Assembly (NCBI GenBank): GCA_902773895.1
Contig: CACYGB010000005.1
Span: 1 to 51,095 of the forward strand
Length of the DNA: 51,095 nucleotides
Direction of reading: 5' to 3'
DNA from: an uncultured Eubacteriales bacterium
GTDB taxonomy: Bacteria; Bacillota; Clostridia; Christensenellales; Aristaeellaceae
In this document: piece by piece, positions 1 to 51,095 of the stretch
Position numbering within the stretch: position 1 is the first letter of the stretch
Layout: the number at the start of each line of letters is the position of its first letter
Notes under the pieces: model-generated
Database searches by the model: none
Told to the model about the DNA's origin: nothing
Seen by the model: the letters and a program-made list of their open reading frames with translations, nothing else
Program-made: the position numbers and the translations under genes

Positions 1-226
1 ATCCCGATCTATGAACTGATGGTACGGATTTGTTCAAATAAGCATTCCTGCTTTGAGTTTATTATACTTTAGATTCCGGAAATCATCAAGGGGTCTTTGG
101 CCCAGCGGGTTTCATCCGCTTCCAGGGCGTGGTTACTATTGTACCTTGGCACGCGTCAGAACGCACGCCATCCGGTCCAATCCATGTCCTGTGCATCCTC
201 CAATCAAAAAACCGCCCGAAGGCGGT
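1..226. other. Left-edge low-GC segment, no convincing gene
   Basis: This segment is clearly poorer in GC than the rest of the window. On the plus strand an open frame runs from the window edge to a TAA at 70-72 (ending CFEFIIL) and may be the last codons of a gene outside the window. On the minus strand a 38-residue frame (69-185) starting MDWTGWRAF is broken by one in-frame TGA at 156-158 and ends KDPLMISGI. Neither can be assigned. The pattern fits decayed mobile or phage DNA. Confidence 0.3.
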
Positions 227-228
227 TT
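206..228 (-). terminator. Intrinsic terminator of the small phage-like gene
   Basis: A 7-bp GC-rich stem (aaccgcc / ggcggtt) with a cgaa tetraloop is followed on the minus strand by a run of six T (206-211). It overlaps the stop codon of the preceding minus-strand gene. Confidence 0.8.
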
Positions 229-451
229 ATTGTTTAACACCTGTATTTTCCCATGGTTCATTTTTGATTTTTACGCCGGTTTTTATAGCGTTTTTCATCT
301 GATCAATAGCCTCAGCGAGTGTTATGGTTTGCTCCCATGGGTTAATTCCATACGCTTCGCCAAACTTCTGGTGGTATTTATCGAACCAATTATCATACTC
401 TATTTCTTCTGGTGTTTTTTGGGCTTTTTTACCCCAATCAATTTTCAACAT
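227..451 (-). CDS. Small hypothetical protein, phage-like
   Basis: A 74-residue soluble protein beginning MLKIDWGKKAQKTPEEIEYD, rich in charged residues and Trp, with no signal peptide or membrane segment. The start is the ATG at 451 because GGGGGG lies about 10 nt upstream; a TTG at 478 in the same frame would add nine residues. I do not recognise a named family, but the size, composition and low GC resemble small phage structural or accessory proteins. Just upstream on the same strand another frame ends in RKRDYDDF (stop near 475), suggesting tightly packed phage-style genes of which only fragments remain. It ends in a good terminator. Confidence 0.55.
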   Translation of the reverse strand: MLKIDWGKKAQKTPEEIEYDNWFDKYHQKFGEAYGINPWEQTITLAEAIDQMKNAIKTGVKIKNEPWENTGVKQ

Positions 452-670
452 CACTTCATCGCCCCCCAACATTCTCAAAAATCATCATAATCCCGCTTTC
501 TTGCCCGGCTTGTTAATCCCGCTATTTCATATGCGGGTTTTTGATTCGTGGCGCGCAGGCAAGTCCGTTTCCCTGATTTTTACGCCGGCGCATTTTCCAT
601 CAGGGCGCACGGGAAAAATTTTTCCGGGAACAAGAAAAGCCGGCGGAGGAGGTCCGTCGGTTTTTAAGGT
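452..670. other. Intergenic region with fragmentary minus-strand frames
   Basis: Two minus-strand frames without their own starts end here. One ends KRDYDDF next to the small gene at 451; the other ends PARHESKTRI near 530. A hairpin with stem cccgc/gcggg lies at 518-537, followed by TTTTT on the plus strand. A palindrome ggaaaaatttttcc near 612-625 and a GC stem near 638-660 probably end the glycosidase transcript that stops at 671. No complete gene is visible. Confidence 0.35.
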
Positions 671-1582
671 TTATTTCGTTTCAGGTTCCTTTGTGGCGGC
701 GATGTAGACGATGTCGCCCACGCTGCGGCCGTTTTTGTAGGGGGTCGACACGATGCGGCCGTTGAACCACATCAGCGCCGACTGGCCGCCGTCCAGGTTG
801 TAGGCCGCTTTGCAGCCGATCTTTTCCATGAACGCGGAAAGCTGCAGCAGGGTGAAGCCCTTGCTGCGCTTGCCGGCCTCCAGAACGCTTTTCACGCCCC
901 GGCCGTCCACCTGCACCAGGCAGTAATGCCCCGGCTCATAATACCCGATGGCAGCCCGGGGATTTTCCGACGCCACCTGGGAGCGGATCTTTTTCAGGGC
1001 TTTTCCGTTTTCATCCAGCAGCGCCGGGCCGAACAGGAAGGTCTGCCACACGGCCTTTCCCGTTTTTTCCAGCTTCTTGATGGTGATTTCAGTGGATTTG
1101 TAGGTTTTCATTTCCCCGTCCGCAAACAATACGCACATCTGGCGCTTGGGGTTGGTTTTGCGGTGGCGTACACCGTTGACGTAGACGATGCCGGTGCTGA
1201 AATTGTGGGCGTTGTCGCCGGTCAGGGCCAGAATGGCGTTTTCCTGCAGCGCGATGTCCACCACCCGCTGCTGCTTCTGGTTGCGGCCGTTCCACGCGCC
1301 GCCGCCGAAGCCCCGGCGCAGGTCGCTCAGGTGCCGCAGGTAAATGTCCGCCACATACACGTCGGAATTCATTTCCCGGTAGGTTTTGATTTCGATGCTC
1401 ACGTCCTGGCTGCGGTACGCCATGTCCTCCACCACGGGGGCTTCCCCTTCCTTGAGGAAACGGCCGGCGAACTGCTTGGAAAAATCGGCCGGGACAACGG
1501 CTGTTTCGGCGGTGTCCGCCCAGGCGGCGCCGCCCAGAAGCGTCAGCCCGACGCACAGCAGGGCTGCGAAACGTTTGATCAT
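671..1582 (-). CDS. Secreted phosphodiester glycosidase family protein (NAGPA domain)
   Basis: A 303-residue protein with a Sec signal peptide (MIKRFAALLCVG to about AWA) and one NAGPA/DUF2233 domain. Family signatures are ALTGDNAH (about 119-126), FGPALLD (about 184-190), the NPRAAIGYYEPGHYC segment (about 207-221) and YNLDGGQS (about 261-268). Known members cleave GlcNAc phosphodiesters; bacterial ones are thought to trim wall or exopolysaccharide phosphodiesters outside the cell. The ATG at 1582 is preceded by GGAGGAAAGC, which fits better than the ATG four codons upstream. It follows mfd by about 85 bp and may be co-transcribed. It is the first of three paralogues here. The natural substrate is unknown. 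Confidence 0.88.
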   Translation of the reverse strand: MIKRFAALLCVGLTLLGGAAWADTAETAVVPADFSKQFAGRFLKEGEAPVVEDMAYRSQDVSIEIKTYREMNSDVYVADIYLRHLSDLRRGFGGGAWNGRNQKQQRVVDIALQENAILALTGDNAHNFSTGIVYVNGVRHRKTNPKRQMCVLFADGEMKTYKSTEITIKKLEKTGKAVWQTFLFGPALLDENGKALKKIRSQVASENPRAAIGYYEPGHYCLVQVDGRGVKSVLEAGKRSKGFTLLQLSAFMEKIGCKAAYNLDGGQSALMWFNGRIVSTPYKNGRSVGDIVYIAATKEPETK

Positions 1583-1665
1583 GCTTTCCTCCATCCGCGG
1601 CGGAAGCGCGCCGCCCTGCCATTATAGCAGGTATTGCGTTCTTCCTCAACCGATTCACGGATTTT

Positions 1666-4600
1666 TTACATTTCGGCGTCCGCGGGGCGCAGGGCCTTTT
1701 CCACCGCTTCCAGGATGGGAACGGCGGTTTTCAGCATCATTTCGGCGTCCAGGTTCTTATCCCGCAGCAGGATGGCCGGCTCCCGGGCGGCGGAAAACAG
1801 CAGCCGCCGGTCCGTGTCCGAAAGCGCCTGGTACAGCCGTTCGGGGTCGGGCACGGCGTTGGGGGCCAGCTTCAGGATCAGCGCGCTGCTGAAGTAGCTG
1901 ACCCGCTGCACGCCCAGGCGGCCGCAGATGGCCCGCAGGTGCGCGATGTCGATCAGGTTCATCACTGCGTCCGGCACGTCGCCGAAGCGGTCGATCATCT
2001 CCTCGATCACGTCTTCCCGGTCTTCCCGGTTTTTGATCAGGGCGATACGCTTGAACACTTCCATCCGCTGGCTTTCGCCCTTCACGTAATCCGCCGGCAG
2101 GTAAGCGTCCACCTTGATTTCCACCCGGGTTTCCACCCGGAAGGGCACCTTTTCGCCCTGGGCGCCCCGGGCTTCCTGCACCGCCTCTTCGATCAGGCGG
2201 CAGTACATGTCGTAGCCTACCGCCGCCACGTTGCCCGATTGCTCGGGGCCGAAAATGTTGCCGGCGCCCCGGATCTCCAGATCCCGCATGGCGATGCGGA
2301 AGCCGGAGCCGAAGGCCGTGAATTCGCGGATGGCGGCCAGGCGCTTCTGGGCCGTTTCGGACAGCATCTTGTCCGGCCGCACGGTGAAATAGGCGTAGGC
2401 CACCCGGGTGGAGCGGCCCACGCGGCCCCGCAGCTGGTACAGCTGGCTCAGGCCGAAGCGGTCGGCGTCGAAAACGATGATGGTGTTGGCCCGGGGCACG
2501 TCCAGGCCGTTTTCAATGATGGTGGAGCACAGCAGCACGTCGAACCGGCCTTCGTAAAAGTCCAGCATCACGTCTTCCAGCAGGCTTTCCTTCATCTGCC
2601 CGTGGGCCACGGCGATGCGGGCCTCCGGCACCAGGGAACGCAGCCGGGCGGCGAACTGGTCGATATGCTGCACGTGGTTGTAGAGGAAATACACCTGGCC
2701 TTCCCGGCCGATTTCCCGCAGGATGGCGTCCCGGATCACCGCGTCGTTGTAATCCAGCACGTAGGTCTGCACGGGATAGCGCTCCTCCGGCGGCGTTTGC
2801 AAAAGACTCATGTCCCGCACGCCCACCATGGACATATGCAGCGTCCGGGGAATGGGCGTGGCGGACAGGGTGAGCACGTCCACGGTGCGTTTCAGGTTTT
2901 TGATGGCTTCCTTGTGCGCGACGCCGAAACGCTGCTCCTCGTCCACGATCAGCAGCCCCAGGTCCTTGAAACGCACGTCTTTGGACAGCAGCCGGTGGGT
3001 GCCCACCAGGATGTCCACTTTGCCCTCGGCGGCTTTGGCGATGGTTTCCTTCTGCAGCTTGACAGAACGGAAACGGGACAGCACGTCGATCGCCACGGGA
3101 AAATCGGCGAAGCGCTTGAGCATGGTGTAATAATGCTGCTGGGCCAGGATGGTGGTGGGCGCCAGCAACGCCACCTGCTTTCCGTCCATCACGGCCTTCA
3201 TGGCGGCCCGCAGGGCCACTTCGGTTTTGCCGTAGCCCACGTCGCCGCACACCAGGCGGTCCATGTTGGTAGGGGCTTCCATGTCCTGCCGGATCTCGCT
3301 GACGGCTTTTTCCTGATCGGGGGTCAGCTCGTAGGGGAACGCGTCCTCAAACTGCCGCTGCCACGGGGTGTCCGGCCCGAAGGCGTGGCCCGGAATGGAT
3401 TGCCGGTCGGCATAGAGCTTCACCAGGTCGAACGCCAGCTTTTTCAGGCCGGCCTTGACCTTGTTTTTCTGTTTTTCCCAGCTGGTGCCGCTCAGGGAAT
3501 TCAGCGGCGGCGGATTATCCTGCCCTCCGATGAACTTCTGCACCCGGTCGAACTGCTCGGTGGGAACGTACAATTTGTCGCTGCCCTGATACTGGATCAG
3601 CAGGTAATCCCGGTAGGTGCCCTCGCTTTGCAGCCGCACGGTGCCGCGGAAAATGCCCACGCCGTGGGCTTCGTGGACGACGTAATCGCCTTCCTTCAGG
3701 TCGGTGAAGGCTTCGATGCGTTCCCCGGCGTTTTGCTGCCGCCGGGTTTTGCGGTAGCCGGCGCCGAACAGGTCGCTGTCGGCGATGACGGCCAGGCCGA
3801 AATCGGCCATGACGAAGCCGTGGCTCAGCGTCCGGGGCCAGATCACCGCGTCGCCGGCGCCGGCATCGGGCTTTTCCTCCCAGGAGGGAACGGCGGTTTC
3901 CATGTCCCGCAGCGCCGTTTGCAGCCGCTGCCCCCGGGCTTCCCCGCCGGACAGGAGCAGCGTCAGGTACCGCTGCTTTTTCCAGGCCGCCAGGTCGGAG
4001 GACAGATCCTTGAAACGGGACACGTATTTGGGGGCGTTAACGCCGGCGAAGCGGACGATGCGGCCCGGCCTGAAGCCGCCCATGCCCCGCAAAAGATCCT
4101 GCAAAAGGTGGATGTCCCGGCCGTCCATGGCGGCAAACGCGTCCTCCCAGGAGCGCAGCAGCGCGCCCTGCTCCGGCACGGCCTCCTGCCGCTCCAGCAC
4201 CAGCTTGAAATCCTCGGCAAAGCCGCTGAGCCGGTCCTGGCAGCGGCTTTTGACCCGGTCCGGGTCCTCGATGACCAGGATGGGATCCTGCAGGTATTCC
4301 CACACGAAGGCGCAGGGAACATCCAGCGCGCCGGCCCACAGGGACAGGGTGGCGGGCTGCAGCCCGTTTTCCAGCTGGTCCGCGTCCCGGTACAGCCGGT
4401 TCACACCGGTATCGTACACATGGTAGGCAGTGCTTTCCGCTTCGCTGGGCGTTTCTTCGTCGTCCTCCTCGGGCAGGGGCGGCAGATCGGAATCCAGCGT
4501 CTGATCCGGCAGGCGGTTCACCTGCCGGCGGATCATTTCCCGCATGGCCGCGGCGCATTCCTGCGGCAGCAGCCATTCCACGGCGGGGCAGAACGCCGCT

Positions 4601-5250
4601 TCGTCCAGCCGCTCCAGGCTGCGCTGGCTGATGGGATCGAAGGCGCGGATGGAATCCACTTCGTCGTCGAAAAATTCGATGCGGGTGGCGCCGCTTTCCG
4701 CCGGGGAAAAGGCGTCCACAATGGCGCCGCGCAGGGCGCACTGCCCCTTGCCCTCCACCATGTCCACCCGCTCGTAGCCCATTTTCACCAGGCGGGCGAT
4801 CAGCTCCGCCGGCTCCATGCGGCTGGAGCCGTCCAGGCGTACGGCGCAGGCTTCGTAGTCCGCCGGGGGCAGCATCCGGGTCAGCAGCGCGTCGGCGGAT
4901 ACGCACAGCACGCGCACGTCCCCGTGACGGGCCTTTTGAAGCACGGACAGGCGCTGGAACGCCGTTTCCCGGCTGGCCGTGCCCCGGGTGAAATTGGCTT
5001 CCTGCGCGGGCAGCACCGCGGCGGCGCCGCCCAGCCACTGGGCGCAGTCGTCCGCCGCCCGCATGGCCGCGCTGTCGCTGGGCGCGACGTAGAGCACCGG
5101 GCGGCCCGATTCCCTGGCCAGCAGGGCGGCGTACAGCGGCCGCTGGCCTTCCGCCATTTCATAGAGGGCGGAGATTCCTTTTGCCTGCGCGTCAAAAGCC
5201 TCCCGGAACGCAGGGGAGGTGTGCAGATACTTCGATACGTTATTCAGCAT
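1666..5250 (-). CDS. mfd: Transcription-repair coupling factor Mfd
   Basis: An 1194-residue SF2 translocase that removes RNA polymerase stalled at DNA lesions and recruits UvrA. Visible parts are a UvrB-like N-terminal half, a CarD-like RNA-polymerase-interacting domain (KEGDYVVHEAHGVGIF, about 510-580), a RecG-type motor with Walker A CGDVGYGKTEVAL (about residue 670) and Walker B VDEEQRFG (about 770), the TRG segment (LRGRVGRS onward), and a C-terminal TRCF domain. Length is normal to slightly long for the family. Its start lies 11 bp inside the 3' end of pth, so the two are translationally linked. The large open frame on the opposite strand is a high-GC shadow. Confidence 0.98.
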   Translation of the reverse strand: MLNNVSKYLHTSPAFREAFDAQAKGISALYEMAEGQRPLYAALLARESGRPVLYVAPSDSAAMRAADDCAQWLGGAAAVLPAQEANFTRGTASRETAFQRLSVLQKARHGDVRVLCVSADALLTRMLPPADYEACAVRLDGSSRMEPAELIARLVKMGYERVDMVEGKGQCALRGAIVDAFSPAESGATRIEFFDDEVDSIRAFDPISQRSLERLDEAAFCPAVEWLLPQECAAAMREMIRRQVNRLPDQTLDSDLPPLPEEDDEETPSEAESTAYHVYDTGVNRLYRDADQLENGLQPATLSLWAGALDVPCAFVWEYLQDPILVIEDPDRVKSRCQDRLSGFAEDFKLVLERQEAVPEQGALLRSWEDAFAAMDGRDIHLLQDLLRGMGGFRPGRIVRFAGVNAPKYVSRFKDLSSDLAAWKKQRYLTLLLSGGEARGQRLQTALRDMETAVPSWEEKPDAGAGDAVIWPRTLSHGFVMADFGLAVIADSDLFGAGYRKTRRQQNAGERIEAFTDLKEGDYVVHEAHGVGIFRGTVRLQSEGTYRDYLLIQYQGSDKLYVPTEQFDRVQKFIGGQDNPPPLNSLSGTSWEKQKNKVKAGLKKLAFDLVKLYADRQSIPGHAFGPDTPWQRQFEDAFPYELTPDQEKAVSEIRQDMEAPTNMDRLVCGDVGYGKTEVALRAAMKAVMDGKQVALLAPTTILAQQHYYTMLKRFADFPVAIDVLSRFRSVKLQKETIAKAAEGKVDILVGTHRLLSKDVRFKDLGLLIVDEEQRFGVAHKEAIKNLKRTVDVLTLSATPIPRTLHMSMVGVRDMSLLQTPPEERYPVQTYVLDYNDAVIRDAILREIGREGQVYFLYNHVQHIDQFAARLRSLVPEARIAVAHGQMKESLLEDVMLDFYEGRFDVLLCSTIIENGLDVPRANTIIVFDADRFGLSQLYQLRGRVGRSTRVAYAYFTVRPDKMLSETAQKRLAAIREFTAFGSGFRIAMRDLEIRGAGNIFGPEQSGNVAAVGYDMYCRLIEEAVQEARGAQGEKVPFRVETRVEIKVDAYLPADYVKGESQRMEVFKRIALIKNREDREDVIEEMIDRFGDVPDAVMNLIDIAHLRAICGRLGVQRVSYFSSALILKLAPNAVPDPERLYQALSDTDRRLLFSAAREPAILLRDKNLDAEMMLKTAVPILEAVEKALRPADAEM

Positions 5251-5815
5251 GGCGTTGATTGTAGCGGTTCATGGCCATGTCGATGCCGTGCTCCGCCCAG
5301 CACAGCGCCGCGTCGGCCGCGGTCATGTAAGCGTCAAAGGCGATTTTGCGCTGCTCGTCGTCTGCGAAGGTGCCCAGCACCCAGTCGGCCAGGTCCCACT
5401 GGGGCGGCGGTGTGCCCATGCCGATGCGCACCCGGGGAAAATCCCCCGTGCCGGTGCACTGCACGATGTGGCGCAGCCCGTTGTGGGTGCCCGGGCCTCC
5501 CTTGGGGCGGATGCGCACCTGGCCGAAAGGCAAATCAATATCATCCACGATCAGCAGAACCTGATGGGGCGTCAGCTTGTACCAGTTCATGGCTTCGCTG
5601 ACGGTAAAGCCGCTCAGGTTCATGAACGTCTGCGGCTTGATCAGCGCCACCTTTTCCCTGCCGATCAGGGTTTCCCCGTAAACGGCCTGGAATTTCAGCT
5701 TTTTGATGGGCGTATCCAGCCGGGCCGACAGAATGTCGAGCACGTCAAACCCCGCGTTGTGCCGGGAATGGCGGTATTTTTCGCCTGGATTGCCCAGGCC
5801 GATGATGGCTAACAT
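5240..5815 (-). CDS. pth: Peptidyl-tRNA hydrolase
   Basis: A 191-residue cytosolic enzyme that releases peptide from peptidyl-tRNA dropped by ribosomes. It has the N-terminal GLGNPGEKY motif and the residues matching the known catalytic set: Asn9, His19 (SRHNAGF), Asn66 (TFMNLSG), Asp92 (VDDIDLPFG) and Asn112 (THNGLRH). AAGGAG lies 6 nt upstream of the ATG. The order purR-pth-mfd on one strand, with an 11-bp pth/mfd overlap, matches the common Firmicutes pth-mfd pairing. Confidence 0.98.
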   Translation of the reverse strand: MLAIIGLGNPGEKYRHSRHNAGFDVLDILSARLDTPIKKLKFQAVYGETLIGREKVALIKPQTFMNLSGFTVSEAMNWYKLTPHQVLLIVDDIDLPFGQVRIRPKGGPGTHNGLRHIVQCTGTGDFPRVRIGMGTPPPQWDLADWVLGTFADDEQRKIAFDAYMTAADAALCWAEHGIDMAMNRYNQRHAE

Positions 5816-5840
5816 GATGGCTCCTTATGACAAAGAATAG

Positions 5841-5865
5841 GAAAAGAAGGGACCGGAGCCCCTTC
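5841..5865 (-). terminator. Intrinsic terminator after purR
   Basis: Stem gaaggg/cccttc (5846-5851 with 5860-5865) followed on the minus strand by TTTTCC. It lies about 30 bp past the purR stop and ahead of pth, so pth-mfd transcription is either read-through or starts close by. Confidence 0.6.
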
Positions 5866-5894
5866 CCGAAACGCAAAAAGGGAGAAAGCGGCGC

Positions 5895-6710
5895 TCAAGG
5901 TTCGATCCAGTCCGCCGGGCGGATGGTCAGCGGTTCGCCGTCCCGCATGTCGCTGAGCAGCATCAGGGATTTTTCCCCTTCGATCAGGCGTTTTTTGGGA
6001 TTTTCCAGCGCCAGCACAAAGCAGATGCCCGCCACCGATACGTTGAATTCCTTCATCAGCTCCACCATGCCCCGGGCCGTGCCGCCGCCGCGCATGAAAT
6101 CGTCCACGATCAGCGCCCGCTGGCCTTCCTTCACCGCTCTGCGGGACAGGGCCATGCTTTCGATGCCGCCGCTGCCCGATACGTAGGAAATATTCACCGC
6201 GCTGCCCTCATAGACCTTGGTGGCCCGGCGCGCGATGATCAGCGGCACCCGCAGGGCCTGGGCCGTCATCAGCGCCACGGGGATGCCCTTGGTTTCCATG
6301 GTGAGCACGAAATCGGCCCCGCAGTCATAGTACTGCCCGGCGATCAGCGTGCCCATACCCTGCACAGCCTCCGGCTCCGCCAGGATGTCGGAAAAATACA
6401 GATAGCCGCCGGGCAGCTGCCGCTGCGGCTCCATCAGCCGGCGGCAGATACCCTCCACAAACTGGCGGGAGGAGGCCCCCAGCCCGATGGGGCGGTAGCG
6501 CACGCCGCCTGCCGCGCCGGTCACTGTTTCCAGCTTTCCCAGGCGGAACTGCTTCATGGTTTCCTGCAGGATGGCTACGTCTTCGCTGACGGTGGATTTT
6601 GCCGTGGAAAACATCTCGCAAAAATAGGACAGCGTAAAAATCCGGTTGGGCGACGCGGTCAGAATGGACGTCATGGCCGCCAGCCGTTCGTTTCGTTTGA
6701 TCTTCTCCAT
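5895..6710 (-). CDS. purR: Purine operon repressor PurR (Gram-positive type)
   Basis: A 271-residue DNA-binding regulator. The N-terminal winged helix (about 1-75, including STVSEDVAIL) is followed by a phosphoribosyltransferase-like domain. The PRPP-loop motif IVDDFMRGGGTA (about 200-212) is the effector site; in the Bacillus subtilis family PRPP binding relieves repression of purine genes. The start is the ATG at 6710, preceded by GGAGG; an upstream in-frame ATG would lie inside the promoter. Length agrees with B. subtilis PurR (about 285). No pur genes are in the window, so it acts in trans. Confidence 0.96.
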   Translation of the reverse strand: MEKIKRNERLAAMTSILTASPNRIFTLSYFCEMFSTAKSTVSEDVAILQETMKQFRLGKLETVTGAAGGVRYRPIGLGASSRQFVEGICRRLMEPQRQLPGGYLYFSDILAEPEAVQGMGTLIAGQYYDCGADFVLTMETKGIPVALMTAQALRVPLIIARRATKVYEGSAVNISYVSGSGGIESMALSRRAVKEGQRALIVDDFMRGGGTARGMVELMKEFNVSVAGICFVLALENPKKRLIEGEKSLMLLSDMRDGEPLTIRPADWIEP

Positions 6711-6753
6711 GGAAAATCTTTCCTCCTTCGCCGAATCAGGGCATTGACGAGCC

Positions 6754-6762
6754 ATTATACCA
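6754..6762 (-). promoter_or_regulatory. Candidate extended -10 promoter for purR
   Basis: On the minus strand TGGTATAAT (extended -10) lies about 45 bp upstream of the purR ATG. No good -35 is visible (TTTTAA at the expected distance). Confidence 0.5.
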
Positions 6763-6788
6763 CAGAAAAACGAATATTAAAAGAGGCC

Positions 6789-6829
6789 GAAAAAAATAAT
6801 GTTCGGAAATCATGCGGATTTCCGAACAT
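6789..6829 (-). terminator. Strong terminator after vanZ
   Basis: A perfect 12-bp stem (6799-6810 with 6818-6829, loop catgcgg), followed on the minus strand by TTATTTTTTTC. The stem abuts the vanZ stop codon. Confidence 0.92.
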
Positions 6830-7326
6830 CAGGCAGCCGTTTTGCCTTTTTCAAAGATCCGGCGGAACAGCCGGAGCAGCAGCAGGCCCAGCAGGATGCC
6901 CAGCAGCACGCCGCCGCTGTCAAACCCCACGTCGGTGATCATGCCGGCCCGGCCGCTGACCGCCGTTTGGTGGATCTCATCCGTGACGGCGTACAGCGTG
7001 CCGGTGATCCAGGCGATCAGCCCGGCCCAGCGCGCTTTCAGCCCGTGCACCAGCAGGAAGAGGAGGGCGCCCAGCAGCATGAATTCCAACACATGGGCCG
7101 TTTTGCGCACCGTGGGCTGGTATTGCCGCAGCAGCACGCGCTTTTGCTTTTTGGTCAGTTGATCATAGTCGGGATAGAACCGTTCCAGCAGCCGCTGCGT
7201 CACGATTTTGCTGGTGTCGCTGCTCTGATCCTTATCCTGGGCGGAAAAGAAAAAAATCATGGCGGCCACGGCCAGCACCAGGATCAGCAGGGCGATCAGC
7301 AGCCCGATCAGCGTTTGCTTCTTCAA
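6829..7326 (-). CDS. VanZ family membrane protein
   Basis: About 165 residues with four hydrophobic segments (near 5-27, 78-95, 98-115 and 137-153). VanZ signatures are KTAHVLEFMLLG and TDEIHQ...GRAGMITDVGFDSGG. VanZ proteins are integral membrane proteins linked to teicoplanin resistance in one case, mostly of unknown role. The start is probably the TTG at 7326, because AAAGGAAGG lies 6 nt upstream; an in-frame ATG six codons earlier (7344) has no ribosome site. It stands alone between two terminators. A 14-bp palindrome sits about 60 bp upstream (7387-7400). Confidence 0.85.
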   Translation of the reverse strand: MKKQTLIGLLIALLILVLAVAAMIFFFSAQDKDQSSDTSKIVTQRLLERFYPDYDQLTKKQKRVLLRQYQPTVRKTAHVLEFMLLGALLFLLVHGLKARWAGLIAWITGTLYAVTDEIHQTAVSGRAGMITDVGFDSGGVLLGILLGLLLLRLFRRIFEKGKTAA

Positions 7327-7386
7327 AAGGAGCCTTCCTTTCATTCCGGCAACGGGGCCGCCGGAAGCGTTACCTTCTTTTGTTCG

Positions 7387-7400
7387 TTACAAATTTGTAA
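7387..7400. promoter_or_regulatory. Perfect 14-bp palindrome upstream of vanZ
   Basis: TTACAAATTTGTAA is a perfect inverted repeat in an AT-rich stretch. A related half (TTTTACAATTTTGT) lies about 16 bp further upstream on the minus strand. The possible minus-strand pair TTTACA - 17 bp - TACAAA would place the palindrome over the -10. It looks like the operator of a dimeric repressor; the repressor is not identifiable. Confidence 0.5.
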
Positions 7401-7446
7401 TCTCCTGCCACAAAATTGTAAAATTTTTTCAGACTTTCCAGGCATG

Positions 7447-7471
7447 AAAAAGCCGCCGGAGAACCGGCGGC
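7447..7471 (-). terminator. Terminator of the glmM operon
   Basis: An 8-bp GC stem gccgccgg/ccggcggc with loop agaa and TTTTT on the minus strand, 18 bp past the stop of the beta-helix gene. Confidence 0.9.
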
Positions 7472-7488
7472 ATGCTGTGCGGGAAGAT

Positions 7489-8154
7489 TTATTTCTTTTC
7501 CCGCAGCACGATGTCCGTTTTGCTTTTGAAAATGTGGTCGGCGGGGATAACGCCGCGGACGCAGGACAGGGGATACACGCTGGCCCGCTTGCCGATGACG
7601 GTGCCGGGATTCAGCACGCTGTTGCAGCCCACTTCCACCTGGTCGCCCACCATGGCGCCGAATTTTTTCCGGCCGGTGGCAATCGCTTCCGAACCGTCCT
7701 TGACCACCACCAGGGTCTTGTCGCTTTTGACGTTGCTGGTGACGCTGCCGGCGCCCATGTGGCTTTTGTACCCCATCACGGAATCGCCCACGTAGTTGAA
7801 GTGGGGCACCTGCACGCCGTCGAACAGGATGGCGTTTTTGATTTCCACCGAATTGCCCACCACCGCGCCGTCGCCAATCAGCGCGCTGCCGCGGATGAAG
7901 GCGCAGTGGCGCACCTCGGTTTTGTGGCCGATGATGCAGGGGGCGCCCAAATGGGCGGAGGGGAACACGACTGCGTCCCTGGCGACCCACACCTGCGGCG
8001 CGATTTCGTCATATTCCTCCTTGGGCAGCGTGGGGCCCAGGGCCAGAATGAAGTCCTTGATGCCGTCCAGCGCTTCCCAGGGATATTCCGTTTTTTCCAG
8101 CAGCGGGGCGGCCAGGGTATGGCTCAGATCATACAGATCGGCGGTTTTCAGCAT
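7489..8154 (-). CDS. Left-handed beta-helix (hexapeptide repeat) protein, GlmU C-domain-like
   Basis: 221 residues. After about 60 N-terminal residues the protein is built of hexapeptide turns (VFPSAHLGAPCIIG, NSVEIKNAILFDGV) typical of left-handed beta-helix acyltransferases. SHMGAGSVTSNVKSD resembles the GlmU acetyltransferase GAGTITCNYDG region. The pyrophosphorylase domain is absent. It starts 1 nt after the glmM stop, so it is translationally coupled to phosphoglucosamine mutase, which suggests a role in amino-sugar or UDP-GlcNAc metabolism. Whether it is an active acetyltransferase is unknown. Confidence 0.8.
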   Translation of the reverse strand: MLKTADLYDLSHTLAAPLLEKTEYPWEALDGIKDFILALGPTLPKEEYDEIAPQVWVARDAVVFPSAHLGAPCIIGHKTEVRHCAFIRGSALIGDGAVVGNSVEIKNAILFDGVQVPHFNYVGDSVMGYKSHMGAGSVTSNVKSDKTLVVVKDGSEAIATGRKKFGAMVGDQVEVGCNSVLNPGTVIGKRASVYPLSCVRGVIPADHIFKSKTDIVLREKK

Positions 8155-8155
8155 G

Positions 8156-9508
8156 TCAATAGCCCTCCTTCACCAGGCCGGCCTTGGTCATGGCCTCGAT
8201 GATGCCGTCCACGCACTGGTTGCACAGGGCGGTATCCTGGGCTTCCACCATCACGCGGATCACGGGCTCGGTGCCGCTCTTGCGCAGCAGCACCCGGCCG
8301 TTGCCCTCCAGGGCCGCTTCGGCCGCCTTCAGGGCTTCCTGCACGGCGGGATGGCGCATCGCCTCGTCCTTGTCGGCCACGTGCACGTTCTTGAGCACCT
8401 GCGGATACAGCTGCACCGGCTCGGCCAGCTTGGACAGGGGCAGCTTCTGATCCAGCATGGCCTGCATCAGCTTGATGGCGGTCAGCAGACCGTCGCCGGT
8501 GGTGGCGTATTTGCTGAAAATGATGTGGCCGCTTTGCTCGCCGCCCAGCATATGGCCGCCCTGGCGCATGGCTTCGTATACGAAGCGGTCGCCTACCTGG
8601 GTCTGCAGCCAGTCGATGCCGGCGGCTTCCAGGGCCTTGGCGAAGCCGAAATTGCTCATCACCGTGGACACGATGGTGTTGGTGGTCAGTTTGTCCCGCT
8701 TCTTCATGTACATGCCGTAAATATAGAGAATCAGGTCGCCGTCGATCAGCTGGCCGTTTTCATCCACGGCCAGGCAGCGGTCGGCGTCGCCGTCAAAGGC
8801 GAAGCCCACGTCCAGGCCCTTTTCCTTCACAAACGCCTGCAGGAATTCGATGTGGGTGGAGCCGGCGTTTTTGTTGATGTTGGTGCCGTCGGGCTGGTTG
8901 TTGATCACGTAGGTTTCGGCGCCCAGGGCGTCGAACACCGATTTGGCGATCATCCAGGTGGAGCCGTTGGCGCAGTCCAGGCCGATCTTGATGCCCTTGT
9001 AGGAATGGGTGGCCAGGGAAATCAGGTAGCCGATATAGCGGTTGCGGCCGGCGGCGTAGTCGATGGTGCGGCCGATGTGGTCCCGGGTGGCGTAGGGCAC
9101 CTCGGGCAGCAGGCCGTCGATGTATTTTTCGATCTGCTCCGTCACGTTGTCGGCCATCTTTTCGCCGTTGCCGTTGATCAGCTTGATGCCGTTGTCATAG
9201 TAAGGATTGTGGCTGGCGGAAATCATGATGCCGCAGTCAAAGTCCTCGCTGCGGATCACATAGGCCACAGAGGGCGTGGTGGTCACGTGCAGCAGGTACA
9301 CGTCGGCGCCGGAGGCGGTCAGCCCGGCGGCCAGGGCATACTCAAACATATAGCTGCTCAGACGGGTGTCCTTGCCGATCACCACCCGGGCCTTGTGGCC
9401 GCGGCCGTAATAATACCCGACGTAGCGGCCCACCTTGAACGCGTGCTCCACGGTCAGGTTCACGTTGGCTTCGCCCCGGAAACCGTCCGTTCCGAAATAC
9501 TTTCCCAT
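8156..9508 (-). CDS. glmM: Phosphoglucosamine mutase
   Basis: A 450-residue enzyme that converts glucosamine-6-phosphate to glucosamine-1-phosphate for UDP-GlcNAc and peptidoglycan. It shows the N-terminal GKYFGTDGFRGEAN motif, the phosphoserine loop ISASHNP (Ser99), the Mg site FDGDADRC (about 236-243) and the sugar-phosphate loop RKSGTEPVIRV near the C-terminus. The ATG at 9508 has AGGAGG 8 nt upstream; an upstream in-frame start lacks one. Length matches the family (about 445-450). A consensus promoter lies about 60 bp upstream. Confidence 0.97.
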   Translation of the reverse strand: MGKYFGTDGFRGEANVNLTVEHAFKVGRYVGYYYGRGHKARVVIGKDTRLSSYMFEYALAAGLTASGADVYLLHVTTTPSVAYVIRSEDFDCGIMISASHNPYYDNGIKLINGNGEKMADNVTEQIEKYIDGLLPEVPYATRDHIGRTIDYAAGRNRYIGYLISLATHSYKGIKIGLDCANGSTWMIAKSVFDALGAETYVINNQPDGTNINKNAGSTHIEFLQAFVKEKGLDVGFAFDGDADRCLAVDENGQLIDGDLILYIYGMYMKKRDKLTTNTIVSTVMSNFGFAKALEAAGIDWLQTQVGDRFVYEAMRQGGHMLGGEQSGHIIFSKYATTGDGLLTAIKLMQAMLDQKLPLSKLAEPVQLYPQVLKNVHVADKDEAMRHPAVQEALKAAEAALEGNGRVLLRKSGTEPVIRVMVEAQDTALCNQCVDGIIEAMTKAGLVKEGY

Positions 9509-9569
9509 GAATGGATCCTCCTTTAGCCGGCGCGGCAGCAAAAGCCGCCTGGTTGCTCAAAACAACGCC

Positions 9570-9598
9570 ATTATAGTATCCCGGAATTTGAAAGTCAA
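9570..9598 (-). promoter_or_regulatory. Sigma-A promoter of glmM
   Basis: On the minus strand TTGACT (9598-9593), a 17-bp spacer and TATAAT (9575-9570) lie upstream of the glmM ribosome site. Confidence 0.85.
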
Positions 9599-9796
9599 TA
9601 GATTCCGGGAAACCGTCATATCCCGACAAAATCCTGCACGGAAAAGGCGGCTATCCTTTCAAAACCAAGCGGAATCAGCCAAATAAGGGGAACCCGATCG
9701 CGGGAACGGCGCGGGCTGCAGCGGAAAACGCCTTTTTTCGGCCGCCGCTCCATATAATAGGATACCGGGTGAGAATATTTTCATGGCCGGAAGGGT
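9599..9796. other. Divergent intergenic region between glmM and the flippase gene
   Basis: Together with the flanking promoters this fills a 369-bp gene-free gap (9509-9877). It contains a weak hairpin (ggcg...cgcc, 9707-9731) followed by TTTTTT on the plus strand, and an isolated TATAAT near 9754 without a clear -35. I see no open frame with a ribosome site. A short plus-strand RNA ending at the T-run is possible but unsupported. Confidence 0.3.
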
Positions 9797-9824
9797 AGTC
9801 ACAGGCGAAAAGATATGGTATACT
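9797..9824 (+). promoter_or_regulatory. Candidate extended -10 promoter of the flippase operon
   Basis: TGGTATACT (extended -10, hexamer 9819-9824) lies 53 bp upstream of the first gene of the plus-strand operon. The -35 near 9797 is poor (AGTCAC). Confidence 0.55.
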
Positions 9825-9877
9825 GTTTAATGGCGGGCTGTCTGTATGCCCGCTAATTCCAGAAAAGGAAACGACCG

Positions 9878-11005
9878 ATGAAAGTGTCCAAACGCACAAG
9901 GAGCAACCTGCTCAATGCGCTGATCATTGTCTGCACCCTGGGGCTGGTGCTTTATTTGAGCGCCCGGGGCGGCGATATCGGCGACGCATGGAACACGCTG
10001 AAATCCGCCGACATCCGGTGGATCGGCGCGGCCGTGGGCTCCTGGGTCGTTTTTATGATGTTTGAGGCCATGGGCCTGCACGTGTTTTTCCACCAGCAGG
10101 GGGTCAGGATCAAGTACCGCACTTCGTTCCTGGTGGCGCTGATCGGCTCGTTCTATTCCAGCGTCACGCCGGCGGCCACCGGCGGCCAGCCCATGCAGGT
10201 GTTCGCCCTGAAAAAGCGCGGTGTGCCCACGGGCATTTCCTCCTCCGGCCTGGCGGTGAAGTTTTTCACCTTCCAGACCGCGCTGCTGACCCTGGGCGGC
10301 GCGCTGTGGCTGTTCAATCCCGGCATCGTGCAGACCTGCATCGACCAGGGACGCTGGATCGTGATCACGGGCTTCCTGCTCAACGGCCTGTCCGTGGCGG
10401 CGGTCATTTTGCTGGCCATCAACAAAAATATCGTCCGCGGCATCCTGACCCTGGCCATCCGCGTGGGCAAGGCGCTGCACCTGGTGAAGGATGTGGCGCG
10501 CACCGCCTCCCGGGCGGACGCCGCCATGAATGATTTCCACGCCAGCGTGGATATGCTCACCCATCACCCCATCCGCCTGTTCTACCTGTACCTGCTTTCC
10601 TGCATCCAGGTGCTGGGGCTGATGAGCATCGCGTACTTCGTTTACCGGGCGCTGGGGCTGGACGCCCTGGGCTATCCGGACATCCTGACGCTGCAGTTCC
10701 TGCTGTACATCGCCGCTTCCTTTACCCCGCTGCCCGGCGCTTCCGGCGCCCAGGAAGGCGGCTTCTACATCTTCTTTCAGAATGTGTTTCCTGCGGATAA
10801 GCTGGTGGGCGCCCTGCTGCTTTGGCGGTTCTTCACCTATTATTTTACGCTGATCGTGGGTATGGGCGGCATCATTATCGACAGCGCGTGGAGCATGCGC
10901 CATCCCAAAGGCGCGCCTATTCCCATGGAAGGGGGCGGTGTGTTTGCTCAGGATGATCCGCAATCCGCTGGACAGCCTGATTCCGGAGAGGAAGAAAACC
11001 AGTAA
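9878..11005 (+). CDS. Lysylphosphatidylglycerol synthase TM-region/flippase-like membrane protein
   Basis: 375 residues with about eight hydrophobic segments. TPAATGGQPMQVFAL (about 98-112) and FTPLPGASGAQEGGFY (about 282-297) are hallmarks of the LPG_synthase_TM (UPF0104, MprF N-terminal flippase-like) family. It has no synthase domain, so it is not a full MprF. Stand-alone members are presumed to move lipids or lipid-linked sugars across the membrane. AAGGAAAC precedes the ATG. Its 3' end overlaps the next gene by 68 bp in another frame if that gene starts at its GTG. Confidence 0.9.
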   Translation: MKVSKRTRSNLLNALIIVCTLGLVLYLSARGGDIGDAWNTLKSADIRWIGAAVGSWVVFMMFEAMGLHVFFHQQGVRIKYRTSFLVALIGSFYSSVTPAATGGQPMQVFALKKRGVPTGISSSGLAVKFFTFQTALLTLGGALWLFNPGIVQTCIDQGRWIVITGFLLNGLSVAAVILLAINKNIVRGILTLAIRVGKALHLVKDVARTASRADAAMNDFHASVDMLTHHPIRLFYLYLLSCIQVLGLMSIAYFVYRALGLDALGYPDILTLQFLLYIAASFTPLPGASGAQEGGFYIFFQNVFPADKLVGALLLWRFFTYYFTLIVGMGGIIIDSAWSMRHPKGAPIPMEGGGVFAQDDPQSAGQPDSGEEENQ

Positions 11006-12503
11006 ACGGCTGAAGGAAAAAATCCGGGAGGCTCTGTCCTCGGTGCTGCCGATTTCGCTGGTGGTGCTGGTGCTGGGCCTGTTTCTGGTGCCCATTCAGC
11101 TGGACACCATGGGCCTGTTTTTGCTGGGCGCCTGCCTGCTGATCGTGGGCATGGGCCTGTTTACGCTGGGCGCGGATATGGCCATGCTGCCCATGGGCTC
11201 CCACATCGGGGCCCGGCTGGCCAACAAACGCAACCTGCGTTTCCTGGTCATCGTGGCCTTTGCGCTGGGCACGCTGATCACCATGGCGGAGCCGGACCTG
11301 ACCGTGCTGGCCAACCAGATCCAGGGCGTGCCCAACTGGGTGCTGATCGCCACGGTGTCTGTGGGCGTGGGCATTTTCCTGGTGGCGGCGCTGCTGCGCA
11401 TCCTGTTCCAGTGGAAGCTGGCTTATATTCTGCTGGGGCTTTACGGCCTGGTGTTCCTGCTGGGGGCGCTGATCAAGCCGGAGTTCGTGCCCATGGCGTT
11501 TGACGCCGGGGGCGTTACCACCGGCCCCATGACGGTGCCCTTCATCCTGTCGCTGGGCGTGGGCGTCGCCAACGTGCGGGGCGGCCGCAGCGCGCGGGAC
11601 GACTCCTTCGGCCTGGTGGCCCTGGGCTCCGTGGGGCCCGTGCTGGCCGTGATGATCATCAGCCTGTTTTTCCCGCATCTGACCAATGTGCCCAAGGAAA
11701 CGGCCCAGACGGCCGCGGCCACCACGCAGGAACTGCTGGCGGTGTACCGGCAGGGGATGCCGGCGTATTTCCTGGAGGTGCTGCTGGCGCTGGCGCCCAT
11801 CGTGGTGCTGTTTTCGGCGTTCCAGTTCCTGTCGCTGCACCTGCCGCGGCATGAAATCAAACGCCTGACGGTGGGCCTGGTGTATACCTATCTGGGCCTG
11901 GTGCTGTTCCTGACGGGGGTCAACATCGGCTTCCTGCCCATGGGCGAATACCTGGGCAAACAGCTGGGCAGCGGGCCGCTGAAGTGGCTGCTGCTGCCGC
12001 TGGGGATGCTGCTGGGCTATCTGGCGGTGAAGGCGGAGCCCGCGGTACACGTGCTCAACGAGCAGGTGGAGCAGGTCACATCCGGCGCCATCAGCAAAAA
12101 GGTGATGCTGCGGACGTTGTCCCTGGGCGTGTCCGTTTCCGTGGGCCTGGCCATGACCAGGGTGCTTACCGGGCTTTCGATCTGGTATTTTCTGGCGCCG
12201 GGGTACGCCGCGGCGCTGATCCTGACCTTTGTGACGGACCCCATCTTTACCGCCATCGCGTTTGACTCCGGCGGCGTGGCGTCCGGCCCCATGACGGCGG
12301 CCTTTATGCTGCCCCTGTTCATGGGCGCCTGCGGGGCCATGGGCGGCAACATCCTGGAGGATGCTTTCGGTATCGTGGCCATGGTGGCCATGACGCCGCT
12401 GATCGCCATCGAGGCCCTGGGCGTGGTGTACCGCCTGAAGAACCGCGGAAAGAAAGCGGCGCCCGTGCCGGCCGCGGCGGATGACGAAATCATTGATGTG
12501 TAA
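10938..12503 (+). CDS. DUF1538 polytopic membrane protein with internal duplication
   Basis: 521 residues, strongly hydrophobic, built from two homologous halves. Matching landmarks are LPMGSHIGARL (84-94) with LPMGEYLGKQL (333-343), MAEPDLTVLANQ (116-127) with KAEPAVHVLNEQ (365-376), and FDAGGVTTGPMT (188-199) with FDSGGVASGPMT (442-453). This is the DUF1538 family, presumed transporters or channels with no established substrate. The GTG at 10938 is preceded by GGAAGGGGG; an ATG five codons later lacks one. The next gene, 19 nt downstream, encodes a P-II-like protein, suggesting a transporter controlled by a small-molecule sensor. Confidence 0.88.
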   Translation: MCLLRMIRNPLDSLIPERKKTSKRLKEKIREALSSVLPISLVVLVLGLFLVPIQLDTMGLFLLGACLLIVGMGLFTLGADMAMLPMGSHIGARLANKRNLRFLVIVAFALGTLITMAEPDLTVLANQIQGVPNWVLIATVSVGVGIFLVAALLRILFQWKLAYILLGLYGLVFLLGALIKPEFVPMAFDAGGVTTGPMTVPFILSLGVGVANVRGGRSARDDSFGLVALGSVGPVLAVMIISLFFPHLTNVPKETAQTAAATTQELLAVYRQGMPAYFLEVLLALAPIVVLFSAFQFLSLHLPRHEIKRLTVGLVYTYLGLVLFLTGVNIGFLPMGEYLGKQLGSGPLKWLLLPLGMLLGYLAVKAEPAVHVLNEQVEQVTSGAISKKVMLRTLSLGVSVSVGLAMTRVLTGLSIWYFLAPGYAAALILTFVTDPIFTAIAFDSGGVASGPMTAAFMLPLFMGACGAMGGNILEDAFGIVAMVAMTPLIAIEALGVVYRLKNRGKKAAPVPAAADDEIIDV

Positions 12504-12522
12504 GGCCTGAAGGAGGAAACGA

Positions 12523-13227
12523 ATGCCGAATGCTTCATTGAATTTGCTGATCACCATTGTGGACCGCGGCAAGGGCGAAACGGTGGCCCGGCTGCTGAAC
12601 CAGGAGGGGGTGGCGGCCCAGTTCGCCGCCCTGGGCATCGGCACGGCCCACCAGGGCGTGCTGGCCCTGCTGGGGCTGAAGGATACAGCCAAGGACGTGG
12701 TGTGCTCTTTTTTGCCCGCCGTCCATTCCCGGGACGCCATGCGGCGGCTGAGCCGCGCGCTGGAAATGGATCTGCCGGGCCGGGGCATCGCCTTTGCCGT
12801 TCCGCTGTCCAGCGTGGGCGGCAGCCGGACGATGCAGTATTTCATGGGCAACAGCGAAGAAACTGCCCGGGAGGAGAAGGAAACCATGCAGTATGAGCAG
12901 GAATTGGTCGTGGCGATTGTGAACCGCGGCTTTACCGACCTGGTGATGGACGCCGCGCTGCCCGCGGGGGCCCGGGGCGGCACGGTGGTGCATGCCCGGG
13001 GCGCGGGCGCCCAGGAGGCGTCGCAGTTTTTGGGCATCACCATCCAGCCGGAAAAGGAAATGGTGCTGATCCTGGTGAACCGGGAACAGAAGATCCCGGT
13101 GATGCAGGCCATCACCCGCAGCGCCGGGCTGAACAGCGAAGGCCACGGCCTGGTGTTCAGCCTGCCGGTCAGCGACGTGATGGGCGTTTCCCGGATGACG
13201 GAGGATAAGCCGGAGGAGCAGGCATGA
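12523..13227 (+). CDS. Tandem P-II-like signalling protein
   Basis: 234 residues that read as two P-II-like ferredoxin-fold domains. The first spans about 5-100 (LNLLITIVDRGKGETVARLL) and the second about 125-225 (ELVVAIVNRGFTDLVMDAA, then the glycine-rich T-loop-like ARGGTVVHARG). A charged linker (EETAREEKETMQ) joins them. P-II proteins bind nucleotides and small effectors and gate transporters or enzymes. The classical uridylylated tyrosine motif is absent. AGGAGG lies upstream of the ATG. The tight link to the duplicated DUF1538 protein suggests a dedicated regulator. The ligand is unknown. Confidence 0.8.
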   Translation: MPNASLNLLITIVDRGKGETVARLLNQEGVAAQFAALGIGTAHQGVLALLGLKDTAKDVVCSFLPAVHSRDAMRRLSRALEMDLPGRGIAFAVPLSSVGGSRTMQYFMGNSEETAREEKETMQYEQELVVAIVNRGFTDLVMDAALPAGARGGTVVHARGAGAQEASQFLGITIQPEKEMVLILVNREQKIPVMQAITRSAGLNSEGHGLVFSLPVSDVMGVSRMTEDKPEEQA

Positions 13228-14165
13228 AACGATTCCTTTGCCTGGCGCTGGTGCTGGCCCTGCTGCCGCTGGGCGGCCTGGCGGCCAGTAAAAAAAGCGC
13301 CAAAGCCAAAAACGTGGACAATTTGCCCGAAACGCTGACGATGACGGCCGGCAAGTTCCTGTCCTTCAAGCTCACCTATACCGGCGAATGGGAAAACTCC
13401 GCGCCGGAGGTGGTGCACGTGGAAAAGGACGTGACCAGCAATGAAAAGCGCGTGCGCATCACGGCCTACGCGCCGGGGGAAGCCGTCCTGAAGTTCAAAA
13501 CCACCAAGGCCAAAACGCCCAAAACGGCGGAGATCCGCGTGACGGTGGAGCCGGAGGCCGCTTACGACGGCGTGCCGGAAAAAATCCGCAAGGCCATTGA
13601 TACCGGCATCGCCGAATGGCAGGCAGCCGGCGGAAAGGCCTTTTCCCAGGCGCCCAAAAACAATCCCTACACCAAATGGTGGGGCTACGCCTGCGGCTGG
13701 TGCGGCGCGTTCTGCGGCTATTGCCTGGCTTCCGCCGACGTGCCTATGGAACCCAGCGACACCTACAAAAAGGTTAAACCCACCAAAGACGGCGCGCCTC
13801 ACTCCATCCGGGAGGCTGCGGTGCAGAAGCTGGATACCGGCTTTGGCAACATGCAGCGCACCACCCGTATTCCCCGGCCCGGCTACCTGGTCATTTACGG
13901 CCAGAAGGGCGGCTACGCCTTCAAGCATGTGGGCCTGGTGACGGACGTTTTGGACCGCGGCGACGGCAGCTACGTCATTTGCACGGTGGAGGGCAACCTG
14001 GGCAACCGGATCAAGCGGATCAGCTATGTGTACACCCTCACCGCGGCGGACAACCAGAACATGTCCGTTTTGCCCAAGGCGGAGCAGACGGACGCAAAAA
14101 CCTTCCAATATACCCTGCAGCAGAAAAACTGGTACATCACGGAATTCTGCCAGACGTGGTACTGA
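13224..14165 (+). CDS. Secreted CHAP-type cysteine hydrolase
   Basis: 313 residues. A signal peptide (MKRFLCLALVLALLPLGGLAA) is followed by a beta-rich Ig-like segment (about 35-110). The CHAP/NlpC-like domain has YACGWCGAFCGYC (about 155-167, the WC being the likely nucleophile) and FKHVGLVTDV (about 233-242, catalytic His). Such enzymes cut peptidoglycan cross-bridges or act as amidases. It starts inside the stop of the P-II-like gene (ATGA overlap), so it is translationally coupled to a cytosolic regulator, which is unexpected. The substrate bond is not predictable. Confidence 0.82.
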   Translation: MKRFLCLALVLALLPLGGLAASKKSAKAKNVDNLPETLTMTAGKFLSFKLTYTGEWENSAPEVVHVEKDVTSNEKRVRITAYAPGEAVLKFKTTKAKTPKTAEIRVTVEPEAAYDGVPEKIRKAIDTGIAEWQAAGGKAFSQAPKNNPYTKWWGYACGWCGAFCGYCLASADVPMEPSDTYKKVKPTKDGAPHSIREAAVQKLDTGFGNMQRTTRIPRPGYLVIYGQKGGYAFKHVGLVTDVLDRGDGSYVICTVEGNLGNRIKRISYVYTLTAADNQNMSVLPKAEQTDAKTFQYTLQQKNWYITEFCQTWY

Positions 14166-14237
14166 AGATCGCGGCGTTTTCTGCCCGGGCGGACCGAAGC
14201 AAAAAAAGAAAACATTTTGTAAAATCAGCGAAAAATC

Positions 14238-14267
14238 TTGCGATAAAGGGTCCCGGCGTTGTATACT
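14238..14267 (+). promoter_or_regulatory. Sigma-A promoter of the SH3/NodB deacetylase gene
   Basis: TTGCGA (14238-14243), an 18-bp spacer and TATACT (14262-14267) lie 45 bp before the chosen start. Confidence 0.7.
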
Positions 14268-14312
14268 AGCCGTGGACCCTTTATCAATTGGATGACAAGG
14301 AAGAATACGGTT

Positions 14313-16094
14313 ATGATGAAACGGTTGATTGCGTGGCTTTTATTGGGGATTCTGGCGCTGTCGCTGCTGCCGGCGGCCTCGGCGGAGGAAATCAGCTATA
14401 CCGGCACGGTGAAGGAAAGCAGCCTGCACCTGCGCAAAACCCCTTCCGCCACCGGCAAAGTGATCAATTCCTATAAAAAGGGCACCAAGGTGGACGTATT
14501 GGAAAACGACGGCACCTGGTGCAAGGTGCAGATCGGAAAACGTACGGGCTACATGATGTCTGCCCATCTGGATATTCAGGCCAATTATCCCCACATCGGC
14601 TGGGGGAAAACCAAGGACGACGGCACGGTGCTGAACCTGCGCAAGGAGGCCAAGGCCTCCTCCGACGTGGTTTTCAAGGCCATGAGCGGCGGTACGTACG
14701 AGCTGATTTCGGAAAGCGGAAAATGGTATCGGGTGCGGGCCGGCAAGGTGTTCGGCTACCTGGAAAAAAGCGCGGTGACCCCCATCCAGGGCAATTTCAC
14801 CCTGGGCTTTTCCTCCCAGGCGGACCGGGACAGCGTCACCGTGACCCAGCTGCGCACGGCGGCCCGGGAAATCGGCAACCCCATGACCCGCAGTCAGGAG
14901 AAGGGGGATTTCACGTATGAAATTTCCTATCCGGATCTGGGCAACGAGGCGGCCGACCAGAAAATCACCCAGTGGATCGACGGGCTGCAGACGCTGTTTG
15001 AAAAGGACCTGAAAAAGAACCATGCCGGCAGCAAGGGCCACCTGACGGTGGAGTACCAGGCGGTAAAGATCGGCACGCAGTATGAGAACGTGACGCTGAT
15101 GGGGCTGTACACGGTGGGCGATTTCAGCACGGAAACCTTCCTGGTGCTGAATATCGACGCCAAAAGCGGCAAGATCCTGACCCCGGAAAAGCTGTTTGGC
15201 AAAAACCGTTCCTGGGCGCTGTTCTGCCTGGAAAGCGGCATTTCTTCCCTGATGACGACGCCCACCGACGGCTACACCGGCAAGCCCGAGCAGGACTGGC
15301 TCAAGTACGCGGCGATGACCAGCTACGGCGTGGAGGTATATCTGCCCGCCGGGCTGTACGTCCCCGCTTCCCTGGGCAGCCGGAAGGTGCTGCTGACGTA
15401 TTACCAGCTGGCGGACTGCCTGGGCCTCAGCGACAGCTTCCTGGCCGCCTACAAACGGGTGATCGACCCCAGCAAGCCCATGCTGGCGCTGACGTTTGAC
15501 GACGGGCCTTCCGAGGAAACGGACAAGATCGTGAAGGTGCTGGCTCAGTACAACGCCCGGGCCACCTTCTGCGTGATCGGCAACAAGGTGGAATCCTTCG
15601 CGGCGGTGCTCAAGCGCACCCTGGCCGGCGGCAACGAAATCGCCTGCCACACCTGGTCCCATCCCAAGCTGACCACCAAATCCCTGGGCGTGATCAAATC
15701 CCAGATCGTGAAAACCAACGAGGCGGTCAAGGAGGTGGCCGGGTACACCATCAAGGTGCTGCGTCCGCCTTACGGCGCCATCAACAAGAACGTGCGCAGC
15801 GCCTGCAAGGAAAACGATATGATCATCGCCACCTGGAACATCGACACCCTGGACTGGAAAAACCGCAACACCAACAAAACCTACCGCGCCGTGATCAAAG
15901 GGGCCAAGAACGGCAACATCATCCTGATGCACGATCTGTATTCCACCACGGCGGCCGCGGCGGAAAAGGCGATCCCGGAGCTGATCGAGAAAGGGTTCCA
16001 GCTGGTCACTGTTTCCGAATTGATGTCCTTCCACAAGGACGGCATCAAGCCCGGCAACGTGTACACCAGCCTGGATCCGAAAAATATGAAGTGA
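14313..16094 (+). CDS. Secreted SH3-domain polysaccharide deacetylase
   Basis: 593 residues. A signal peptide (MMKRLIAWLLLGILALS to ASA) is followed by two bacterial SH3 repeats (about 28-90 and 100-165, each with LHLRK/LNLRK), a DUF3298/PdaC-like middle part (about 195-345) and a C-terminal NodB deacetylase. The NodB motifs are complete: TFDDGPS (about 392-398), HTWSHP (His446 and His450), RPPYG (about 483-487), WNIDTLDW and LMHD. Such enzymes remove acetyl groups from GlcNAc or MurNAc in the wall, often giving lysozyme resistance. The ATG at 14313 follows AAGGAAG; an earlier in-frame start overlaps the promoter. It is transcribed alone, with a terminator at 16121. Confidence 0.92.
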   Translation: MMKRLIAWLLLGILALSLLPAASAEEISYTGTVKESSLHLRKTPSATGKVINSYKKGTKVDVLENDGTWCKVQIGKRTGYMMSAHLDIQANYPHIGWGKTKDDGTVLNLRKEAKASSDVVFKAMSGGTYELISESGKWYRVRAGKVFGYLEKSAVTPIQGNFTLGFSSQADRDSVTVTQLRTAAREIGNPMTRSQEKGDFTYEISYPDLGNEAADQKITQWIDGLQTLFEKDLKKNHAGSKGHLTVEYQAVKIGTQYENVTLMGLYTVGDFSTETFLVLNIDAKSGKILTPEKLFGKNRSWALFCLESGISSLMTTPTDGYTGKPEQDWLKYAAMTSYGVEVYLPAGLYVPASLGSRKVLLTYYQLADCLGLSDSFLAAYKRVIDPSKPMLALTFDDGPSEETDKIVKVLAQYNARATFCVIGNKVESFAAVLKRTLAGGNEIACHTWSHPKLTTKSLGVIKSQIVKTNEAVKEVAGYTIKVLRPPYGAINKNVRSACKENDMIIATWNIDTLDWKNRNTNKTYRAVIKGAKNGNIILMHDLYSTTAAAAEKAIPELIEKGFQLVTVSELMSFHKDGIKPGNVYTSLDPKNMK

Positions 16095-16120
16095 GCCGGA
16101 GAAAACGGCGCAAACAAAAA

Positions 16121-16150
16121 ATACCCGAAAAATTTTTCGGGTATTTTTTC
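16121..16150. terminator. Bidirectional terminator
   Basis: A 12-bp stem (atacccgaaaaa/tttttcgggtat) with T-runs on both strands sits between the convergent deacetylase and DUF4250 genes and serves both. Confidence 0.92.
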
Positions 16151-16156
16151 ATTCTG

Positions 16157-16339
16157 TCAGCGGACAAACGCGTTTTGCTGCCTGTCGTAGTGATAGCCTG
16201 CCGTTTCCAGCGGTTCGGCAACGTCCTGAACGGCCACGTCCAGATCGTCGCACAGGGCGTCCAGGGAAGGGTAAAAATCCCGCAGCTTCATGTTCACCAC
16301 GCTCAGCAGCATCATGGGATCCTTGGGCAGATACGCCAT
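16157..16339 (-). CDS. DUF4250 domain protein
   Basis: A 60-residue protein with the DUF4250 pattern: LPKDPMMLLSVVNMKLRDFY, then a Leu/Asp-rich helix (LDALCDDLDV) and a C-terminal GYHYDRQQNAFV. It is small, acidic and cytosolic; function unknown. The ATG at 16339 has GGAGAAAG upstream; the open frame extends further only as an antisense shadow over glyS. It starts 27 bp after the glyS stop and is probably in the same transcript. Confidence 0.85.
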   Translation of the reverse strand: MAYLPKDPMMLLSVVNMKLRDFYPSLDALCDDLDVAVQDVAEPLETAGYHYDRQQNAFVR

Positions 16340-16365
16340 TGGCTTTCTCCTTTTGCCTTCCGTCG

Positions 16366-17754
16366 TCAGAACTGCTGCATGTCCTCGATGTACTGCTTCA
16401 GTTCCGCCACGGGGATGCGCTTTTGTTCCATGGTGTCGCGGTCGCGCACGGTGACGGTGCCGGTTTCCTCGGTTTCGAAATCCACGGTGATGCACACGGG
16501 GGTGCCCACTTCGTCCTGCCGGCGGTAACGCTTGCCGATGGAGCCGGTTTCATCATAATCCACCATGAAATACTTGCTCAGTTCTTCGTGGATCTGGCTG
16601 GCCAGGCCGCCCAGCTTGTTTTTCTGCAGGGGCAGCACGGCGGCTTTGAAGGGCGCCAGCGCGGGGTGCAGATGCAGCACGGTGCGCACGTCGCCGCCTT
16701 CCAGTTCTTCCTCTTCGTAGGCGTTGCACAGGAAGGCCAGCGTCACGCGGTCGGCGCCCAGGGACGGCTCGATCACGTAGGGGATGTAGCGCTCGTTGGT
16801 GACGGGGTCAATGTATTCCATGGATTCGCCGGAGGTATTCTGATGCTGGGTCAGGTCGTAATCCGTACGGTCGGCGATGCCCCACAGTTCACCCCAGCCG
16901 AAGGGGAACAGGTATTCAAAGTCGGTGGTAGCTTTGGAATAGAAGGCCAGCTCTTCCTTGCTGTGGTCCCGCAGGCGCAGGGCTTCTTCTTTGATACCCA
17001 GCTTCAGCAGCCAGTCCCGGCAGAAGGAACGCCAGTAATCGAACCATTCCAGGTCGGTGCCTGGCTTGCAGAAGAATTCCAGCTCCATCTGCTCAAATTC
17101 CCGGATGCGGAAAATAAAGTTGCCGGGGGTGATTTCGTTGCGGAAGGATTTGCCCACCTGGGCCACGCCCATGGGCAGCTTCCGCCGGGTGGAACGCACG
17201 ATGTTTTTGAAGTTCACGAAAATGCCCTGGGCCGTTTCGGGGCGCAGGTAAATTTCGTTGGCGCTGTCCTCCGTCACGCCCTGATGGGTTTTGAACATCA
17301 GGTTGAATTTGCGGATACCGGTGAAATCCTTTTTCCCGCAGGTGGGGCACACGATGTCATGCTCGGCGATAAAGGATTCATACTGTTCGTTGGTCCAGCC
17401 GTCGGCCTGGATTTCCTGGCCGTTCTGCTTGCCCCAGTCTTCGATCAGCTTGTCCGCCCGGAAGCGGGCCTTGCAGGCGCGGCAGTCCATCAGGGGGTCG
17501 TTGAAGGTGCCCACGTGGCCGCTGGCCACCCACACCATCCGGTTCATCAGGATGGCGCTGTCCAGGCCCACGTTGGTTTTGCTTTCCTGCACGAATTTTT
17601 TCAGCCAGGCCTTTTTCACATTGTTTTTGAATTCCACGCCCAGGGGGCCGTAATCCCAGCTGTTGGCCAGGCCGCCGTAAATTTCGCTGCCCGGAAAAAT
17701 AAAGCCCCGCACCTTGCACAGGGCCACCAGCTTGTCCATTGTCAACTGCGCCAT
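16366..17754 (-). CDS. glyS: Glycyl-tRNA synthetase, homodimeric type
   Basis: 462 residues, class II aminoacyl-tRNA synthetase that charges tRNA-Gly. It has [19 protein letters not shown] near the N-terminus, Cys pairs that may bind zinc (CRACKARF and CPTCGKKDF), motif 2 ([21 protein letters not shown]), motif 3 ([15 protein letters not shown]) and a C-terminal anticodon-binding domain with LASQIHEEL. This is the alpha2 type, not the heterotetrameric GlyQ/GlyS type. The ATG at 17754 fits the family N-terminus. No T-box fits in the 70 bp between the upstream stop and this start. Confidence 0.96.
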
Positions 17755-17824
17755 GGTTTCCACACACCTTTCCAAGATTATCCGCTTCATTATCGCTGTT
17801 TCGCAGGCATTTGTCAAGGAAAAA

Positions 17825-18490
17825 TCATTCAAAAGCCGCCATGCCCAGCCGCCGCTGCAGCGCCGGGTCTGCCTGATCCCCCGGCGGCAGGCCCAGGGCC
17901 TGCCGGACGGCGCGCACGGCCTGCCGGGTAGCGGGGCCGAAAACGCCGTCGGCGTTCCCCAGCAGGCCGCGCTGCATCAGCCGGCGCTGCAGTTCATACA
18001 CGTCGGCGCCCCGGTCGCCTTCCCGCAGCGGACGCAGCCCCCAGTTCAGGGGGCCGAAGGGGCCGCCCTCGATGACCACCCGCGTGCCGTTGGGAATCAG
18101 GCGGTACAGCGTTTCGGCGTTCCTGACCGACAGCCGGATGCAGCCGTGGGAGGCGTTTTGCCTGATGGAAGCGGTCTTGCTGGTGCCGTGGATGCCGTAT
18201 TGTCCCCGGGACACGTTCAGCCCCAGGAACCGGGTGCCAAAGCCGGATGATTCCGTTTCAAACCGGCTGACCACGCGGAACACCCCCAGGGGCGAAGGCG
18301 TATCCGCCGCGCCGGAAGCGATAGGAAACACGAGGGCGGCGCGCTGATCTTCGTACACGGTCAGGGGTTTCCGGTCCGTTTCGATCCAAATCATCCTTTC
18401 CGGGGTCCGGGACGACGCCGGCGCGGCGCTGCCTGCGGACAGCATAACGGGAATCAGCGCGGCCAGCAGAAGCAGCCATCCCTTCCGCAC
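17825..18490 (-). CDS. L,D-transpeptidase with C-terminal peptidoglycan-binding domain
   Basis: 221 residues. The GTG start at 18490 has GGAGG 8 nt upstream. A signal peptide or anchor ([20 protein letters not shown]) is followed by a YkuD domain (about 35-145) with [21 protein letters not shown] holding the catalytic His and Cys, and a peptidoglycan-binding domain (about 150-215, [19 protein letters not shown]). It makes 3-3 cross-links in the wall or attaches proteins to it, and takes part in spore cortex maturation in some relatives. It lies 70 bp ahead of glyS on the same strand. Confidence 0.93.
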
Positions 18491-18728
18491 GCAAACCACC
18501 TCCGCAGCATGGTATGCCGCGCGGGAGCGGAACATGCCTTCCCGGCCGGGACGGCGCTTTTTGCTTCCATTTTCCTTCCGGAACCGGGAGACGGCTTTTC
18601 CTGCCTTGCTCTGGTCTTTTTTTTCGGCGCTTTCTTCACGGTTTGTTCACGATTTGGCCTGATTTTTTCAGTTTCATTTAAGCGAGGTGTTTTACACTGT
18701 TCCCGCAAAGGAGAAAAGGAGGAGAACC

Positions 18729-19844
18729 ATGAAGCGGCATTCTGTTCTGAAAAATATCGCGCTGGATCTGCTTTGCGCGGCGCTGGCGCTGGTGGTTTTT
18801 GCTTTGTTTCATCACGTGCTGCCCCGGCAGCAGCAAAGTCTGGGGATCGTGATCAGCAATCCGTATCAGCAGGAAACGGACGGCTCTGCCATGCCCCGGC
18901 CGGATGGCCTGCTGCTGGCCGCGGCGGGGGCCAGCGACTTGCCCCAGGGGTCGCTTTTTGCGGCCAAGGGCGGCCGGAATAACGGCCGGGGCGGCGGCCA
19001 GAGCGGCATGAGCAGCAAGGGCGGCAGCGCCCTGACGGACGGCAGCGCCGACGATACGGAAAGCGCCGACGATACGCCCCTTGCCGAGAAATTTTCCGAC
19101 CGTTACACCGATACCGTGGTAATGACGGACAGCAGCTATACCAGCCCGGACATCGCCATCACCGTTACGGAAGAAACGCTGGGCCGCGTCACTTATTACC
19201 TGGCGGACATTTACGTGCGGGACATCACCTGCTTCCAATCCGCCCTGGCCCGGAACACCTACGGCTCCGGTTACCGGGACAGTATTGCGGACATGGCCGG
19301 CCTGAACAACGCGCTGCTGGCCGTCAACGGTGATTATTACGGCAACACCAACGAAGGCGTGGTGATCCGCAACGGGGTCATTTACCGGGCCAATCCCACC
19401 AACTGCGATGTGTGCGTGCTTTACTACGACGGCACCATGCGGGTGATGCCCGGCTCGGCCTTCACCGTGGAGGACGCCGTCCGGGACGGCGCCTGGCAGG
19501 CCTGGACCTTCGGGCCGGCGCTGCTGGACAACGACGGCGGCGTACTGACCTCCTTTGCCAGCACGGGCCGCATTATCTCGGCCAATCCCCGCACGGCCAT
19601 CGGGTATTACGAGCCGGGGCACTACTGCATGGTGGTGGTGGACGGCCGGGGCGAATCGGCGGGCCTGTCCCTGCCGGATCTGAGCCAATTGTTTTACGAT
19701 TTGGGCTGCAGGGCAGCCTATAACCTGGACGGCGGCAATTCCTCCATTATGGTCTGGAACGACGAAATCATCAACCAGCCTTCCGGCGGCGGCCGGGAGA
19801 GCAGCGACGCGCTGCTGATTGCGGAGGTGAAGGCTTATGAATGA
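18729..19844 (+). CDS. Membrane-anchored phosphodiester glycosidase (NAGPA domain)
   Basis: 371 residues. An N-terminal hydrophobic anchor (about 8-28) is followed by a Gly/Ser/Asp-rich linker (about 75-115) and a NAGPA domain with AVNGDYYGN, FGPALLD, NPRTAIGYYEPGHYC (about 286-300) and YNLDGGNSS (about 331-339). It is the closest paralogue of the protein at 671-1582, sharing the GYYEPGHYC and LDGG signatures. AGGAGG precedes the ATG. It heads a three-gene operon with 8-bp and 11-bp overlaps to the following genes, placing it with a membrane helper and a surface carbohydrate-binding protein. Confidence 0.88.
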   Translation: MKRHSVLKNIALDLLCAALALVVFALFHHVLPRQQQSLGIVISNPYQQETDGSAMPRPDGLLLAAAGASDLPQGSLFAAKGGRNNGRGGGQSGMSSKGGSALTDGSADDTESADDTPLAEKFSDRYTDTVVMTDSSYTSPDIAITVTEETLGRVTYYLADIYVRDITCFQSALARNTYGSGYRDSIADMAGLNNALLAVNGDYYGNTNEGVVIRNGVIYRANPTNCDVCVLYYDGTMRVMPGSAFTVEDAVRDGAWQAWTFGPALLDNDGGVLTSFASTGRIISANPRTAIGYYEPGHYCMVVVDGRGESAGLSLPDLSQLFYDLGCRAAYNLDGGNSSIMVWNDEIINQPSGGGRESSDALLIAEVKAYE

Positions 19845-20049
19845 GAAGCTGCATGCGGTGCTGTGCCACACCACGGTGATCCTGGGGCTGATGTTCCTGG
19901 TGTTCCTGGTGCTGGACCAGTTCAATCCCCTGATGAATTTTGTGGATAACGGCATTTCCCGCGTGCTGCTGGCGGCGCTGTGCCTCAGCGGCGGCGTGCA
20001 AAGCATTGCGTATTGGAAAATGAAGGAGGCGGAATCCCATGAAAAATAA
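19837..20049 (+). CDS. Small two-helix membrane protein
   Basis: 70 residues with two hydrophobic segments (about 12-27 and 40-55) and a charged C-terminus (KMKEAESHEK). It overlaps the glycosidase gene before it by 8 bp and the next gene by 11 bp, so the three are translationally linked. I do not recognise a family. The position suggests a membrane partner of the flanking surface proteins, for example an anchor or export helper. Confidence 0.72.
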   Translation: MNEKLHAVLCHTTVILGLMFLVFLVLDQFNPLMNFVDNGISRVLLAALCLSGGVQSIAYWKMKEAESHEK

Positions 20050-21697
20050 ACCGGTATGGATGATGCTGCTGGCGCTGGCCATTCTGCTTTTCTCCCTGTC
20101 GCTGCATGCGGTGGCGGAGGAGCAGCTGGACGTGACGGCGCTGTACAAAACCAAGGACACCGACGCGTCCTGGAGCGCCGAAACGGCGGAAGTGATTGAT
20201 TTGAGCGCCCTGGACGGCAACTTGCTGACCATCAGCGGGAAAGGCGATTATGTGCTCACCGGCACCTTCAACGGTCAGGTGGCGGTGGAGGTATCCGAGG
20301 AGGAAAAGGTGCGCCTGATCCTGAACGGCGTGACCATCACCAGCTCCCAGGGCCCCGCGATTTACGAAAAGCAGGCGGATAAGCTGATCATCACCCTGGC
20401 GGAGGGCACCGAGAACCGTCTGACCGACGGCGCGGCGCTGCAGGACGGGGACGACACCATTGGCGCGACGCTGTACGCGGAGGACGATCTGTCCATCAAC
20501 GGCACCGGCAGCCTGATCGTGAACGGCACCCAGAAGCACGGCCTGCAAAGCAAGGCTGACCTGATCATCGCCGGCGGGAAAATCGCCGTCATCGCCGTCA
20601 CTGATGGCATCCGGGGCCGCAATTCGGTGCTGGTGCTGGACGGCGAAATCAGCGTCGCGGCCGGGGGCGACGGCATCGTATCGACCCGAACCGATGCGGA
20701 AGGCAAAGGCTGGGTGGTGCTGGCCGGCGGCCTGGTGACGGTGAAAACCGGCGACGGCGCCGGGACTGTGCGCGCCTCCGGCAAAGGCGGTTTCGGCGGC
20801 AAGGGCGGCGGCCGGGGCGGCTGGAACACCACGGTTTCCACGTCTTCCGACGGCGTTTCCCAGAAAGCGGTCAAGGCGGCCACCGACCTGACGGTACTGG
20901 GCGGCACGTATTCCTTCGACTGTGCGGATGACGGGCTGCACGGCGTCAATGTGACCGTGAACGGCGGCAGCTTCTCGATCCTCACCGGGGACGACGGTAT
21001 GCATGCCGACAGCGATCTGACGGTGAACGGCGGCGGCATCCTGATCGCCCAGTGCTACGAGGGCCTGGAAGGCACCAACGTAACGGTGAACGGCGGCGAC
21101 ATCCGCATCACCGCGTCGGATGACGGCGTAAACGCTTCCGGTGGCAAGGATCAGTCGGGCTTTGGCGGCGGCTGGGGGAACGACCGGTTCTCCGGCTCCG
21201 GCGCCATGCTGACGGTGAACGGCGGCGTTTTGCAGGTGGATGCCGGCGGCGACGCCCTGGACAGCAACGGCAGCATCCGCATCACAGGCGGCGTCGTGGG
21301 CGTCTGGGCGGTCACCACCACCGGGGAAGGCGCCATTGATTTCAACGGCACCGGCACTGTTTCCGGCGGCACCCTGATCGTGGCCAGCACCGGCGGCGTT
21401 ATGCGCGATACGTCGGCCCTGACCGGCCAGAGCATGATGGCCCTGTCTGTTTCCGGCAGCCAGGGCGCGGAAATCCAGCTGCTGGACGCCCAGGGAAATG
21501 TGCTGGGCTCTTTCACCCCGTTAAACGCTTACGACACCGTGCTGGTATCCTCTGATCAATTGCAGTCCGGCGACACCTTCACCCTGCTCAGCGGCGGAAA
21601 AACGGCCTACGCCGGCACGCTGAGCGCCGGAAGCGTCACCGCCCAGCAGGACGGCTGGGGCTTTGGCGGCGGCCGCGGCGGCAGGAGAGGACGATAA
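20039..21697 (+). CDS. Secreted beta-helix carbohydrate-binding domain protein (Cthe_2159-like)
   Basis: 552 residues. A signal peptide (to about HAVAEE) is followed by a domain of repeated short turns: TVNGGSFSI, TVNGGGILI, TVNGGDIRI, TVNGGVLQV, with DDGLHG/DDGMHA/DDGVNA loops. This is the right-handed beta-helix of the DUF4353 family; Cthe_2159 binds acidic polysaccharide and calcium. Two low-complexity Gly/Arg stretches occur: GKGGFGGKGGGRGG (about 249-262) and the C-terminal GFGGGRGGRRGR. It probably sits on or is released from the cell surface. It overlaps the small membrane protein gene by 11 bp. The ligand is not known. Confidence 0.85.
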   Translation: MKNKPVWMMLLALAILLFSLSLHAVAEEQLDVTALYKTKDTDASWSAETAEVIDLSALDGNLLTISGKGDYVLTGTFNGQVAVEVSEEEKVRLILNGVTITSSQGPAIYEKQADKLIITLAEGTENRLTDGAALQDGDDTIGATLYAEDDLSINGTGSLIVNGTQKHGLQSKADLIIAGGKIAVIAVTDGIRGRNSVLVLDGEISVAAGGDGIVSTRTDAEGKGWVVLAGGLVTVKTGDGAGTVRASGKGGFGGKGGGRGGWNTTVSTSSDGVSQKAVKAATDLTVLGGTYSFDCADDGLHGVNVTVNGGSFSILTGDDGMHADSDLTVNGGGILIAQCYEGLEGTNVTVNGGDIRITASDDGVNASGGKDQSGFGGGWGNDRFSGSGAMLTVNGGVLQVDAGGDALDSNGSIRITGGVVGVWAVTTTGEGAIDFNGTGTVSGGTLIVASTGGVMRDTSALTGQSMMALSVSGSQGAEIQLLDAQGNVLGSFTPLNAYDTVLVSSDQLQSGDTFTLLSGGKTAYAGTLSAGSVTAQQDGWGFGGGRGGRRGR

Positions 21698-21774
21698 GGC
21701 TTCCCCGGAAGCAGGGAAGCTCCGCCGCAGGCGGTGATGGAAGATGCGCATCCTTCCTTTTCTCAGGGAGCTAC

Positions 21775-21801
21775 AAAAAAGCCATCGGTTGAACCGATGG
21801 C
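21775..21801. terminator. Terminator between convergent operons
   Basis: A 10-bp stem gccatcggtt/aaccgatggc has AAAAAA before it (T-run on the minus strand) and tttcgtttt after it. It lies 15 bp beyond the phosphoesterase stop and serves that gene and probably the plus-strand operon. Confidence 0.88.
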
Positions 21802-21815
21802 TTTCGTTTTGCCGT

Positions 21816-22562
21816 TTACAGCACCCGCAGCGGCACCCAGCGCCGGAAATCGCCGGAAACCAGGCTGTAGCGGACGCCGTTTTTCATGCCCAGGATGCTG
21901 TCGTGAAACCGGCTTTCCCCGTGGCAGTGGGCGTAAATCACCTGCTCGGCGCCGTATTCCTCCGCCAGGCGGGTGAAAACGCTGTCCTTTTCCAGGATGC
22001 TGGTAGGCGGGTAATGCAGGAACAGGATCATCTTCCGGTAGCCGTCCGTCCGGGCGGCCTCCAGGGACAGGCGCAGGCGCTGGGCTTCCCGCTCCACGAT
22101 TTTGCGGGCGTGCTCCGCCGCCTCCTCGTCCCAGCCCACGATGCGCCGCCGGGCGTCCAGGTAAAACGGGCCTTCGAAGCAGTAGCCCTTGGTGCCGGTC
22201 AGGGCGTAGTCCCGGTAAGAAAAATAATTGTTTTGCAGAAAATGCAGCGATCCCGCGAACTGCCGGTTCAGGGCCGCTGTTTTTTTCGCGTCCCAGAACA
22301 TATCGTGGTTGCCCCGCAGCAGGATCTTCCGCCCCGGCAGCGCGGAAATGTAGTCCAGGTCCTGCCGGCATTCCGCCAGGTTCCGTCCCCAGCTGTGATC
22401 CCCGGCCAGCACCAGGGTGTCCTCCGGCCGCAGGAGAGAAAGGCACTGCCGGCGGAAAACCTGCTCGTGGCCGGCCCAAAGGGGGTCGGTCTGCTGCGCC
22501 TTTGCTTTCACGTCCGTTTGAAAGTGCAGGTGCAGATCCCCGATGGCGTACAGGCGGCTCAT
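21816..22562 (-). CDS. Calcineurin-like metallophosphoesterase
   Basis: 248 residues with the binuclear-metal motifs in order: GDLHLHF near the N-terminus, AGDHSWG, RGNHDMFW, LHYPP, and YAHCHGES in place of the usual GHTH. Cytosolic, no signal peptide. The substrate is not predictable from sequence. The ATG at 22562 has AGGAG upstream; an earlier in-frame ATG lies beyond the upstream terminator. It follows cotH on the same strand across a terminator, so it is at least partly a separate unit. Confidence 0.88.
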   Translation of the reverse strand: MSRLYAIGDLHLHFQTDVKAKAQQTDPLWAGHEQVFRRQCLSLLRPEDTLVLAGDHSWGRNLAECRQDLDYISALPGRKILLRGNHDMFWDAKKTAALNRQFAGSLHFLQNNYFSYRDYALTGTKGYCFEGPFYLDARRRIVGWDEEAAEHARKIVEREAQRLRLSLEAARTDGYRKMILFLHYPPTSILEKDSVFTRLAEEYGAEQVIYAHCHGESRFHDSILGMKNGVRYSLVSGDFRRWVPLRVL

Positions 22563-22593
22563 AGCGGGCTCCTTTCTGTTCTCTTCGTTCACG

Positions 22594-22633
22594 GAAAAGG
22601 CCCTTCGCCCGGTCTGTGCGGAGGAAGGGCCTT
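22594..22633 (-). terminator. Terminator after cotH
   Basis: A 10-bp stem (aaggcccttc/gaagggcctt) with TTTTCC on the minus strand lies 24 bp past the cotH stop. Confidence 0.8.
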
Positions 22634-22656
22634 CTTGGCTCAAGCAAGCGCGGCTG

Positions 22657-24342
22657 TTATCTGCCCCATTCGCCGCACAGGAAATCGTACCGGTCGGTCA
22701 GGAATTTGCGGATGTAGGTGATGTTCTTGTCCAGGCCGGTGCCGGTATTGGCTACGCTGGAGGGGTTGGACCGCCGGGGCCAGCGGATGTCGTTCATTTT
22801 CACGGAATCCCGCACGGACGCGGCGTACTCGTCCAGGGAGCGCAGGGGACAGTTTTTCGGCGCTTTGGTTTTGCCCAGCAGGATCTCCACCGCGGGCTTC
22901 AGTTCCGCCTTCCAGGTCTTTTTGACCGCGGCCAGGAAATCCTTTTGCTTGTACAGCGCCGGCCACCACAAGGTGCCGCCGCTGGCCGTGGCGATCCACA
23001 GGCCCTGGCCGCTCAGCACCTTGGCGGCGTTGTGCTCCTGGGCGTAGGAGCCGAAGGTGCTGTCGTAATCCCATACGGGGCCGGCATAGAAAAGGGGGCT
23101 GACGCTGTCCGCCGGCTTGTAGAAGTACTGGCTGCTGGAATTGCCGTCGTAATTCTTGCTGTATTCCTCGATCAGGTATTTGTGCACCAGGGAACTGAGG
23201 TCCACGATTTCCGTGTAGTGCAGCCCGGTGTCCGGGTCCTTTCCGTCCTTGGCGAAAATGGCGTTTTCAAAGGCCTGCAGCTTTTGGGACACGTACTCCA
23301 TCTGGTTCACGCTGGCGTATTCCGGGCTTTTCATCACCAGCACGTTGCCTTTTTTGGTGGTGTACGCGCTGGCTTCCTGCTTGTAACGGACGGAATAGCT
23401 TTCGAATTCCACCAGGTATCCGCCGGTCAGGTCCTCCGGCTCGTTGGGAATTTTATAGGCCTTGTATTTCCCCTTCACCGACGTTTTGCTGCCCGACACG
23501 GCGTACTTGCTCAGGGCCTTGCTGTTCAGCTTTTCCGTGGCTTCCTCCAGGTCGGCAATGTCCACCCGGTCGTCGTCGATCATCACTTTTTCGGAGAACA
23601 GGTACAGGCCCTGGTATTCATTGTTGATATACACCTCGGCGGAGATGTGTTCCGGGGTGTAGGGCATGTTCATGTACAGGGCCGTGTCGTACACGATCTG
23701 GTTGCGCAGCAGCGTCTTGTCCCGGTAATTGCCGGTCAGGATCCACTTTTTGCTTTTGCCCATGCCCATCAGGCTGGCGCCTGTTTTCAGCTTGATCTGA
23801 TAGCTTTTTTTCACGAACGTCATGGAGGAGTTGCCCCGGCACTTGATGTGCTCCAGGGCACCGTCATACTGCACCTTGCCGTCCGGGCCCACAAACACCA
23901 GATACCCCGGCTCCTTGACGGTCTTTTTCTTCTGGATGGCGTCCAGCGTGCCGCTTTGGGTGGTGATAAACAGGGCCGGGAAGCCTGCGGAGCCCTTCAT
24001 GACGTGCAGGGTTTTCTTTTTGCCGTCCAGGGTGACGGCGTAGTCCCCGGCCTTCAGAAAATCGGCGCTGTCGCCGGCGCTCACCGTTTTTTTCTCCTTG
24101 GTGAACGTCAGCTTTTTTACGCCGGTGAAGCCGAATTTCAGCGTTTTCACATCCAGGCTGCCGGGCAGGAACAGGTAATAGCTGCCGCCGGATACGTACC
24201 ATCCCAGGGCGTCGGTCGTTTTCTTTCCCGTGGGCGACACCCATATTTCCACCGCGGATGCGGCGTCCGCCTGCCGCGGCGCGGGGCCCAGCGGCAGCAG
24301 CAGCACGGCCGCCAGCAGAATCGCGAATGCCCGTTTCATCAT
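22657..24342 (-). CDS. cotH: Secreted CotH-type protein kinase family protein
   Basis: 561 residues. A signal peptide (MMKRAFAILLAAVLLLPLG to ADA) is followed by a beta-rich N-terminal region (about 30-130) and a CotH domain with RGNSSMTFVKKSYQIKL, LTGNYRDKTLLRNQIVYD, YINNEYQGLYLFSEKV and GPVWDYDSTFG. Spore CotH of Bacillus phosphorylates coat proteins; extracellular clostridial CotH proteins also occur in surface and cellulosome systems. Its ATG overlaps the stop of the upstream glycosidase gene (ATGA), so the two are made together. Target proteins are unknown. Confidence 0.92.
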   Translation of the reverse strand: MMKRAFAILLAAVLLLPLGPAPRQADAASAVEIWVSPTGKKTTDALGWYVSGGSYYLFLPGSLDVKTLKFGFTGVKKLTFTKEKKTVSAGDSADFLKAGDYAVTLDGKKKTLHVMKGSAGFPALFITTQSGTLDAIQKKKTVKEPGYLVFVGPDGKVQYDGALEHIKCRGNSSMTFVKKSYQIKLKTGASLMGMGKSKKWILTGNYRDKTLLRNQIVYDTALYMNMPYTPEHISAEVYINNEYQGLYLFSEKVMIDDDRVDIADLEEATEKLNSKALSKYAVSGSKTSVKGKYKAYKIPNEPEDLTGGYLVEFESYSVRYKQEASAYTTKKGNVLVMKSPEYASVNQMEYVSQKLQAFENAIFAKDGKDPDTGLHYTEIVDLSSLVHKYLIEEYSKNYDGNSSSQYFYKPADSVSPLFYAGPVWDYDSTFGSYAQEHNAAKVLSGQGLWIATASGGTLWWPALYKQKDFLAAVKKTWKAELKPAVEILLGKTKAPKNCPLRSLDEYAASVRDSVKMNDIRWPRRSNPSSVANTGTGLDKNITYIRKFLTDRYDFLCGEWGR

Positions 24343-25559
24343 GGTTCCTCCTTGATGCCGATCAGGCCGGTGATGTAGCGGATGTCCTTGGCGGCGGTGT
24401 TCACCGGCCGGTTGATCATATCGCCCAGAAAGATCAGGCAGGTGGTGTTGCCGCCGTCCAGGTTCAGCGCCTCCACACAGCCCAGGTCATACATTTTCTG
24501 CGCCATCCAGCCGATGTTGACGCCCTTGGCGTCGGTGCGGCGGCCCAGCACGTCCACCACCACGATGGTGCCGTCCGCCTTCACGCCCCAGGCCAGCCGC
24601 GGCGCCCGCTTGACGCCCCATTTGGCCGCGTCCTTGTTCAGCTTGCCGTCCCGCACCAGGATGGGGCCGAAGGCGTAGGTGTCCCGGACGCCCATCCGGA
24701 CGTATTCCTGGGCGGTGTGCTCGTCGGACGCGAAGGTTTTCATGGTGCCGTCCTCAAAAACGGCCATCAGGTCCAGCGGGGGAAACACCTTGCTGGTGGC
24801 TTTCTTGGGGTCGTCGTACAGCACGGCGCCGTTGCGCACGATCACGCCGATCTTGCCGCCGTAGCGCACGCGGTAGCCGAAGAAATCGTCGTTGAACGCC
24901 AGGATCACGCCGCTGTTTTCGCTCAGGATGGTTTTGGGCTGCACCAGCACGGTGCCGGGCTTTTTGCCGGAGCTGAGCATGGAGGTCAGCCGGGTGGGGT
25001 CCTTCAGGCGGATGGTGGCTTCCAGCCACAGGTTGGCGCCGAATTCGCTTTTGCCGGTATACTGCCGGATCTCGATGTGGGTCTGGTCGCTGATGTAGGT
25101 CCACACGCCGCTTTTGCGGTCGGCGTAGGTGAAGGGTTTTTCTCCGGCGGGCAGAAAGCCGTCGGCGTCCGTTGCCGGGGCTTTGGGCGCGGCAGGCGTG
25201 GCCGTCGGCTGCTTTTTGCTTTTCGTGGCCTTGGGCTGGGGTGTGGCCGTGGGGGCGGATTTGGGCAGGCATTCGTCGGAAAAAATGAAAGCCTGCACCT
25301 CCGGCGTGGCGATGCCGTCGGCCTTCAGGCCGTTCTTTTTCTGCAGCTCCATCAGCCGGTCCCGGGTGGTTTCGTTAAAGGACGGCGCAAATTTGGAGGA
25401 GCTGAAATAGCCCAGCGTGTACATCCGCTGCTTCAGCGCCATCACGTCGTCGCCGGTATCGCCCAGCTGCAGCGTGCGGTATTCCGCCGCGCAGCAGACG
25501 CTTCCAAAGATCATCAGCATCAGCCCCAGCAGCGCCAGGACGCGGATCGTTGCTTTCAT
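24339..25559 (-). CDS. Phosphodiester glycosidase with N-terminal peptidoglycan-binding domain
   Basis: 406 residues. A signal peptide (to about CCAAEY) is followed by a PG_binding_1 domain (about 28-92, LQLGDTGDDVMALKQRMYTLG), a Pro/Thr/Lys linker (about 100-130, TATPQPKATKSKK) and a NAGPA domain with ILAFNDDFFGYR, YAFGPILV and ALNLDGGNTT (about 362-371). The GYYEPGHYC segment of the other two paralogues is replaced by RLAWGVKADG, so it is a diverged subtype. The wall-binding domain implies it works at the peptidoglycan. It is transcribed from a consensus promoter about 50 bp upstream, together with cotH. Confidence 0.88.
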   Translation of the reverse strand: MKATIRVLALLGLMLMIFGSVCCAAEYRTLQLGDTGDDVMALKQRMYTLGYFSSSKFAPSFNETTRDRLMELQKKNGLKADGIATPEVQAFIFSDECLPKSAPTATPQPKATKSKKQPTATPAAPKAPATDADGFLPAGEKPFTYADRKSGVWTYISDQTHIEIRQYTGKSEFGANLWLEATIRLKDPTRLTSMLSSGKKPGTVLVQPKTILSENSGVILAFNDDFFGYRVRYGGKIGVIVRNGAVLYDDPKKATSKVFPPLDLMAVFEDGTMKTFASDEHTAQEYVRMGVRDTYAFGPILVRDGKLNKDAAKWGVKRAPRLAWGVKADGTIVVVDVLGRRTDAKGVNIGWMAQKMYDLGCVEALNLDGGNTTCLIFLGDMINRPVNTAAKDIRYITGLIGIKEEP

Positions 25560-25611
25560 GTGGTTTCCTTCCTCGGGAAAGATTCGGGGCCGGACCCCGT
25601 TCCGAATTTTT

Positions 25612-25640
25612 ATTATATCATAACGTCATTTCGATGGCAA
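25612..25640 (-). promoter_or_regulatory. Sigma-A promoter of the glycosidase-cotH operon
   Basis: On the minus strand TTGCCA (25640-25635), a 17-bp spacer and TATAAT (25617-25612). The leader contains a GC-rich hairpin (cggggtccggccccg). Confidence 0.85.
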
Positions 25641-25786
25641 TTGTGCTTTCCGTTTTTTTACAATCCGCTTTGGGCGGAGGGCAAGCGGCACAAAGCCTGT
25701 CACTTTCCCTGCCCTTGTCCGCACGGCCCCGTTTGGACGCGCCGTGCCGGGGATCCCTCTGCGCTGCTTGGACGCTGGCTCAAAGG
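25641..25786. other. Gene-free part of the 25560-25861 intergenic region
   Basis: Between the glycosidase-cotH promoter and the terminator of the peptide-uptake operon I see no open frame with a ribosome site, no tRNA and no repeat. Confidence 0.4.
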
Positions 25787-25824
25787 AAAAAACGGGAGAA
25801 GCCGATTCGGTTTCTTCCGTTTTT
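25787..25824. terminator. Terminator of the peptide-uptake operon
   Basis: A long, slightly imperfect stem (aaaaacgg-gagaa-gccg with cggt-ttctt-ccgttttt) has T-runs on both strands. It lies about 40 bp past the C39-like gene on the minus strand. Confidence 0.75.
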
Positions 25825-25861
25825 GTTGATGGACACGGTTTTCTGGTTTTACAAAAGGACG

Positions 25862-26458
25862 TCAGGCCTGCCGGTCCGTGCGGCGGAGGATGACGATTTC
25901 CCGTTCAGCCGGTTCACCCATGGCGTAGTCCGCCTTGTCCGTCCGGTTCAGCAGGTCATAGCGCACGGCGCGGTTCATCTGTTTGGGAAAGCCCGTCACC
26001 ACCCGGCGCCCCGCTTCCCGGAAATCCGGGTCCTCGGCGTAGGGGTCAAACAGGCCGATCTCCCCGTGGGGCAGCACCGCCGTCAGCAGCACGTAGTGGG
26101 GAATTTCTCCGGCGTAGCACCGCATCACGGCGCAGCCGCCCTCTTCCAGCGCGGCCCAGACCCTGTTGCCCGGAGCGACCGCCGCGTCCCCGTCGCAGAG
26201 AAATTCCGCGTCCACCGGAAAGCGGCAGTTCCGGCCGTATTCCCGCAGCCAGTCCGCCATATACCGCATGGAGGCCCGGGAGGTGCCGCGGCAGCCCGGG
26301 CCGCCCTTCTCGCAGCAGGTGTCGTTGCCCATGATCCAGATGCGCTGGAGCATGCCGGGCTGGATTTCCTCCCGTTCGTACAGGAAACGGAGGGCGTTCA
26401 CCAGGCAGGTGGGGCCGCAGTCGTATTCCGAGGACTGATGGATCAGGTCGTTTTTCAT
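25862..26458 (-). CDS. C39-like cysteine peptidase family protein
   Basis: 198 residues. The N-terminal SSEYDCGPTCLVNALRFL has the nucleophile Cys and helix of the papain-like C39/C39-like superfamily. HYVLLTAV (about 121-128) and LFDPYAEDP (about 135-143) supply the expected His and Asp. A CCEKGGPGC cluster lies at about 48-56. There is no signal peptide, transporter domain or membrane segment, so it acts in the cytosol. It starts 21 bp after oppC and is the last gene of the peptide-uptake operon, so it could cleave imported peptides. No bacteriocin-like precursor is nearby. Confidence 0.7.
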   Translation of the reverse strand: MKNDLIHQSSEYDCGPTCLVNALRFLYEREEIQPGMLQRIWIMGNDTCCEKGGPGCRGTSRASMRYMADWLREYGRNCRFPVDAEFLCDGDAAVAPGNRVWAALEEGGCAVMRCYAGEIPHYVLLTAVLPHGEIGLFDPYAEDPDFREAGRRVVTGFPKQMNRAVRYDLLNRTDKADYAMGEPAEREIVILRRTDRQA

Positions 26459-26479
26459 GGTCGGTTCCTTCTTCGCGGT

Positions 26480-27322
26480 TTATTCATTCCGGGGGTCGAA
26501 GGCGTCCCGCAGGGCGTCGCCTACAAAATTGATGCACACCACCAGCAGGATGATCACCGCGCCGGCAGGCACCCACAGCCAGGGCTTTCCCGTCAGCACC
26601 GACAGGGATTCGGCACCGTTGAGCAAATTGCCCAGGGACGGCGTGGGCGGCTGCACGCCCATGCCCAGGAAGGACAGGGCCGCCTCGTCCAGAATGGACA
26701 GGGCGAACACGCTGGTGGCGTATACCAGCACAGGCGCCACGGTGTTGGGCAGGATCTCGGAAAACAGGATATAGCGCCGGGGCATGCCGGCGGTGACGTC
26801 GCTTTTGACGAAGTTGGTTTCCCGCAGGCTCAGCACGTTGCCCCGCACCAGCCGGGTGACGCCGGGCCAGTCCACAAAACCCAGGATCAGGATGATGGAT
26901 TCCATGCCGGGCTGGAAAATGGCGGCGGCCACCAGCACCAGCAGGATGTAGGGGAAGGACATCACCATATCGGTAAAGCTCATGATGGCCTTGTCCAGCG
27001 GGCCGCCGAAATAACCGCTGACCAGGCCCAGGATGACGCCGATGGCGGTGGAAATCAGCGTGGCCAGAAAGCCCACCAGCAGGCTGACGCGCATGGCGTA
27101 CAGGATGCGGCTGAGCATATCCCGGCCGATTTTGTCGGTGCCCAGCCAGTGCTCCGCCGAGGGAGGCTGGGAAAATTTGCCCGTGGGTTTTGTGGGGGAG
27201 TAGGGGGAAATCCAGGGCGCCAGCACGGCCAGCAGGATCAGCACCGCCAGCACCGCCAGGCAGGCCACGGCCATTTTGTGCCGGGAAAAACGCCGGATGA
27301 TCAGCTTCGTTTGTCCTTTCAA
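26480..27322 (-). CDS. oppC: Peptide ABC transporter permease, OppC/DppC type
   Basis: 280 residues with an N-terminal membrane segment, the extracytoplasmic LGTDKIGRDMLSRILYA motif typical of OppC/DppC, five further membrane segments and the EAA-loop region TAGMPRRYILFSEILPN. The start is a TTG at 27322, 8 nt after GGAGG, giving LKGQTKL; no ATG in frame has a better site. The gene begins about 13 bp after the oppB stop. It pairs with OppB as the translocation pore. Confidence 0.94.
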   Translation of the reverse strand: MKGQTKLIIRRFSRHKMAVACLAVLAVLILLAVLAPWISPYSPTKPTGKFSQPPSAEHWLGTDKIGRDMLSRILYAMRVSLLVGFLATLISTAIGVILGLVSGYFGGPLDKAIMSFTDMVMSFPYILLVLVAAAIFQPGMESIILILGFVDWPGVTRLVRGNVLSLRETNFVKSDVTAGMPRRYILFSEILPNTVAPVLVYATSVFALSILDEAALSFLGMGVQPPTPSLGNLLNGAESLSVLTGKPWLWVPAGAVIILLVVCINFVGDALRDAFDPRNE

Positions 27323-27335
27323 GCGCGGCGCCTCC

Positions 27336-28280
27336 TCAGTATTTGATGGTGGGATCCACCAGGGCGTACAGCAGGTCGGTCAGCAGGTTGGCCGCCAGCA
27401 CCACCACGGCGGAAAGCAGGCACACGCCCATGATCACCGGGTAGTCCCGGCTCATGACGGCGCTCATGGTCACCAGCCCCAGCCCCGGCCAGGAAAACAG
27501 CTGCTCCACGATCACCGCGCCGCCAAAAAGCGTGGGGATCTGCATACCGATCACCGTCACGATGGGCAGCAGGGCGTTGCGCAGCGCATGCTTGCGGATC
27601 ACGATTTTCTGCCCCATGCCCTTGGCCCGGGCGGTGCGCAGGTAATCCATTTCCAGGATTTCCAGCACGGCGGACCGGATGTAGCGGATGTTGCCGCCGG
27701 CAACGCCTACCGCCAGCACCAGCGACGGCATGATCAGATGCCGGATCACGTCCATGGCGTCGCCGCCGGTGCCGGGGGTGTACATGCCGGAGGAGGGCAG
27801 CCAGCCCAGCCGCACGGTGAAGAAATAAATCAGGATCAGGGACAGAAAGAAGCCCGGCACGCTGGAAAACAGGAAGGAGGCGGACACCACGGCGTAGTCC
27901 CGTTTCTGATACCGGTGCACGGCGCTGTAAATGCCGGCGGGAATGGCGATGAGCAGGCCCAGGACCATGGAAACGCCCATCAGCAGCAGGGTCGGCCCCA
28001 GGTGGCTGCCGATCAGATCCGCCACCGGCTGATAGCTTTTGTAGGAATAGCCCAGGTTGCCGCGCAGCAATTCCATCAGCCAGTTCCAGTACTGTACGTA
28101 AATGGGCTGATCCAGCCCCCATTGCGCGGCCCGGGAGGCCAGTGCCGCTTCGCTGACCCGGGGGCCCACCATCATGTCCAGAGGGCTGCCCGCCAGGCTC
28201 ATGATGGCGTAATCGATGATGGTGATGCCCAGCAGCACCGGCAGGGCCAGCAGCAGTTTTTTTAACGCGTATTTCCACAT
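27336..28280 (-). CDS. oppB: Peptide ABC transporter permease, OppB/DppB type
   Basis: 314 residues, six membrane segments. It begins MWKYALKKLLLALPVLLGIT, as typical for OppB/DppB, and has the EAA loop TARAKGMGQKIVIRKHALRN and FSWPGLGLV. GGGAGGG lies 8 nt upstream of the ATG at 28280. It follows oppF by 4 bp. Confidence 0.95.
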   Translation of the reverse strand: MWKYALKKLLLALPVLLGITIIDYAIMSLAGSPLDMMVGPRVSEAALASRAAQWGLDQPIYVQYWNWLMELLRGNLGYSYKSYQPVADLIGSHLGPTLLLMGVSMVLGLLIAIPAGIYSAVHRYQKRDYAVVSASFLFSSVPGFFLSLILIYFFTVRLGWLPSSGMYTPGTGGDAMDVIRHLIMPSLVLAVGVAGGNIRYIRSAVLEILEMDYLRTARAKGMGQKIVIRKHALRNALLPIVTVIGMQIPTLFGGAVIVEQLFSWPGLGLVTMSAVMSRDYPVIMGVCLLSAVVVLAANLLTDLLYALVDPTIKY

Positions 28281-28284
28281 GCCG

Positions 28285-29256
28285 TTATCCCTCCCACGCC
28301 CTGGTGCACACGGAAAAATGCTCCGGCGCCACGGGCTGCATGTCATCCTGAAAGCGCAGGCATTCCGCGTTTGCCCGGGGGCAGCGGTGATACAGCGGGC
28401 AGGCGCCCTCCGGCGCTTTCTCCTCAATTTCGCCCTTCAGCACATCCCGGGGACGGTACCGGTCCTCCGCGTCGGCGGCAGGCGCGGCGTCCAGCAAGGC
28501 CTTGGTGTAGGGATGGGCCGGATGGTCGAACAATTCCTCCGACGGGCCGATTTCCACGATCCTGCCCCGGTACATCACCGCGATGCGGTGGCTGATGTAG
28601 TGCACCGCGCCAAGGCCGTGGCCGATGAACACGTATGTCAGCCCCAGCCGTTCCTGCAGGTCCCGGAGCAGGTTCAGAATCTGCGCCTGCACCGACACGT
28701 CCAGCGCCGATACGGGCTCGTCCAGCACCACCACGTCGGGGTTCAGGCTCAGCGCCCGGGCGATGCAGATGCGCTGGCGCTGGCCGCCGGAAAATTCGTG
28801 GGGATAGCGGTTTTTCATTTCCGCCGGCAGCCCCACCATGGACAAAAGCGTTTCCAGCCGCGCTTCGGGCTGGCTGTCCGCCCGGTGGTACCGCATGGGC
28901 TCCAGCAGGATGTCCCGCACCTGTTTGCGGGGGTTCAGGGAGGAGCCGCTGTCCTGAAACACCATCTGGAATCGGGGCCGCAGCTTCCGCCGCTCCTTTT
29001 CCGGCAAGGTGTCCACCCGCTGTCCCCGGAAGTACACTTCGCCCTGCGTGGGCTTTTCCAGGCACATCAGCAGCCGGGCCACGGTGGATTTGCCGCAGCC
29101 CGATTCCCCCACGATGCCGAAGGTTTCGCCGGGACGTACGGAAAAGGACACGTCCTCCACGGCGCGGAATGTTTTTTTGCTCAGGCTGTTTTCCCCGGCT
29201 AAGCGGTACGCCTTCGATAGGTGCCGGCATTCCAGCACCGGTTCGTTACCCGTCAT
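28285..29256 (-). CDS. oppF: Peptide ABC transporter ATP-binding protein, OppF/DppF type
   Basis: 323 residues. Walker A GESGCGKSTVAR, signature FSGGQRQRICIARAL, Walker B VVVLDEPVSALD, and the C-terminal OppF region with cysteines (CPLYHRCPRANAEC) that bind an iron-sulfur cluster in related transporters. Two key positions differ from the usual motif: the H-loop reads IGHGLGAV rather than ISHDL, keeping the His. The ATG overlaps the oppD stop (ATGA). Confidence 0.95.
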   Translation of the reverse strand: MTGNEPVLECRHLSKAYRLAGENSLSKKTFRAVEDVSFSVRPGETFGIVGESGCGKSTVARLLMCLEKPTQGEVYFRGQRVDTLPEKERRKLRPRFQMVFQDSGSSLNPRKQVRDILLEPMRYHRADSQPEARLETLLSMVGLPAEMKNRYPHEFSGGQRQRICIARALSLNPDVVVLDEPVSALDVSVQAQILNLLRDLQERLGLTYVFIGHGLGAVHYISHRIAVMYRGRIVEIGPSEELFDHPAHPYTKALLDAAPAADAEDRYRPRDVLKGEIEEKAPEGACPLYHRCPRANAECLRFQDDMQPVAPEHFSVCTRAWEG

Positions 29257-30227
29257 CGCGCGCCTCCTTTCACCAGGCACCGGGAATAATGGCCTGGGCT
29301 CACTTCCTGCATCGCAGCCTGCTCCCGGTACGGGCAATCCGCCTTCATGGGGCAGCGGGGGGCGAAGCGGCAGCCCGTCATGGCGCCGTATTCCTGGGGA
29401 ACGCGGCCGGGGATGGCGTACAGCAGGCGGCTGCGGTCGTCGTGCAGCCCCGGCACGGCCTGCATCAGCGCTTTCGTGTACGCGTGGGCGGGATGGGTCA
29501 GCAATTCCTTCAGGGGCGCTTCCTCCACGCACTGGCCGGCGTACATCACCACCACCCGGTCGGCCATTTCGGCCACCACGCCGATGTCGTGGGTGATCAG
29601 CAGGATGGACATACCTGTTTCATCCCGCAGGGAACGCAGCAGCTCTATGATTTGGTACTGGATGGTCACATCCAGCGCCGTGGTGGGTTCGTCGGCAATC
29701 AGCAGCTTGGGCCGGCAGCTCAGCGCCATGGCGATCATCACCCGCTGGCGCATGCCGCCGGACAGCATGTGCGGGTATTTTTTCATGACCTGGGCTGCGT
29801 CCTGGATGCCGGTGCGCTCCAGCAGGGACACGGCTTCCCTCCAGGCTTCCTCCCGGCCCAGGCCCCGGTGGCGGCGCATGCCTTCGGTCATTTGCGTGCC
29901 GATGGTGAATACCGGGTTCAGGCTGTACATGATGTCCTGAAAGATCATGGCGATGTCCACGCCCCGGATGCTGTCCAGATCCCGCTCGGGCAGTGTCAGC
30001 AAATCCTTCCCTTCAAACAGGATCTTTCCGCCGGTGACCTTGCCCTGGCGGCTCAGCAGGCCCAGAACGGACAGGGCGGTGATGCTTTTTCCGCTGCCGC
30101 TTTCGCCTACCACGCACAGGATTTCCCCGGGCATCACGTGAAAGGATACGCCGGAGGCAGCGGCGGAAAAGCCCTTTCCCTGGCGGAAAGCGATGTTCAG
30201 ATCCTGGATGGAAAGCAAAGGCTCCAT
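29253..30227 (-). CDS. oppD: Peptide ABC transporter ATP-binding protein, OppD/DppD type
   Basis: 324 residues. Walker A GESGSGKSITAL, Q-loop FQDIMYSLNPVF, signature LSGGMRQRVMIAMAL, Walker B LLIADEPTTALD, H-loop ITHDIGVV and the C-terminal oligopeptide-transporter extension with CRFAPRCPMKADCPYR. GGAGG lies 8 nt upstream of the ATG at 30227. It pairs with OppF and is coupled to it by a 4-bp overlap. Confidence 0.96.
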   Translation of the reverse strand: MEPLLSIQDLNIAFRQGKGFSAAASGVSFHVMPGEILCVVGESGSGKSITALSVLGLLSRQGKVTGGKILFEGKDLLTLPERDLDSIRGVDIAMIFQDIMYSLNPVFTIGTQMTEGMRRHRGLGREEAWREAVSLLERTGIQDAAQVMKKYPHMLSGGMRQRVMIAMALSCRPKLLIADEPTTALDVTIQYQIIELLRSLRDETGMSILLITHDIGVVAEMADRVVVMYAGQCVEEAPLKELLTHPAHAYTKALMQAVPGLHDDRSRLLYAIPGRVPQEYGAMTGCRFAPRCPMKADCPYREQAAMQEVSPGHYSRCLVKGGAR

Positions 30228-30266
30228 GCTGTCGGCCTCCTGTTCAGGGCAGCGCCTGCCCCGCAT

Positions 30267-30300
30267 GAAAACCGCACCGGGAGCGATTCCCCCGGTGCGG
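30267..30300 (-). terminator. Intra-operon stem-loop after the binding-protein gene
   Basis: A 10-bp stem ccgcaccggg/cccggtgcgg is followed on the minus strand by a short TTTTC. It lies just past the binding-protein stop (30310) and before oppD. Such elements partially terminate or protect the message, so that the binding protein is made in excess. Confidence 0.7.
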
Positions 30301-30309
30301 CGGAAAATG

Positions 30310-31890
30310 TTACTGAATATCCCAGTCCTGCACGTTGAGGAAGGTGCCGAACACGTCGGGATGGGCGTTGACCAGGCGGTTGCTAACCGCGCCCAGCTTG
30401 CCGATCACCCAGCCGGAAATCACGGGGGCGTCCTGCTGCATGGCGCGGTTCACGATCAGGTACTGCTCCGTGATGGCCGCGCTGTCGGTCAGGCTCTGGC
30501 TCAGGGCCAGGGCGTCGTCGGTGGCGGGGCTGGTGTAGCCGGTCCACAGGCTCTGGCCGCCGATCAGCCACGCGATGTCGGTGTAGGGATCGGCGGGCAT
30601 CAGGGTGTATTCCACGCTCAGGATGTCGTGCTGGCCTTCGTCCACCACAGCCATCAGGTTGGCCAGGTCCACGGTGCGGATGTTGATCTTCAGGCCGATT
30701 TCCTCAAACATGGCGGCGAAATACTGCACCGCGTTGCCCCACACGCTTTCCTCGGCGCTGACGTACCAGGTCAGCTCGGTGGAGGCGCCGTCGGCCTTGG
30801 CCTGGGCAATCAGCTGCGCGGCCTTTTCGGGATCATAGGCGGTGACGCCCAGATCCTGGCTGAAATACGGGGAAGCGGGCACCAGGAAACCGTCCACCAC
30901 CGTGCCAAAGTCGCCCAGCAGGTTTTCCTGCATGCCGACACGGTCCATGCCGTACAGCAGGGCCTGGCGGATGCGGACGTCGGTCACCTTGGCCACGTTG
31001 ACGAAGATCAGTTCGTTGGTCACGGGGGTGCTGGGCACGGCCAGCACGTTGGGCAGCGCTTTCACGGCGTCATAGTCCTCCACGGGCACGGCGCCGGTGG
31101 TCTGCTGGATCAGGTCGATTTCCCCGCTCTGCAGCCCGGACAGCATCTGGGAAGGCGCCACCACGTTCAGGTTCAGGTACTTGATTTTGGGCGCGCCCAG
31201 GAAATAATGTTCGTTGGCTTCGTAATGCACGTAGTGCTGCAAATCAAAATCATGGATGAAATAAGGGCCGGAGATCACATCGGGATGGTTGAACCATTCG
31301 TTGGTCAGCAGGGTGTCCCGGGCCACATCCTTGAGCACATGCTTGGGCAGGATCAGGGCATAGCGGCCGAAATTGTTTTCAAAGGTGGACAGCGCGGTGG
31401 GATACTTGGTTTCCACGGTCAGGGTCTTGTCGTCCACCACCCGGATGCCTTCGATGGCTTCGGCGTTGGGCTCAATGACGCCCTCGTCGCTGACGCCCAC
31501 GATGGAGTACATGGCCAGGGAAATGTTGGCGCACTGGGGGTCGGCGCCCAGCACCAGGGTGAATTCCACATCCTGGGCGGTGATGGGGGTGCCGTCGCTC
31601 CACACGGCGTCGTCCCTCACCTTGATGGTGAAGTGCTGGTTATCCTCCGTGGTGATGGATTCGGCGATCACCGGCACAAAATTCAGCTGGCTGTCGGCCT
31701 CCACCAGGGACTGGAACACCAGGGACGTGGCGTACTTGACGATTTCGGTGGCGTCCATGGCCAGGGGATTCAGGGTGGCGATGGTGCTGGTGATGCCCAC
31801 GTTGACGGATTTTTCGTCCTCTGCGGCGGCAAAAAGGGATCCGCTCAGCAGCAGGGCGGCCGCCAGGACCAGGGAAAGCAGTTTCTTCAT
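30310..31890 (-). CDS. oppA: Peptide ABC transporter substrate-binding protein (SBP_bac_5)
   Basis: 526 residues. A Sec signal (MKKLLSLVLAAALLLSGSLFAAA) is followed by a family 5 solute-binding fold: LNPLAMDATEIVKYATSLVFQ, VKYATS-type N-terminal lobe, DDAVWSDGTPITAQDVEFTL, and LMPADPYTD near the C-terminus. The usual lipobox Cys is replaced by Ser (SGSL instead of SGCL), so it should be released after signal cleavage rather than lipid-anchored. The ATG at 31890 has GGAGA 7 nt upstream. It lies 15 bp after the M20 gene. It binds peptides or similar small molecules; the ligand is not predictable. Confidence 0.92.
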   Translation of the reverse strand: MKKLLSLVLAAALLLSGSLFAAAEDEKSVNVGITSTIATLNPLAMDATEIVKYATSLVFQSLVEADSQLNFVPVIAESITTEDNQHFTIKVRDDAVWSDGTPITAQDVEFTLVLGADPQCANISLAMYSIVGVSDEGVIEPNAEAIEGIRVVDDKTLTVETKYPTALSTFENNFGRYALILPKHVLKDVARDTLLTNEWFNHPDVISGPYFIHDFDLQHYVHYEANEHYFLGAPKIKYLNLNVVAPSQMLSGLQSGEIDLIQQTTGAVPVEDYDAVKALPNVLAVPSTPVTNELIFVNVAKVTDVRIRQALLYGMDRVGMQENLLGDFGTVVDGFLVPASPYFSQDLGVTAYDPEKAAQLIAQAKADGASTELTWYVSAEESVWGNAVQYFAAMFEEIGLKINIRTVDLANLMAVVDEGQHDILSVEYTLMPADPYTDIAWLIGGQSLWTGYTSPATDDALALSQSLTDSAAITEQYLIVNRAMQQDAPVISGWVIGKLGAVSNRLVNAHPDVFGTFLNVQDWDIQ

Positions 31891-31905
31891 GGTCATTCTC
31901 CTTTT

Positions 31906-33036
31906 TTATTTTGATCCTGCCCTTTCCAGGGCCAGTTCAGCAAAGAAACGGGCTGCGCCCGGCAGCGCCGCGGGGTCCGCGGTGAAGCGCGGATGATGGT
32001 TGGGGAAGCCCCCGCCTGTGCCGATGCGGATGAACGCGCCCGGCGCGTAGGCCAGGTATTCGCTGAAATCCTCGCCGCCCATGGTGTTGTCCTGCCGGTC
32101 CACCCGGAAGCCCAGCCGAAGGGCGGTTTCCCGGGCGGCGGCGCACAGGGCGGCGTCGTTGATCACCGGAGGCGGCCCCACAGTGAAGGAAACCAGGGCC
32201 TGGCAGCCGTGGGCCTGGGCGATGGAATGAGCCATGGCTTCCAGCTGCTGCCGCAGGCGGAGGCGCAGATCCTCCCGCAGGGTGCGCAGGGTGCCTTCCA
32301 GCAGCGCTTCCTCCGGCACCACGTTCCATGTGGTGCCTGCCTGCAGGTGGGTAACGGACAGCACGGCCGGCTCAAAGGCGTCCTTGTTCCGGGTGATGAG
32401 GGTTTGAAGGGACAGCGTCAGGGTCGCGGCGGCAGGAATGGGGTCGATTCCCAGGTGGGGGTTGCCGGCGTGGGCGCCTTTGCCCAGGATGCGCACGGTA
32501 AAGGTGTCCGGCGCGGCCATCACGGGGCCTTCCTTGATGCCCAGCGTTCCCGCAGGAAAGCCGGGATAGGTGTGGCCGGCGTAGTATTCCTGCACGTCGG
32601 CAAGCGCCGGGGACGCGGCCAGGAATTTTCCGCCGCCGCCGTCGGAAAGCTCCTCGCCCGGCTGGAACACGATTTTCACCGTGCCGGCCAATTCGTTTTC
32701 CCGTTCCTTCAGCAGCAGGGCGGCGCCCAGCATGCAGGTGGTATGGAAATCGTGGCCGCAGGCGTGCATTTTGCCTTTCTCCTCCGAGGCGTAGGGCAGG
32801 CCCGTTTCCTCCTGTACCGGCAGAGCGTCCATGTCCGCGCGGAGCCCGATGGTTTTTCCGGGTTTCTTTCCGCGGATCACGGCGATCAGCCCGGTGCGCA
32901 GGCCGGAGGGCAGCAGGTCAATGCCGGCCTGTTCCAGCGCCTGGCGCACCTTCTGCGTGGTGCGCGTTTCTTCGTATCCCAGCTCCGGATGCCGGTGCAA
33001 ATCCTGGAAGAAGGCAATCAGCTGCTGCTCAGTCAC
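31906..33036 (-). CDS. M20D-family amidohydrolase (N-acyl amino acid deacylase / aminoacylase type)
   Basis: 376 residues, cytosolic. It has the M20 motifs LRADMDALPV, HACGHDFHTT (metal ligands), PGEE (general base), a lid domain (about 170-290) and GGEDFSEY. Members deacylate N-acetylated amino acids or cleave small peptides; Bacillus YxeP and YtnL act in salvage of S-modified cysteines. The start is the GTG at 33036 with AGGAGG 8 nt upstream. It is the first full-size gene of the operon, directly after the Cys/Met-rich leader and its terminator, which suggests sulfur-compound salvage. That link is inference. Confidence 0.93.
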   Translation of the reverse strand: MTEQQLIAFFQDLHRHPELGYEETRTTQKVRQALEQAGIDLLPSGLRTGLIAVIRGKKPGKTIGLRADMDALPVQEETGLPYASEEKGKMHACGHDFHTTCMLGAALLLKERENELAGTVKIVFQPGEELSDGGGGKFLAASPALADVQEYYAGHTYPGFPAGTLGIKEGPVMAAPDTFTVRILGKGAHAGNPHLGIDPIPAAATLTLSLQTLITRNKDAFEPAVLSVTHLQAGTTWNVVPEEALLEGTLRTLREDLRLRLRQQLEAMAHSIAQAHGCQALVSFTVGPPPVINDAALCAAARETALRLGFRVDRQDNTMGGEDFSEYLAYAPGAFIRIGTGGGFPNHHPRFTADPAALPGAARFFAELALERAGSK

Positions 33037-33054
33037 CGCGAATCCTCCTGTAAC

Positions 33055-33079
33055 AAAAAAAGCATCCCTGTGCGGATGC
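33055..33079 (-). terminator. Leader terminator ahead of the M20/opp operon
   Basis: Stem gcatcc/ggatgc (33062-33067 with 33074-33079, 6-nt loop) is followed on the minus strand by seven T (33061-33055). It lies between the leader ORF and the ribosome site of the M20 gene, with no other gene in between, as expected for an attenuator. Confidence 0.88.
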
Positions 33080-33082
33080 CTC

Positions 33083-33115
33083 CTGATTCGGATCAGAGGA
33101 GCCTGATATTCAGGC
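33083..33115 (-). promoter_or_regulatory. Mutually exclusive hairpin segments in the operon leader
   Basis: Four short segments can pair in alternative ways. CCTGA at the leader stop codon (33114-33110) pairs with TCAGG (33106-33102). ATCAG (33107-33103) can instead pair with CTGAT (33096-33092), which can also pair with ATCAG (33087-33083). The last hairpin touches the 5' arm of the terminator. This is the arrangement of a translation-controlled attenuator, but I cannot compute which fold is favoured. Confidence 0.5.
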
Positions 33116-33178
33116 CCGGCAGGCGCACCCGAAACAAGGCTGCATCATGCAGCCGCGCATACACATTTCATGCAGCAT
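33110..33178 (-). CDS. Cys/Met-rich 22-residue leader peptide
   Basis: ATG at 33178, TGA at 33110. The peptide MLHEMCMRGCMMQPCFGCAC-RA has five Cys and five Met in 22 residues. GGGGAGG lies exactly 8 nt upstream, and a consensus promoter 33 bp upstream of the start drives it. It is followed by alternative hairpins and an intrinsic terminator, then the M20 amidohydrolase and peptide transporter genes. This fits a leader peptide whose translation senses charged tRNA-Cys or tRNA-Met. The coding region also holds a perfect hairpin (33138-33154). Otherwise it could be a tiny metal-binding peptide (C-x3-C, C-x2-C-x-C). Confidence 0.75.
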   Translation of the reverse strand: MLHEMCMRGCMMQPCFGCACRA

Positions 33179-33210
33179 GGGGTGCACCTCCCCTTCAAAA
33201 AATCGCTTGC

Positions 33211-33239
33211 ATGATACCATGAATTTCCCATCCCGTCAA
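33211..33239 (-). promoter_or_regulatory. Sigma-A promoter of the leader/M20/opp operon
   Basis: On the minus strand TTGACG (33239-33234), a 17-bp spacer and TATCAT (33216-33211). The expected start near 33204 gives a leader RNA of about 150 nt to the terminator. Confidence 0.88.
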
Positions 33240-33312
33240 TAGGTTCATTGTATTTTGGGTGTTCTTGCCGGATGCCGGAAAACGAAGCGGAATAAAGAAA
33301 GGAAATCTTTCC

Positions 33313-33341
33313 TTGCGCATCCGGCGCCGGGGCGATATAAT
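33313..33341 (+). promoter_or_regulatory. Sigma-A promoter of tcdA
   Basis: TTGCGC (33313-33318), a 17-bp spacer and TATAAT (33336-33341), 24 bp before the tcdA ATG. Confidence 0.85.
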
Positions 33342-33364
33342 GAAGGCTCAAAAGGAGGAGGCCT

Positions 33365-34087
33365 ATGGATTCTTTTTCCCGAACGGAGCTGCTTGTGGGC
33401 CGGGAGGCCATGGAACGGCTGCGCCGGTGCCGCGTAGCGGTGTTCGGCATCGGCGGCGTGGGCGGCAGCGCGGCGGAAGCGCTGGCGCGCTGCGGCGTAG
33501 GCGCCATCGACCTGTTTGACAGCGACCGGGTGAGCCTGACCAATTTGAACCGCCAGGTGATCGCCCTGCACTCCACCCTGGGCCGATTGAAGGTGGACGT
33601 CATGGCGGAAAGGCTGCTGGACATCCATCCCGATCTGCGCGTGGAAAAACACGCGCTGTTTTACCTGCCGGAAAATGCCGATACGGTGGACCTGACCCCG
33701 TTTGACTATGTTGTGGACGCCGTGGACACGGTGGCCGCCAAGCTGGAATTGATCCAGCGCTGCCAGCGCCTGGGCGTTCCCATTCTCAGCGCCATGGGCG
33801 CCGGCAACCGGCTGGATCCCGGCCGGCTGAAAATCGGCGATGTGTACGAAACCAGCGTGTGCCGCCTGGCCCGGGTGATGCGGCGGGAACTGCGCAAGCG
33901 GGGCGTCACGCGCCTGACGGTGGCCTATTCCACGGAAGAACCGCTGGAAATTCCCCCGGAACGCGCCGCCGCCCTGGCGGAGGAAGGGAACACCCGCCGC
34001 GCCGTGCCCGGCAGCGTCGCCTTTGTGCCGCCGGCCATGGGCATGCTGATGGCGTCCAGGGTGATCCGGGATCTGATCGCCCGGTAA
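33365..34087 (+). CDS. tcdA: tRNA threonylcarbamoyladenosine dehydratase (TcdA/YgdL)
   Basis: 240 residues, E1-like ThiF/MoeB fold. It has the nucleotide-binding FGIGGVGGSAAEALARCG (about 27-44), the metal/adenylate region DSDRVSLTNLNRQ, DYVVDAVDTVAAK and a C-terminal FVPPAMGMLMA. It has no CxxC zinc pairs, as expected for the TcdA subgroup. It cyclises t6A37 of tRNA to ct6A using ATP. AAAGGAGG lies upstream of the ATG. The gene opens a plus-strand group with mazF and htpG. Confidence 0.93.
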   Translation: MDSFSRTELLVGREAMERLRRCRVAVFGIGGVGGSAAEALARCGVGAIDLFDSDRVSLTNLNRQVIALHSTLGRLKVDVMAERLLDIHPDLRVEKHALFYLPENADTVDLTPFDYVVDAVDTVAAKLELIQRCQRLGVPILSAMGAGNRLDPGRLKIGDVYETSVCRLARVMRRELRKRGVTRLTVAYSTEEPLEIPPERAAALAEEGNTRRAVPGSVAFVPPAMGMLMASRVIRDLIAR

Positions 34088-34192
34088 GCACGCCCTTCGC
34101 CCTTTCGCATAGCATGATAGGGAGGAGTATCCCTCCTGCCATCAGCGGCGGCCGCCGCCTGTCGGCAGCCGCCGGCGGAGCGTGAGCGGAAA

Positions 34193-34594
34193 ATGAAACG
34201 CGGCGAGGTCTGCTACGCGACGCTGGACCCGGTGATCGGCTCCGAGCAGGGCGGCATCCGCCCGGTGCTGATCATTCAGAACGACCTGGGCAACCGCTTC
34301 AGCCCCACGGTGATCGTGCTGCCCCTGACCAGCCGTCGGGGAAAAGCGCCGCTGCCCACCCACGTGCTGCTGCCGCCCCAGGGCGGCGTGACGAAGCCCT
34401 CCGTCATTCTGTGCGGACAGGTGAGCACCCTGGAAAAATCCCGGCTGCTGCGCCGCCTGGGCGTTTTGAATAAACACAGGATGGCCCTGGTGGAAAAGGC
34501 GCTGGCCGCCGCCGTGGGCGTGCTGGGGAAGGCGGAGGAGGAAAGCAATACGCCAGAAGAAATTTTATTAGCACTCGTTTTTGTTGAGTGCTAA
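34193..34594 (+). CDS. mazF: MazF/PemK-family endoribonuclease toxin, without visible antitoxin
   Basis: 133 residues with the MazF beta-barrel pattern: RGEVCYATL, GGIRPVLIIQND, SPTVIVLPLTSR, VILCGQVSTLEKSRLLRRLG, and a helix LVEKALAAAVGVL. MazF toxins cut mRNA at short motifs. No antitoxin gene with a ribosome site fits in the 105 bp upstream. The frame continues about 18 residues past the usual end (EEESNTPEEILLALVFVEC), and its last nine codons, including the stop TAA, are the CIRCE operator at 34568-34594. A GC-rich hairpin region (34120-34175) lies upstream. Confidence 0.88.
   Translation: MKRGEVCYATLDPVIGSEQGGIRPVLIIQNDLGNRFSPTVIVLPLTSRRGKAPLPTHVLLPPQGGVTKPSVILCGQVSTLEKSRLLRRLGVLNKHRMALVEKALAAAVGVLGKAEEESNTPEEILLALVFVEC
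34568..34594. promoter_or_regulatory. CIRCE operator (HrcA binding site)
   Basis: TTAGCACTC - N9 - GAGTGCTAA, a perfect match to the CIRCE consensus. HrcA binds it to repress heat-shock genes. It ends 77 bp before the htpG ATG and 7 bp before the htpG -35, overlapping the 3' end of mazF. Confidence 0.95.
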
Positions 34595-34601
34595 TTTTCT
34601 G

Positions 34602-34630
34602 TTGCATTTTCCTTCCGGCCGTGTTATAAT
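34602..34630 (+). promoter_or_regulatory. Sigma-A promoter of htpG
   Basis: TTGCAT (34602-34607), a 17-bp spacer and TATAAT (34625-34630). CIRCE is upstream of the -35, with its centre near -56 relative to the expected start; the usual CIRCE position is downstream of, or overlapping, the promoter. Confidence 0.85.
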
Positions 34631-34671
34631 GCTTCTGCACATGAAGATTACCCGTCAGGAGGTGCATTTTT

Positions 34672-36528
34672 ATGGAAACGAAAGGCAATATTTCCATTCA
34701 TGCGCAGAATATTATGCCGGTGATCAAGCGCTGGCTCTATTCCGATAAGGATATTTTCATCCGCGAGATGGTTTCCAACGGCTGCGACGCCATCACCAAG
34801 TACCGGATGCTCAAGGGCGACACGGGCGAGGATCTGCGGGTCACCGTGACGGTGGACAAGCAGGCCGGGGAACTGCGCTTCACCGATAACGGCATCGGCA
34901 TGACGGCGGAGGAAGTGGAAAAGTACATCAACCAGGTGGCCTTTTCCAGCGCCGAGGAATTCCTGAAAAACTACACCGGCGACGACAAGGGCGGCATCAT
35001 CGGCCATTTCGGCCTGGGCTTTTATTCCGCCTTTATGGCCGCCGACAAGGTGACGATCGACACCCTGTCCTGGCAGGAGGGCGCGGAGCCCGTGCTGTGG
35101 GAAAGCGAGGACGGCATGGCCTTTTCCATGCGCACCGGCGGCCGCAGGGAACGGGGCACCACCATCACGCTGCATATCCTGGAGGATGAAAAGGAATTCC
35201 TGGACGGCTACCGGGTGCGGGAAGTGCTGGACCGTTACTGCGGCTACATGGCCGTGCCCATTTACCTGGAAACCGTGGGCGAGGAAGCGCCCAAGGAAGA
35301 AGACCATGTGACGGGCACCGAGGAAGAGGAAAAGAAGGAAGCCGAAAAGCCCATCAACGACGTGCATCCCCTGTGGCTGAAAAACCCCAAGGAATGTACG
35401 GAGGAAGAATACAAGGAAACCTACCGCAAGCTGTTTCACACCTTTGAGGAGCCCCTGTTCTGGGTGCATCTGAACGTGGACCACCCCTTCAACCTGAAGG
35501 GCATCCTGTATTTCCCCCGGATCAAAAAGGATTTCGGCGGCCAGGAAGGCGAAATCAAGCTGTTCAACCGGCAGGTGTTCGTGGCCGACAACATCAAGGA
35601 GGTCATTCCCGAATTCCTGATGCTGCTCAAGGGCGTCATCGACTGCCCGGATCTGCCCCTGAACGTCAGCCGCTCCTTCCTGCAGAACGACGGGTACGTG
35701 AAAAAGCTGTCGGCCCACATCACCAAAAAGGTGGCGGACAAGCTCAACGGCCTGTTCAACACCGAGCGCAAGCAGTATGAAACCTACTGGGACGACATCC
35801 ATCCCTTCGTGAAATACGGCTGCGTGCGGGATCAGAAATTCTATGACATGGTGAAGGACAGCCTGCTGTTCAAAACCACCGCCGGCGATTACCTGACCCT
35901 GGAGGAATACAAGGCCCGCAACGAGGGCAAGGCCCAGGGCAAGGTGTACTACACCACCGAAGCCAGCCGGCAGGCGGCCGCCGTGGCCCTGTACACCGAA
36001 AAGGGCATCGACGTGGCGGTGATGGACACCCTGATCGACATGAATTTCATGAGCTTCCTGGAATACGGCGGCGGCAACAAGGATTTGCAGTTCGTGCGGG
36101 TGGACGCCGACGTGGCCGGCCTGACCGAAGAAAGCGAAGAAGGCAGGGATATCGACCAGGGCATCATGGAAAAATTGTTCCGGGATGCCCTCAATGACCA
36201 GGAGCTGACGGTGAAGATCGAGGCGCTGTCCGATCATAACCTGCCGGTGATGCTCACCGAGGATGAGCAGGTGCGCCGTTACAAGGAAATGAGCGCCATC
36301 TACGGCCAGGATTTCGCCTTCCCCAGCAAGTATACCCTGGTGCTCAACCGCCTGTGCCCCACGGTGCGCGCCCTGGCCGCCATGGAGGATCAGGACACGG
36401 CCAAGCTGCTGTGCCGCCAATTGTTTGACCTGGCCCGGCTGTCCGGCCGTCCCCTGGAAGCGGAGGACCTGAAAAACTTTATTTCCCGCAGCAACGAGCT
36501 GGTGGCCAAACTGGCCGAAAAGGCGTAA
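34672..36528 (+). CDS. htpG: Molecular chaperone HtpG (Hsp90)
   Basis: 618 residues. The GHKL ATPase domain has FIREMVSNGCDAITKYR (Glu and Asn of the ATP site), DNGIGMTAEEV and GHFGLGFYSAFMAA. The middle domain holds NVSRSFLQND with the catalytic-loop Arg, followed by the C-terminal dimer domain. A short acidic insert (EEEEKKEAEK) lies near 222-231. Length matches bacterial HtpG. AGGAGG precedes the ATG. CIRCE upstream implies HrcA control. Confidence 0.97.
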   Translation: METKGNISIHAQNIMPVIKRWLYSDKDIFIREMVSNGCDAITKYRMLKGDTGEDLRVTVTVDKQAGELRFTDNGIGMTAEEVEKYINQVAFSSAEEFLKNYTGDDKGGIIGHFGLGFYSAFMAADKVTIDTLSWQEGAEPVLWESEDGMAFSMRTGGRRERGTTITLHILEDEKEFLDGYRVREVLDRYCGYMAVPIYLETVGEEAPKEEDHVTGTEEEEKKEAEKPINDVHPLWLKNPKECTEEEYKETYRKLFHTFEEPLFWVHLNVDHPFNLKGILYFPRIKKDFGGQEGEIKLFNRQVFVADNIKEVIPEFLMLLKGVIDCPDLPLNVSRSFLQNDGYVKKLSAHITKKVADKLNGLFNTERKQYETYWDDIHPFVKYGCVRDQKFYDMVKDSLLFKTTAGDYLTLEEYKARNEGKAQGKVYYTTEASRQAAAVALYTEKGIDVAVMDTLIDMNFMSFLEYGGGNKDLQFVRVDADVAGLTEESEEGRDIDQGIMEKLFRDALNDQELTVKIEALSDHNLPVMLTEDEQVRRYKEMSAIYGQDFAFPSKYTLVLNRLCPTVRALAAMEDQDTAKLLCRQLFDLARLSGRPLEAEDLKNFISRSNELVAKLAEKA

Positions 36529-36555
36529 GGCACGAGAAAAACGAAACGAAAGCAA

Positions 36556-36593
36556 GGGAAAACCATTCTTTGTGGCCAAAGAACGGTTTTCCC
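36556..36593 (+). terminator. Long stem-loop after htpG
   Basis: A near-perfect 17-bp stem: gggaaaacc/ggttttccc outside and ttctttg/caaagaa inside, with one mismatch between them and a tggc loop. It starts 28 bp past the htpG stop. No T-run follows, so it may be an mRNA-stabilising or processing structure rather than a classical terminator. Confidence 0.6.
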
Positions 36594-36736
36594 CTGCACC
36601 TCTTTCCAAGAAAGCCATGGAATGAGAAGCAAAAGTATGAAAACAGCGCTGGTTTTACGTCCTGATACAGGGCGGTAAAAATGATTACTGAACATGCGCG
36701 CATGCACCCACTGCACACGCGCGAAAGGAGTCTAAC

Positions 36737-37558
36737 GTGAGCGAAAACTGCACCCATGACTGCTCTTCCTGCGGGGCCAACTGCCCCAGCCGGAACGCGC
36801 AGAGCCTGCTGGAAAAGCCGCATGCCGGAACCACGATCAAAAAGGTGATCGCGGTCATGAGCGGCAAAGGCGGCGTGGGCAAATCCATGACCACCGCCAT
36901 GCTGGCCGTGATGGCCCAGCGGCTGGGCTACAAAACCGCCATCCTGGACGCCGACGTCACCGGCCCTTCCATCCCCAAGGCCTTCGGCATCACCGAAAAG
37001 GCCATGGGCAACGAGGAAGGCATCCTGCCGGTGGTCAGCAAAACCGGCATCAAAATGATGAGCGTGAACCTGCTGCTGGAGGAAGAAAACACTCCCGTGG
37101 TGTGGCGCGGCCCGGTCATCGCCGGCACCGTGAAGCAATTCTGGACCGACGTGCTCTGGGGCGACATCGACGTAATGTTCATTGATATGCCCCCGGGAAC
37201 CGGCGACGTGCCGCTGACGGTGTTCCAATCCATTCCGGTGGACGCCGCCGTGGTGGTCACCACGCCCCAGGCGCTGGTGGGCATGATCGTGGAAAAGGCC
37301 ATGAACATGGCTGGCATGATGAACGTGCCCGTGGCCGGCCTGATCGAAAACATGAGCTACGCCGTCTGCCCCGACTGCGGAAAACACGTGCCGGTGTTCG
37401 GCGAAAGCCACGTGGGCGAAACGGCGGAGCGCTTCGGCACCCAGGTGCTGGCCCAGGTGCCCATCAACGGCAAGCTGGCCGCCGCCTGCGACGCCGGCCT
37501 GATCGAGCTGTTCGAGGGCGATTGGCTGGACGACGCCGTGCGGAAGATCCTGAGCTGA
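36737..37558 (+). CDS. mrp: Mrp/NBP35-family P-loop ATPase (Fe-S cluster carrier)
   Basis: 273 residues. The N-terminus has four cysteines (CTHDCSSCGANC), like Nbp35. Then come the deviant Walker A SGKGGVGKS (about 42-50), DADVTGPSIPKAFG, DMPPGTGD, and the C-terminal CPDCG (CxxC) that holds a bridging Fe-S cluster in the dimer. Such proteins carry and transfer Fe-S clusters. The start is the GTG at 36737, 6 nt after AAAGGAG. The 208-bp gap from htpG contains the long hairpin and no clear promoter. Confidence 0.94.
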   Translation: MSENCTHDCSSCGANCPSRNAQSLLEKPHAGTTIKKVIAVMSGKGGVGKSMTTAMLAVMAQRLGYKTAILDADVTGPSIPKAFGITEKAMGNEEGILPVVSKTGIKMMSVNLLLEEENTPVVWRGPVIAGTVKQFWTDVLWGDIDVMFIDMPPGTGDVPLTVFQSIPVDAAVVVTTPQALVGMIVEKAMNMAGMMNVPVAGLIENMSYAVCPDCGKHVPVFGESHVGETAERFGTQVLAQVPINGKLAAACDAGLIELFEGDWLDDAVRKILS

Positions 37559-37582
37559 GCCTTCCATCCTGAATACCAAAAG

Positions 37583-37621
37583 AAACAGGCAGAAATGCGA
37601 AAGCGTTTCTGCCTGTTTTTT
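37583..37621. terminator. Bidirectional terminator between mrp and nagA
   Basis: A 13-bp stem aaacaggcagaaa/tttctgcctgttt with a gaaa-closed loop, followed by TTTTTT on the plus strand. It lies 25 bp past the mrp stop and 25 bp past the nagA stop. Confidence 0.92.
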
Positions 37622-37645
37622 CGGGAAAGGCTTTTTTCGCGGTCC

Positions 37646-38788
37646 TCAGGCGCGGAGGTATTTCGTTTCGCCCCGGACGATGGTGCGCAGCACGCGGCAG
37701 TTTTCGTCCAGCAGGGTGATGTCGGCATCCTTGCCCGCTTCCAGGGAGCCTTTGCTTTTCTCCAGCCCGGCGCTTTCCGCGGCGTTCAGGGACGCGGCGC
37801 GGACGGCGGTGTGCATCGGCACGCCGCCAAAGTCCCGGTAATTGCGCACTGCCTCGTTCAGCTTCAGCACGCTGCCTGCGATGGTGCCGTCCGCCATCCG
37901 GCATTCGATGCCCTTCAGCGTGAATTCCTGGCCGCCCAGGGTGTATTTCCCGTCGGGCATGCCCGTGGCGCGCACGGAATCGGTAATCAGCACCAGGCGG
38001 TTTCCTTTGGCTTTGCGCATCAGGGGGAACAGGCCCTTATTTACGTGGAACGTGTCGGCAATCAGCTCGGCATACACGTCGCTGCTCAGCGCGGCGCCCA
38101 CCACGCCGGGGTCCCGGTGGTGCAGCGGCGTCATGGCGTTAAAGGTATGGGTGGTGCGGCTGGCGCCCAGGGCGATGGCCGCCATGGCCTGGTCAAAATT
38201 CGCGCCGGTGTGGCCGATGGACAGGCGGATGTCCGTTTTCTCTTTCAGGGTGCGGATGAACGCTTCGCCGCCCGGCATTTCCGGCGCGAAGGTAATGACC
38301 CGGATCACGTCCTTCCAGGGCAGGATCTTCCCGGCGTCCGGCGGCAGGATGGCGCTCTCCGCCTGGGCGCCTTTTTTGCCGGGGTTGATGAAGGGGCCCT
38401 CGGCATGGCAGCCCAGGATTTCCGCGCCGGGGAAATCCCCGCGGCGGCTTTCCGGCATCAATTCGCGGATCTGGCCGAACACTGTTTCCAGCGTGTCCCA
38501 GGCCACGGTCATGGTGGTGGGCAGGAAAGCGGTGACGCCGTTTTGCAAAAAGCCTTTGGCCATGTTCCGGATGCCGTCCTTGTCCGCGTCGGACACATCG
38601 GCCCCCTGGTAGCCGTGGGTATGCACGTCGATCAGGCCCGGCGATACGTAGGCCCCGGCGGCGTCGATGATTTCCGCGCCGGCGGCGTCGTCTGCGATGC
38701 CGATGATCGTTTCGTCAAACAGCAGGGCTTTCCCCGCAATTTCCGCATCGGGCAGCAGGATGCGCCCGTTGATGATGGCTTTTTTCAT
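37646..38788 (-). CDS. nagA: N-acetylglucosamine-6-phosphate deacetylase
   Basis: 380 residues, amidohydrolase fold. Motifs are PGLIDVHTHGYQG (metal site; His-x-His), HAEGPFINPGKKG (Glu ligand), SIGHTGA, THTFNAMTPLHHRDPG and LITDSVRATGMPDG (catalytic Asp). It deacetylates GlcNAc-6-P to GlcN-6-P, feeding either glycolysis or GlmM. The ATG at 38788 has AGGAGGG upstream. It is transcribed from its own promoter, divergent from the exporter; no nagB is visible. Confidence 0.96.
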   Translation of the reverse strand: MKKAIINGRILLPDAEIAGKALLFDETIIGIADDAAGAEIIDAAGAYVSPGLIDVHTHGYQGADVSDADKDGIRNMAKGFLQNGVTAFLPTTMTVAWDTLETVFGQIRELMPESRRGDFPGAEILGCHAEGPFINPGKKGAQAESAILPPDAGKILPWKDVIRVITFAPEMPGGEAFIRTLKEKTDIRLSIGHTGANFDQAMAAIALGASRTTHTFNAMTPLHHRDPGVVGAALSSDVYAELIADTFHVNKGLFPLMRKAKGNRLVLITDSVRATGMPDGKYTLGGQEFTLKGIECRMADGTIAGSVLKLNEAVRNYRDFGGVPMHTAVRAASLNAAESAGLEKSKGSLEAGKDADITLLDENCRVLRTIVRGETKYLRA

Positions 38789-38809
38789 GGCTGATCCCTC
38801 CTGGCCCTT

Positions 38810-38838
38810 ATTATAAAAGACTTTGCCGGCAATTACAA
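38810..38838 (-). promoter_or_regulatory. Sigma-A promoter of nagA
   Basis: On the minus strand TTGTAA (38838-38833), a 17-bp spacer and TATAAT (38815-38810), just before the ribosome site. Confidence 0.85.
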
Positions 38839-38856
38839 CCAAAATGTGGCGGCGAA

Positions 38857-38885
38857 TTGACAAGGGGTCGCGCCGGTGCTACCAT
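38857..38885 (+). promoter_or_regulatory. Sigma-A promoter of the ABC exporter
   Basis: TTGACA (38857-38862), a 17-bp spacer and TACCAT (38880-38885), 30 bp before the exporter ATG. It faces away from the nagA promoter, their -35 boxes 18 bp apart. Confidence 0.82.
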
Positions 38886-38915
38886 GAACGGGAAAACGAA
38901 AGGCAGGGGAAGCCT

Positions 38916-40763
38916 ATGATGCGCGGCGGGCCCATGGGCCGTGGTTATCTGACGGAAGAAGAAAAAGCCAACCGTCCCCGGGTGACGGGGAAGCTGCTGA
39001 AACGGATTTTCGCCTATCTGAAACCCTACTGGAAGCAAATGATCCTGATCCTGGCGGCCATTGCGTTCAGCTCGCTCCTGGCGCTGTATCCGTCCATCCT
39101 GACGGGACGCATCGTGGACGCCCTGGCGGAAAGGAAGCCGCTGAATCTGCTGATCCGGCTGATCCTGCTGTCCCTGGGCGTGACGGTGGCCTCCAACCTG
39201 ATCGGCGTTGGCCAGAATTACCTGAACACCTGGATCGCCCAGCACATCACCTTCGACATGCGCAACAAAATGTACGAACATTTGCAGCGCATGAGCCAGC
39301 GCTTTTTTACCAGCAACAACCAGGGCGACATCATCACCCGCATGACCAGCGACATCGACGGGGTGCAGCGGGTCATTTCCAGCACCTTCACGTCCATCCT
39401 GTCCAACGTCATCACCCTGACGGCGGCGCTGGTGACTATGTATTCCCGCTCCTGGGTGCTGGCCACGCTGGGCGTGCTGATCATTCCGCTGTTTGTGATC
39501 CCGACCCGGCGCGCCGGAAAAACCCGCTGGGACCTGACGAGGGAATCCCAGGCGTGCAACGACGAAATCAACGGGATCCTGAACGAAACCCTGTCCGTCA
39601 GCGGGCAGACGCTGGTGAAGCTGTTCGGCAAGGAGCCCTACGAATACGACCGCTACAAAGCCGCCAACAGCAAAATGATCCGCCTGAACATCCGGGAAAG
39701 CATGGCCGGCCGGTGGTTTTTCATGATCATGACCACCTTCTCCTCCATCGGCCCCATGCTGCTGTACCTGGTGGGCGGCGTGCTGATGATGCGGTACGAC
39801 CAGGCCCTGACGGTGGGCGACATTACCGTTATGGTGGCCCTGCTGTCCCGGCTGTACGGCCCGGTCAATTCCCTGCTGAACATCCAGGTGGAGTGGATCC
39901 GCTCCATGGCGCTGTTCACCCGGATCTTTGACTATTTCGATCTGCCGGTGGAAATCGAAAACGCGCCGGACGCCGTGACGCCCGCCGCCACCGACGGCAG
40001 CGTGGCCTTTTCCCACGTGGATTTTTCCTACGAGCCGGAGCGGCAGATCCTGCATGACGTGAGCTTTGAACTGCAAGCCGGGAAAAGCATCGCCATTGTG
40101 GGGCCGTCCGGCAGCGGGAAAAGCACCATTATCAACCTGATCCCCCGGCTTTACGATGCCCAGGGGGGCACCATCACCTTTGGCGGCATCGACGTGAAAA
40201 AGCTGGATCTGGCGTTCCTGCGCCGGAACGTGGGCATCGTCAGCCAGGAAACGTACCTGTTCAACGGCACCATCCGGGAAAACCTGCTTTACGCCAAGCC
40301 GGACGCCACGGAGGCGGAGCTGATCGCCGCCTGCAGGAAGGCCAATATTCTGGACTTTGTGGAAAGCCAGGAAACGGGGCTGGATACCCTGGTGGGCAAC
40401 CGGGGCTTGAAGCTGTCCGGCGGGGAAAAGCAGCGGCTGTCTATTGCCCGGGTGCTGCTGAAAAACCCGGCCCTGCTGATCTTTGACGAAGCCACCTCGG
40501 CCCTGGATTCCATTTCCGAAGCCCGCATCCAGGAAGCCATCGAGCCCATTATCCAGGAGCGCACCAGCATCCTGATCGCCCATCGGCTGTCCACCATTCT
40601 GGCTGCCGACGAGATCCTGGTGGTGAAGGAAGGCCGCATCGTGGAACGGGGCCAGCACGCCGAACTGGTGAAGCAGGGCGGCGTATATACCGAGCTGTAC
40701 GAAACCCAGTTCAAAAAAGCCATCGCCGCGGTGGAAAGCGCCGAAAACGGCGAAAGCAGGTAA
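38916..40763 (+). CDS. ABC exporter, fused permease and ATPase (multidrug/lipid type)
   Basis: 615 residues. Six membrane segments (about 35-315) are followed by one nucleotide-binding domain: Walker A GPSGSGKSTIIN (about 410-421), SQETYLFNGTIREN, signature LSGGEKQRLSIAR, Walker B LLIFDEATSALD and H-loop IAHRLSTI. Half-transporter of the MsbA/BmrA class; acts as a homodimer or with an unlinked partner. The Gly/Arg/Met-rich start MMRGGPMGRG is often seen in clostridial members. The substrate is unknown. Confidence 0.94.
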   Translation: MMRGGPMGRGYLTEEEKANRPRVTGKLLKRIFAYLKPYWKQMILILAAIAFSSLLALYPSILTGRIVDALAERKPLNLLIRLILLSLGVTVASNLIGVGQNYLNTWIAQHITFDMRNKMYEHLQRMSQRFFTSNNQGDIITRMTSDIDGVQRVISSTFTSILSNVITLTAALVTMYSRSWVLATLGVLIIPLFVIPTRRAGKTRWDLTRESQACNDEINGILNETLSVSGQTLVKLFGKEPYEYDRYKAANSKMIRLNIRESMAGRWFFMIMTTFSSIGPMLLYLVGGVLMMRYDQALTVGDITVMVALLSRLYGPVNSLLNIQVEWIRSMALFTRIFDYFDLPVEIENAPDAVTPAATDGSVAFSHVDFSYEPERQILHDVSFELQAGKSIAIVGPSGSGKSTIINLIPRLYDAQGGTITFGGIDVKKLDLAFLRRNVGIVSQETYLFNGTIRENLLYAKPDATEAELIAACRKANILDFVESQETGLDTLVGNRGLKLSGGEKQRLSIARVLLKNPALLIFDEATSALDSISEARIQEAIEPIIQERTSILIAHRLSTILAADEILVVKEGRIVERGQHAELVKQGGVYTELYETQFKKAIAAVESAENGESR

Positions 40764-40854
40764 AGCGTTCCGCCCGTACCGGTGGCCCGAACGCGCCGAG
40801 GGAAAACGGAGGTCCTCCGGACCCGGCTGTATACAGCAGAAACCTTGAAAAGCA

Positions 40855-40896
40855 AAAAGCCGAGGGGAGAAAGCGCCCTTTCTCCCCTCGGCTTTT
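40855..40896 (+). terminator. Strong terminator after the ABC exporter
   Basis: An 18-bp stem (aaaagccgaggggagaaag/ctttctcccctcggctttt) with a 4-nt loop, followed by TTTTGTTTTG. Confidence 0.93.
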
Positions 40897-40920
40897 GTTT
40901 TGCCCGGCAGGCTTCCGCCC

Positions 40921-40950
40921 GGTATTTTTCCTGTTCCTGCCGCATACCCT
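40921..40950 (+). promoter_or_regulatory. Possible sigma-E type promoter of spoIIID
   Basis: GGTATTT (40921-40927) and CATACCCT (40943-40950), 15 bp apart, resemble the mother-cell sigma-E consensus (KMATATT, CATACAHT). SpoIIID is sigma-E-driven in Bacillus. The match is partial. Confidence 0.35.
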
Positions 40951-40972
40951 GCACCGAAGGGAGGCAGGAGTC

Positions 40973-41233
40973 ATGCTGCAATCCATCGAGGAAAGGTGCG
41001 TGCTGCTGGGGCGGTATATCCTGCGCACCGGCGCCACCGTGCGGCAGACGGCCGCCCGGTTCGGCATGAGCAAAAGCTTGGTGCACAAGGATGTGCATGA
41101 ACGGCTGCGCACGGTGCACCCCGGGCTCTACGGCGAAGTGCAGCAGATGCTGTCTTACCATCAGGCCGTGCGCCACATCCGGGGCGGCCTGGCCACCCGG
41201 CAGCGCTGGCGGCGCATCAAGGCGCGGGAATGA
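40973..41233 (+). CDS. spoIIID: Sporulation transcriptional regulator SpoIIID
   Basis: 86 residues. MLQSIEERCVLLGRYIL is followed by a helix-turn-helix (ATVRQTAARFGMSKSLVHKDV), then ERLRTVHPGLYGEVQQML and a basic tail (RQRWRRIKARE), the complete SpoIIID pattern. It activates and represses sigma-E genes in the mother cell during sporulation. The ATG at 40973 has GGAG upstream. The gene stands alone between a terminator and a convergent gene 3 bp away. It is the clearest evidence for an endospore former. Confidence 0.96.
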   Translation: MLQSIEERCVLLGRYILRTGATVRQTAARFGMSKSLVHKDVHERLRTVHPGLYGEVQQMLSYHQAVRHIRGGLATRQRWRRIKARE

Positions 41234-41236
41234 TGC

Positions 41237-42565
41237 TCAGGGCTCCCGGGCCTGCTTTTCGCAGCTTTTGTACACATGGTTGGGCTTCAGGGGGATGCCG
41301 TAATAGGAGAACAGCTCCTCCACCGTCACGCACTGGAAGCCCCAGCGGTCCAGGGAACTGAGGAAGGTTTCCGTATAAATGGGGGACTTTGGATGGGCGT
41401 CGTGCATCAGGATCACCGCGCCGTCCCGGGCGTTATCCAGCAGATGGCTCAGGATCTGCCCGGCCGGCGTTCCGCCGCCGGGCGCGTCGCCGCTGACCAC
41501 GCTCCAGTGGATCAGCGGCAAGCCGCAGTTCGCCTTCACGAAATAGCTGGACAGCCCGCCGGGAGCCCGCATGATGCCGGCGCGGCGGCCGATGAGGGCG
41601 TTGACCCGCTTGTCCCAGGCCGCGCGCCATTTGGCCACGTTTTCCCTGGTCTGGTTGGAATAGGTGTGGTAATAGTTGTGGCTGGCCACGGTGTGGCCCG
41701 CGTCGTGCTCCCGGCAGACCACGTCGTCGTTGTTTTGCAGGTTGGTGCCCACCAGGAAGAAGGTGGCGTTGGCGCCGTATTGGCGCAGATTGTCCATCAC
41801 CTTCAGGGAGCGGTTCCGCGCCGGGCCGTCGTCGAAGGTCAGGGCGATCAGGCGGTAGCTGCTGTTATCGGTGATTTTCCTGCCCTTTTCGGTCATGTGC
41901 TGCCGGATCTGGCGGTAGTACACGTCCACATGCATCAGCGTGGTTTTTCCCTTGTACAGGGTGTTGGCCCGGTAATGCAGCGTCATTTTGGCCGGGCTCA
42001 GGGTAAAGGCGGCCTTTTCCAGATTGGCCCGGGCGCACAGGGCGTTCAGCCGTTTGGCGTCGGCCCGGGTGCCCTGGAAATAGGCGTTCAGCTGCCTGCG
42101 CACTTCCCGGGCCAGGATGTTCCAGGCCTTGCTGTTGGCGGCAAACAGATCGGTCATTTTCAGCTGCGCGCCGGTTTTCATATCATAGACCCGGGCATCA
42201 AAATCCACGTACCGCTGCTTCTTGACCGATACGATGCGGCCCACGGTGAGAAAGCTCATCCACTGGGAGCCGGTGCGGTACACGTTGGCGCCCACGTCCA
42301 GATAAGCGTCCCGCTTGGGCACCCGGGGCTTGCCTTTTTTGACCATGGCGTCGATCAGCGCTTTCATTTCGCGGTTCACGGTCTTGTTGGCGGTTTCCGG
42401 GTACAGCCGCCGCACAAAGGCATTGACGCCCAGGGGCTCCTTTTGAACGGTTTGGGTGAAGCGCAGCACTTCCGGAAAGGACCTGCGCTTGGCCTGGGCC
42501 GCGGGCATGCCGCCTGCCAGCAGGATGAGCAGCAGGGCCAGGGCCGTTATTGTTTTTTTAACCAT
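41237..42565 (-). CDS. Secreted polysaccharide deacetylase with N-terminal DUF3298-like domain
   Basis: 442 residues. Signal peptide (MVKKTITALALLLILLAGG to AQA), then a PdaC-like region (about 85-220, FDARVYDMKTGAQLKMTDLF). The NodB domain has TFDDGPA (243-249), SHNYYH (His296, His300), RAPGG (333-337), a IHWSVVSGD segment and ILMHDAH. It lacks the SH3 repeats of the enzyme at 14313 but shares its layout. Likely deacetylates wall glycans. It follows the lipoprotein gene across a terminator. Confidence 0.92.
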   Translation of the reverse strand: MVKKTITALALLLILLAGGMPAAQAKRRSFPEVLRFTQTVQKEPLGVNAFVRRLYPETANKTVNREMKALIDAMVKKGKPRVPKRDAYLDVGANVYRTGSQWMSFLTVGRIVSVKKQRYVDFDARVYDMKTGAQLKMTDLFAANSKAWNILAREVRRQLNAYFQGTRADAKRLNALCARANLEKAAFTLSPAKMTLHYRANTLYKGKTTLMHVDVYYRQIRQHMTEKGRKITDNSSYRLIALTFDDGPARNRSLKVMDNLRQYGANATFFLVGTNLQNNDDVVCREHDAGHTVASHNYYHTYSNQTRENVAKWRAAWDKRVNALIGRRAGIMRAPGGLSSYFVKANCGLPLIHWSVVSGDAPGGGTPAGQILSHLLDNARDGAVILMHDAHPKSPIYTETFLSSLDRWGFQCVTVEELFSYYGIPLKPNHVYKSCEKQAREP

Positions 42566-42588
42566 CGTTTTTTCTCCTGTGTTTCATG

Positions 42589-42626
42589 AAAAACAGCCGC
42601 AGGGATGTCCTGCGGCTGATTTTTTT
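42589..42626. terminator. Terminator after the lipoprotein gene
   Basis: A perfect 10-bp stem cagccgcagg/cctgcggctg, loop gatgt, T-runs on both strands. On the minus strand it ends the lipoprotein transcript, leaving only read-through for the deacetylase. Confidence 0.88.
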
Positions 42627-42632
42627 CCAGCG

Positions 42633-43454
42633 TTACTGCAGCTTGGCTGTATCCCGGAAATGCGCCACCACGTTCATGTAGCTTTCGTTGTACCAGCCCG
42701 GGCAGTTCATGTGCAGCGTAATGATGCGGTTGCTGTCCAGCAGCGCCACCATCACGCGGCCGCGCACCACCGTGCCGTCGTAGTAAACGCCGCGGTAATT
42801 GGCGTAGAAGCCGTCCTTTTTCAGCAGCGTCCGGGCGCTCAGGTCGGTGGCGTGCCATTCCGTGTAATTGTACTGGCCGATTTCCTTGAGCTTATCCCGC
42901 ACGGTGTTTTTCACGTCCGCCAGCTTGTATCCGCTGGTGACGCTGGTGATGCTGATGGTCATGGTGGCCTGCACCCCGTCGTAGGTGTTGGGGTCGGTGA
43001 TCACCACGGTGTCGGTGGAGGGGGTGGCGGCCTGCCAGCCCGCCGGGGCCTCAAAGGACAGCTTCTGGTTGTTCAGCGTCAGCTCCACCGGGCCGTAGGC
43101 GAAGGTCAGGTTGGGCCGCGGGGTGGCGGTGGGCATGTCGATGGGGTCCAGGGGAATGGGCGTGGCGCCGGCATAGACGTTCTGCCCCAGCTCGTTGTAA
43201 ACAGCGCCTTCCGTAAAGGATTCGCCGCTGTCCTCCTCCGATTCGGGGTCATACTCGTCCCAGTTGAAGCCGTCGTCCTCCGAAGAATCGGAATCATCGG
43301 CGTATTCGTCGTCCTCGCTCTGGGAATAAACGCTCATGGGGTCCCGCTGCATCGCCGTATCCGCTTCAGGGAACTGGTTGTTGTCCTGGGCGGCGCAGCC
43401 GGCCAGCAGCAGCACGCACAGCAGCATGGCCAGAAGCAGAATTGCTTTTTTCAT
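42633..43454 (-). CDS. Lipoprotein with acidic linker
   Basis: 273 residues. Signal peptide with a clear lipobox (LLLAGC, Cys about 19), then a very acidic Ser/Asp/Glu-rich linker (about 45-90, with YADDSDSSEDD) and a folded C-terminal domain (about 130-270, FAYGPVELTLNNQKLSFEAP...HMNCPGWYNES). The C-terminal part resembles DcrB/PsbP-like domains, but I do not assign it firmly. The ATG at 43454 follows GGAGG. A consensus promoter lies upstream. Confidence 0.8.
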   Translation of the reverse strand: MKKAILLLAMLLCVLLLAGCAAQDNNQFPEADTAMQRDPMSVYSQSEDDEYADDSDSSEDDGFNWDEYDPESEEDSGESFTEGAVYNELGQNVYAGATPIPLDPIDMPTATPRPNLTFAYGPVELTLNNQKLSFEAPAGWQAATPSTDTVVITDPNTYDGVQATMTISITSVTSGYKLADVKNTVRDKLKEIGQYNYTEWHATDLSARTLLKKDGFYANYRGVYYDGTVVRGRVMVALLDSNRIITLHMNCPGWYNESYMNVVAHFRDTAKLQ

Positions 43455-43522
43455 CCGAAAGAAACCTCCTTGGCCCTCTTTCTTTTCCGAAAGCAACCGA
43501 AATAAGGCCGGTTGTTTATATT

Positions 43523-43551
43523 ATTGTAACAGTTTCTTCATCTTTCGTCAA
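43523..43551 (-). promoter_or_regulatory. Sigma-A promoter of the lipoprotein gene
   Basis: On the minus strand TTGACG (43551-43546), a 17-bp spacer and TACAAT (43528-43523). Confidence 0.85.
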
Positions 43552-43598
43552 GCATATTCTGCATTTAATTTGATAAATTCGTAAGAATTTTATGGTTT

Positions 43599-44609
43599 TT
43601 ACAGCAGCCCGTCGTAAGAATCCCGTTCCGGGGCGGCGTTTTCCTCATCCGGGGCGCCGTCCGCGGCGGCGCGGGTGCGGGGATGGTACAGCCGCCGGTC
43701 CAGGGACCAGATCTTTTCCGAGAAAGCGCCGACGGGAGTGCGGCGCATGATGCCCTCCATCTCGTTCATCTTGGCGTCCATATCGTCCAGCAGGTGCAGC
43801 ATTTCCGCTTCCGGGAACATGGGCGGCCGGGGGCTGCCGTGATCCGGCTGGCCGTGATGGGAAATCACCATATGGGAAAGCAGCAGCACGTATTCCCCGC
43901 TGACGCCGGCGCGCCGGGCCGCCTCCTGCACCTGGGCCACGCCGTGCACCAGGTGGCCCAGCAGCTGGCCTTCCGCGGAGTAATCCGACACGTTGCCGGC
44001 TTCGTCGCTGACGAATTCCACCGTTTTGCTCAGGTCATGGGCAATACACCCGGCCCGCAGCAGGTCGCCGTCCAGGAAGGGGTACAGGGGAAGCAGCGCT
44101 TCCGCGGCGCGCAGCACGCCCAGGGTGTGGTGCAGCAGGCCGCTGCGCTCGGCGTGGTGCACCCGCTGGGCGGCGGGAAAATACATCAGTTTGTCCCCGC
44201 ACATGGCCAGCATTTCCCGCAGGATCCCCTGCAGCTCCGGCGTGGCCATGCTGTCGATGGCGCGGTGGATTTCCGCCAGCATGCTTTCCGGTTTTTCCGG
44301 GGCGCAGGGCATCAGCTGGGACGCGTCCACGTCGTCCTCCGGCCCGGGCTGGCGAAGGCGCTCGATGCGCATCTGCAGCCGGCCGTTGTATTCCTGCACG
44401 GTGCCGCGCACCTTCACGATGCTGCCCTGCCTGGGCGGCGGCACGGTGCCGTCCCACATTTTGCAGTTGATGTCGCCGGAGGTGTCGCACAGCGTCATAT
44501 CCAGGTATTTCCCGCCGTTGGAGGAGGTGCGCTGGTCGCCGGTGCGGACCAGCAAAAAGCCTTCAAATTTCATATTGGGGCGCAGGGACGCCACCGTAGG
44601 CTGCTGCAT
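43599..44609 (-). CDS. yhaM: YhaM-family 3'-5' exoribonuclease (OB-fold plus HD domain)
   Basis: 336 residues. An OB-fold at about 10-95 (GFLLVRTGDQRTSSNGGKYLDM) is followed by an HD domain with HHTLGVLRAAE, AHDLSKTVEF (HD pair), SHMVISHHG and LLDDMDAKMNEM. YhaM trims RNA and single-stranded DNA from 3' ends in Firmicutes. The acidic tail (DEENAAPERDS) is lineage-specific. The ATG at 44609 has GGAG upstream. It follows the DUF1858 gene on the same strand after a hairpin. Confidence 0.92.
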   Translation of the reverse strand: MQQPTVASLRPNMKFEGFLLVRTGDQRTSSNGGKYLDMTLCDTSGDINCKMWDGTVPPPRQGSIVKVRGTVQEYNGRLQMRIERLRQPGPEDDVDASQLMPCAPEKPESMLAEIHRAIDSMATPELQGILREMLAMCGDKLMYFPAAQRVHHAERSGLLHHTLGVLRAAEALLPLYPFLDGDLLRAGCIAHDLSKTVEFVSDEAGNVSDYSAEGQLLGHLVHGVAQVQEAARRAGVSGEYVLLLSHMVISHHGQPDHGSPRPPMFPEAEMLHLLDDMDAKMNEMEGIMRRTPVGAFSEKIWSLDRRLYHPRTRAAADGAPDEENAAPERDSYDGLL

Positions 44610-44642
44610 AGTTGTATTCTCCTTCCCGATGATCAAAAATCA

Positions 44643-44670
44643 CAAATGGCCCCTAAAAAGAGGCCATTTG
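44643..44670 (-). terminator. Hairpin between the DUF1858 gene and yhaM
   Basis: A 9-bp stem caaatggcc/ggccatttg, followed on the minus strand by TGATTTTTG. A weak or partial terminator. Confidence 0.55.
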
Positions 44671-44688
44671 CGCTGGAAAGATGCCGTT

Positions 44689-44898
44689 TTATTCCGCCGT
44701 GGCCAGGAATTCGTTCAGCTGGTGCACCAGCTCATCCACGTTGGAGCCGTGCACGGCGCAGGCGTCCGCCAGGGATTCCATCTGGGAATGGGGGCAGCCC
44801 AGGCAATGCATGCCGAATTCCATCAAAATACGGGCGGTACCCCGGTGAATATTCAGCACCTGACCGATGCTCATGTCTTTGCTGACGGTATTGTCCAT
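44689..44898 (-). CDS. DUF1858 domain protein with CxxC
   Basis: 69 residues: SIGQVLNIHRGTARILMEFGMHCLGC, then a helical region. This is the DUF1858 (ScdA_N-like) fold with a conserved CxxC (HCLGC) and a later Cys (DAC). The cysteines suggest redox or iron handling; function not established. A perfect-consensus promoter precedes it, and AAGGAGA the ATG. Confidence 0.9.
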   Translation of the reverse strand: MDNTVSKDMSIGQVLNIHRGTARILMEFGMHCLGCPHSQMESLADACAVHGSNVDELVHQLNEFLATAE

Positions 44899-44936
44899 GG
44901 TTCAAGATCTCCTTTCAGGCATTTCATGCCAAAATC

Positions 44937-44965
44937 ATGATACCCCATTCCGCTGCCCTTGTCAA
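44937..44965 (-). promoter_or_regulatory. Sigma-A promoter of the DUF1858 gene
   Basis: On the minus strand TTGACA (44965-44960), a 17-bp spacer and TATCAT (44942-44937). A small hairpin (ggcat-gaa-atgcc) follows in the leader. Confidence 0.88.
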
Positions 44966-45009
44966 CGACGGGAAAACAGAAAATTCCGAGGACAAAGGCA
45001 GAAAAACAC

Positions 45010-45038
45010 TTGCGGCGGAAACCAATCCGCCGTAAGAT
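45010..45038 (+). promoter_or_regulatory. Sigma-A promoter of the YgjP-type gene with inverted repeat in the spacer
   Basis: TTGCGG (45010-45015), 17 bp, TAAGAT (45033-45038). The spacer carries the inverted repeat CGGCGGA-aaccaa-TCCGCCG, which could be an operator or an RNA hairpin if transcription starts upstream. Confidence 0.6.
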
Positions 45039-45059
45039 AGACGGAAAGGAGGAAAAGGG

Positions 45060-45608
45060 ATGCAGTACGAAGTCAGGGTGGTGCGCAGCAGGCGGAAAAC
45101 GCTGGCGGTGCAGATCGAAAACAGCGGGACAGTTACCGTGCGCGCGCCGCTGCGGCTGCCGCAGGCGGCCATCGACACGTTTTTGCGGGAGCATCAGGAC
45201 TGGATCGCCCTGCACCTGCAAAAGGCGGCCCTGCGGGAAAAACAGCCGCCTTTTTCCCCGGAGGAGATCCGGGCCCTGGCCGCCCGGGCAACCCGGGAGC
45301 TGCCGCCGCTGTGCGCCCGGTACGCCGGGCAGATGGGCGTCCGCTACAGCCGCGTCACGATCCGCGCCCAGCATACCCGCTGGGGCAGCTGCTCCCGGAA
45401 GGGAAACCTGAACTTTAACTGCCTGCTGATGCTTTGCCCTTTGGAGGTCCGGGAATACGTGGTGGTGCATGAACTATGCCACCTGAAGGAAATGAACCAT
45501 TCTCCCCGGTTCTGGCAGGAAGTGAAAAACGTGCTGCCGGGATATGAAGCGGCCCGGCGCTGGCTGAAAACCGAGGGACAGCGGCTGATCGAACGGCTGC
45601 CGGAATAA
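45060..45608 (+). CDS. YgjP-like M48-type metallopeptidase (DUF45)
   Basis: 182 residues. The N-terminal part (RRKTLAVQIENSGTVTVRAP) and RWGSCSRKGNLNFN are typical of YgjP/DUF45. The zinc motif is VVHELCHLKEMNHSPRFW (HExxH with a downstream His/Glu). Cytosolic; the family is related to SprT/WLM peptidases and its substrate is unknown. AGGAGG lies 9 nt upstream of the ATG. It is the only plus-strand gene between 41233 and 49376. Confidence 0.92.
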   Translation: MQYEVRVVRSRRKTLAVQIENSGTVTVRAPLRLPQAAIDTFLREHQDWIALHLQKAALREKQPPFSPEEIRALAARATRELPPLCARYAGQMGVRYSRVTIRAQHTRWGSCSRKGNLNFNCLLMLCPLEVREYVVVHELCHLKEMNHSPRFWQEVKNVLPGYEAARRWLKTEGQRLIERLPE

Positions 45609-45612
45609 AATA

Positions 45613-45644
45613 GAAAAGGGGAACGGAAAGCCGTTCCCTTTTCC
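45613..45644 (+). terminator. Terminator after the YgjP-type gene
   Basis: A 13-bp stem (gaaaagggaacgg-type, loop aaag) ending CCCTTTTCC directly after the stop. Confidence 0.8.
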
Positions 45645-45658
45645 AGGGGCCGCAGAAG

Positions 45659-45687
45659 AAAAAAGAGGGAGAAACACTCCCTCTTTT
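45659..45687 (-). terminator. Terminator of the phasin-like gene
   Basis: A 10-bp stem aaaagaggga/tccctctttt; on the minus strand the stem ends in TCTTTTTTCTTC. Confidence 0.85.
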
Positions 45688-45694
45688 CCGTTGG

Positions 45695-46057
45695 TCAGGC
45701 CTTGTCCCCGTCTTCAGGGTTTTCAATCTGCGCGTCGCTTTCTTCCGCCGGCGCGTCTTTCTGTTCCCCGGCCTTGGCGGTCAGGCTGTCCAGCGCGGCG
45801 CGGATCTTGTTCAGTTCATCGGAAGAAAACTTCTGCAGGTTGTTGACGAATTCGTCCACCTGGGGCTTGGCCTGGTCGTTGATGGCCTGCTTGGCCTTGC
45901 CCACCGCGTCGGTGACGGCCTGCTTGGCCTGCTCGTAGATGGGTTCGCCCTTTTTGGACAGATCCTCGATGGCGTCCTGCGCCTTTTCCAGCCCGGTGGC
46001 AACGGCGCCGATGCCGGCCTGCAGCACCTTTTTCAGGTCATTTCCCAATTGATCCAT
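45695..46057 (-). CDS. Phasin-like helical protein
   Basis: 120 residues, entirely helical in appearance: LKKVLQAGIGAVATGLEKAQ, heptad-like repeats over about 10-90 (AKQAVTDAVGKAKQAIND), and a disordered acidic tail (EESDAQIENPEDGDKA). It resembles phasins and other amphipathic coiled-coil proteins, but no polyhydroxyalkanoate genes are visible. The ATG at 46057 follows GGAGGAA. Function unknown. Confidence 0.78.
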   Translation of the reverse strand: MDQLGNDLKKVLQAGIGAVATGLEKAQDAIEDLSKKGEPIYEQAKQAVTDAVGKAKQAINDQAKPQVDEFVNNLQKFSSDELNKIRAALDSLTAKAGEQKDAPAEESDAQIENPEDGDKA

Positions 46058-46169
46058 CTTGCATTCCTCCTTTGGCTTGATTGCGATGATAGTATGGCAC
46101 ATTTTCCGCTTTTTGTCCCGCAAACCTGTTCAAAAAGCGGGATTTGGGCGTTGAAATGACGGAATCCGC

Positions 46170-47546
46170 TTACGAATCCTCGTCGCCGTCCCAGAAATCC
46201 TGCTGTTCGGGGGCGGAATCTGCTTCCTCCTCCGCGTTCAGGTACCGCACCGCGTCCCCGGGGTCGATGGCCTCCACCTGGCGCAGCTTCCGCTCAATGG
46301 TGCGGGTTTTTTTGCTGGCGGATTCAATGGATTCGGCGGCGGCATGGAGCTTTTTCTGGGTGGAATCCAGCAGCTGGGAGAATTTGCCGAATTCGGTTTT
46401 CACCGCGCTGAGCAGCTGCCACACTTCGCCGGTGCGCTGCTCGATGGCCAGGGTGCGGAAGCCCACCTGCAGGCTGGTCAGCAGCGCGTTCAGCGTGGTG
46501 GGTCCGGCCACCACCACCCGCTGCTTTTCCTGCAGCTCTTCCGTCAGCCCAGGCACCCGCAGGGCCTCGGCGTAGAGCCCTTCGATGGGCAGGAACATAA
46601 TGGCAAAATCGGTGGTGTAGGGCGGCTCGATGTATTTGCCGGCGATGCGCTTGGCCTCCACCTTCAGGGCCGTTTGCAGGGCCCCGGCGGCAGCATTGAC
46701 CACGGCGGGATCGCCGATGTCGTAGGCGGCCAGAAGCCGCTCGTAATCCTCGATGGGAAATTTGGAGTCGATGGGCAGGTACACCGTGTGGTCCCCCTGG
46801 CCGGGCAGCTTCACCGCGTATTCCACCCGCTGGGCGGAGGAGGGCACCACGGCCACGTTTTCGTCATACTGGCTGGGAGACAGCACCTGGGACAGCAGGG
46901 CCCCCAGCTGCATTTCGCCCCAGACGCCCCGGGTTTTTACGTTGGTGAGCACCTTTTTCAGGTCGCCCACGCCGCTGGCCAGGGTCTGCATTTCGCCCAG
47001 GCCCCTGTATACCTGTTCCAGCCGCTCGTTGACCAGGGAAAAGCTCTCGCCCAGGCGCTTGTCCAGCGTGGCGTGCAGCTTTTCATCCACGGTCTGGCGC
47101 ATTTCTTCCAGCTTTTTGGCGTTGTCCTCCTGCATTTTGGAAACGCTCTGGCTCAGGGCAGTGCGCATGGTCTCCATGCGGTTTTCGTTCTGGGTCAGCT
47201 TTTCGTCCAGCGTGGCGGTGACCCGGTGCAGCCGCTGGTCCTGGCTGTCGCCGAAGGCGTCCAGGCGGTCGGACAGCTGGTTCAGCCGGATGGCCTCGTC
47301 CCGGCTGCGTTCCTCCATGGTCTGCATCAACCGGGCGGACTGGATCTCGCTGAGGCTGGTGTAATCGGCGCGGTTCAGCATGCTCCGGCTGATTTCTTCC
47401 AGCTGCCTTGCCTGGGTTTCGCTCCGGCGGCCGGCGCGGCGGTCGGCCCGCTTTTGCCGGGCGGTGAGGACGATCATAAAGATTACCGCTGCCAGGGACA
47501 AAAGTACCGCCAGCAGCCCGTCATGCGCGTTCAGCCATTCAGCCAT
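46170..47546 (-). CDS. rmuC: DNA recombination protein RmuC
   Basis: 458 residues. An N-terminal membrane segment (about 10-30) is followed by a long coiled coil (about 35-190, several 'DEKLTQNENR'-like heptads) and the RmuC nuclease-like domain (about 195-400) with LKKVLTNVKTRGVWGE, VEYAVKLPG, LPIDSKFPIEDYERL and FAIMFLPIEGLYAEAL. RmuC limits DNA inversions and is predicted to be a nuclease. The ATG at 47546 has GGGAGGG upstream and lies 8 bp inside tdk. Confidence 0.95.
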   Translation of the reverse strand: MAEWLNAHDGLLAVLLSLAAVIFMIVLTARQKRADRRAGRRSETQARQLEEISRSMLNRADYTSLSEIQSARLMQTMEERSRDEAIRLNQLSDRLDAFGDSQDQRLHRVTATLDEKLTQNENRMETMRTALSQSVSKMQEDNAKKLEEMRQTVDEKLHATLDKRLGESFSLVNERLEQVYRGLGEMQTLASGVGDLKKVLTNVKTRGVWGEMQLGALLSQVLSPSQYDENVAVVPSSAQRVEYAVKLPGQGDHTVYLPIDSKFPIEDYERLLAAYDIGDPAVVNAAAGALQTALKVEAKRIAGKYIEPPYTTDFAIMFLPIEGLYAEALRVPGLTEELQEKQRVVVAGPTTLNALLTSLQVGFRTLAIEQRTGEVWQLLSAVKTEFGKFSQLLDSTQKKLHAAAESIESASKKTRTIERKLRQVEAIDPGDAVRYLNAEEEADSAPEQQDFWDGDEDS

Positions 47547-48129
47547 GGGATTTTCCCTCCCGCCAGTGCCGGTAGCACAGCCCGATGTAGCGGATTTCAT
47601 CCTGGTTGTCGATCAGCACCTGTTCTCCCTGCTTGATCACGTTGCCCTTGCCGTCCACCCGGGTGTTCATGGTGGCCTTCCGGCCGCACCAGCACAGGGA
47701 ACCCGGTACCTCCTGCACATCCTCCGCCCAGCGCAGCAGCGCCGCCGAGCCGGGAAAGAAATTGCCCATGAAATCGGTTTTCAGGCCGTAGCAGAAAATT
47801 TCCAGGTCGTCGGCCATGTCGGCCATTTCCAGCACCTGCGCCTCGGTGAGAAACTGGGCCTCATCCACAAACACATACTGAAAATCGGAATGAGCGTGCT
47901 GCACCGCCAGCCAGTTCAGCTGCTCCCGGATGCTGTGGCCCTTTTCCAGCACGATTTCGGCCTGGGCCTGCAGCCCGACCCGGGAATAAACGGTGTTCAC
48001 GGAGATGCGGGTGTCGATGGCGGGCTTTACCAGCGCCACCTTCAGGCCCAGCTGCATGTAGTTGTAGCGCTGCATCAGCAGCATGGCGGTTTTGCTGGAG
48101 CCCATGACCCCGTAGTAAAAATGCAGCAT
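47539..48129 (-). CDS. tdk: Thymidine kinase
   Basis: 196 residues, type II thymidine kinase. Walker A YYGVMGSSKTAML, FVDEAQFLT (Walker B), GLKTDFMGNFFPGSAALL (lasso region start) and a zinc site with CWCGRKATMNTR plus a C-terminal Cys/His (LCYRHW). It phosphorylates thymidine in pyrimidine salvage. The start lies 37 bp after recR on the same strand and its end overlaps rmuC by 8 bp. Confidence 0.95.
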   Translation of the reverse strand: MLHFYYGVMGSSKTAMLLMQRYNYMQLGLKVALVKPAIDTRISVNTVYSRVGLQAQAEIVLEKGHSIREQLNWLAVQHAHSDFQYVFVDEAQFLTEAQVLEMADMADDLEIFCYGLKTDFMGNFFPGSAALLRWAEDVQEVPGSLCWCGRKATMNTRVDGKGNVIKQGEQVLIDNQDEIRYIGLCYRHWREGKSHG

Positions 48130-48166
48130 GGCGATGCTTCCTTCAATCGTATTGATGAGCCGCGGA

Positions 48167-48766
48167 TCACAGTTCCCGTCTGCCCTCCATGGCTTTGGCC
48201 AGGGTGACCTCGTCCGCGTATTCCAGGTCGCTGCCCACCGGCACGCCGTAGGAAATGCGGCTGACGGTGATGCCCAGGGGCTTGATGAGCCGGGCGATGT
48301 AGGCGGCGGTGGCCTCGCCCTCGATGTCGGGGTTGGTGGCCAGGATCACTTCCTTCACGTCCTCCGTGCTCAGCCGCTGCAGCAGCTCCTTGATGCGGAT
48401 GTCCTCCGGCCCTACGCCGTTCATGGGGGACAGGGTGCCGCCCAGCACGTGGTACAGGCCCTTGAAATCCCGCATCCGTTCCATGGCGGCCACGTCCCGG
48501 GCGTCCCGCACCACGCAGATCTGGCCGTTGTAACGATCCTCGTTGGCGCATATGGGGCAGTATTCTTCCTGGGAATAATTGCCGCAGCGGGCGCAGAAAC
48601 GCAGGGCCTTGCGCCCCTGCCACAGGGCAGCGGCCAGGTCCTTCACCTGATCCAGCGGCATGGCCGCAATATGATAAGCCAGGCGTTGGGCACTTTTCTG
48701 CCCAATGCCCGGCAGCCGGGACAGCTGCAGCGCCATCCTGGCGATGGGATCGATATTTTCCGTCAT
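48167..48766 (-). CDS. recR: Recombination mediator RecR
   Basis: 199 residues. Helix-hairpin-helix LPGIGQKSAQRLAYHI (about 16-31), the C4 zinc finger CARCGNYSQEEYCPIC (about 57-72), Toprim with VVRDARDVAAMERM, and the C-terminal Walker-like GVPVGSDLEYADEVTL. It loads RecA with RecFO in gap repair. It begins 1 bp after the ybaB stop, the usual ybaB-recR pair. Confidence 0.97.
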   Translation of the reverse strand: MTENIDPIARMALQLSRLPGIGQKSAQRLAYHIAAMPLDQVKDLAAALWQGRKALRFCARCGNYSQEEYCPICANEDRYNGQICVVRDARDVAAMERMRDFKGLYHVLGGTLSPMNGVGPEDIRIKELLQRLSTEDVKEVILATNPDIEGEATAAYIARLIKPLGITVSRISYGVPVGSDLEYADEVTLAKAMEGRREL

Positions 48767-48767
48767 A

Positions 48768-49109
48768 TCAGAACAGGCCGCCCATGCCGGCCGGGGCCAT
48801 CTTGCCCATGGTGTCTTCCCGGTTCTTTTCGCCTTCGCGCAGCGCTTCGTTCACCGCGGCCAGGATCAGGTCCTGCAGCATTTCCACGTCGTCGGGGTCC
48901 ACCGCTTCGGGCTTGATGGTCAATTCCAGCAGCTCCCGCTTGCCGCTGACCTTGCAGGTTACCATGCCGCCGCCGGCGCTGGCTTCGTAGACTTTTTCGT
49001 CCAGTTCCTCCTGGGCCTTCTGCATCTGCTCCTGCATTTTCTGGGCCTGGCGCATAAGCTGCTGAATGTTGGGGCCGCCGCCAAAGCCGGCAAACTGATT
49101 CCGTGCCAT
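48768..49109 (-). CDS. ybaB: Nucleoid-associated protein YbaB/EbfC
   Basis: 113 residues. A Gly/Gln-rich start (FAGFGGGPNIQQLM), the helix QAQKMQEQMQKAQEEL, the core VYEASAGGGMVTCKVSGKREL and KPEAVDPDDVEMLQDLILAAVNEAL. Binds DNA as a tweezer-like dimer. The start is the ATG at 49109; an upstream start falls near the promoter. dnaX, which normally precedes this pair, is absent. Confidence 0.96.
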   Translation of the reverse strand: MARNQFAGFGGGPNIQQLMRQAQKMQEQMQKAQEELDEKVYEASAGGGMVTCKVSGKRELLELTIKPEAVDPDDVEMLQDLILAAVNEALREGEKNREDTMGKMAPAGMGGLF

Positions 49110-49168
49110 GAATGGTTTCCTCCTCCATGCCCGGAAAGCCGCGCCTTCCGGATCCATTTTTTCAGATT

Positions 49169-49198
49169 ATTATATCATATTTTCTTTCTTTCTGTAAA
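49169..49198 (-). promoter_or_regulatory. Sigma-A promoter of the ybaB-recR-tdk-rmuC operon
   Basis: On the minus strand TTTACA (49198-49193), an 18-bp spacer and TATAAT (49174-49169). This is the start of the operon. Confidence 0.75.
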
Positions 49199-49302
49199 GG
49201 GACAGAAACGCCGCCGGCCCATGCGCCGGGCGTCTGGATTTTTTTGCCATAATTAACCCTTGGTTTTTCAGCGGCGGCGGATAGATTTTTTAAAATATAA
49301 AA

Positions 49303-49331
49303 TTGACATTTTTTCCATCTGCATGTATAAT
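49303..49331 (+). promoter_or_regulatory. Perfect-consensus sigma-A promoter of the transglutaminase gene
   Basis: TTGACA (49303-49308), 17 bp and TATAAT (49326-49331): full consensus in both boxes with ideal spacing, in an AT-rich region. Confidence 0.92.
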
Positions 49332-49375
49332 ATGGAATAGTAAAATCTTCCATGGTACAGAAAGGAATAATCGGT

Positions 49376-50614
49376 ATGAAGATGATCAAACGCGGCGCGG
49401 CATTCCTGTTGGTACTGATCCTTCTTTCCTCTCTGCTCCCCGCGGCGCTGGCGGAAGACTATGTGGATTGTCGTACTACTTACTCCATCGCGCCCAAATC
49501 CTCCGTGTGGAAAACCTACAAGGCCAACCTGCATTACTATTACAATCAGCTGACTGAAAAAGAAAAGCGTGCTTTTTCCTGCCGCTATGACAGCATTGCC
49601 CTGGGCAAGCCCGAATTGTGGGTGTTAAGCGGCTTTGATTTGTCGTATCGGGAAAACGATCGGGTAATGTATGCGCTGGTTTTCGACTGCCCCGAACTAA
49701 TGCTAGGCGATACCCAATACAGTAAAATCCAGCCCGACATTGACGTATATACTTTCTGGGCTACAAATTCTAAAAAGATGATTATTAACAACGCTTCCAG
49801 TCTGATCGCTCATTCCAAAAAAATCAGCAACTGGATCAAACAATCCAAGGCCGTGCTGAATAAGATCAAGAAGCGCAAAGACTGGGGAAAAACTGCTTTT
49901 GACCACCAGCTGGCTTATGACCGGTATATCGTCAATAACTGCTCGTATAAGCTGGATATCAAAAATTCCAATTCCAAGCCGAATTACAATCTCCGCGGCG
50001 CCTTTTCCGTGTTTGTTACCAAGAAAGCCGTATGCGAGGGCTATGCCCGTTCCACCATGTTCGCCATGCGCTGCTTCGGCATCCCCTGCATCTACGTATA
50101 CGGCTGGGGCGGCGGTGAACCCCACGCATGGAATATGGTCAAGATTGGCAAGTACTGGTTCCATTATGATCCCACCTGGCAGGATGCCGACAGTAAAAAC
50201 TTCTTTGCCGATTGGCTGCCTTACTTCGACGTGACCGATACGCTGATCAAGCGCTCCCATACCCTGAATATGGAAGCCAAATCCAAGGGCTTCACCTTCC
50301 CCAGCGCAAAATCTAACGCCTCTGATTACTATAAGAAAAAGGGGAAGTATTTGGGTGCCGACTGGAAAAAAAAATTGGCCTCTCTGATTGCCAGCGCTAA
50401 GAAAAACGGCAAAAAAGCCATCGGCATCCGCTTTTCCAATGTGAAGTATTACAATGCTGCTTACTCATATATCACCTCCCGTCCCCCCAGAAACCTGTGG
50501 CAGGAGCTGTACAACAAACACAGGAGTAAAGGCTTCAACTCCAACTTTATCACTAAAAAGTTGAAATGTTACCCTTATCCAAAGGGCCTGATCCTGTATT
50601 TTTCCTGGAAGTAA
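49376..50614 (+). CDS. Secreted transglutaminase-like domain protein
   Basis: 412 residues. A signal peptide (MKMIKRGAAFLLVLILLSS to ALA) is followed by an N-terminal helical region and a transglutaminase-like core with KAVCEGYARSTMFAMRCFG (Cys), GEPHAWNMV (His) and FHYDPTWQD (Asp), a complete catalytic triad. A basic C-terminal region (about 310-412, many Lys) follows. Such proteins are extracellular cysteine peptidases or crosslinkers. Codon use is visibly less GC-rich than the neighbours (AAT, ATT, TAT, AAA frequent), suggesting recent gain. The ATG at 49376 follows AAAGGAAT. Confidence 0.9.
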   Translation: MKMIKRGAAFLLVLILLSSLLPAALAEDYVDCRTTYSIAPKSSVWKTYKANLHYYYNQLTEKEKRAFSCRYDSIALGKPELWVLSGFDLSYRENDRVMYALVFDCPELMLGDTQYSKIQPDIDVYTFWATNSKKMIINNASSLIAHSKKISNWIKQSKAVLNKIKKRKDWGKTAFDHQLAYDRYIVNNCSYKLDIKNSNSKPNYNLRGAFSVFVTKKAVCEGYARSTMFAMRCFGIPCIYVYGWGGGEPHAWNMVKIGKYWFHYDPTWQDADSKNFFADWLPYFDVTDTLIKRSHTLNMEAKSKGFTFPSAKSNASDYYKKKGKYLGADWKKKLASLIASAKKNGKKAIGIRFSNVKYYNAAYSYITSRPPRNLWQELYNKHRSKGFNSNFITKKLKCYPYPKGLILYFSWK

Positions 50615-50727
50615 TGAGAAAAAGAGCCGCCCTGACGGGGGTCTTCCATAAAACAGTATTAGCCAGAAATTCAGAAAAGGCATCTGCGTGCCGGATTGGT
50701 CAATACTGAATTATGGAGGAAAACACA

Positions 50728-51095
50728 ATGAAATCTCTGTTTGAAGAGCTTGGCGGCACCTATACCCTGGGCAAAGACGGGATGTACTATCCGAACCTGA
50801 TATTTGAGGAAGCTGATCAGCGTCCCATTGGAAAATGGGGACGGATGCACAGGGAATACCTGAAGGAGCAGCACCCGAGCCTTTATCATCGACTCATTCT
50901 AAACGGAACTATGGGCAGACATCTTGCCTATGCAAACGAAGGAGCGACAGCGACGCTTGAAAGCTTGATAACACAGATGGTTAAGCAAGAAGGCGTCACG
51001 GAACAACTCAAGGCAGAACAGCCCATGGAATGGGTGGGCAGGATGAACAGTATTCGTAGTCGAGCCGAAGAGATCGTCATGGAAGAAGTCATCAA
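50728..51095 (+). CDS. tnpV: TnpV transposon-encoded protein (partial, runs off the window)
   Basis: 122 codons to the edge of the window, still open. It starts MKSLFEELGGTYTLGKDG, then RPIGKWGRMHREYLKEQHP, LYHRLILNGTMGRHLAYANE, ITQMVKQEGVTEQLK and ALEWVGRMN-type PMEWVGRMNSIRSRAEEIV, the order and spacing of TnpV from Tn4451-type and related clostridial mobile elements. GGAGG precedes the ATG. Only the last few codons are missing. It implies an integrated element beginning near here and continuing to the right. Confidence 0.85.
   Translation, partial: MKSLFEELGGTYTLGKDGMYYPNLIFEEADQRPIGKWGRMHREYLKEQHPSLYHRLILNGTMGRHLAYANEGATATLESLITQMVKQEGVTEQLKAEQPMEWVGRMNSIRSRAEEIVMEEVI

Follow-up and report, generated by a model that had tools for sequence, protein, structure and literature searches.

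A putative cysteine-responsive leader-peptide attenuator upstream of an M20 hydrolase and peptide transport operon in a family of Clostridia

Why would a short ORF with five Cys and five Met codons be placed between a promoter and an intrinsic terminator, directly upstream of genes for an M20 metallohydrolase and a peptide transporter? The ORF lies in a stretch of 51,095 nucleotides (hereafter, the window) that makes up contig 5 of an incomplete genome (G000, 84% complete) of an uncultured Eubacteriales bacterium. The initial annotation had placed a consensus promoter at 33239-33211, a 22-codon ORF with a ribosome site at 33178-33110 and a terminator with seven T before the M20 gene, and direct reading of the minus strand recovered each of these. 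The promoter consisted of TTGACG (-35, 33239-33234) and TATCAT (-10, 33216-33211) separated by 17 bp. The SD-like sequence AGGGGAGG was located upstream of the ATG at 33178, from which 22 codons and a TGA ended at 33110. The terminator core, GCATCC-GCACAG-GGATGC (33079-33062), was followed by T7 (33061-33055), with a predicted folding energy of -12.9 kcal/mol for the extended stem. The features of the leader region were as follows.

33227..33245, minus strand: partial dyad AACCTA-N9-TGGG over the -35 box, a possible operator and the only strict match in the window
33211..33239, minus strand: sigma-70-type promoter TTGACG-17-TATCAT, by direct reading, with similar promoters in relatives
33110..33178, minus strand: leader peptide ORF MLHEMCMRGCMMQPCFGCACRA and stop codon, kept in relatives together with its SD sequence and start codon
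33138..33154, minus strand: hairpin A inside the ORF, GGCUGC-n5-GCAGCC and then UUGUUU, from covariation
33118..33128, minus strand: segment 1, GUGCG-CC-UGCC, including Cys codons 18 and 20, from folding and covariation
33099..33117, minus strand: hairpin B, GGGCCUGA-AUA-UCAGGCUC, containing the stop codon and lying inside the antiterminator, from folding
33083..33096, minus strand: hairpin C, CUGAU-CCGA-AUCAG, from folding and relatives
33070..33080, minus strand: segment 3, GGCA-UC-CGCAC, the terminator 5' arm and loop and the partner of segment 1, from covariation
33055..33079, minus strand: intrinsic terminator with seven T, from direct reading and folding

A chance ORF was ruled out by the ORF census of the window and by rarity in simulations. 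Among the 18 SD-preceded small ORFs (15-45 aa) of the window, the leader was the sole one with at least four Cys codons. In 60 first-order simulations, SD-preceded small ORFs with at least five Cys codons arose at a mean of 0.17 per 51 kb, falling to 0.03 when a T5 run within 120 nt was included. Another SD-preceded small ORF of the window, MSKQHCNTSHWKSGCRWLFCRFS (50468, minus strand), had three Cys codons and was followed within 120 nt by a T5 run.

The leader was followed by seven genes on the same strand.

31906..33036, minus strand: M20 metallohydrolase, YxeP homologue, with a GTG start at 33036 (TIGR01891 and Peptidase_M20)
30310..31896, minus strand: SBP_bac_5 substrate-binding protein (SBP), by family models
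26480..30266, minus strand: oppD, oppF, oppB and oppC, four ABC transporter genes, by family models
25862..26458, minus strand: small protein named C39-like in the initial annotation, conserved at the equivalent position in L031 and L028

The closest solved structure to the M20 protein was YxeP (1ysj, E 1.6e-102). According to the accessible text of PMC12757645, the yxe cluster has been renamed scm, so YxeP corresponds to ScmP, and ScmP, YhaA and YtnL are N-acetylcysteine deacetylases of B. subtilis. The M20 enzyme of the window may be an N-acetylcysteine deacetylase like ScmP, and the operon would salvage cysteine from peptides or from N-acylated cysteine. The order oppD-oppF-oppB-oppC was identical in three related loci (L031, L028 and L027). 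The C39-like protein had no Pfam or NCBIfam match, and its name is that of the initial annotation.

A close M20 orthologue (67-100% identity) was present in 8 of 29 genomes of the genus, preceded by the leader ORF in six of the eight, and strong matches to a leader profile were likewise obtained in 6 of the 29, the leader being retained as the sequence diverged. Two close relatives, G006 and G025, kept the promoter and terminator while lacking the leader ORF, and the switch is therefore not universal. Weak profile matches in the genus (23, E ≥ 0.0115) showed no leader-like ORF in the 15 inspected, and the L062 locus ended at a contig end. Across the 308 genomes of the family, the profile at E ≤ 0.01 matched 12 genomes, of which 11 held leaders and one (G079, L069) did not.

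Relatives of the SBP occurred at 44 places in 43 of the 308 family genomes (E ≤ 1e-120), and the upstream regions were read at 42 of these, the other two places starting at a contig end. The initial annotation had proposed to look for Cys codons and a terminator in homologous operons; a leader with 3-7 Cys codons was found in 18 of the 42 regions, and a terminator-like hairpin stood behind all 18 (17 by script, G234 by hand). Promoter and terminator without the leader ORF were seen at four loci (G006, G025, G003 and G011), and neither the leader nor the promoter/terminator pair at 20, including G204, G235b and G284, which end at a contig end (G204 inside M20) and therefore do not count as absence. 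In all, 24 of the 42 loci lacked a Cys leader, three of them being contig-end cases. In G274, G275, G277 and G074, the leader lay directly before the SBP gene with no M20 gene between, indicating that the leader goes with the uptake operon and not with M20 alone. Within the 18 leaders, the last Cys lay 1 to 9 residues before the stop, and an (M/I)-C-M core was common to 14. The leaderless loci L007, L008, L081 and L082 kept promoter and terminator, with the terminator loop CGCGC versus CGCAC. Leaderless relatives could serve as a natural deletion series for the switch.

A covariance model (R1) trained on ten sequences, and blind to downstream genes, was run over the 308 Clostridia genomes of the family. 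Its 11 best matches outside the training set (E ≤ 1.3e-4) were all Cys leaders with a terminator, none being rejected, and preceded M20 (three, the loci of G211, G212 and G232, already known beforehand), metQ (three), an SDF symporter (three) and SBP_bac_5 (two). Weaker matches of R1 and its successor R2 added cysK twice and further metQN. Matches were dropped if reading the site revealed no SD-preceded Cys ORF with an antiterminator and a terminator: 12 of 41 R1 rows (G064, G093, G172, G239, G290, G281, G061, G184:C230, G194, G289, G154 and G115), 9 of 46 rows in a later round (G104, G288, G070, G137, G304, G322, G295 and again G061 and G194) and, after reading, the order-level matches G597 and G460. 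Because acceptance depended in part on a Cys ORF, Cys counts in weak matches are biased. In total, 37 elements were accepted in the family, two of them decayed-looking (G181, with two Cys codons and no T run, and G232:C74, with no T run). Outside the family, R2 found nothing credible in 396 genomes of the order (only G000 and G018 being real) or 236 of the class, and with 10-17 candidates scored per genome this absence is weak evidence.

The first downstream gene was readable for 35 of the 37 elements and was metQ in 10, YxeP-like M20 in nine, window-type SBP in five, an SDF symporter in four, cysK, another SBP_bac_5 and a GNAT acetyltransferase in two each, and metN in one. Of these, cysK, metQ, metN and YxeP-like M20 belong to sulfur amino acid metabolism, and the targets together would form a sulfur amino acid regulon extending across the family. 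Genes were named from translation starts or BLAST, with examples checked by family models: both cysK genes scored above the TIGR01139 cut-off, two MetQ-like proteins matched PF03180, two symporters matched SDF, and MetN was the best NCBIfam family for two ATPases, below its cut-off. The Cys codons and terminator conserved at these sites, and the same element before cysK and metQN, supported the central idea of the initial annotation, that a Cys leader and a terminator here form an attenuator. In G006 and G274, cysK likewise had a Cys-rich leader in front, although the model had missed both.

The initial annotation had further proposed that local hairpins compete with the terminator. Such hairpins were present (33117-33099, with the stop codon, and 33096-33083), but the conserved antiterminator was a long-range helix in which the last two Cys codons (33128-33118) pair with the terminator 5' arm and loop (33080-33070). 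This helix (family form GUGCG-nn-UGCC / GGCA-nn-CGCAC) first became visible on folding close relatives, and it encloses hairpins B and C. A local hairpin as the main antiterminator was rejected; hairpin C occurs in close relatives, but it is the long-range helix that covaries across the set. Counterparts of hairpin B were seen in G274 and G277 (GGACC/GGUCC) and of hairpin C in G027, G015, G023, G028, G274 and G277 (CCGA/UCGG).

Covariation was weak in the first ten sequences, with one both-sided pair and 48 of 500 shuffles as good. With 29 elements, both-sided changes were found in 8 of the 15 antiterminator pairs, rising to 9 of 15 with 37 elements. At that stage 96.9% of antiterminator cells were paired, against at most 51.8% in slid controls, percentages that are inflated because the alignments were fitted to structure. 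Both-sided changed cells numbered 75 versus 24.6 in shuffles, and none of 500 shuffles reached as high. The outer pair of the antiterminator was A-U in 16 elements, G-C in 14, G-U in two and C-G in one, with three unpaired and one gap. The end base of segment 3, which covaries, sits in the terminator loop and is therefore not explained by the terminator. Antiterminator and terminator are predicted to be mutually exclusive, the former being backed by covariation. All six pairs of hairpin A covaried as well (99.1% of cells paired in 37 elements), and a pause-site-like U-rich stretch was often found 3' of it; hairpin A is probably an RNA polymerase pause hairpin.

From these parts, their conservation and covariation, the placement of the codons and the gene context, we infer translation of the leader, ribosome stalling, polymerase pausing, a switch and a response to cysteine. 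Our reading, to which we give a probability of about 0.86, is that the leader is a ribosome-mediated transcription attenuator that senses the charging of tRNA-Cys and probably of tRNA-Met. Under cysteine shortage, the leader ribosome would stall at one of the early Cys codons, C6 or C10, and RNA polymerase would probably be held at hairpin A during the stall. By leaving segment 1 free to pair with segment 3, the stall would close a junction around hairpins B and C, so that no terminator would form and M20-SBP-oppDFBC would be transcribed. With ample cysteine, the ribosome would proceed to the stop codon and cover segment 1, and the terminator would form. Only the early Cys codons can be control codons, because the last two constitute the antiterminator strand.

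Ribosome placement was modelled with the A site on each Cys codon and 10, 13 or 16 nt protected downstream in 28 elements; the other nine of the 37 were weaker or undefined. In all 28, at least one early Cys codon stalled the modelled ribosome short of segment 1, as did a mean of 2.9 out of 5.1 Cys codons with 13 nt protected, and the ribosome at the stop codon covered segment 1 with each of the three footprints. In nascent RNA, before the terminator 3' arm is made, the mean probability of the antiterminator helix was 0.75-0.81 with an early stall versus 0.61 without a ribosome, and 0 by construction at the stop. In the full RNA, the mean terminator probability was 0.72-0.79 with early stalls, 0.88 with no ribosome and 0.96-0.97 with the ribosome at the stop. 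Equilibrium thus favoured the terminator in most modelled elements even with an early stall, and the switch would therefore have to be kinetic, operating during transcription. Equilibrium folding by itself did not settle the matter. For the window, a stall at C6 gave a terminator probability of 0.02 and a nascent helix probability of 0.36; the mean nascent helix probability for C6 and C10 was 0.65 versus 0.91 for naked RNA. In G211 and G212, the antiterminator was absent from the predictions (0.0).

Cys made up 17.6% and Met 15.6% of the 972 residues of 35 leaders, counted without the start Met and without G181 and G232:C74. Leaders before metQ or metN (n = 11) had more Met (one-sided p = 2e-5) and fewer Cys (p = 0.001) than the others (n = 23), and the Met excess held by genus means (p = 8e-4), all three tests being run with no tree correction. 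The difference is blurred by genus g67, whose M20 leader is also Met-rich. Met content that tracks the downstream gene is expected from codon sensing but not from a fixed arrest peptide. The Met codons probably play a part as well, chiefly before metQN.

The same RNA switch could in principle be driven by the peptide itself. Cys and Met are soft-metal ligands, and a nascent Cys/Met peptide that bound copper or zinc, or sensed thiol redox, might arrest its ribosome. The (M/I)-C-M core of 14 of the 18 leaders fits this explanation and is conserved beyond the need of codon sensing, a point against the attenuator reading, and the binding protein of the transporter scored against the NikA and CntA models, although below their cut-offs. 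However, beyond Cys, Met and the RNA-pairing parts the peptides diverge, and a last Cys only 1 to 9 residues from the stop also tells against arrest. Downstream lie cysK, metQN and a YxeP homologue rather than metal genes, and the downstream gene predicts Met content. We consider such a sensor very unlikely. A product encoded by the ORF, such as a Cys-rich peptide precursor exported by the opp or C39-like genes, is scarcely credible. A short Cys-rich ORF does adjoin a transporter and a protein that the initial annotation called C39-like, but the transporter has a binding protein, an importer trait, and RNA structure constrains much of an ORF whose type recurs before cysK and metQN. Three leaders tested had no Pfam or NCBIfam match, and a fourth matched a RiPP model at E 0.4, well short of its cut-off. 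A RiPP precursor was accordingly dropped, with no family match above cut-off. A T-box or other Rfam RNA was also dropped; Rfam gave no match in the window at gathering score and, at E ≤ 1, none in L176 or in five further loci with the element.

A further explanation dispenses with regulation by the leader: the terminator would set a basal level, the ORF would be a by-product, and a repressor at the promoter dyad would exert control. AACCYA-N9-TRGG lies on the -35 box here, close to the promoter of cysK in this genome and also at leaderless loci, and relatives without a leader exist. A repressor alone nevertheless leaves unexplained the covarying antiterminator, the Cys enrichment and the presence of the element before many genes, and we regard it as highly improbable. 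A repressor layer and the attenuator layer may coexist.

The dyad itself occurred on or near promoters of cysK loci (L269, in the genome of the window, L271, L272 and L277) and of L007, L008, L081, L082, L124 and L128. There were 27 strict matches (about 21 sites, a palindrome counting once on each strand) within 1.09 Mb of partly overlapping loci where about 7 were expected, a weak control because the loci are enriched for these promoters. A sulfur regulator may use the dyad as its operator. The leader element was absent from the cysK locus of the window genome, which had another small ORF, MMIFAPLRPGHCWRC, and the dyad shared with the window promoter. In the genus of the window, cysK (at the four loci above) was preceded by a different conserved micro-ORF ending in PLRPGHxWRC, or similar, before the stop codon, perhaps another cysteine leader.

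In L186, L202, L208, L226, L227 and L230, another small ORF, with a core like H-x-GGV-x-DRM, lay between the terminator and metQ (examples MKHWHIGGVCDRMCAGRRRSFNNKQE and MKHFGGVLDRM, each ending at a stop codon). Three that were tested had no Pfam or NCBIfam match, and this ORF is possibly a further leader peptide before metQN. The MetQ-like proteins behind leaders (L186, L230 and other PF03180 matches) matched PF03180 in swapped order, about 98-236 and then 1-98, and look circularly permuted. GNAT-like acetyltransferases stood behind Cys leaders in G183 and G276 (L232 and L234), with a Pfam match for that of G276, and call to mind the acetylation that ScmL performs during S-(2-succino)cysteine salvage in the accessible text of PMC12757645. 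Near a contig end, G235:C98 (L200) held a near-identical copy of the M20-leader element of G232, and the end of G235:C40 (L115) held an M20 gene without its upstream region; these two ends may be neighbours.

A wider view joins these observations. The odds seem to us evenly balanced that one Cys/Met-tuned RNA attenuator family, sensing two charged tRNAs at once, runs the sulfur amino acid regulon. Its scope, for which the case could fall either way, would cover cysK, metQN, YxeP-like salvage, and peptide and symporter uptake across the whole Clostridia family. Added layers, on which we are equally divided, would be the shared promoter dyad and the second conserved micro-ORF often found before metQN, a possible further switch. 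If the attenuator reading is true, the leader could be used to predict what transporters and M20 enzymes without annotation do, and the family would offer a natural series for examining how the choice of codons determines which amino acid is sensed.

Leader-peptide attenuation has rarely been described in Firmicutes, where T-boxes are usual, as far as the accessible texts of PMC1262725 and PMC2965389 indicate. Literature on leader-peptide attenuation and YxeP gave no recognisable description of the element among the matches listed, most subscription papers being outside its scope. Polycysteine short ORFs of mycobacteria were reportedly described by Canestrari in 2020. Such ORFs are said to act by translation attenuation in M. 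smegmatis in the available part of PMC13236596, and actinobacterial Cys leaders are described as runs of Cys codons with no conserved terminator hairpin in that of PMC1262725. As in those actinobacterial and mycobacterial leaders, Cys codons here occupy a leader ORF before cysteine genes, but they are scattered and followed by an intrinsic terminator.

The uORFC-8-2 motif, found before cysS in Rhodobacterales, is a uORF with Cys codons and predicted Cys attenuation in the accessible text of PMC8632094. The two resemble each other, by that description, in having a uORF with Cys codons, two stems and a 3' U run. They differ in that uORFC-8-2 has tandem Cys-Cys at 14-15 and is described before cysS only, in Alphaproteobacteria, whereas the element reported here has dispersed Cys and Met codons, several targets and another structure; no Cys-Cys occurred in the window leader and no cysS among the 35 readable targets. 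In bacilli, His leader peptides precede hisS paralogues (PMC2965389, in the part available). These are likewise regular leader-peptide attenuators in Firmicutes, but they concern histidine and other genes, a distinction drawn from their description and not from sequence.

As in classical trp and his attenuators, the element has a leader ORF with control codons, a pause-type hairpin, mutually exclusive antiterminator and terminator, and target genes that act in the metabolism of the amino acid being sensed. Unlike them, it would sense Cys and probably Met, its outer helix pairs late codons with the terminator arm and loop while enclosing two hairpins, and it occurs in Clostridia whose genomes contain T-boxes as well (in G000 the T-box model matched 14 times, once above its cut-off). 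We conclude that this is very probably a ribosome-mediated attenuator with a new sequence and architecture, set apart from the published cysteine leaders by their descriptions.
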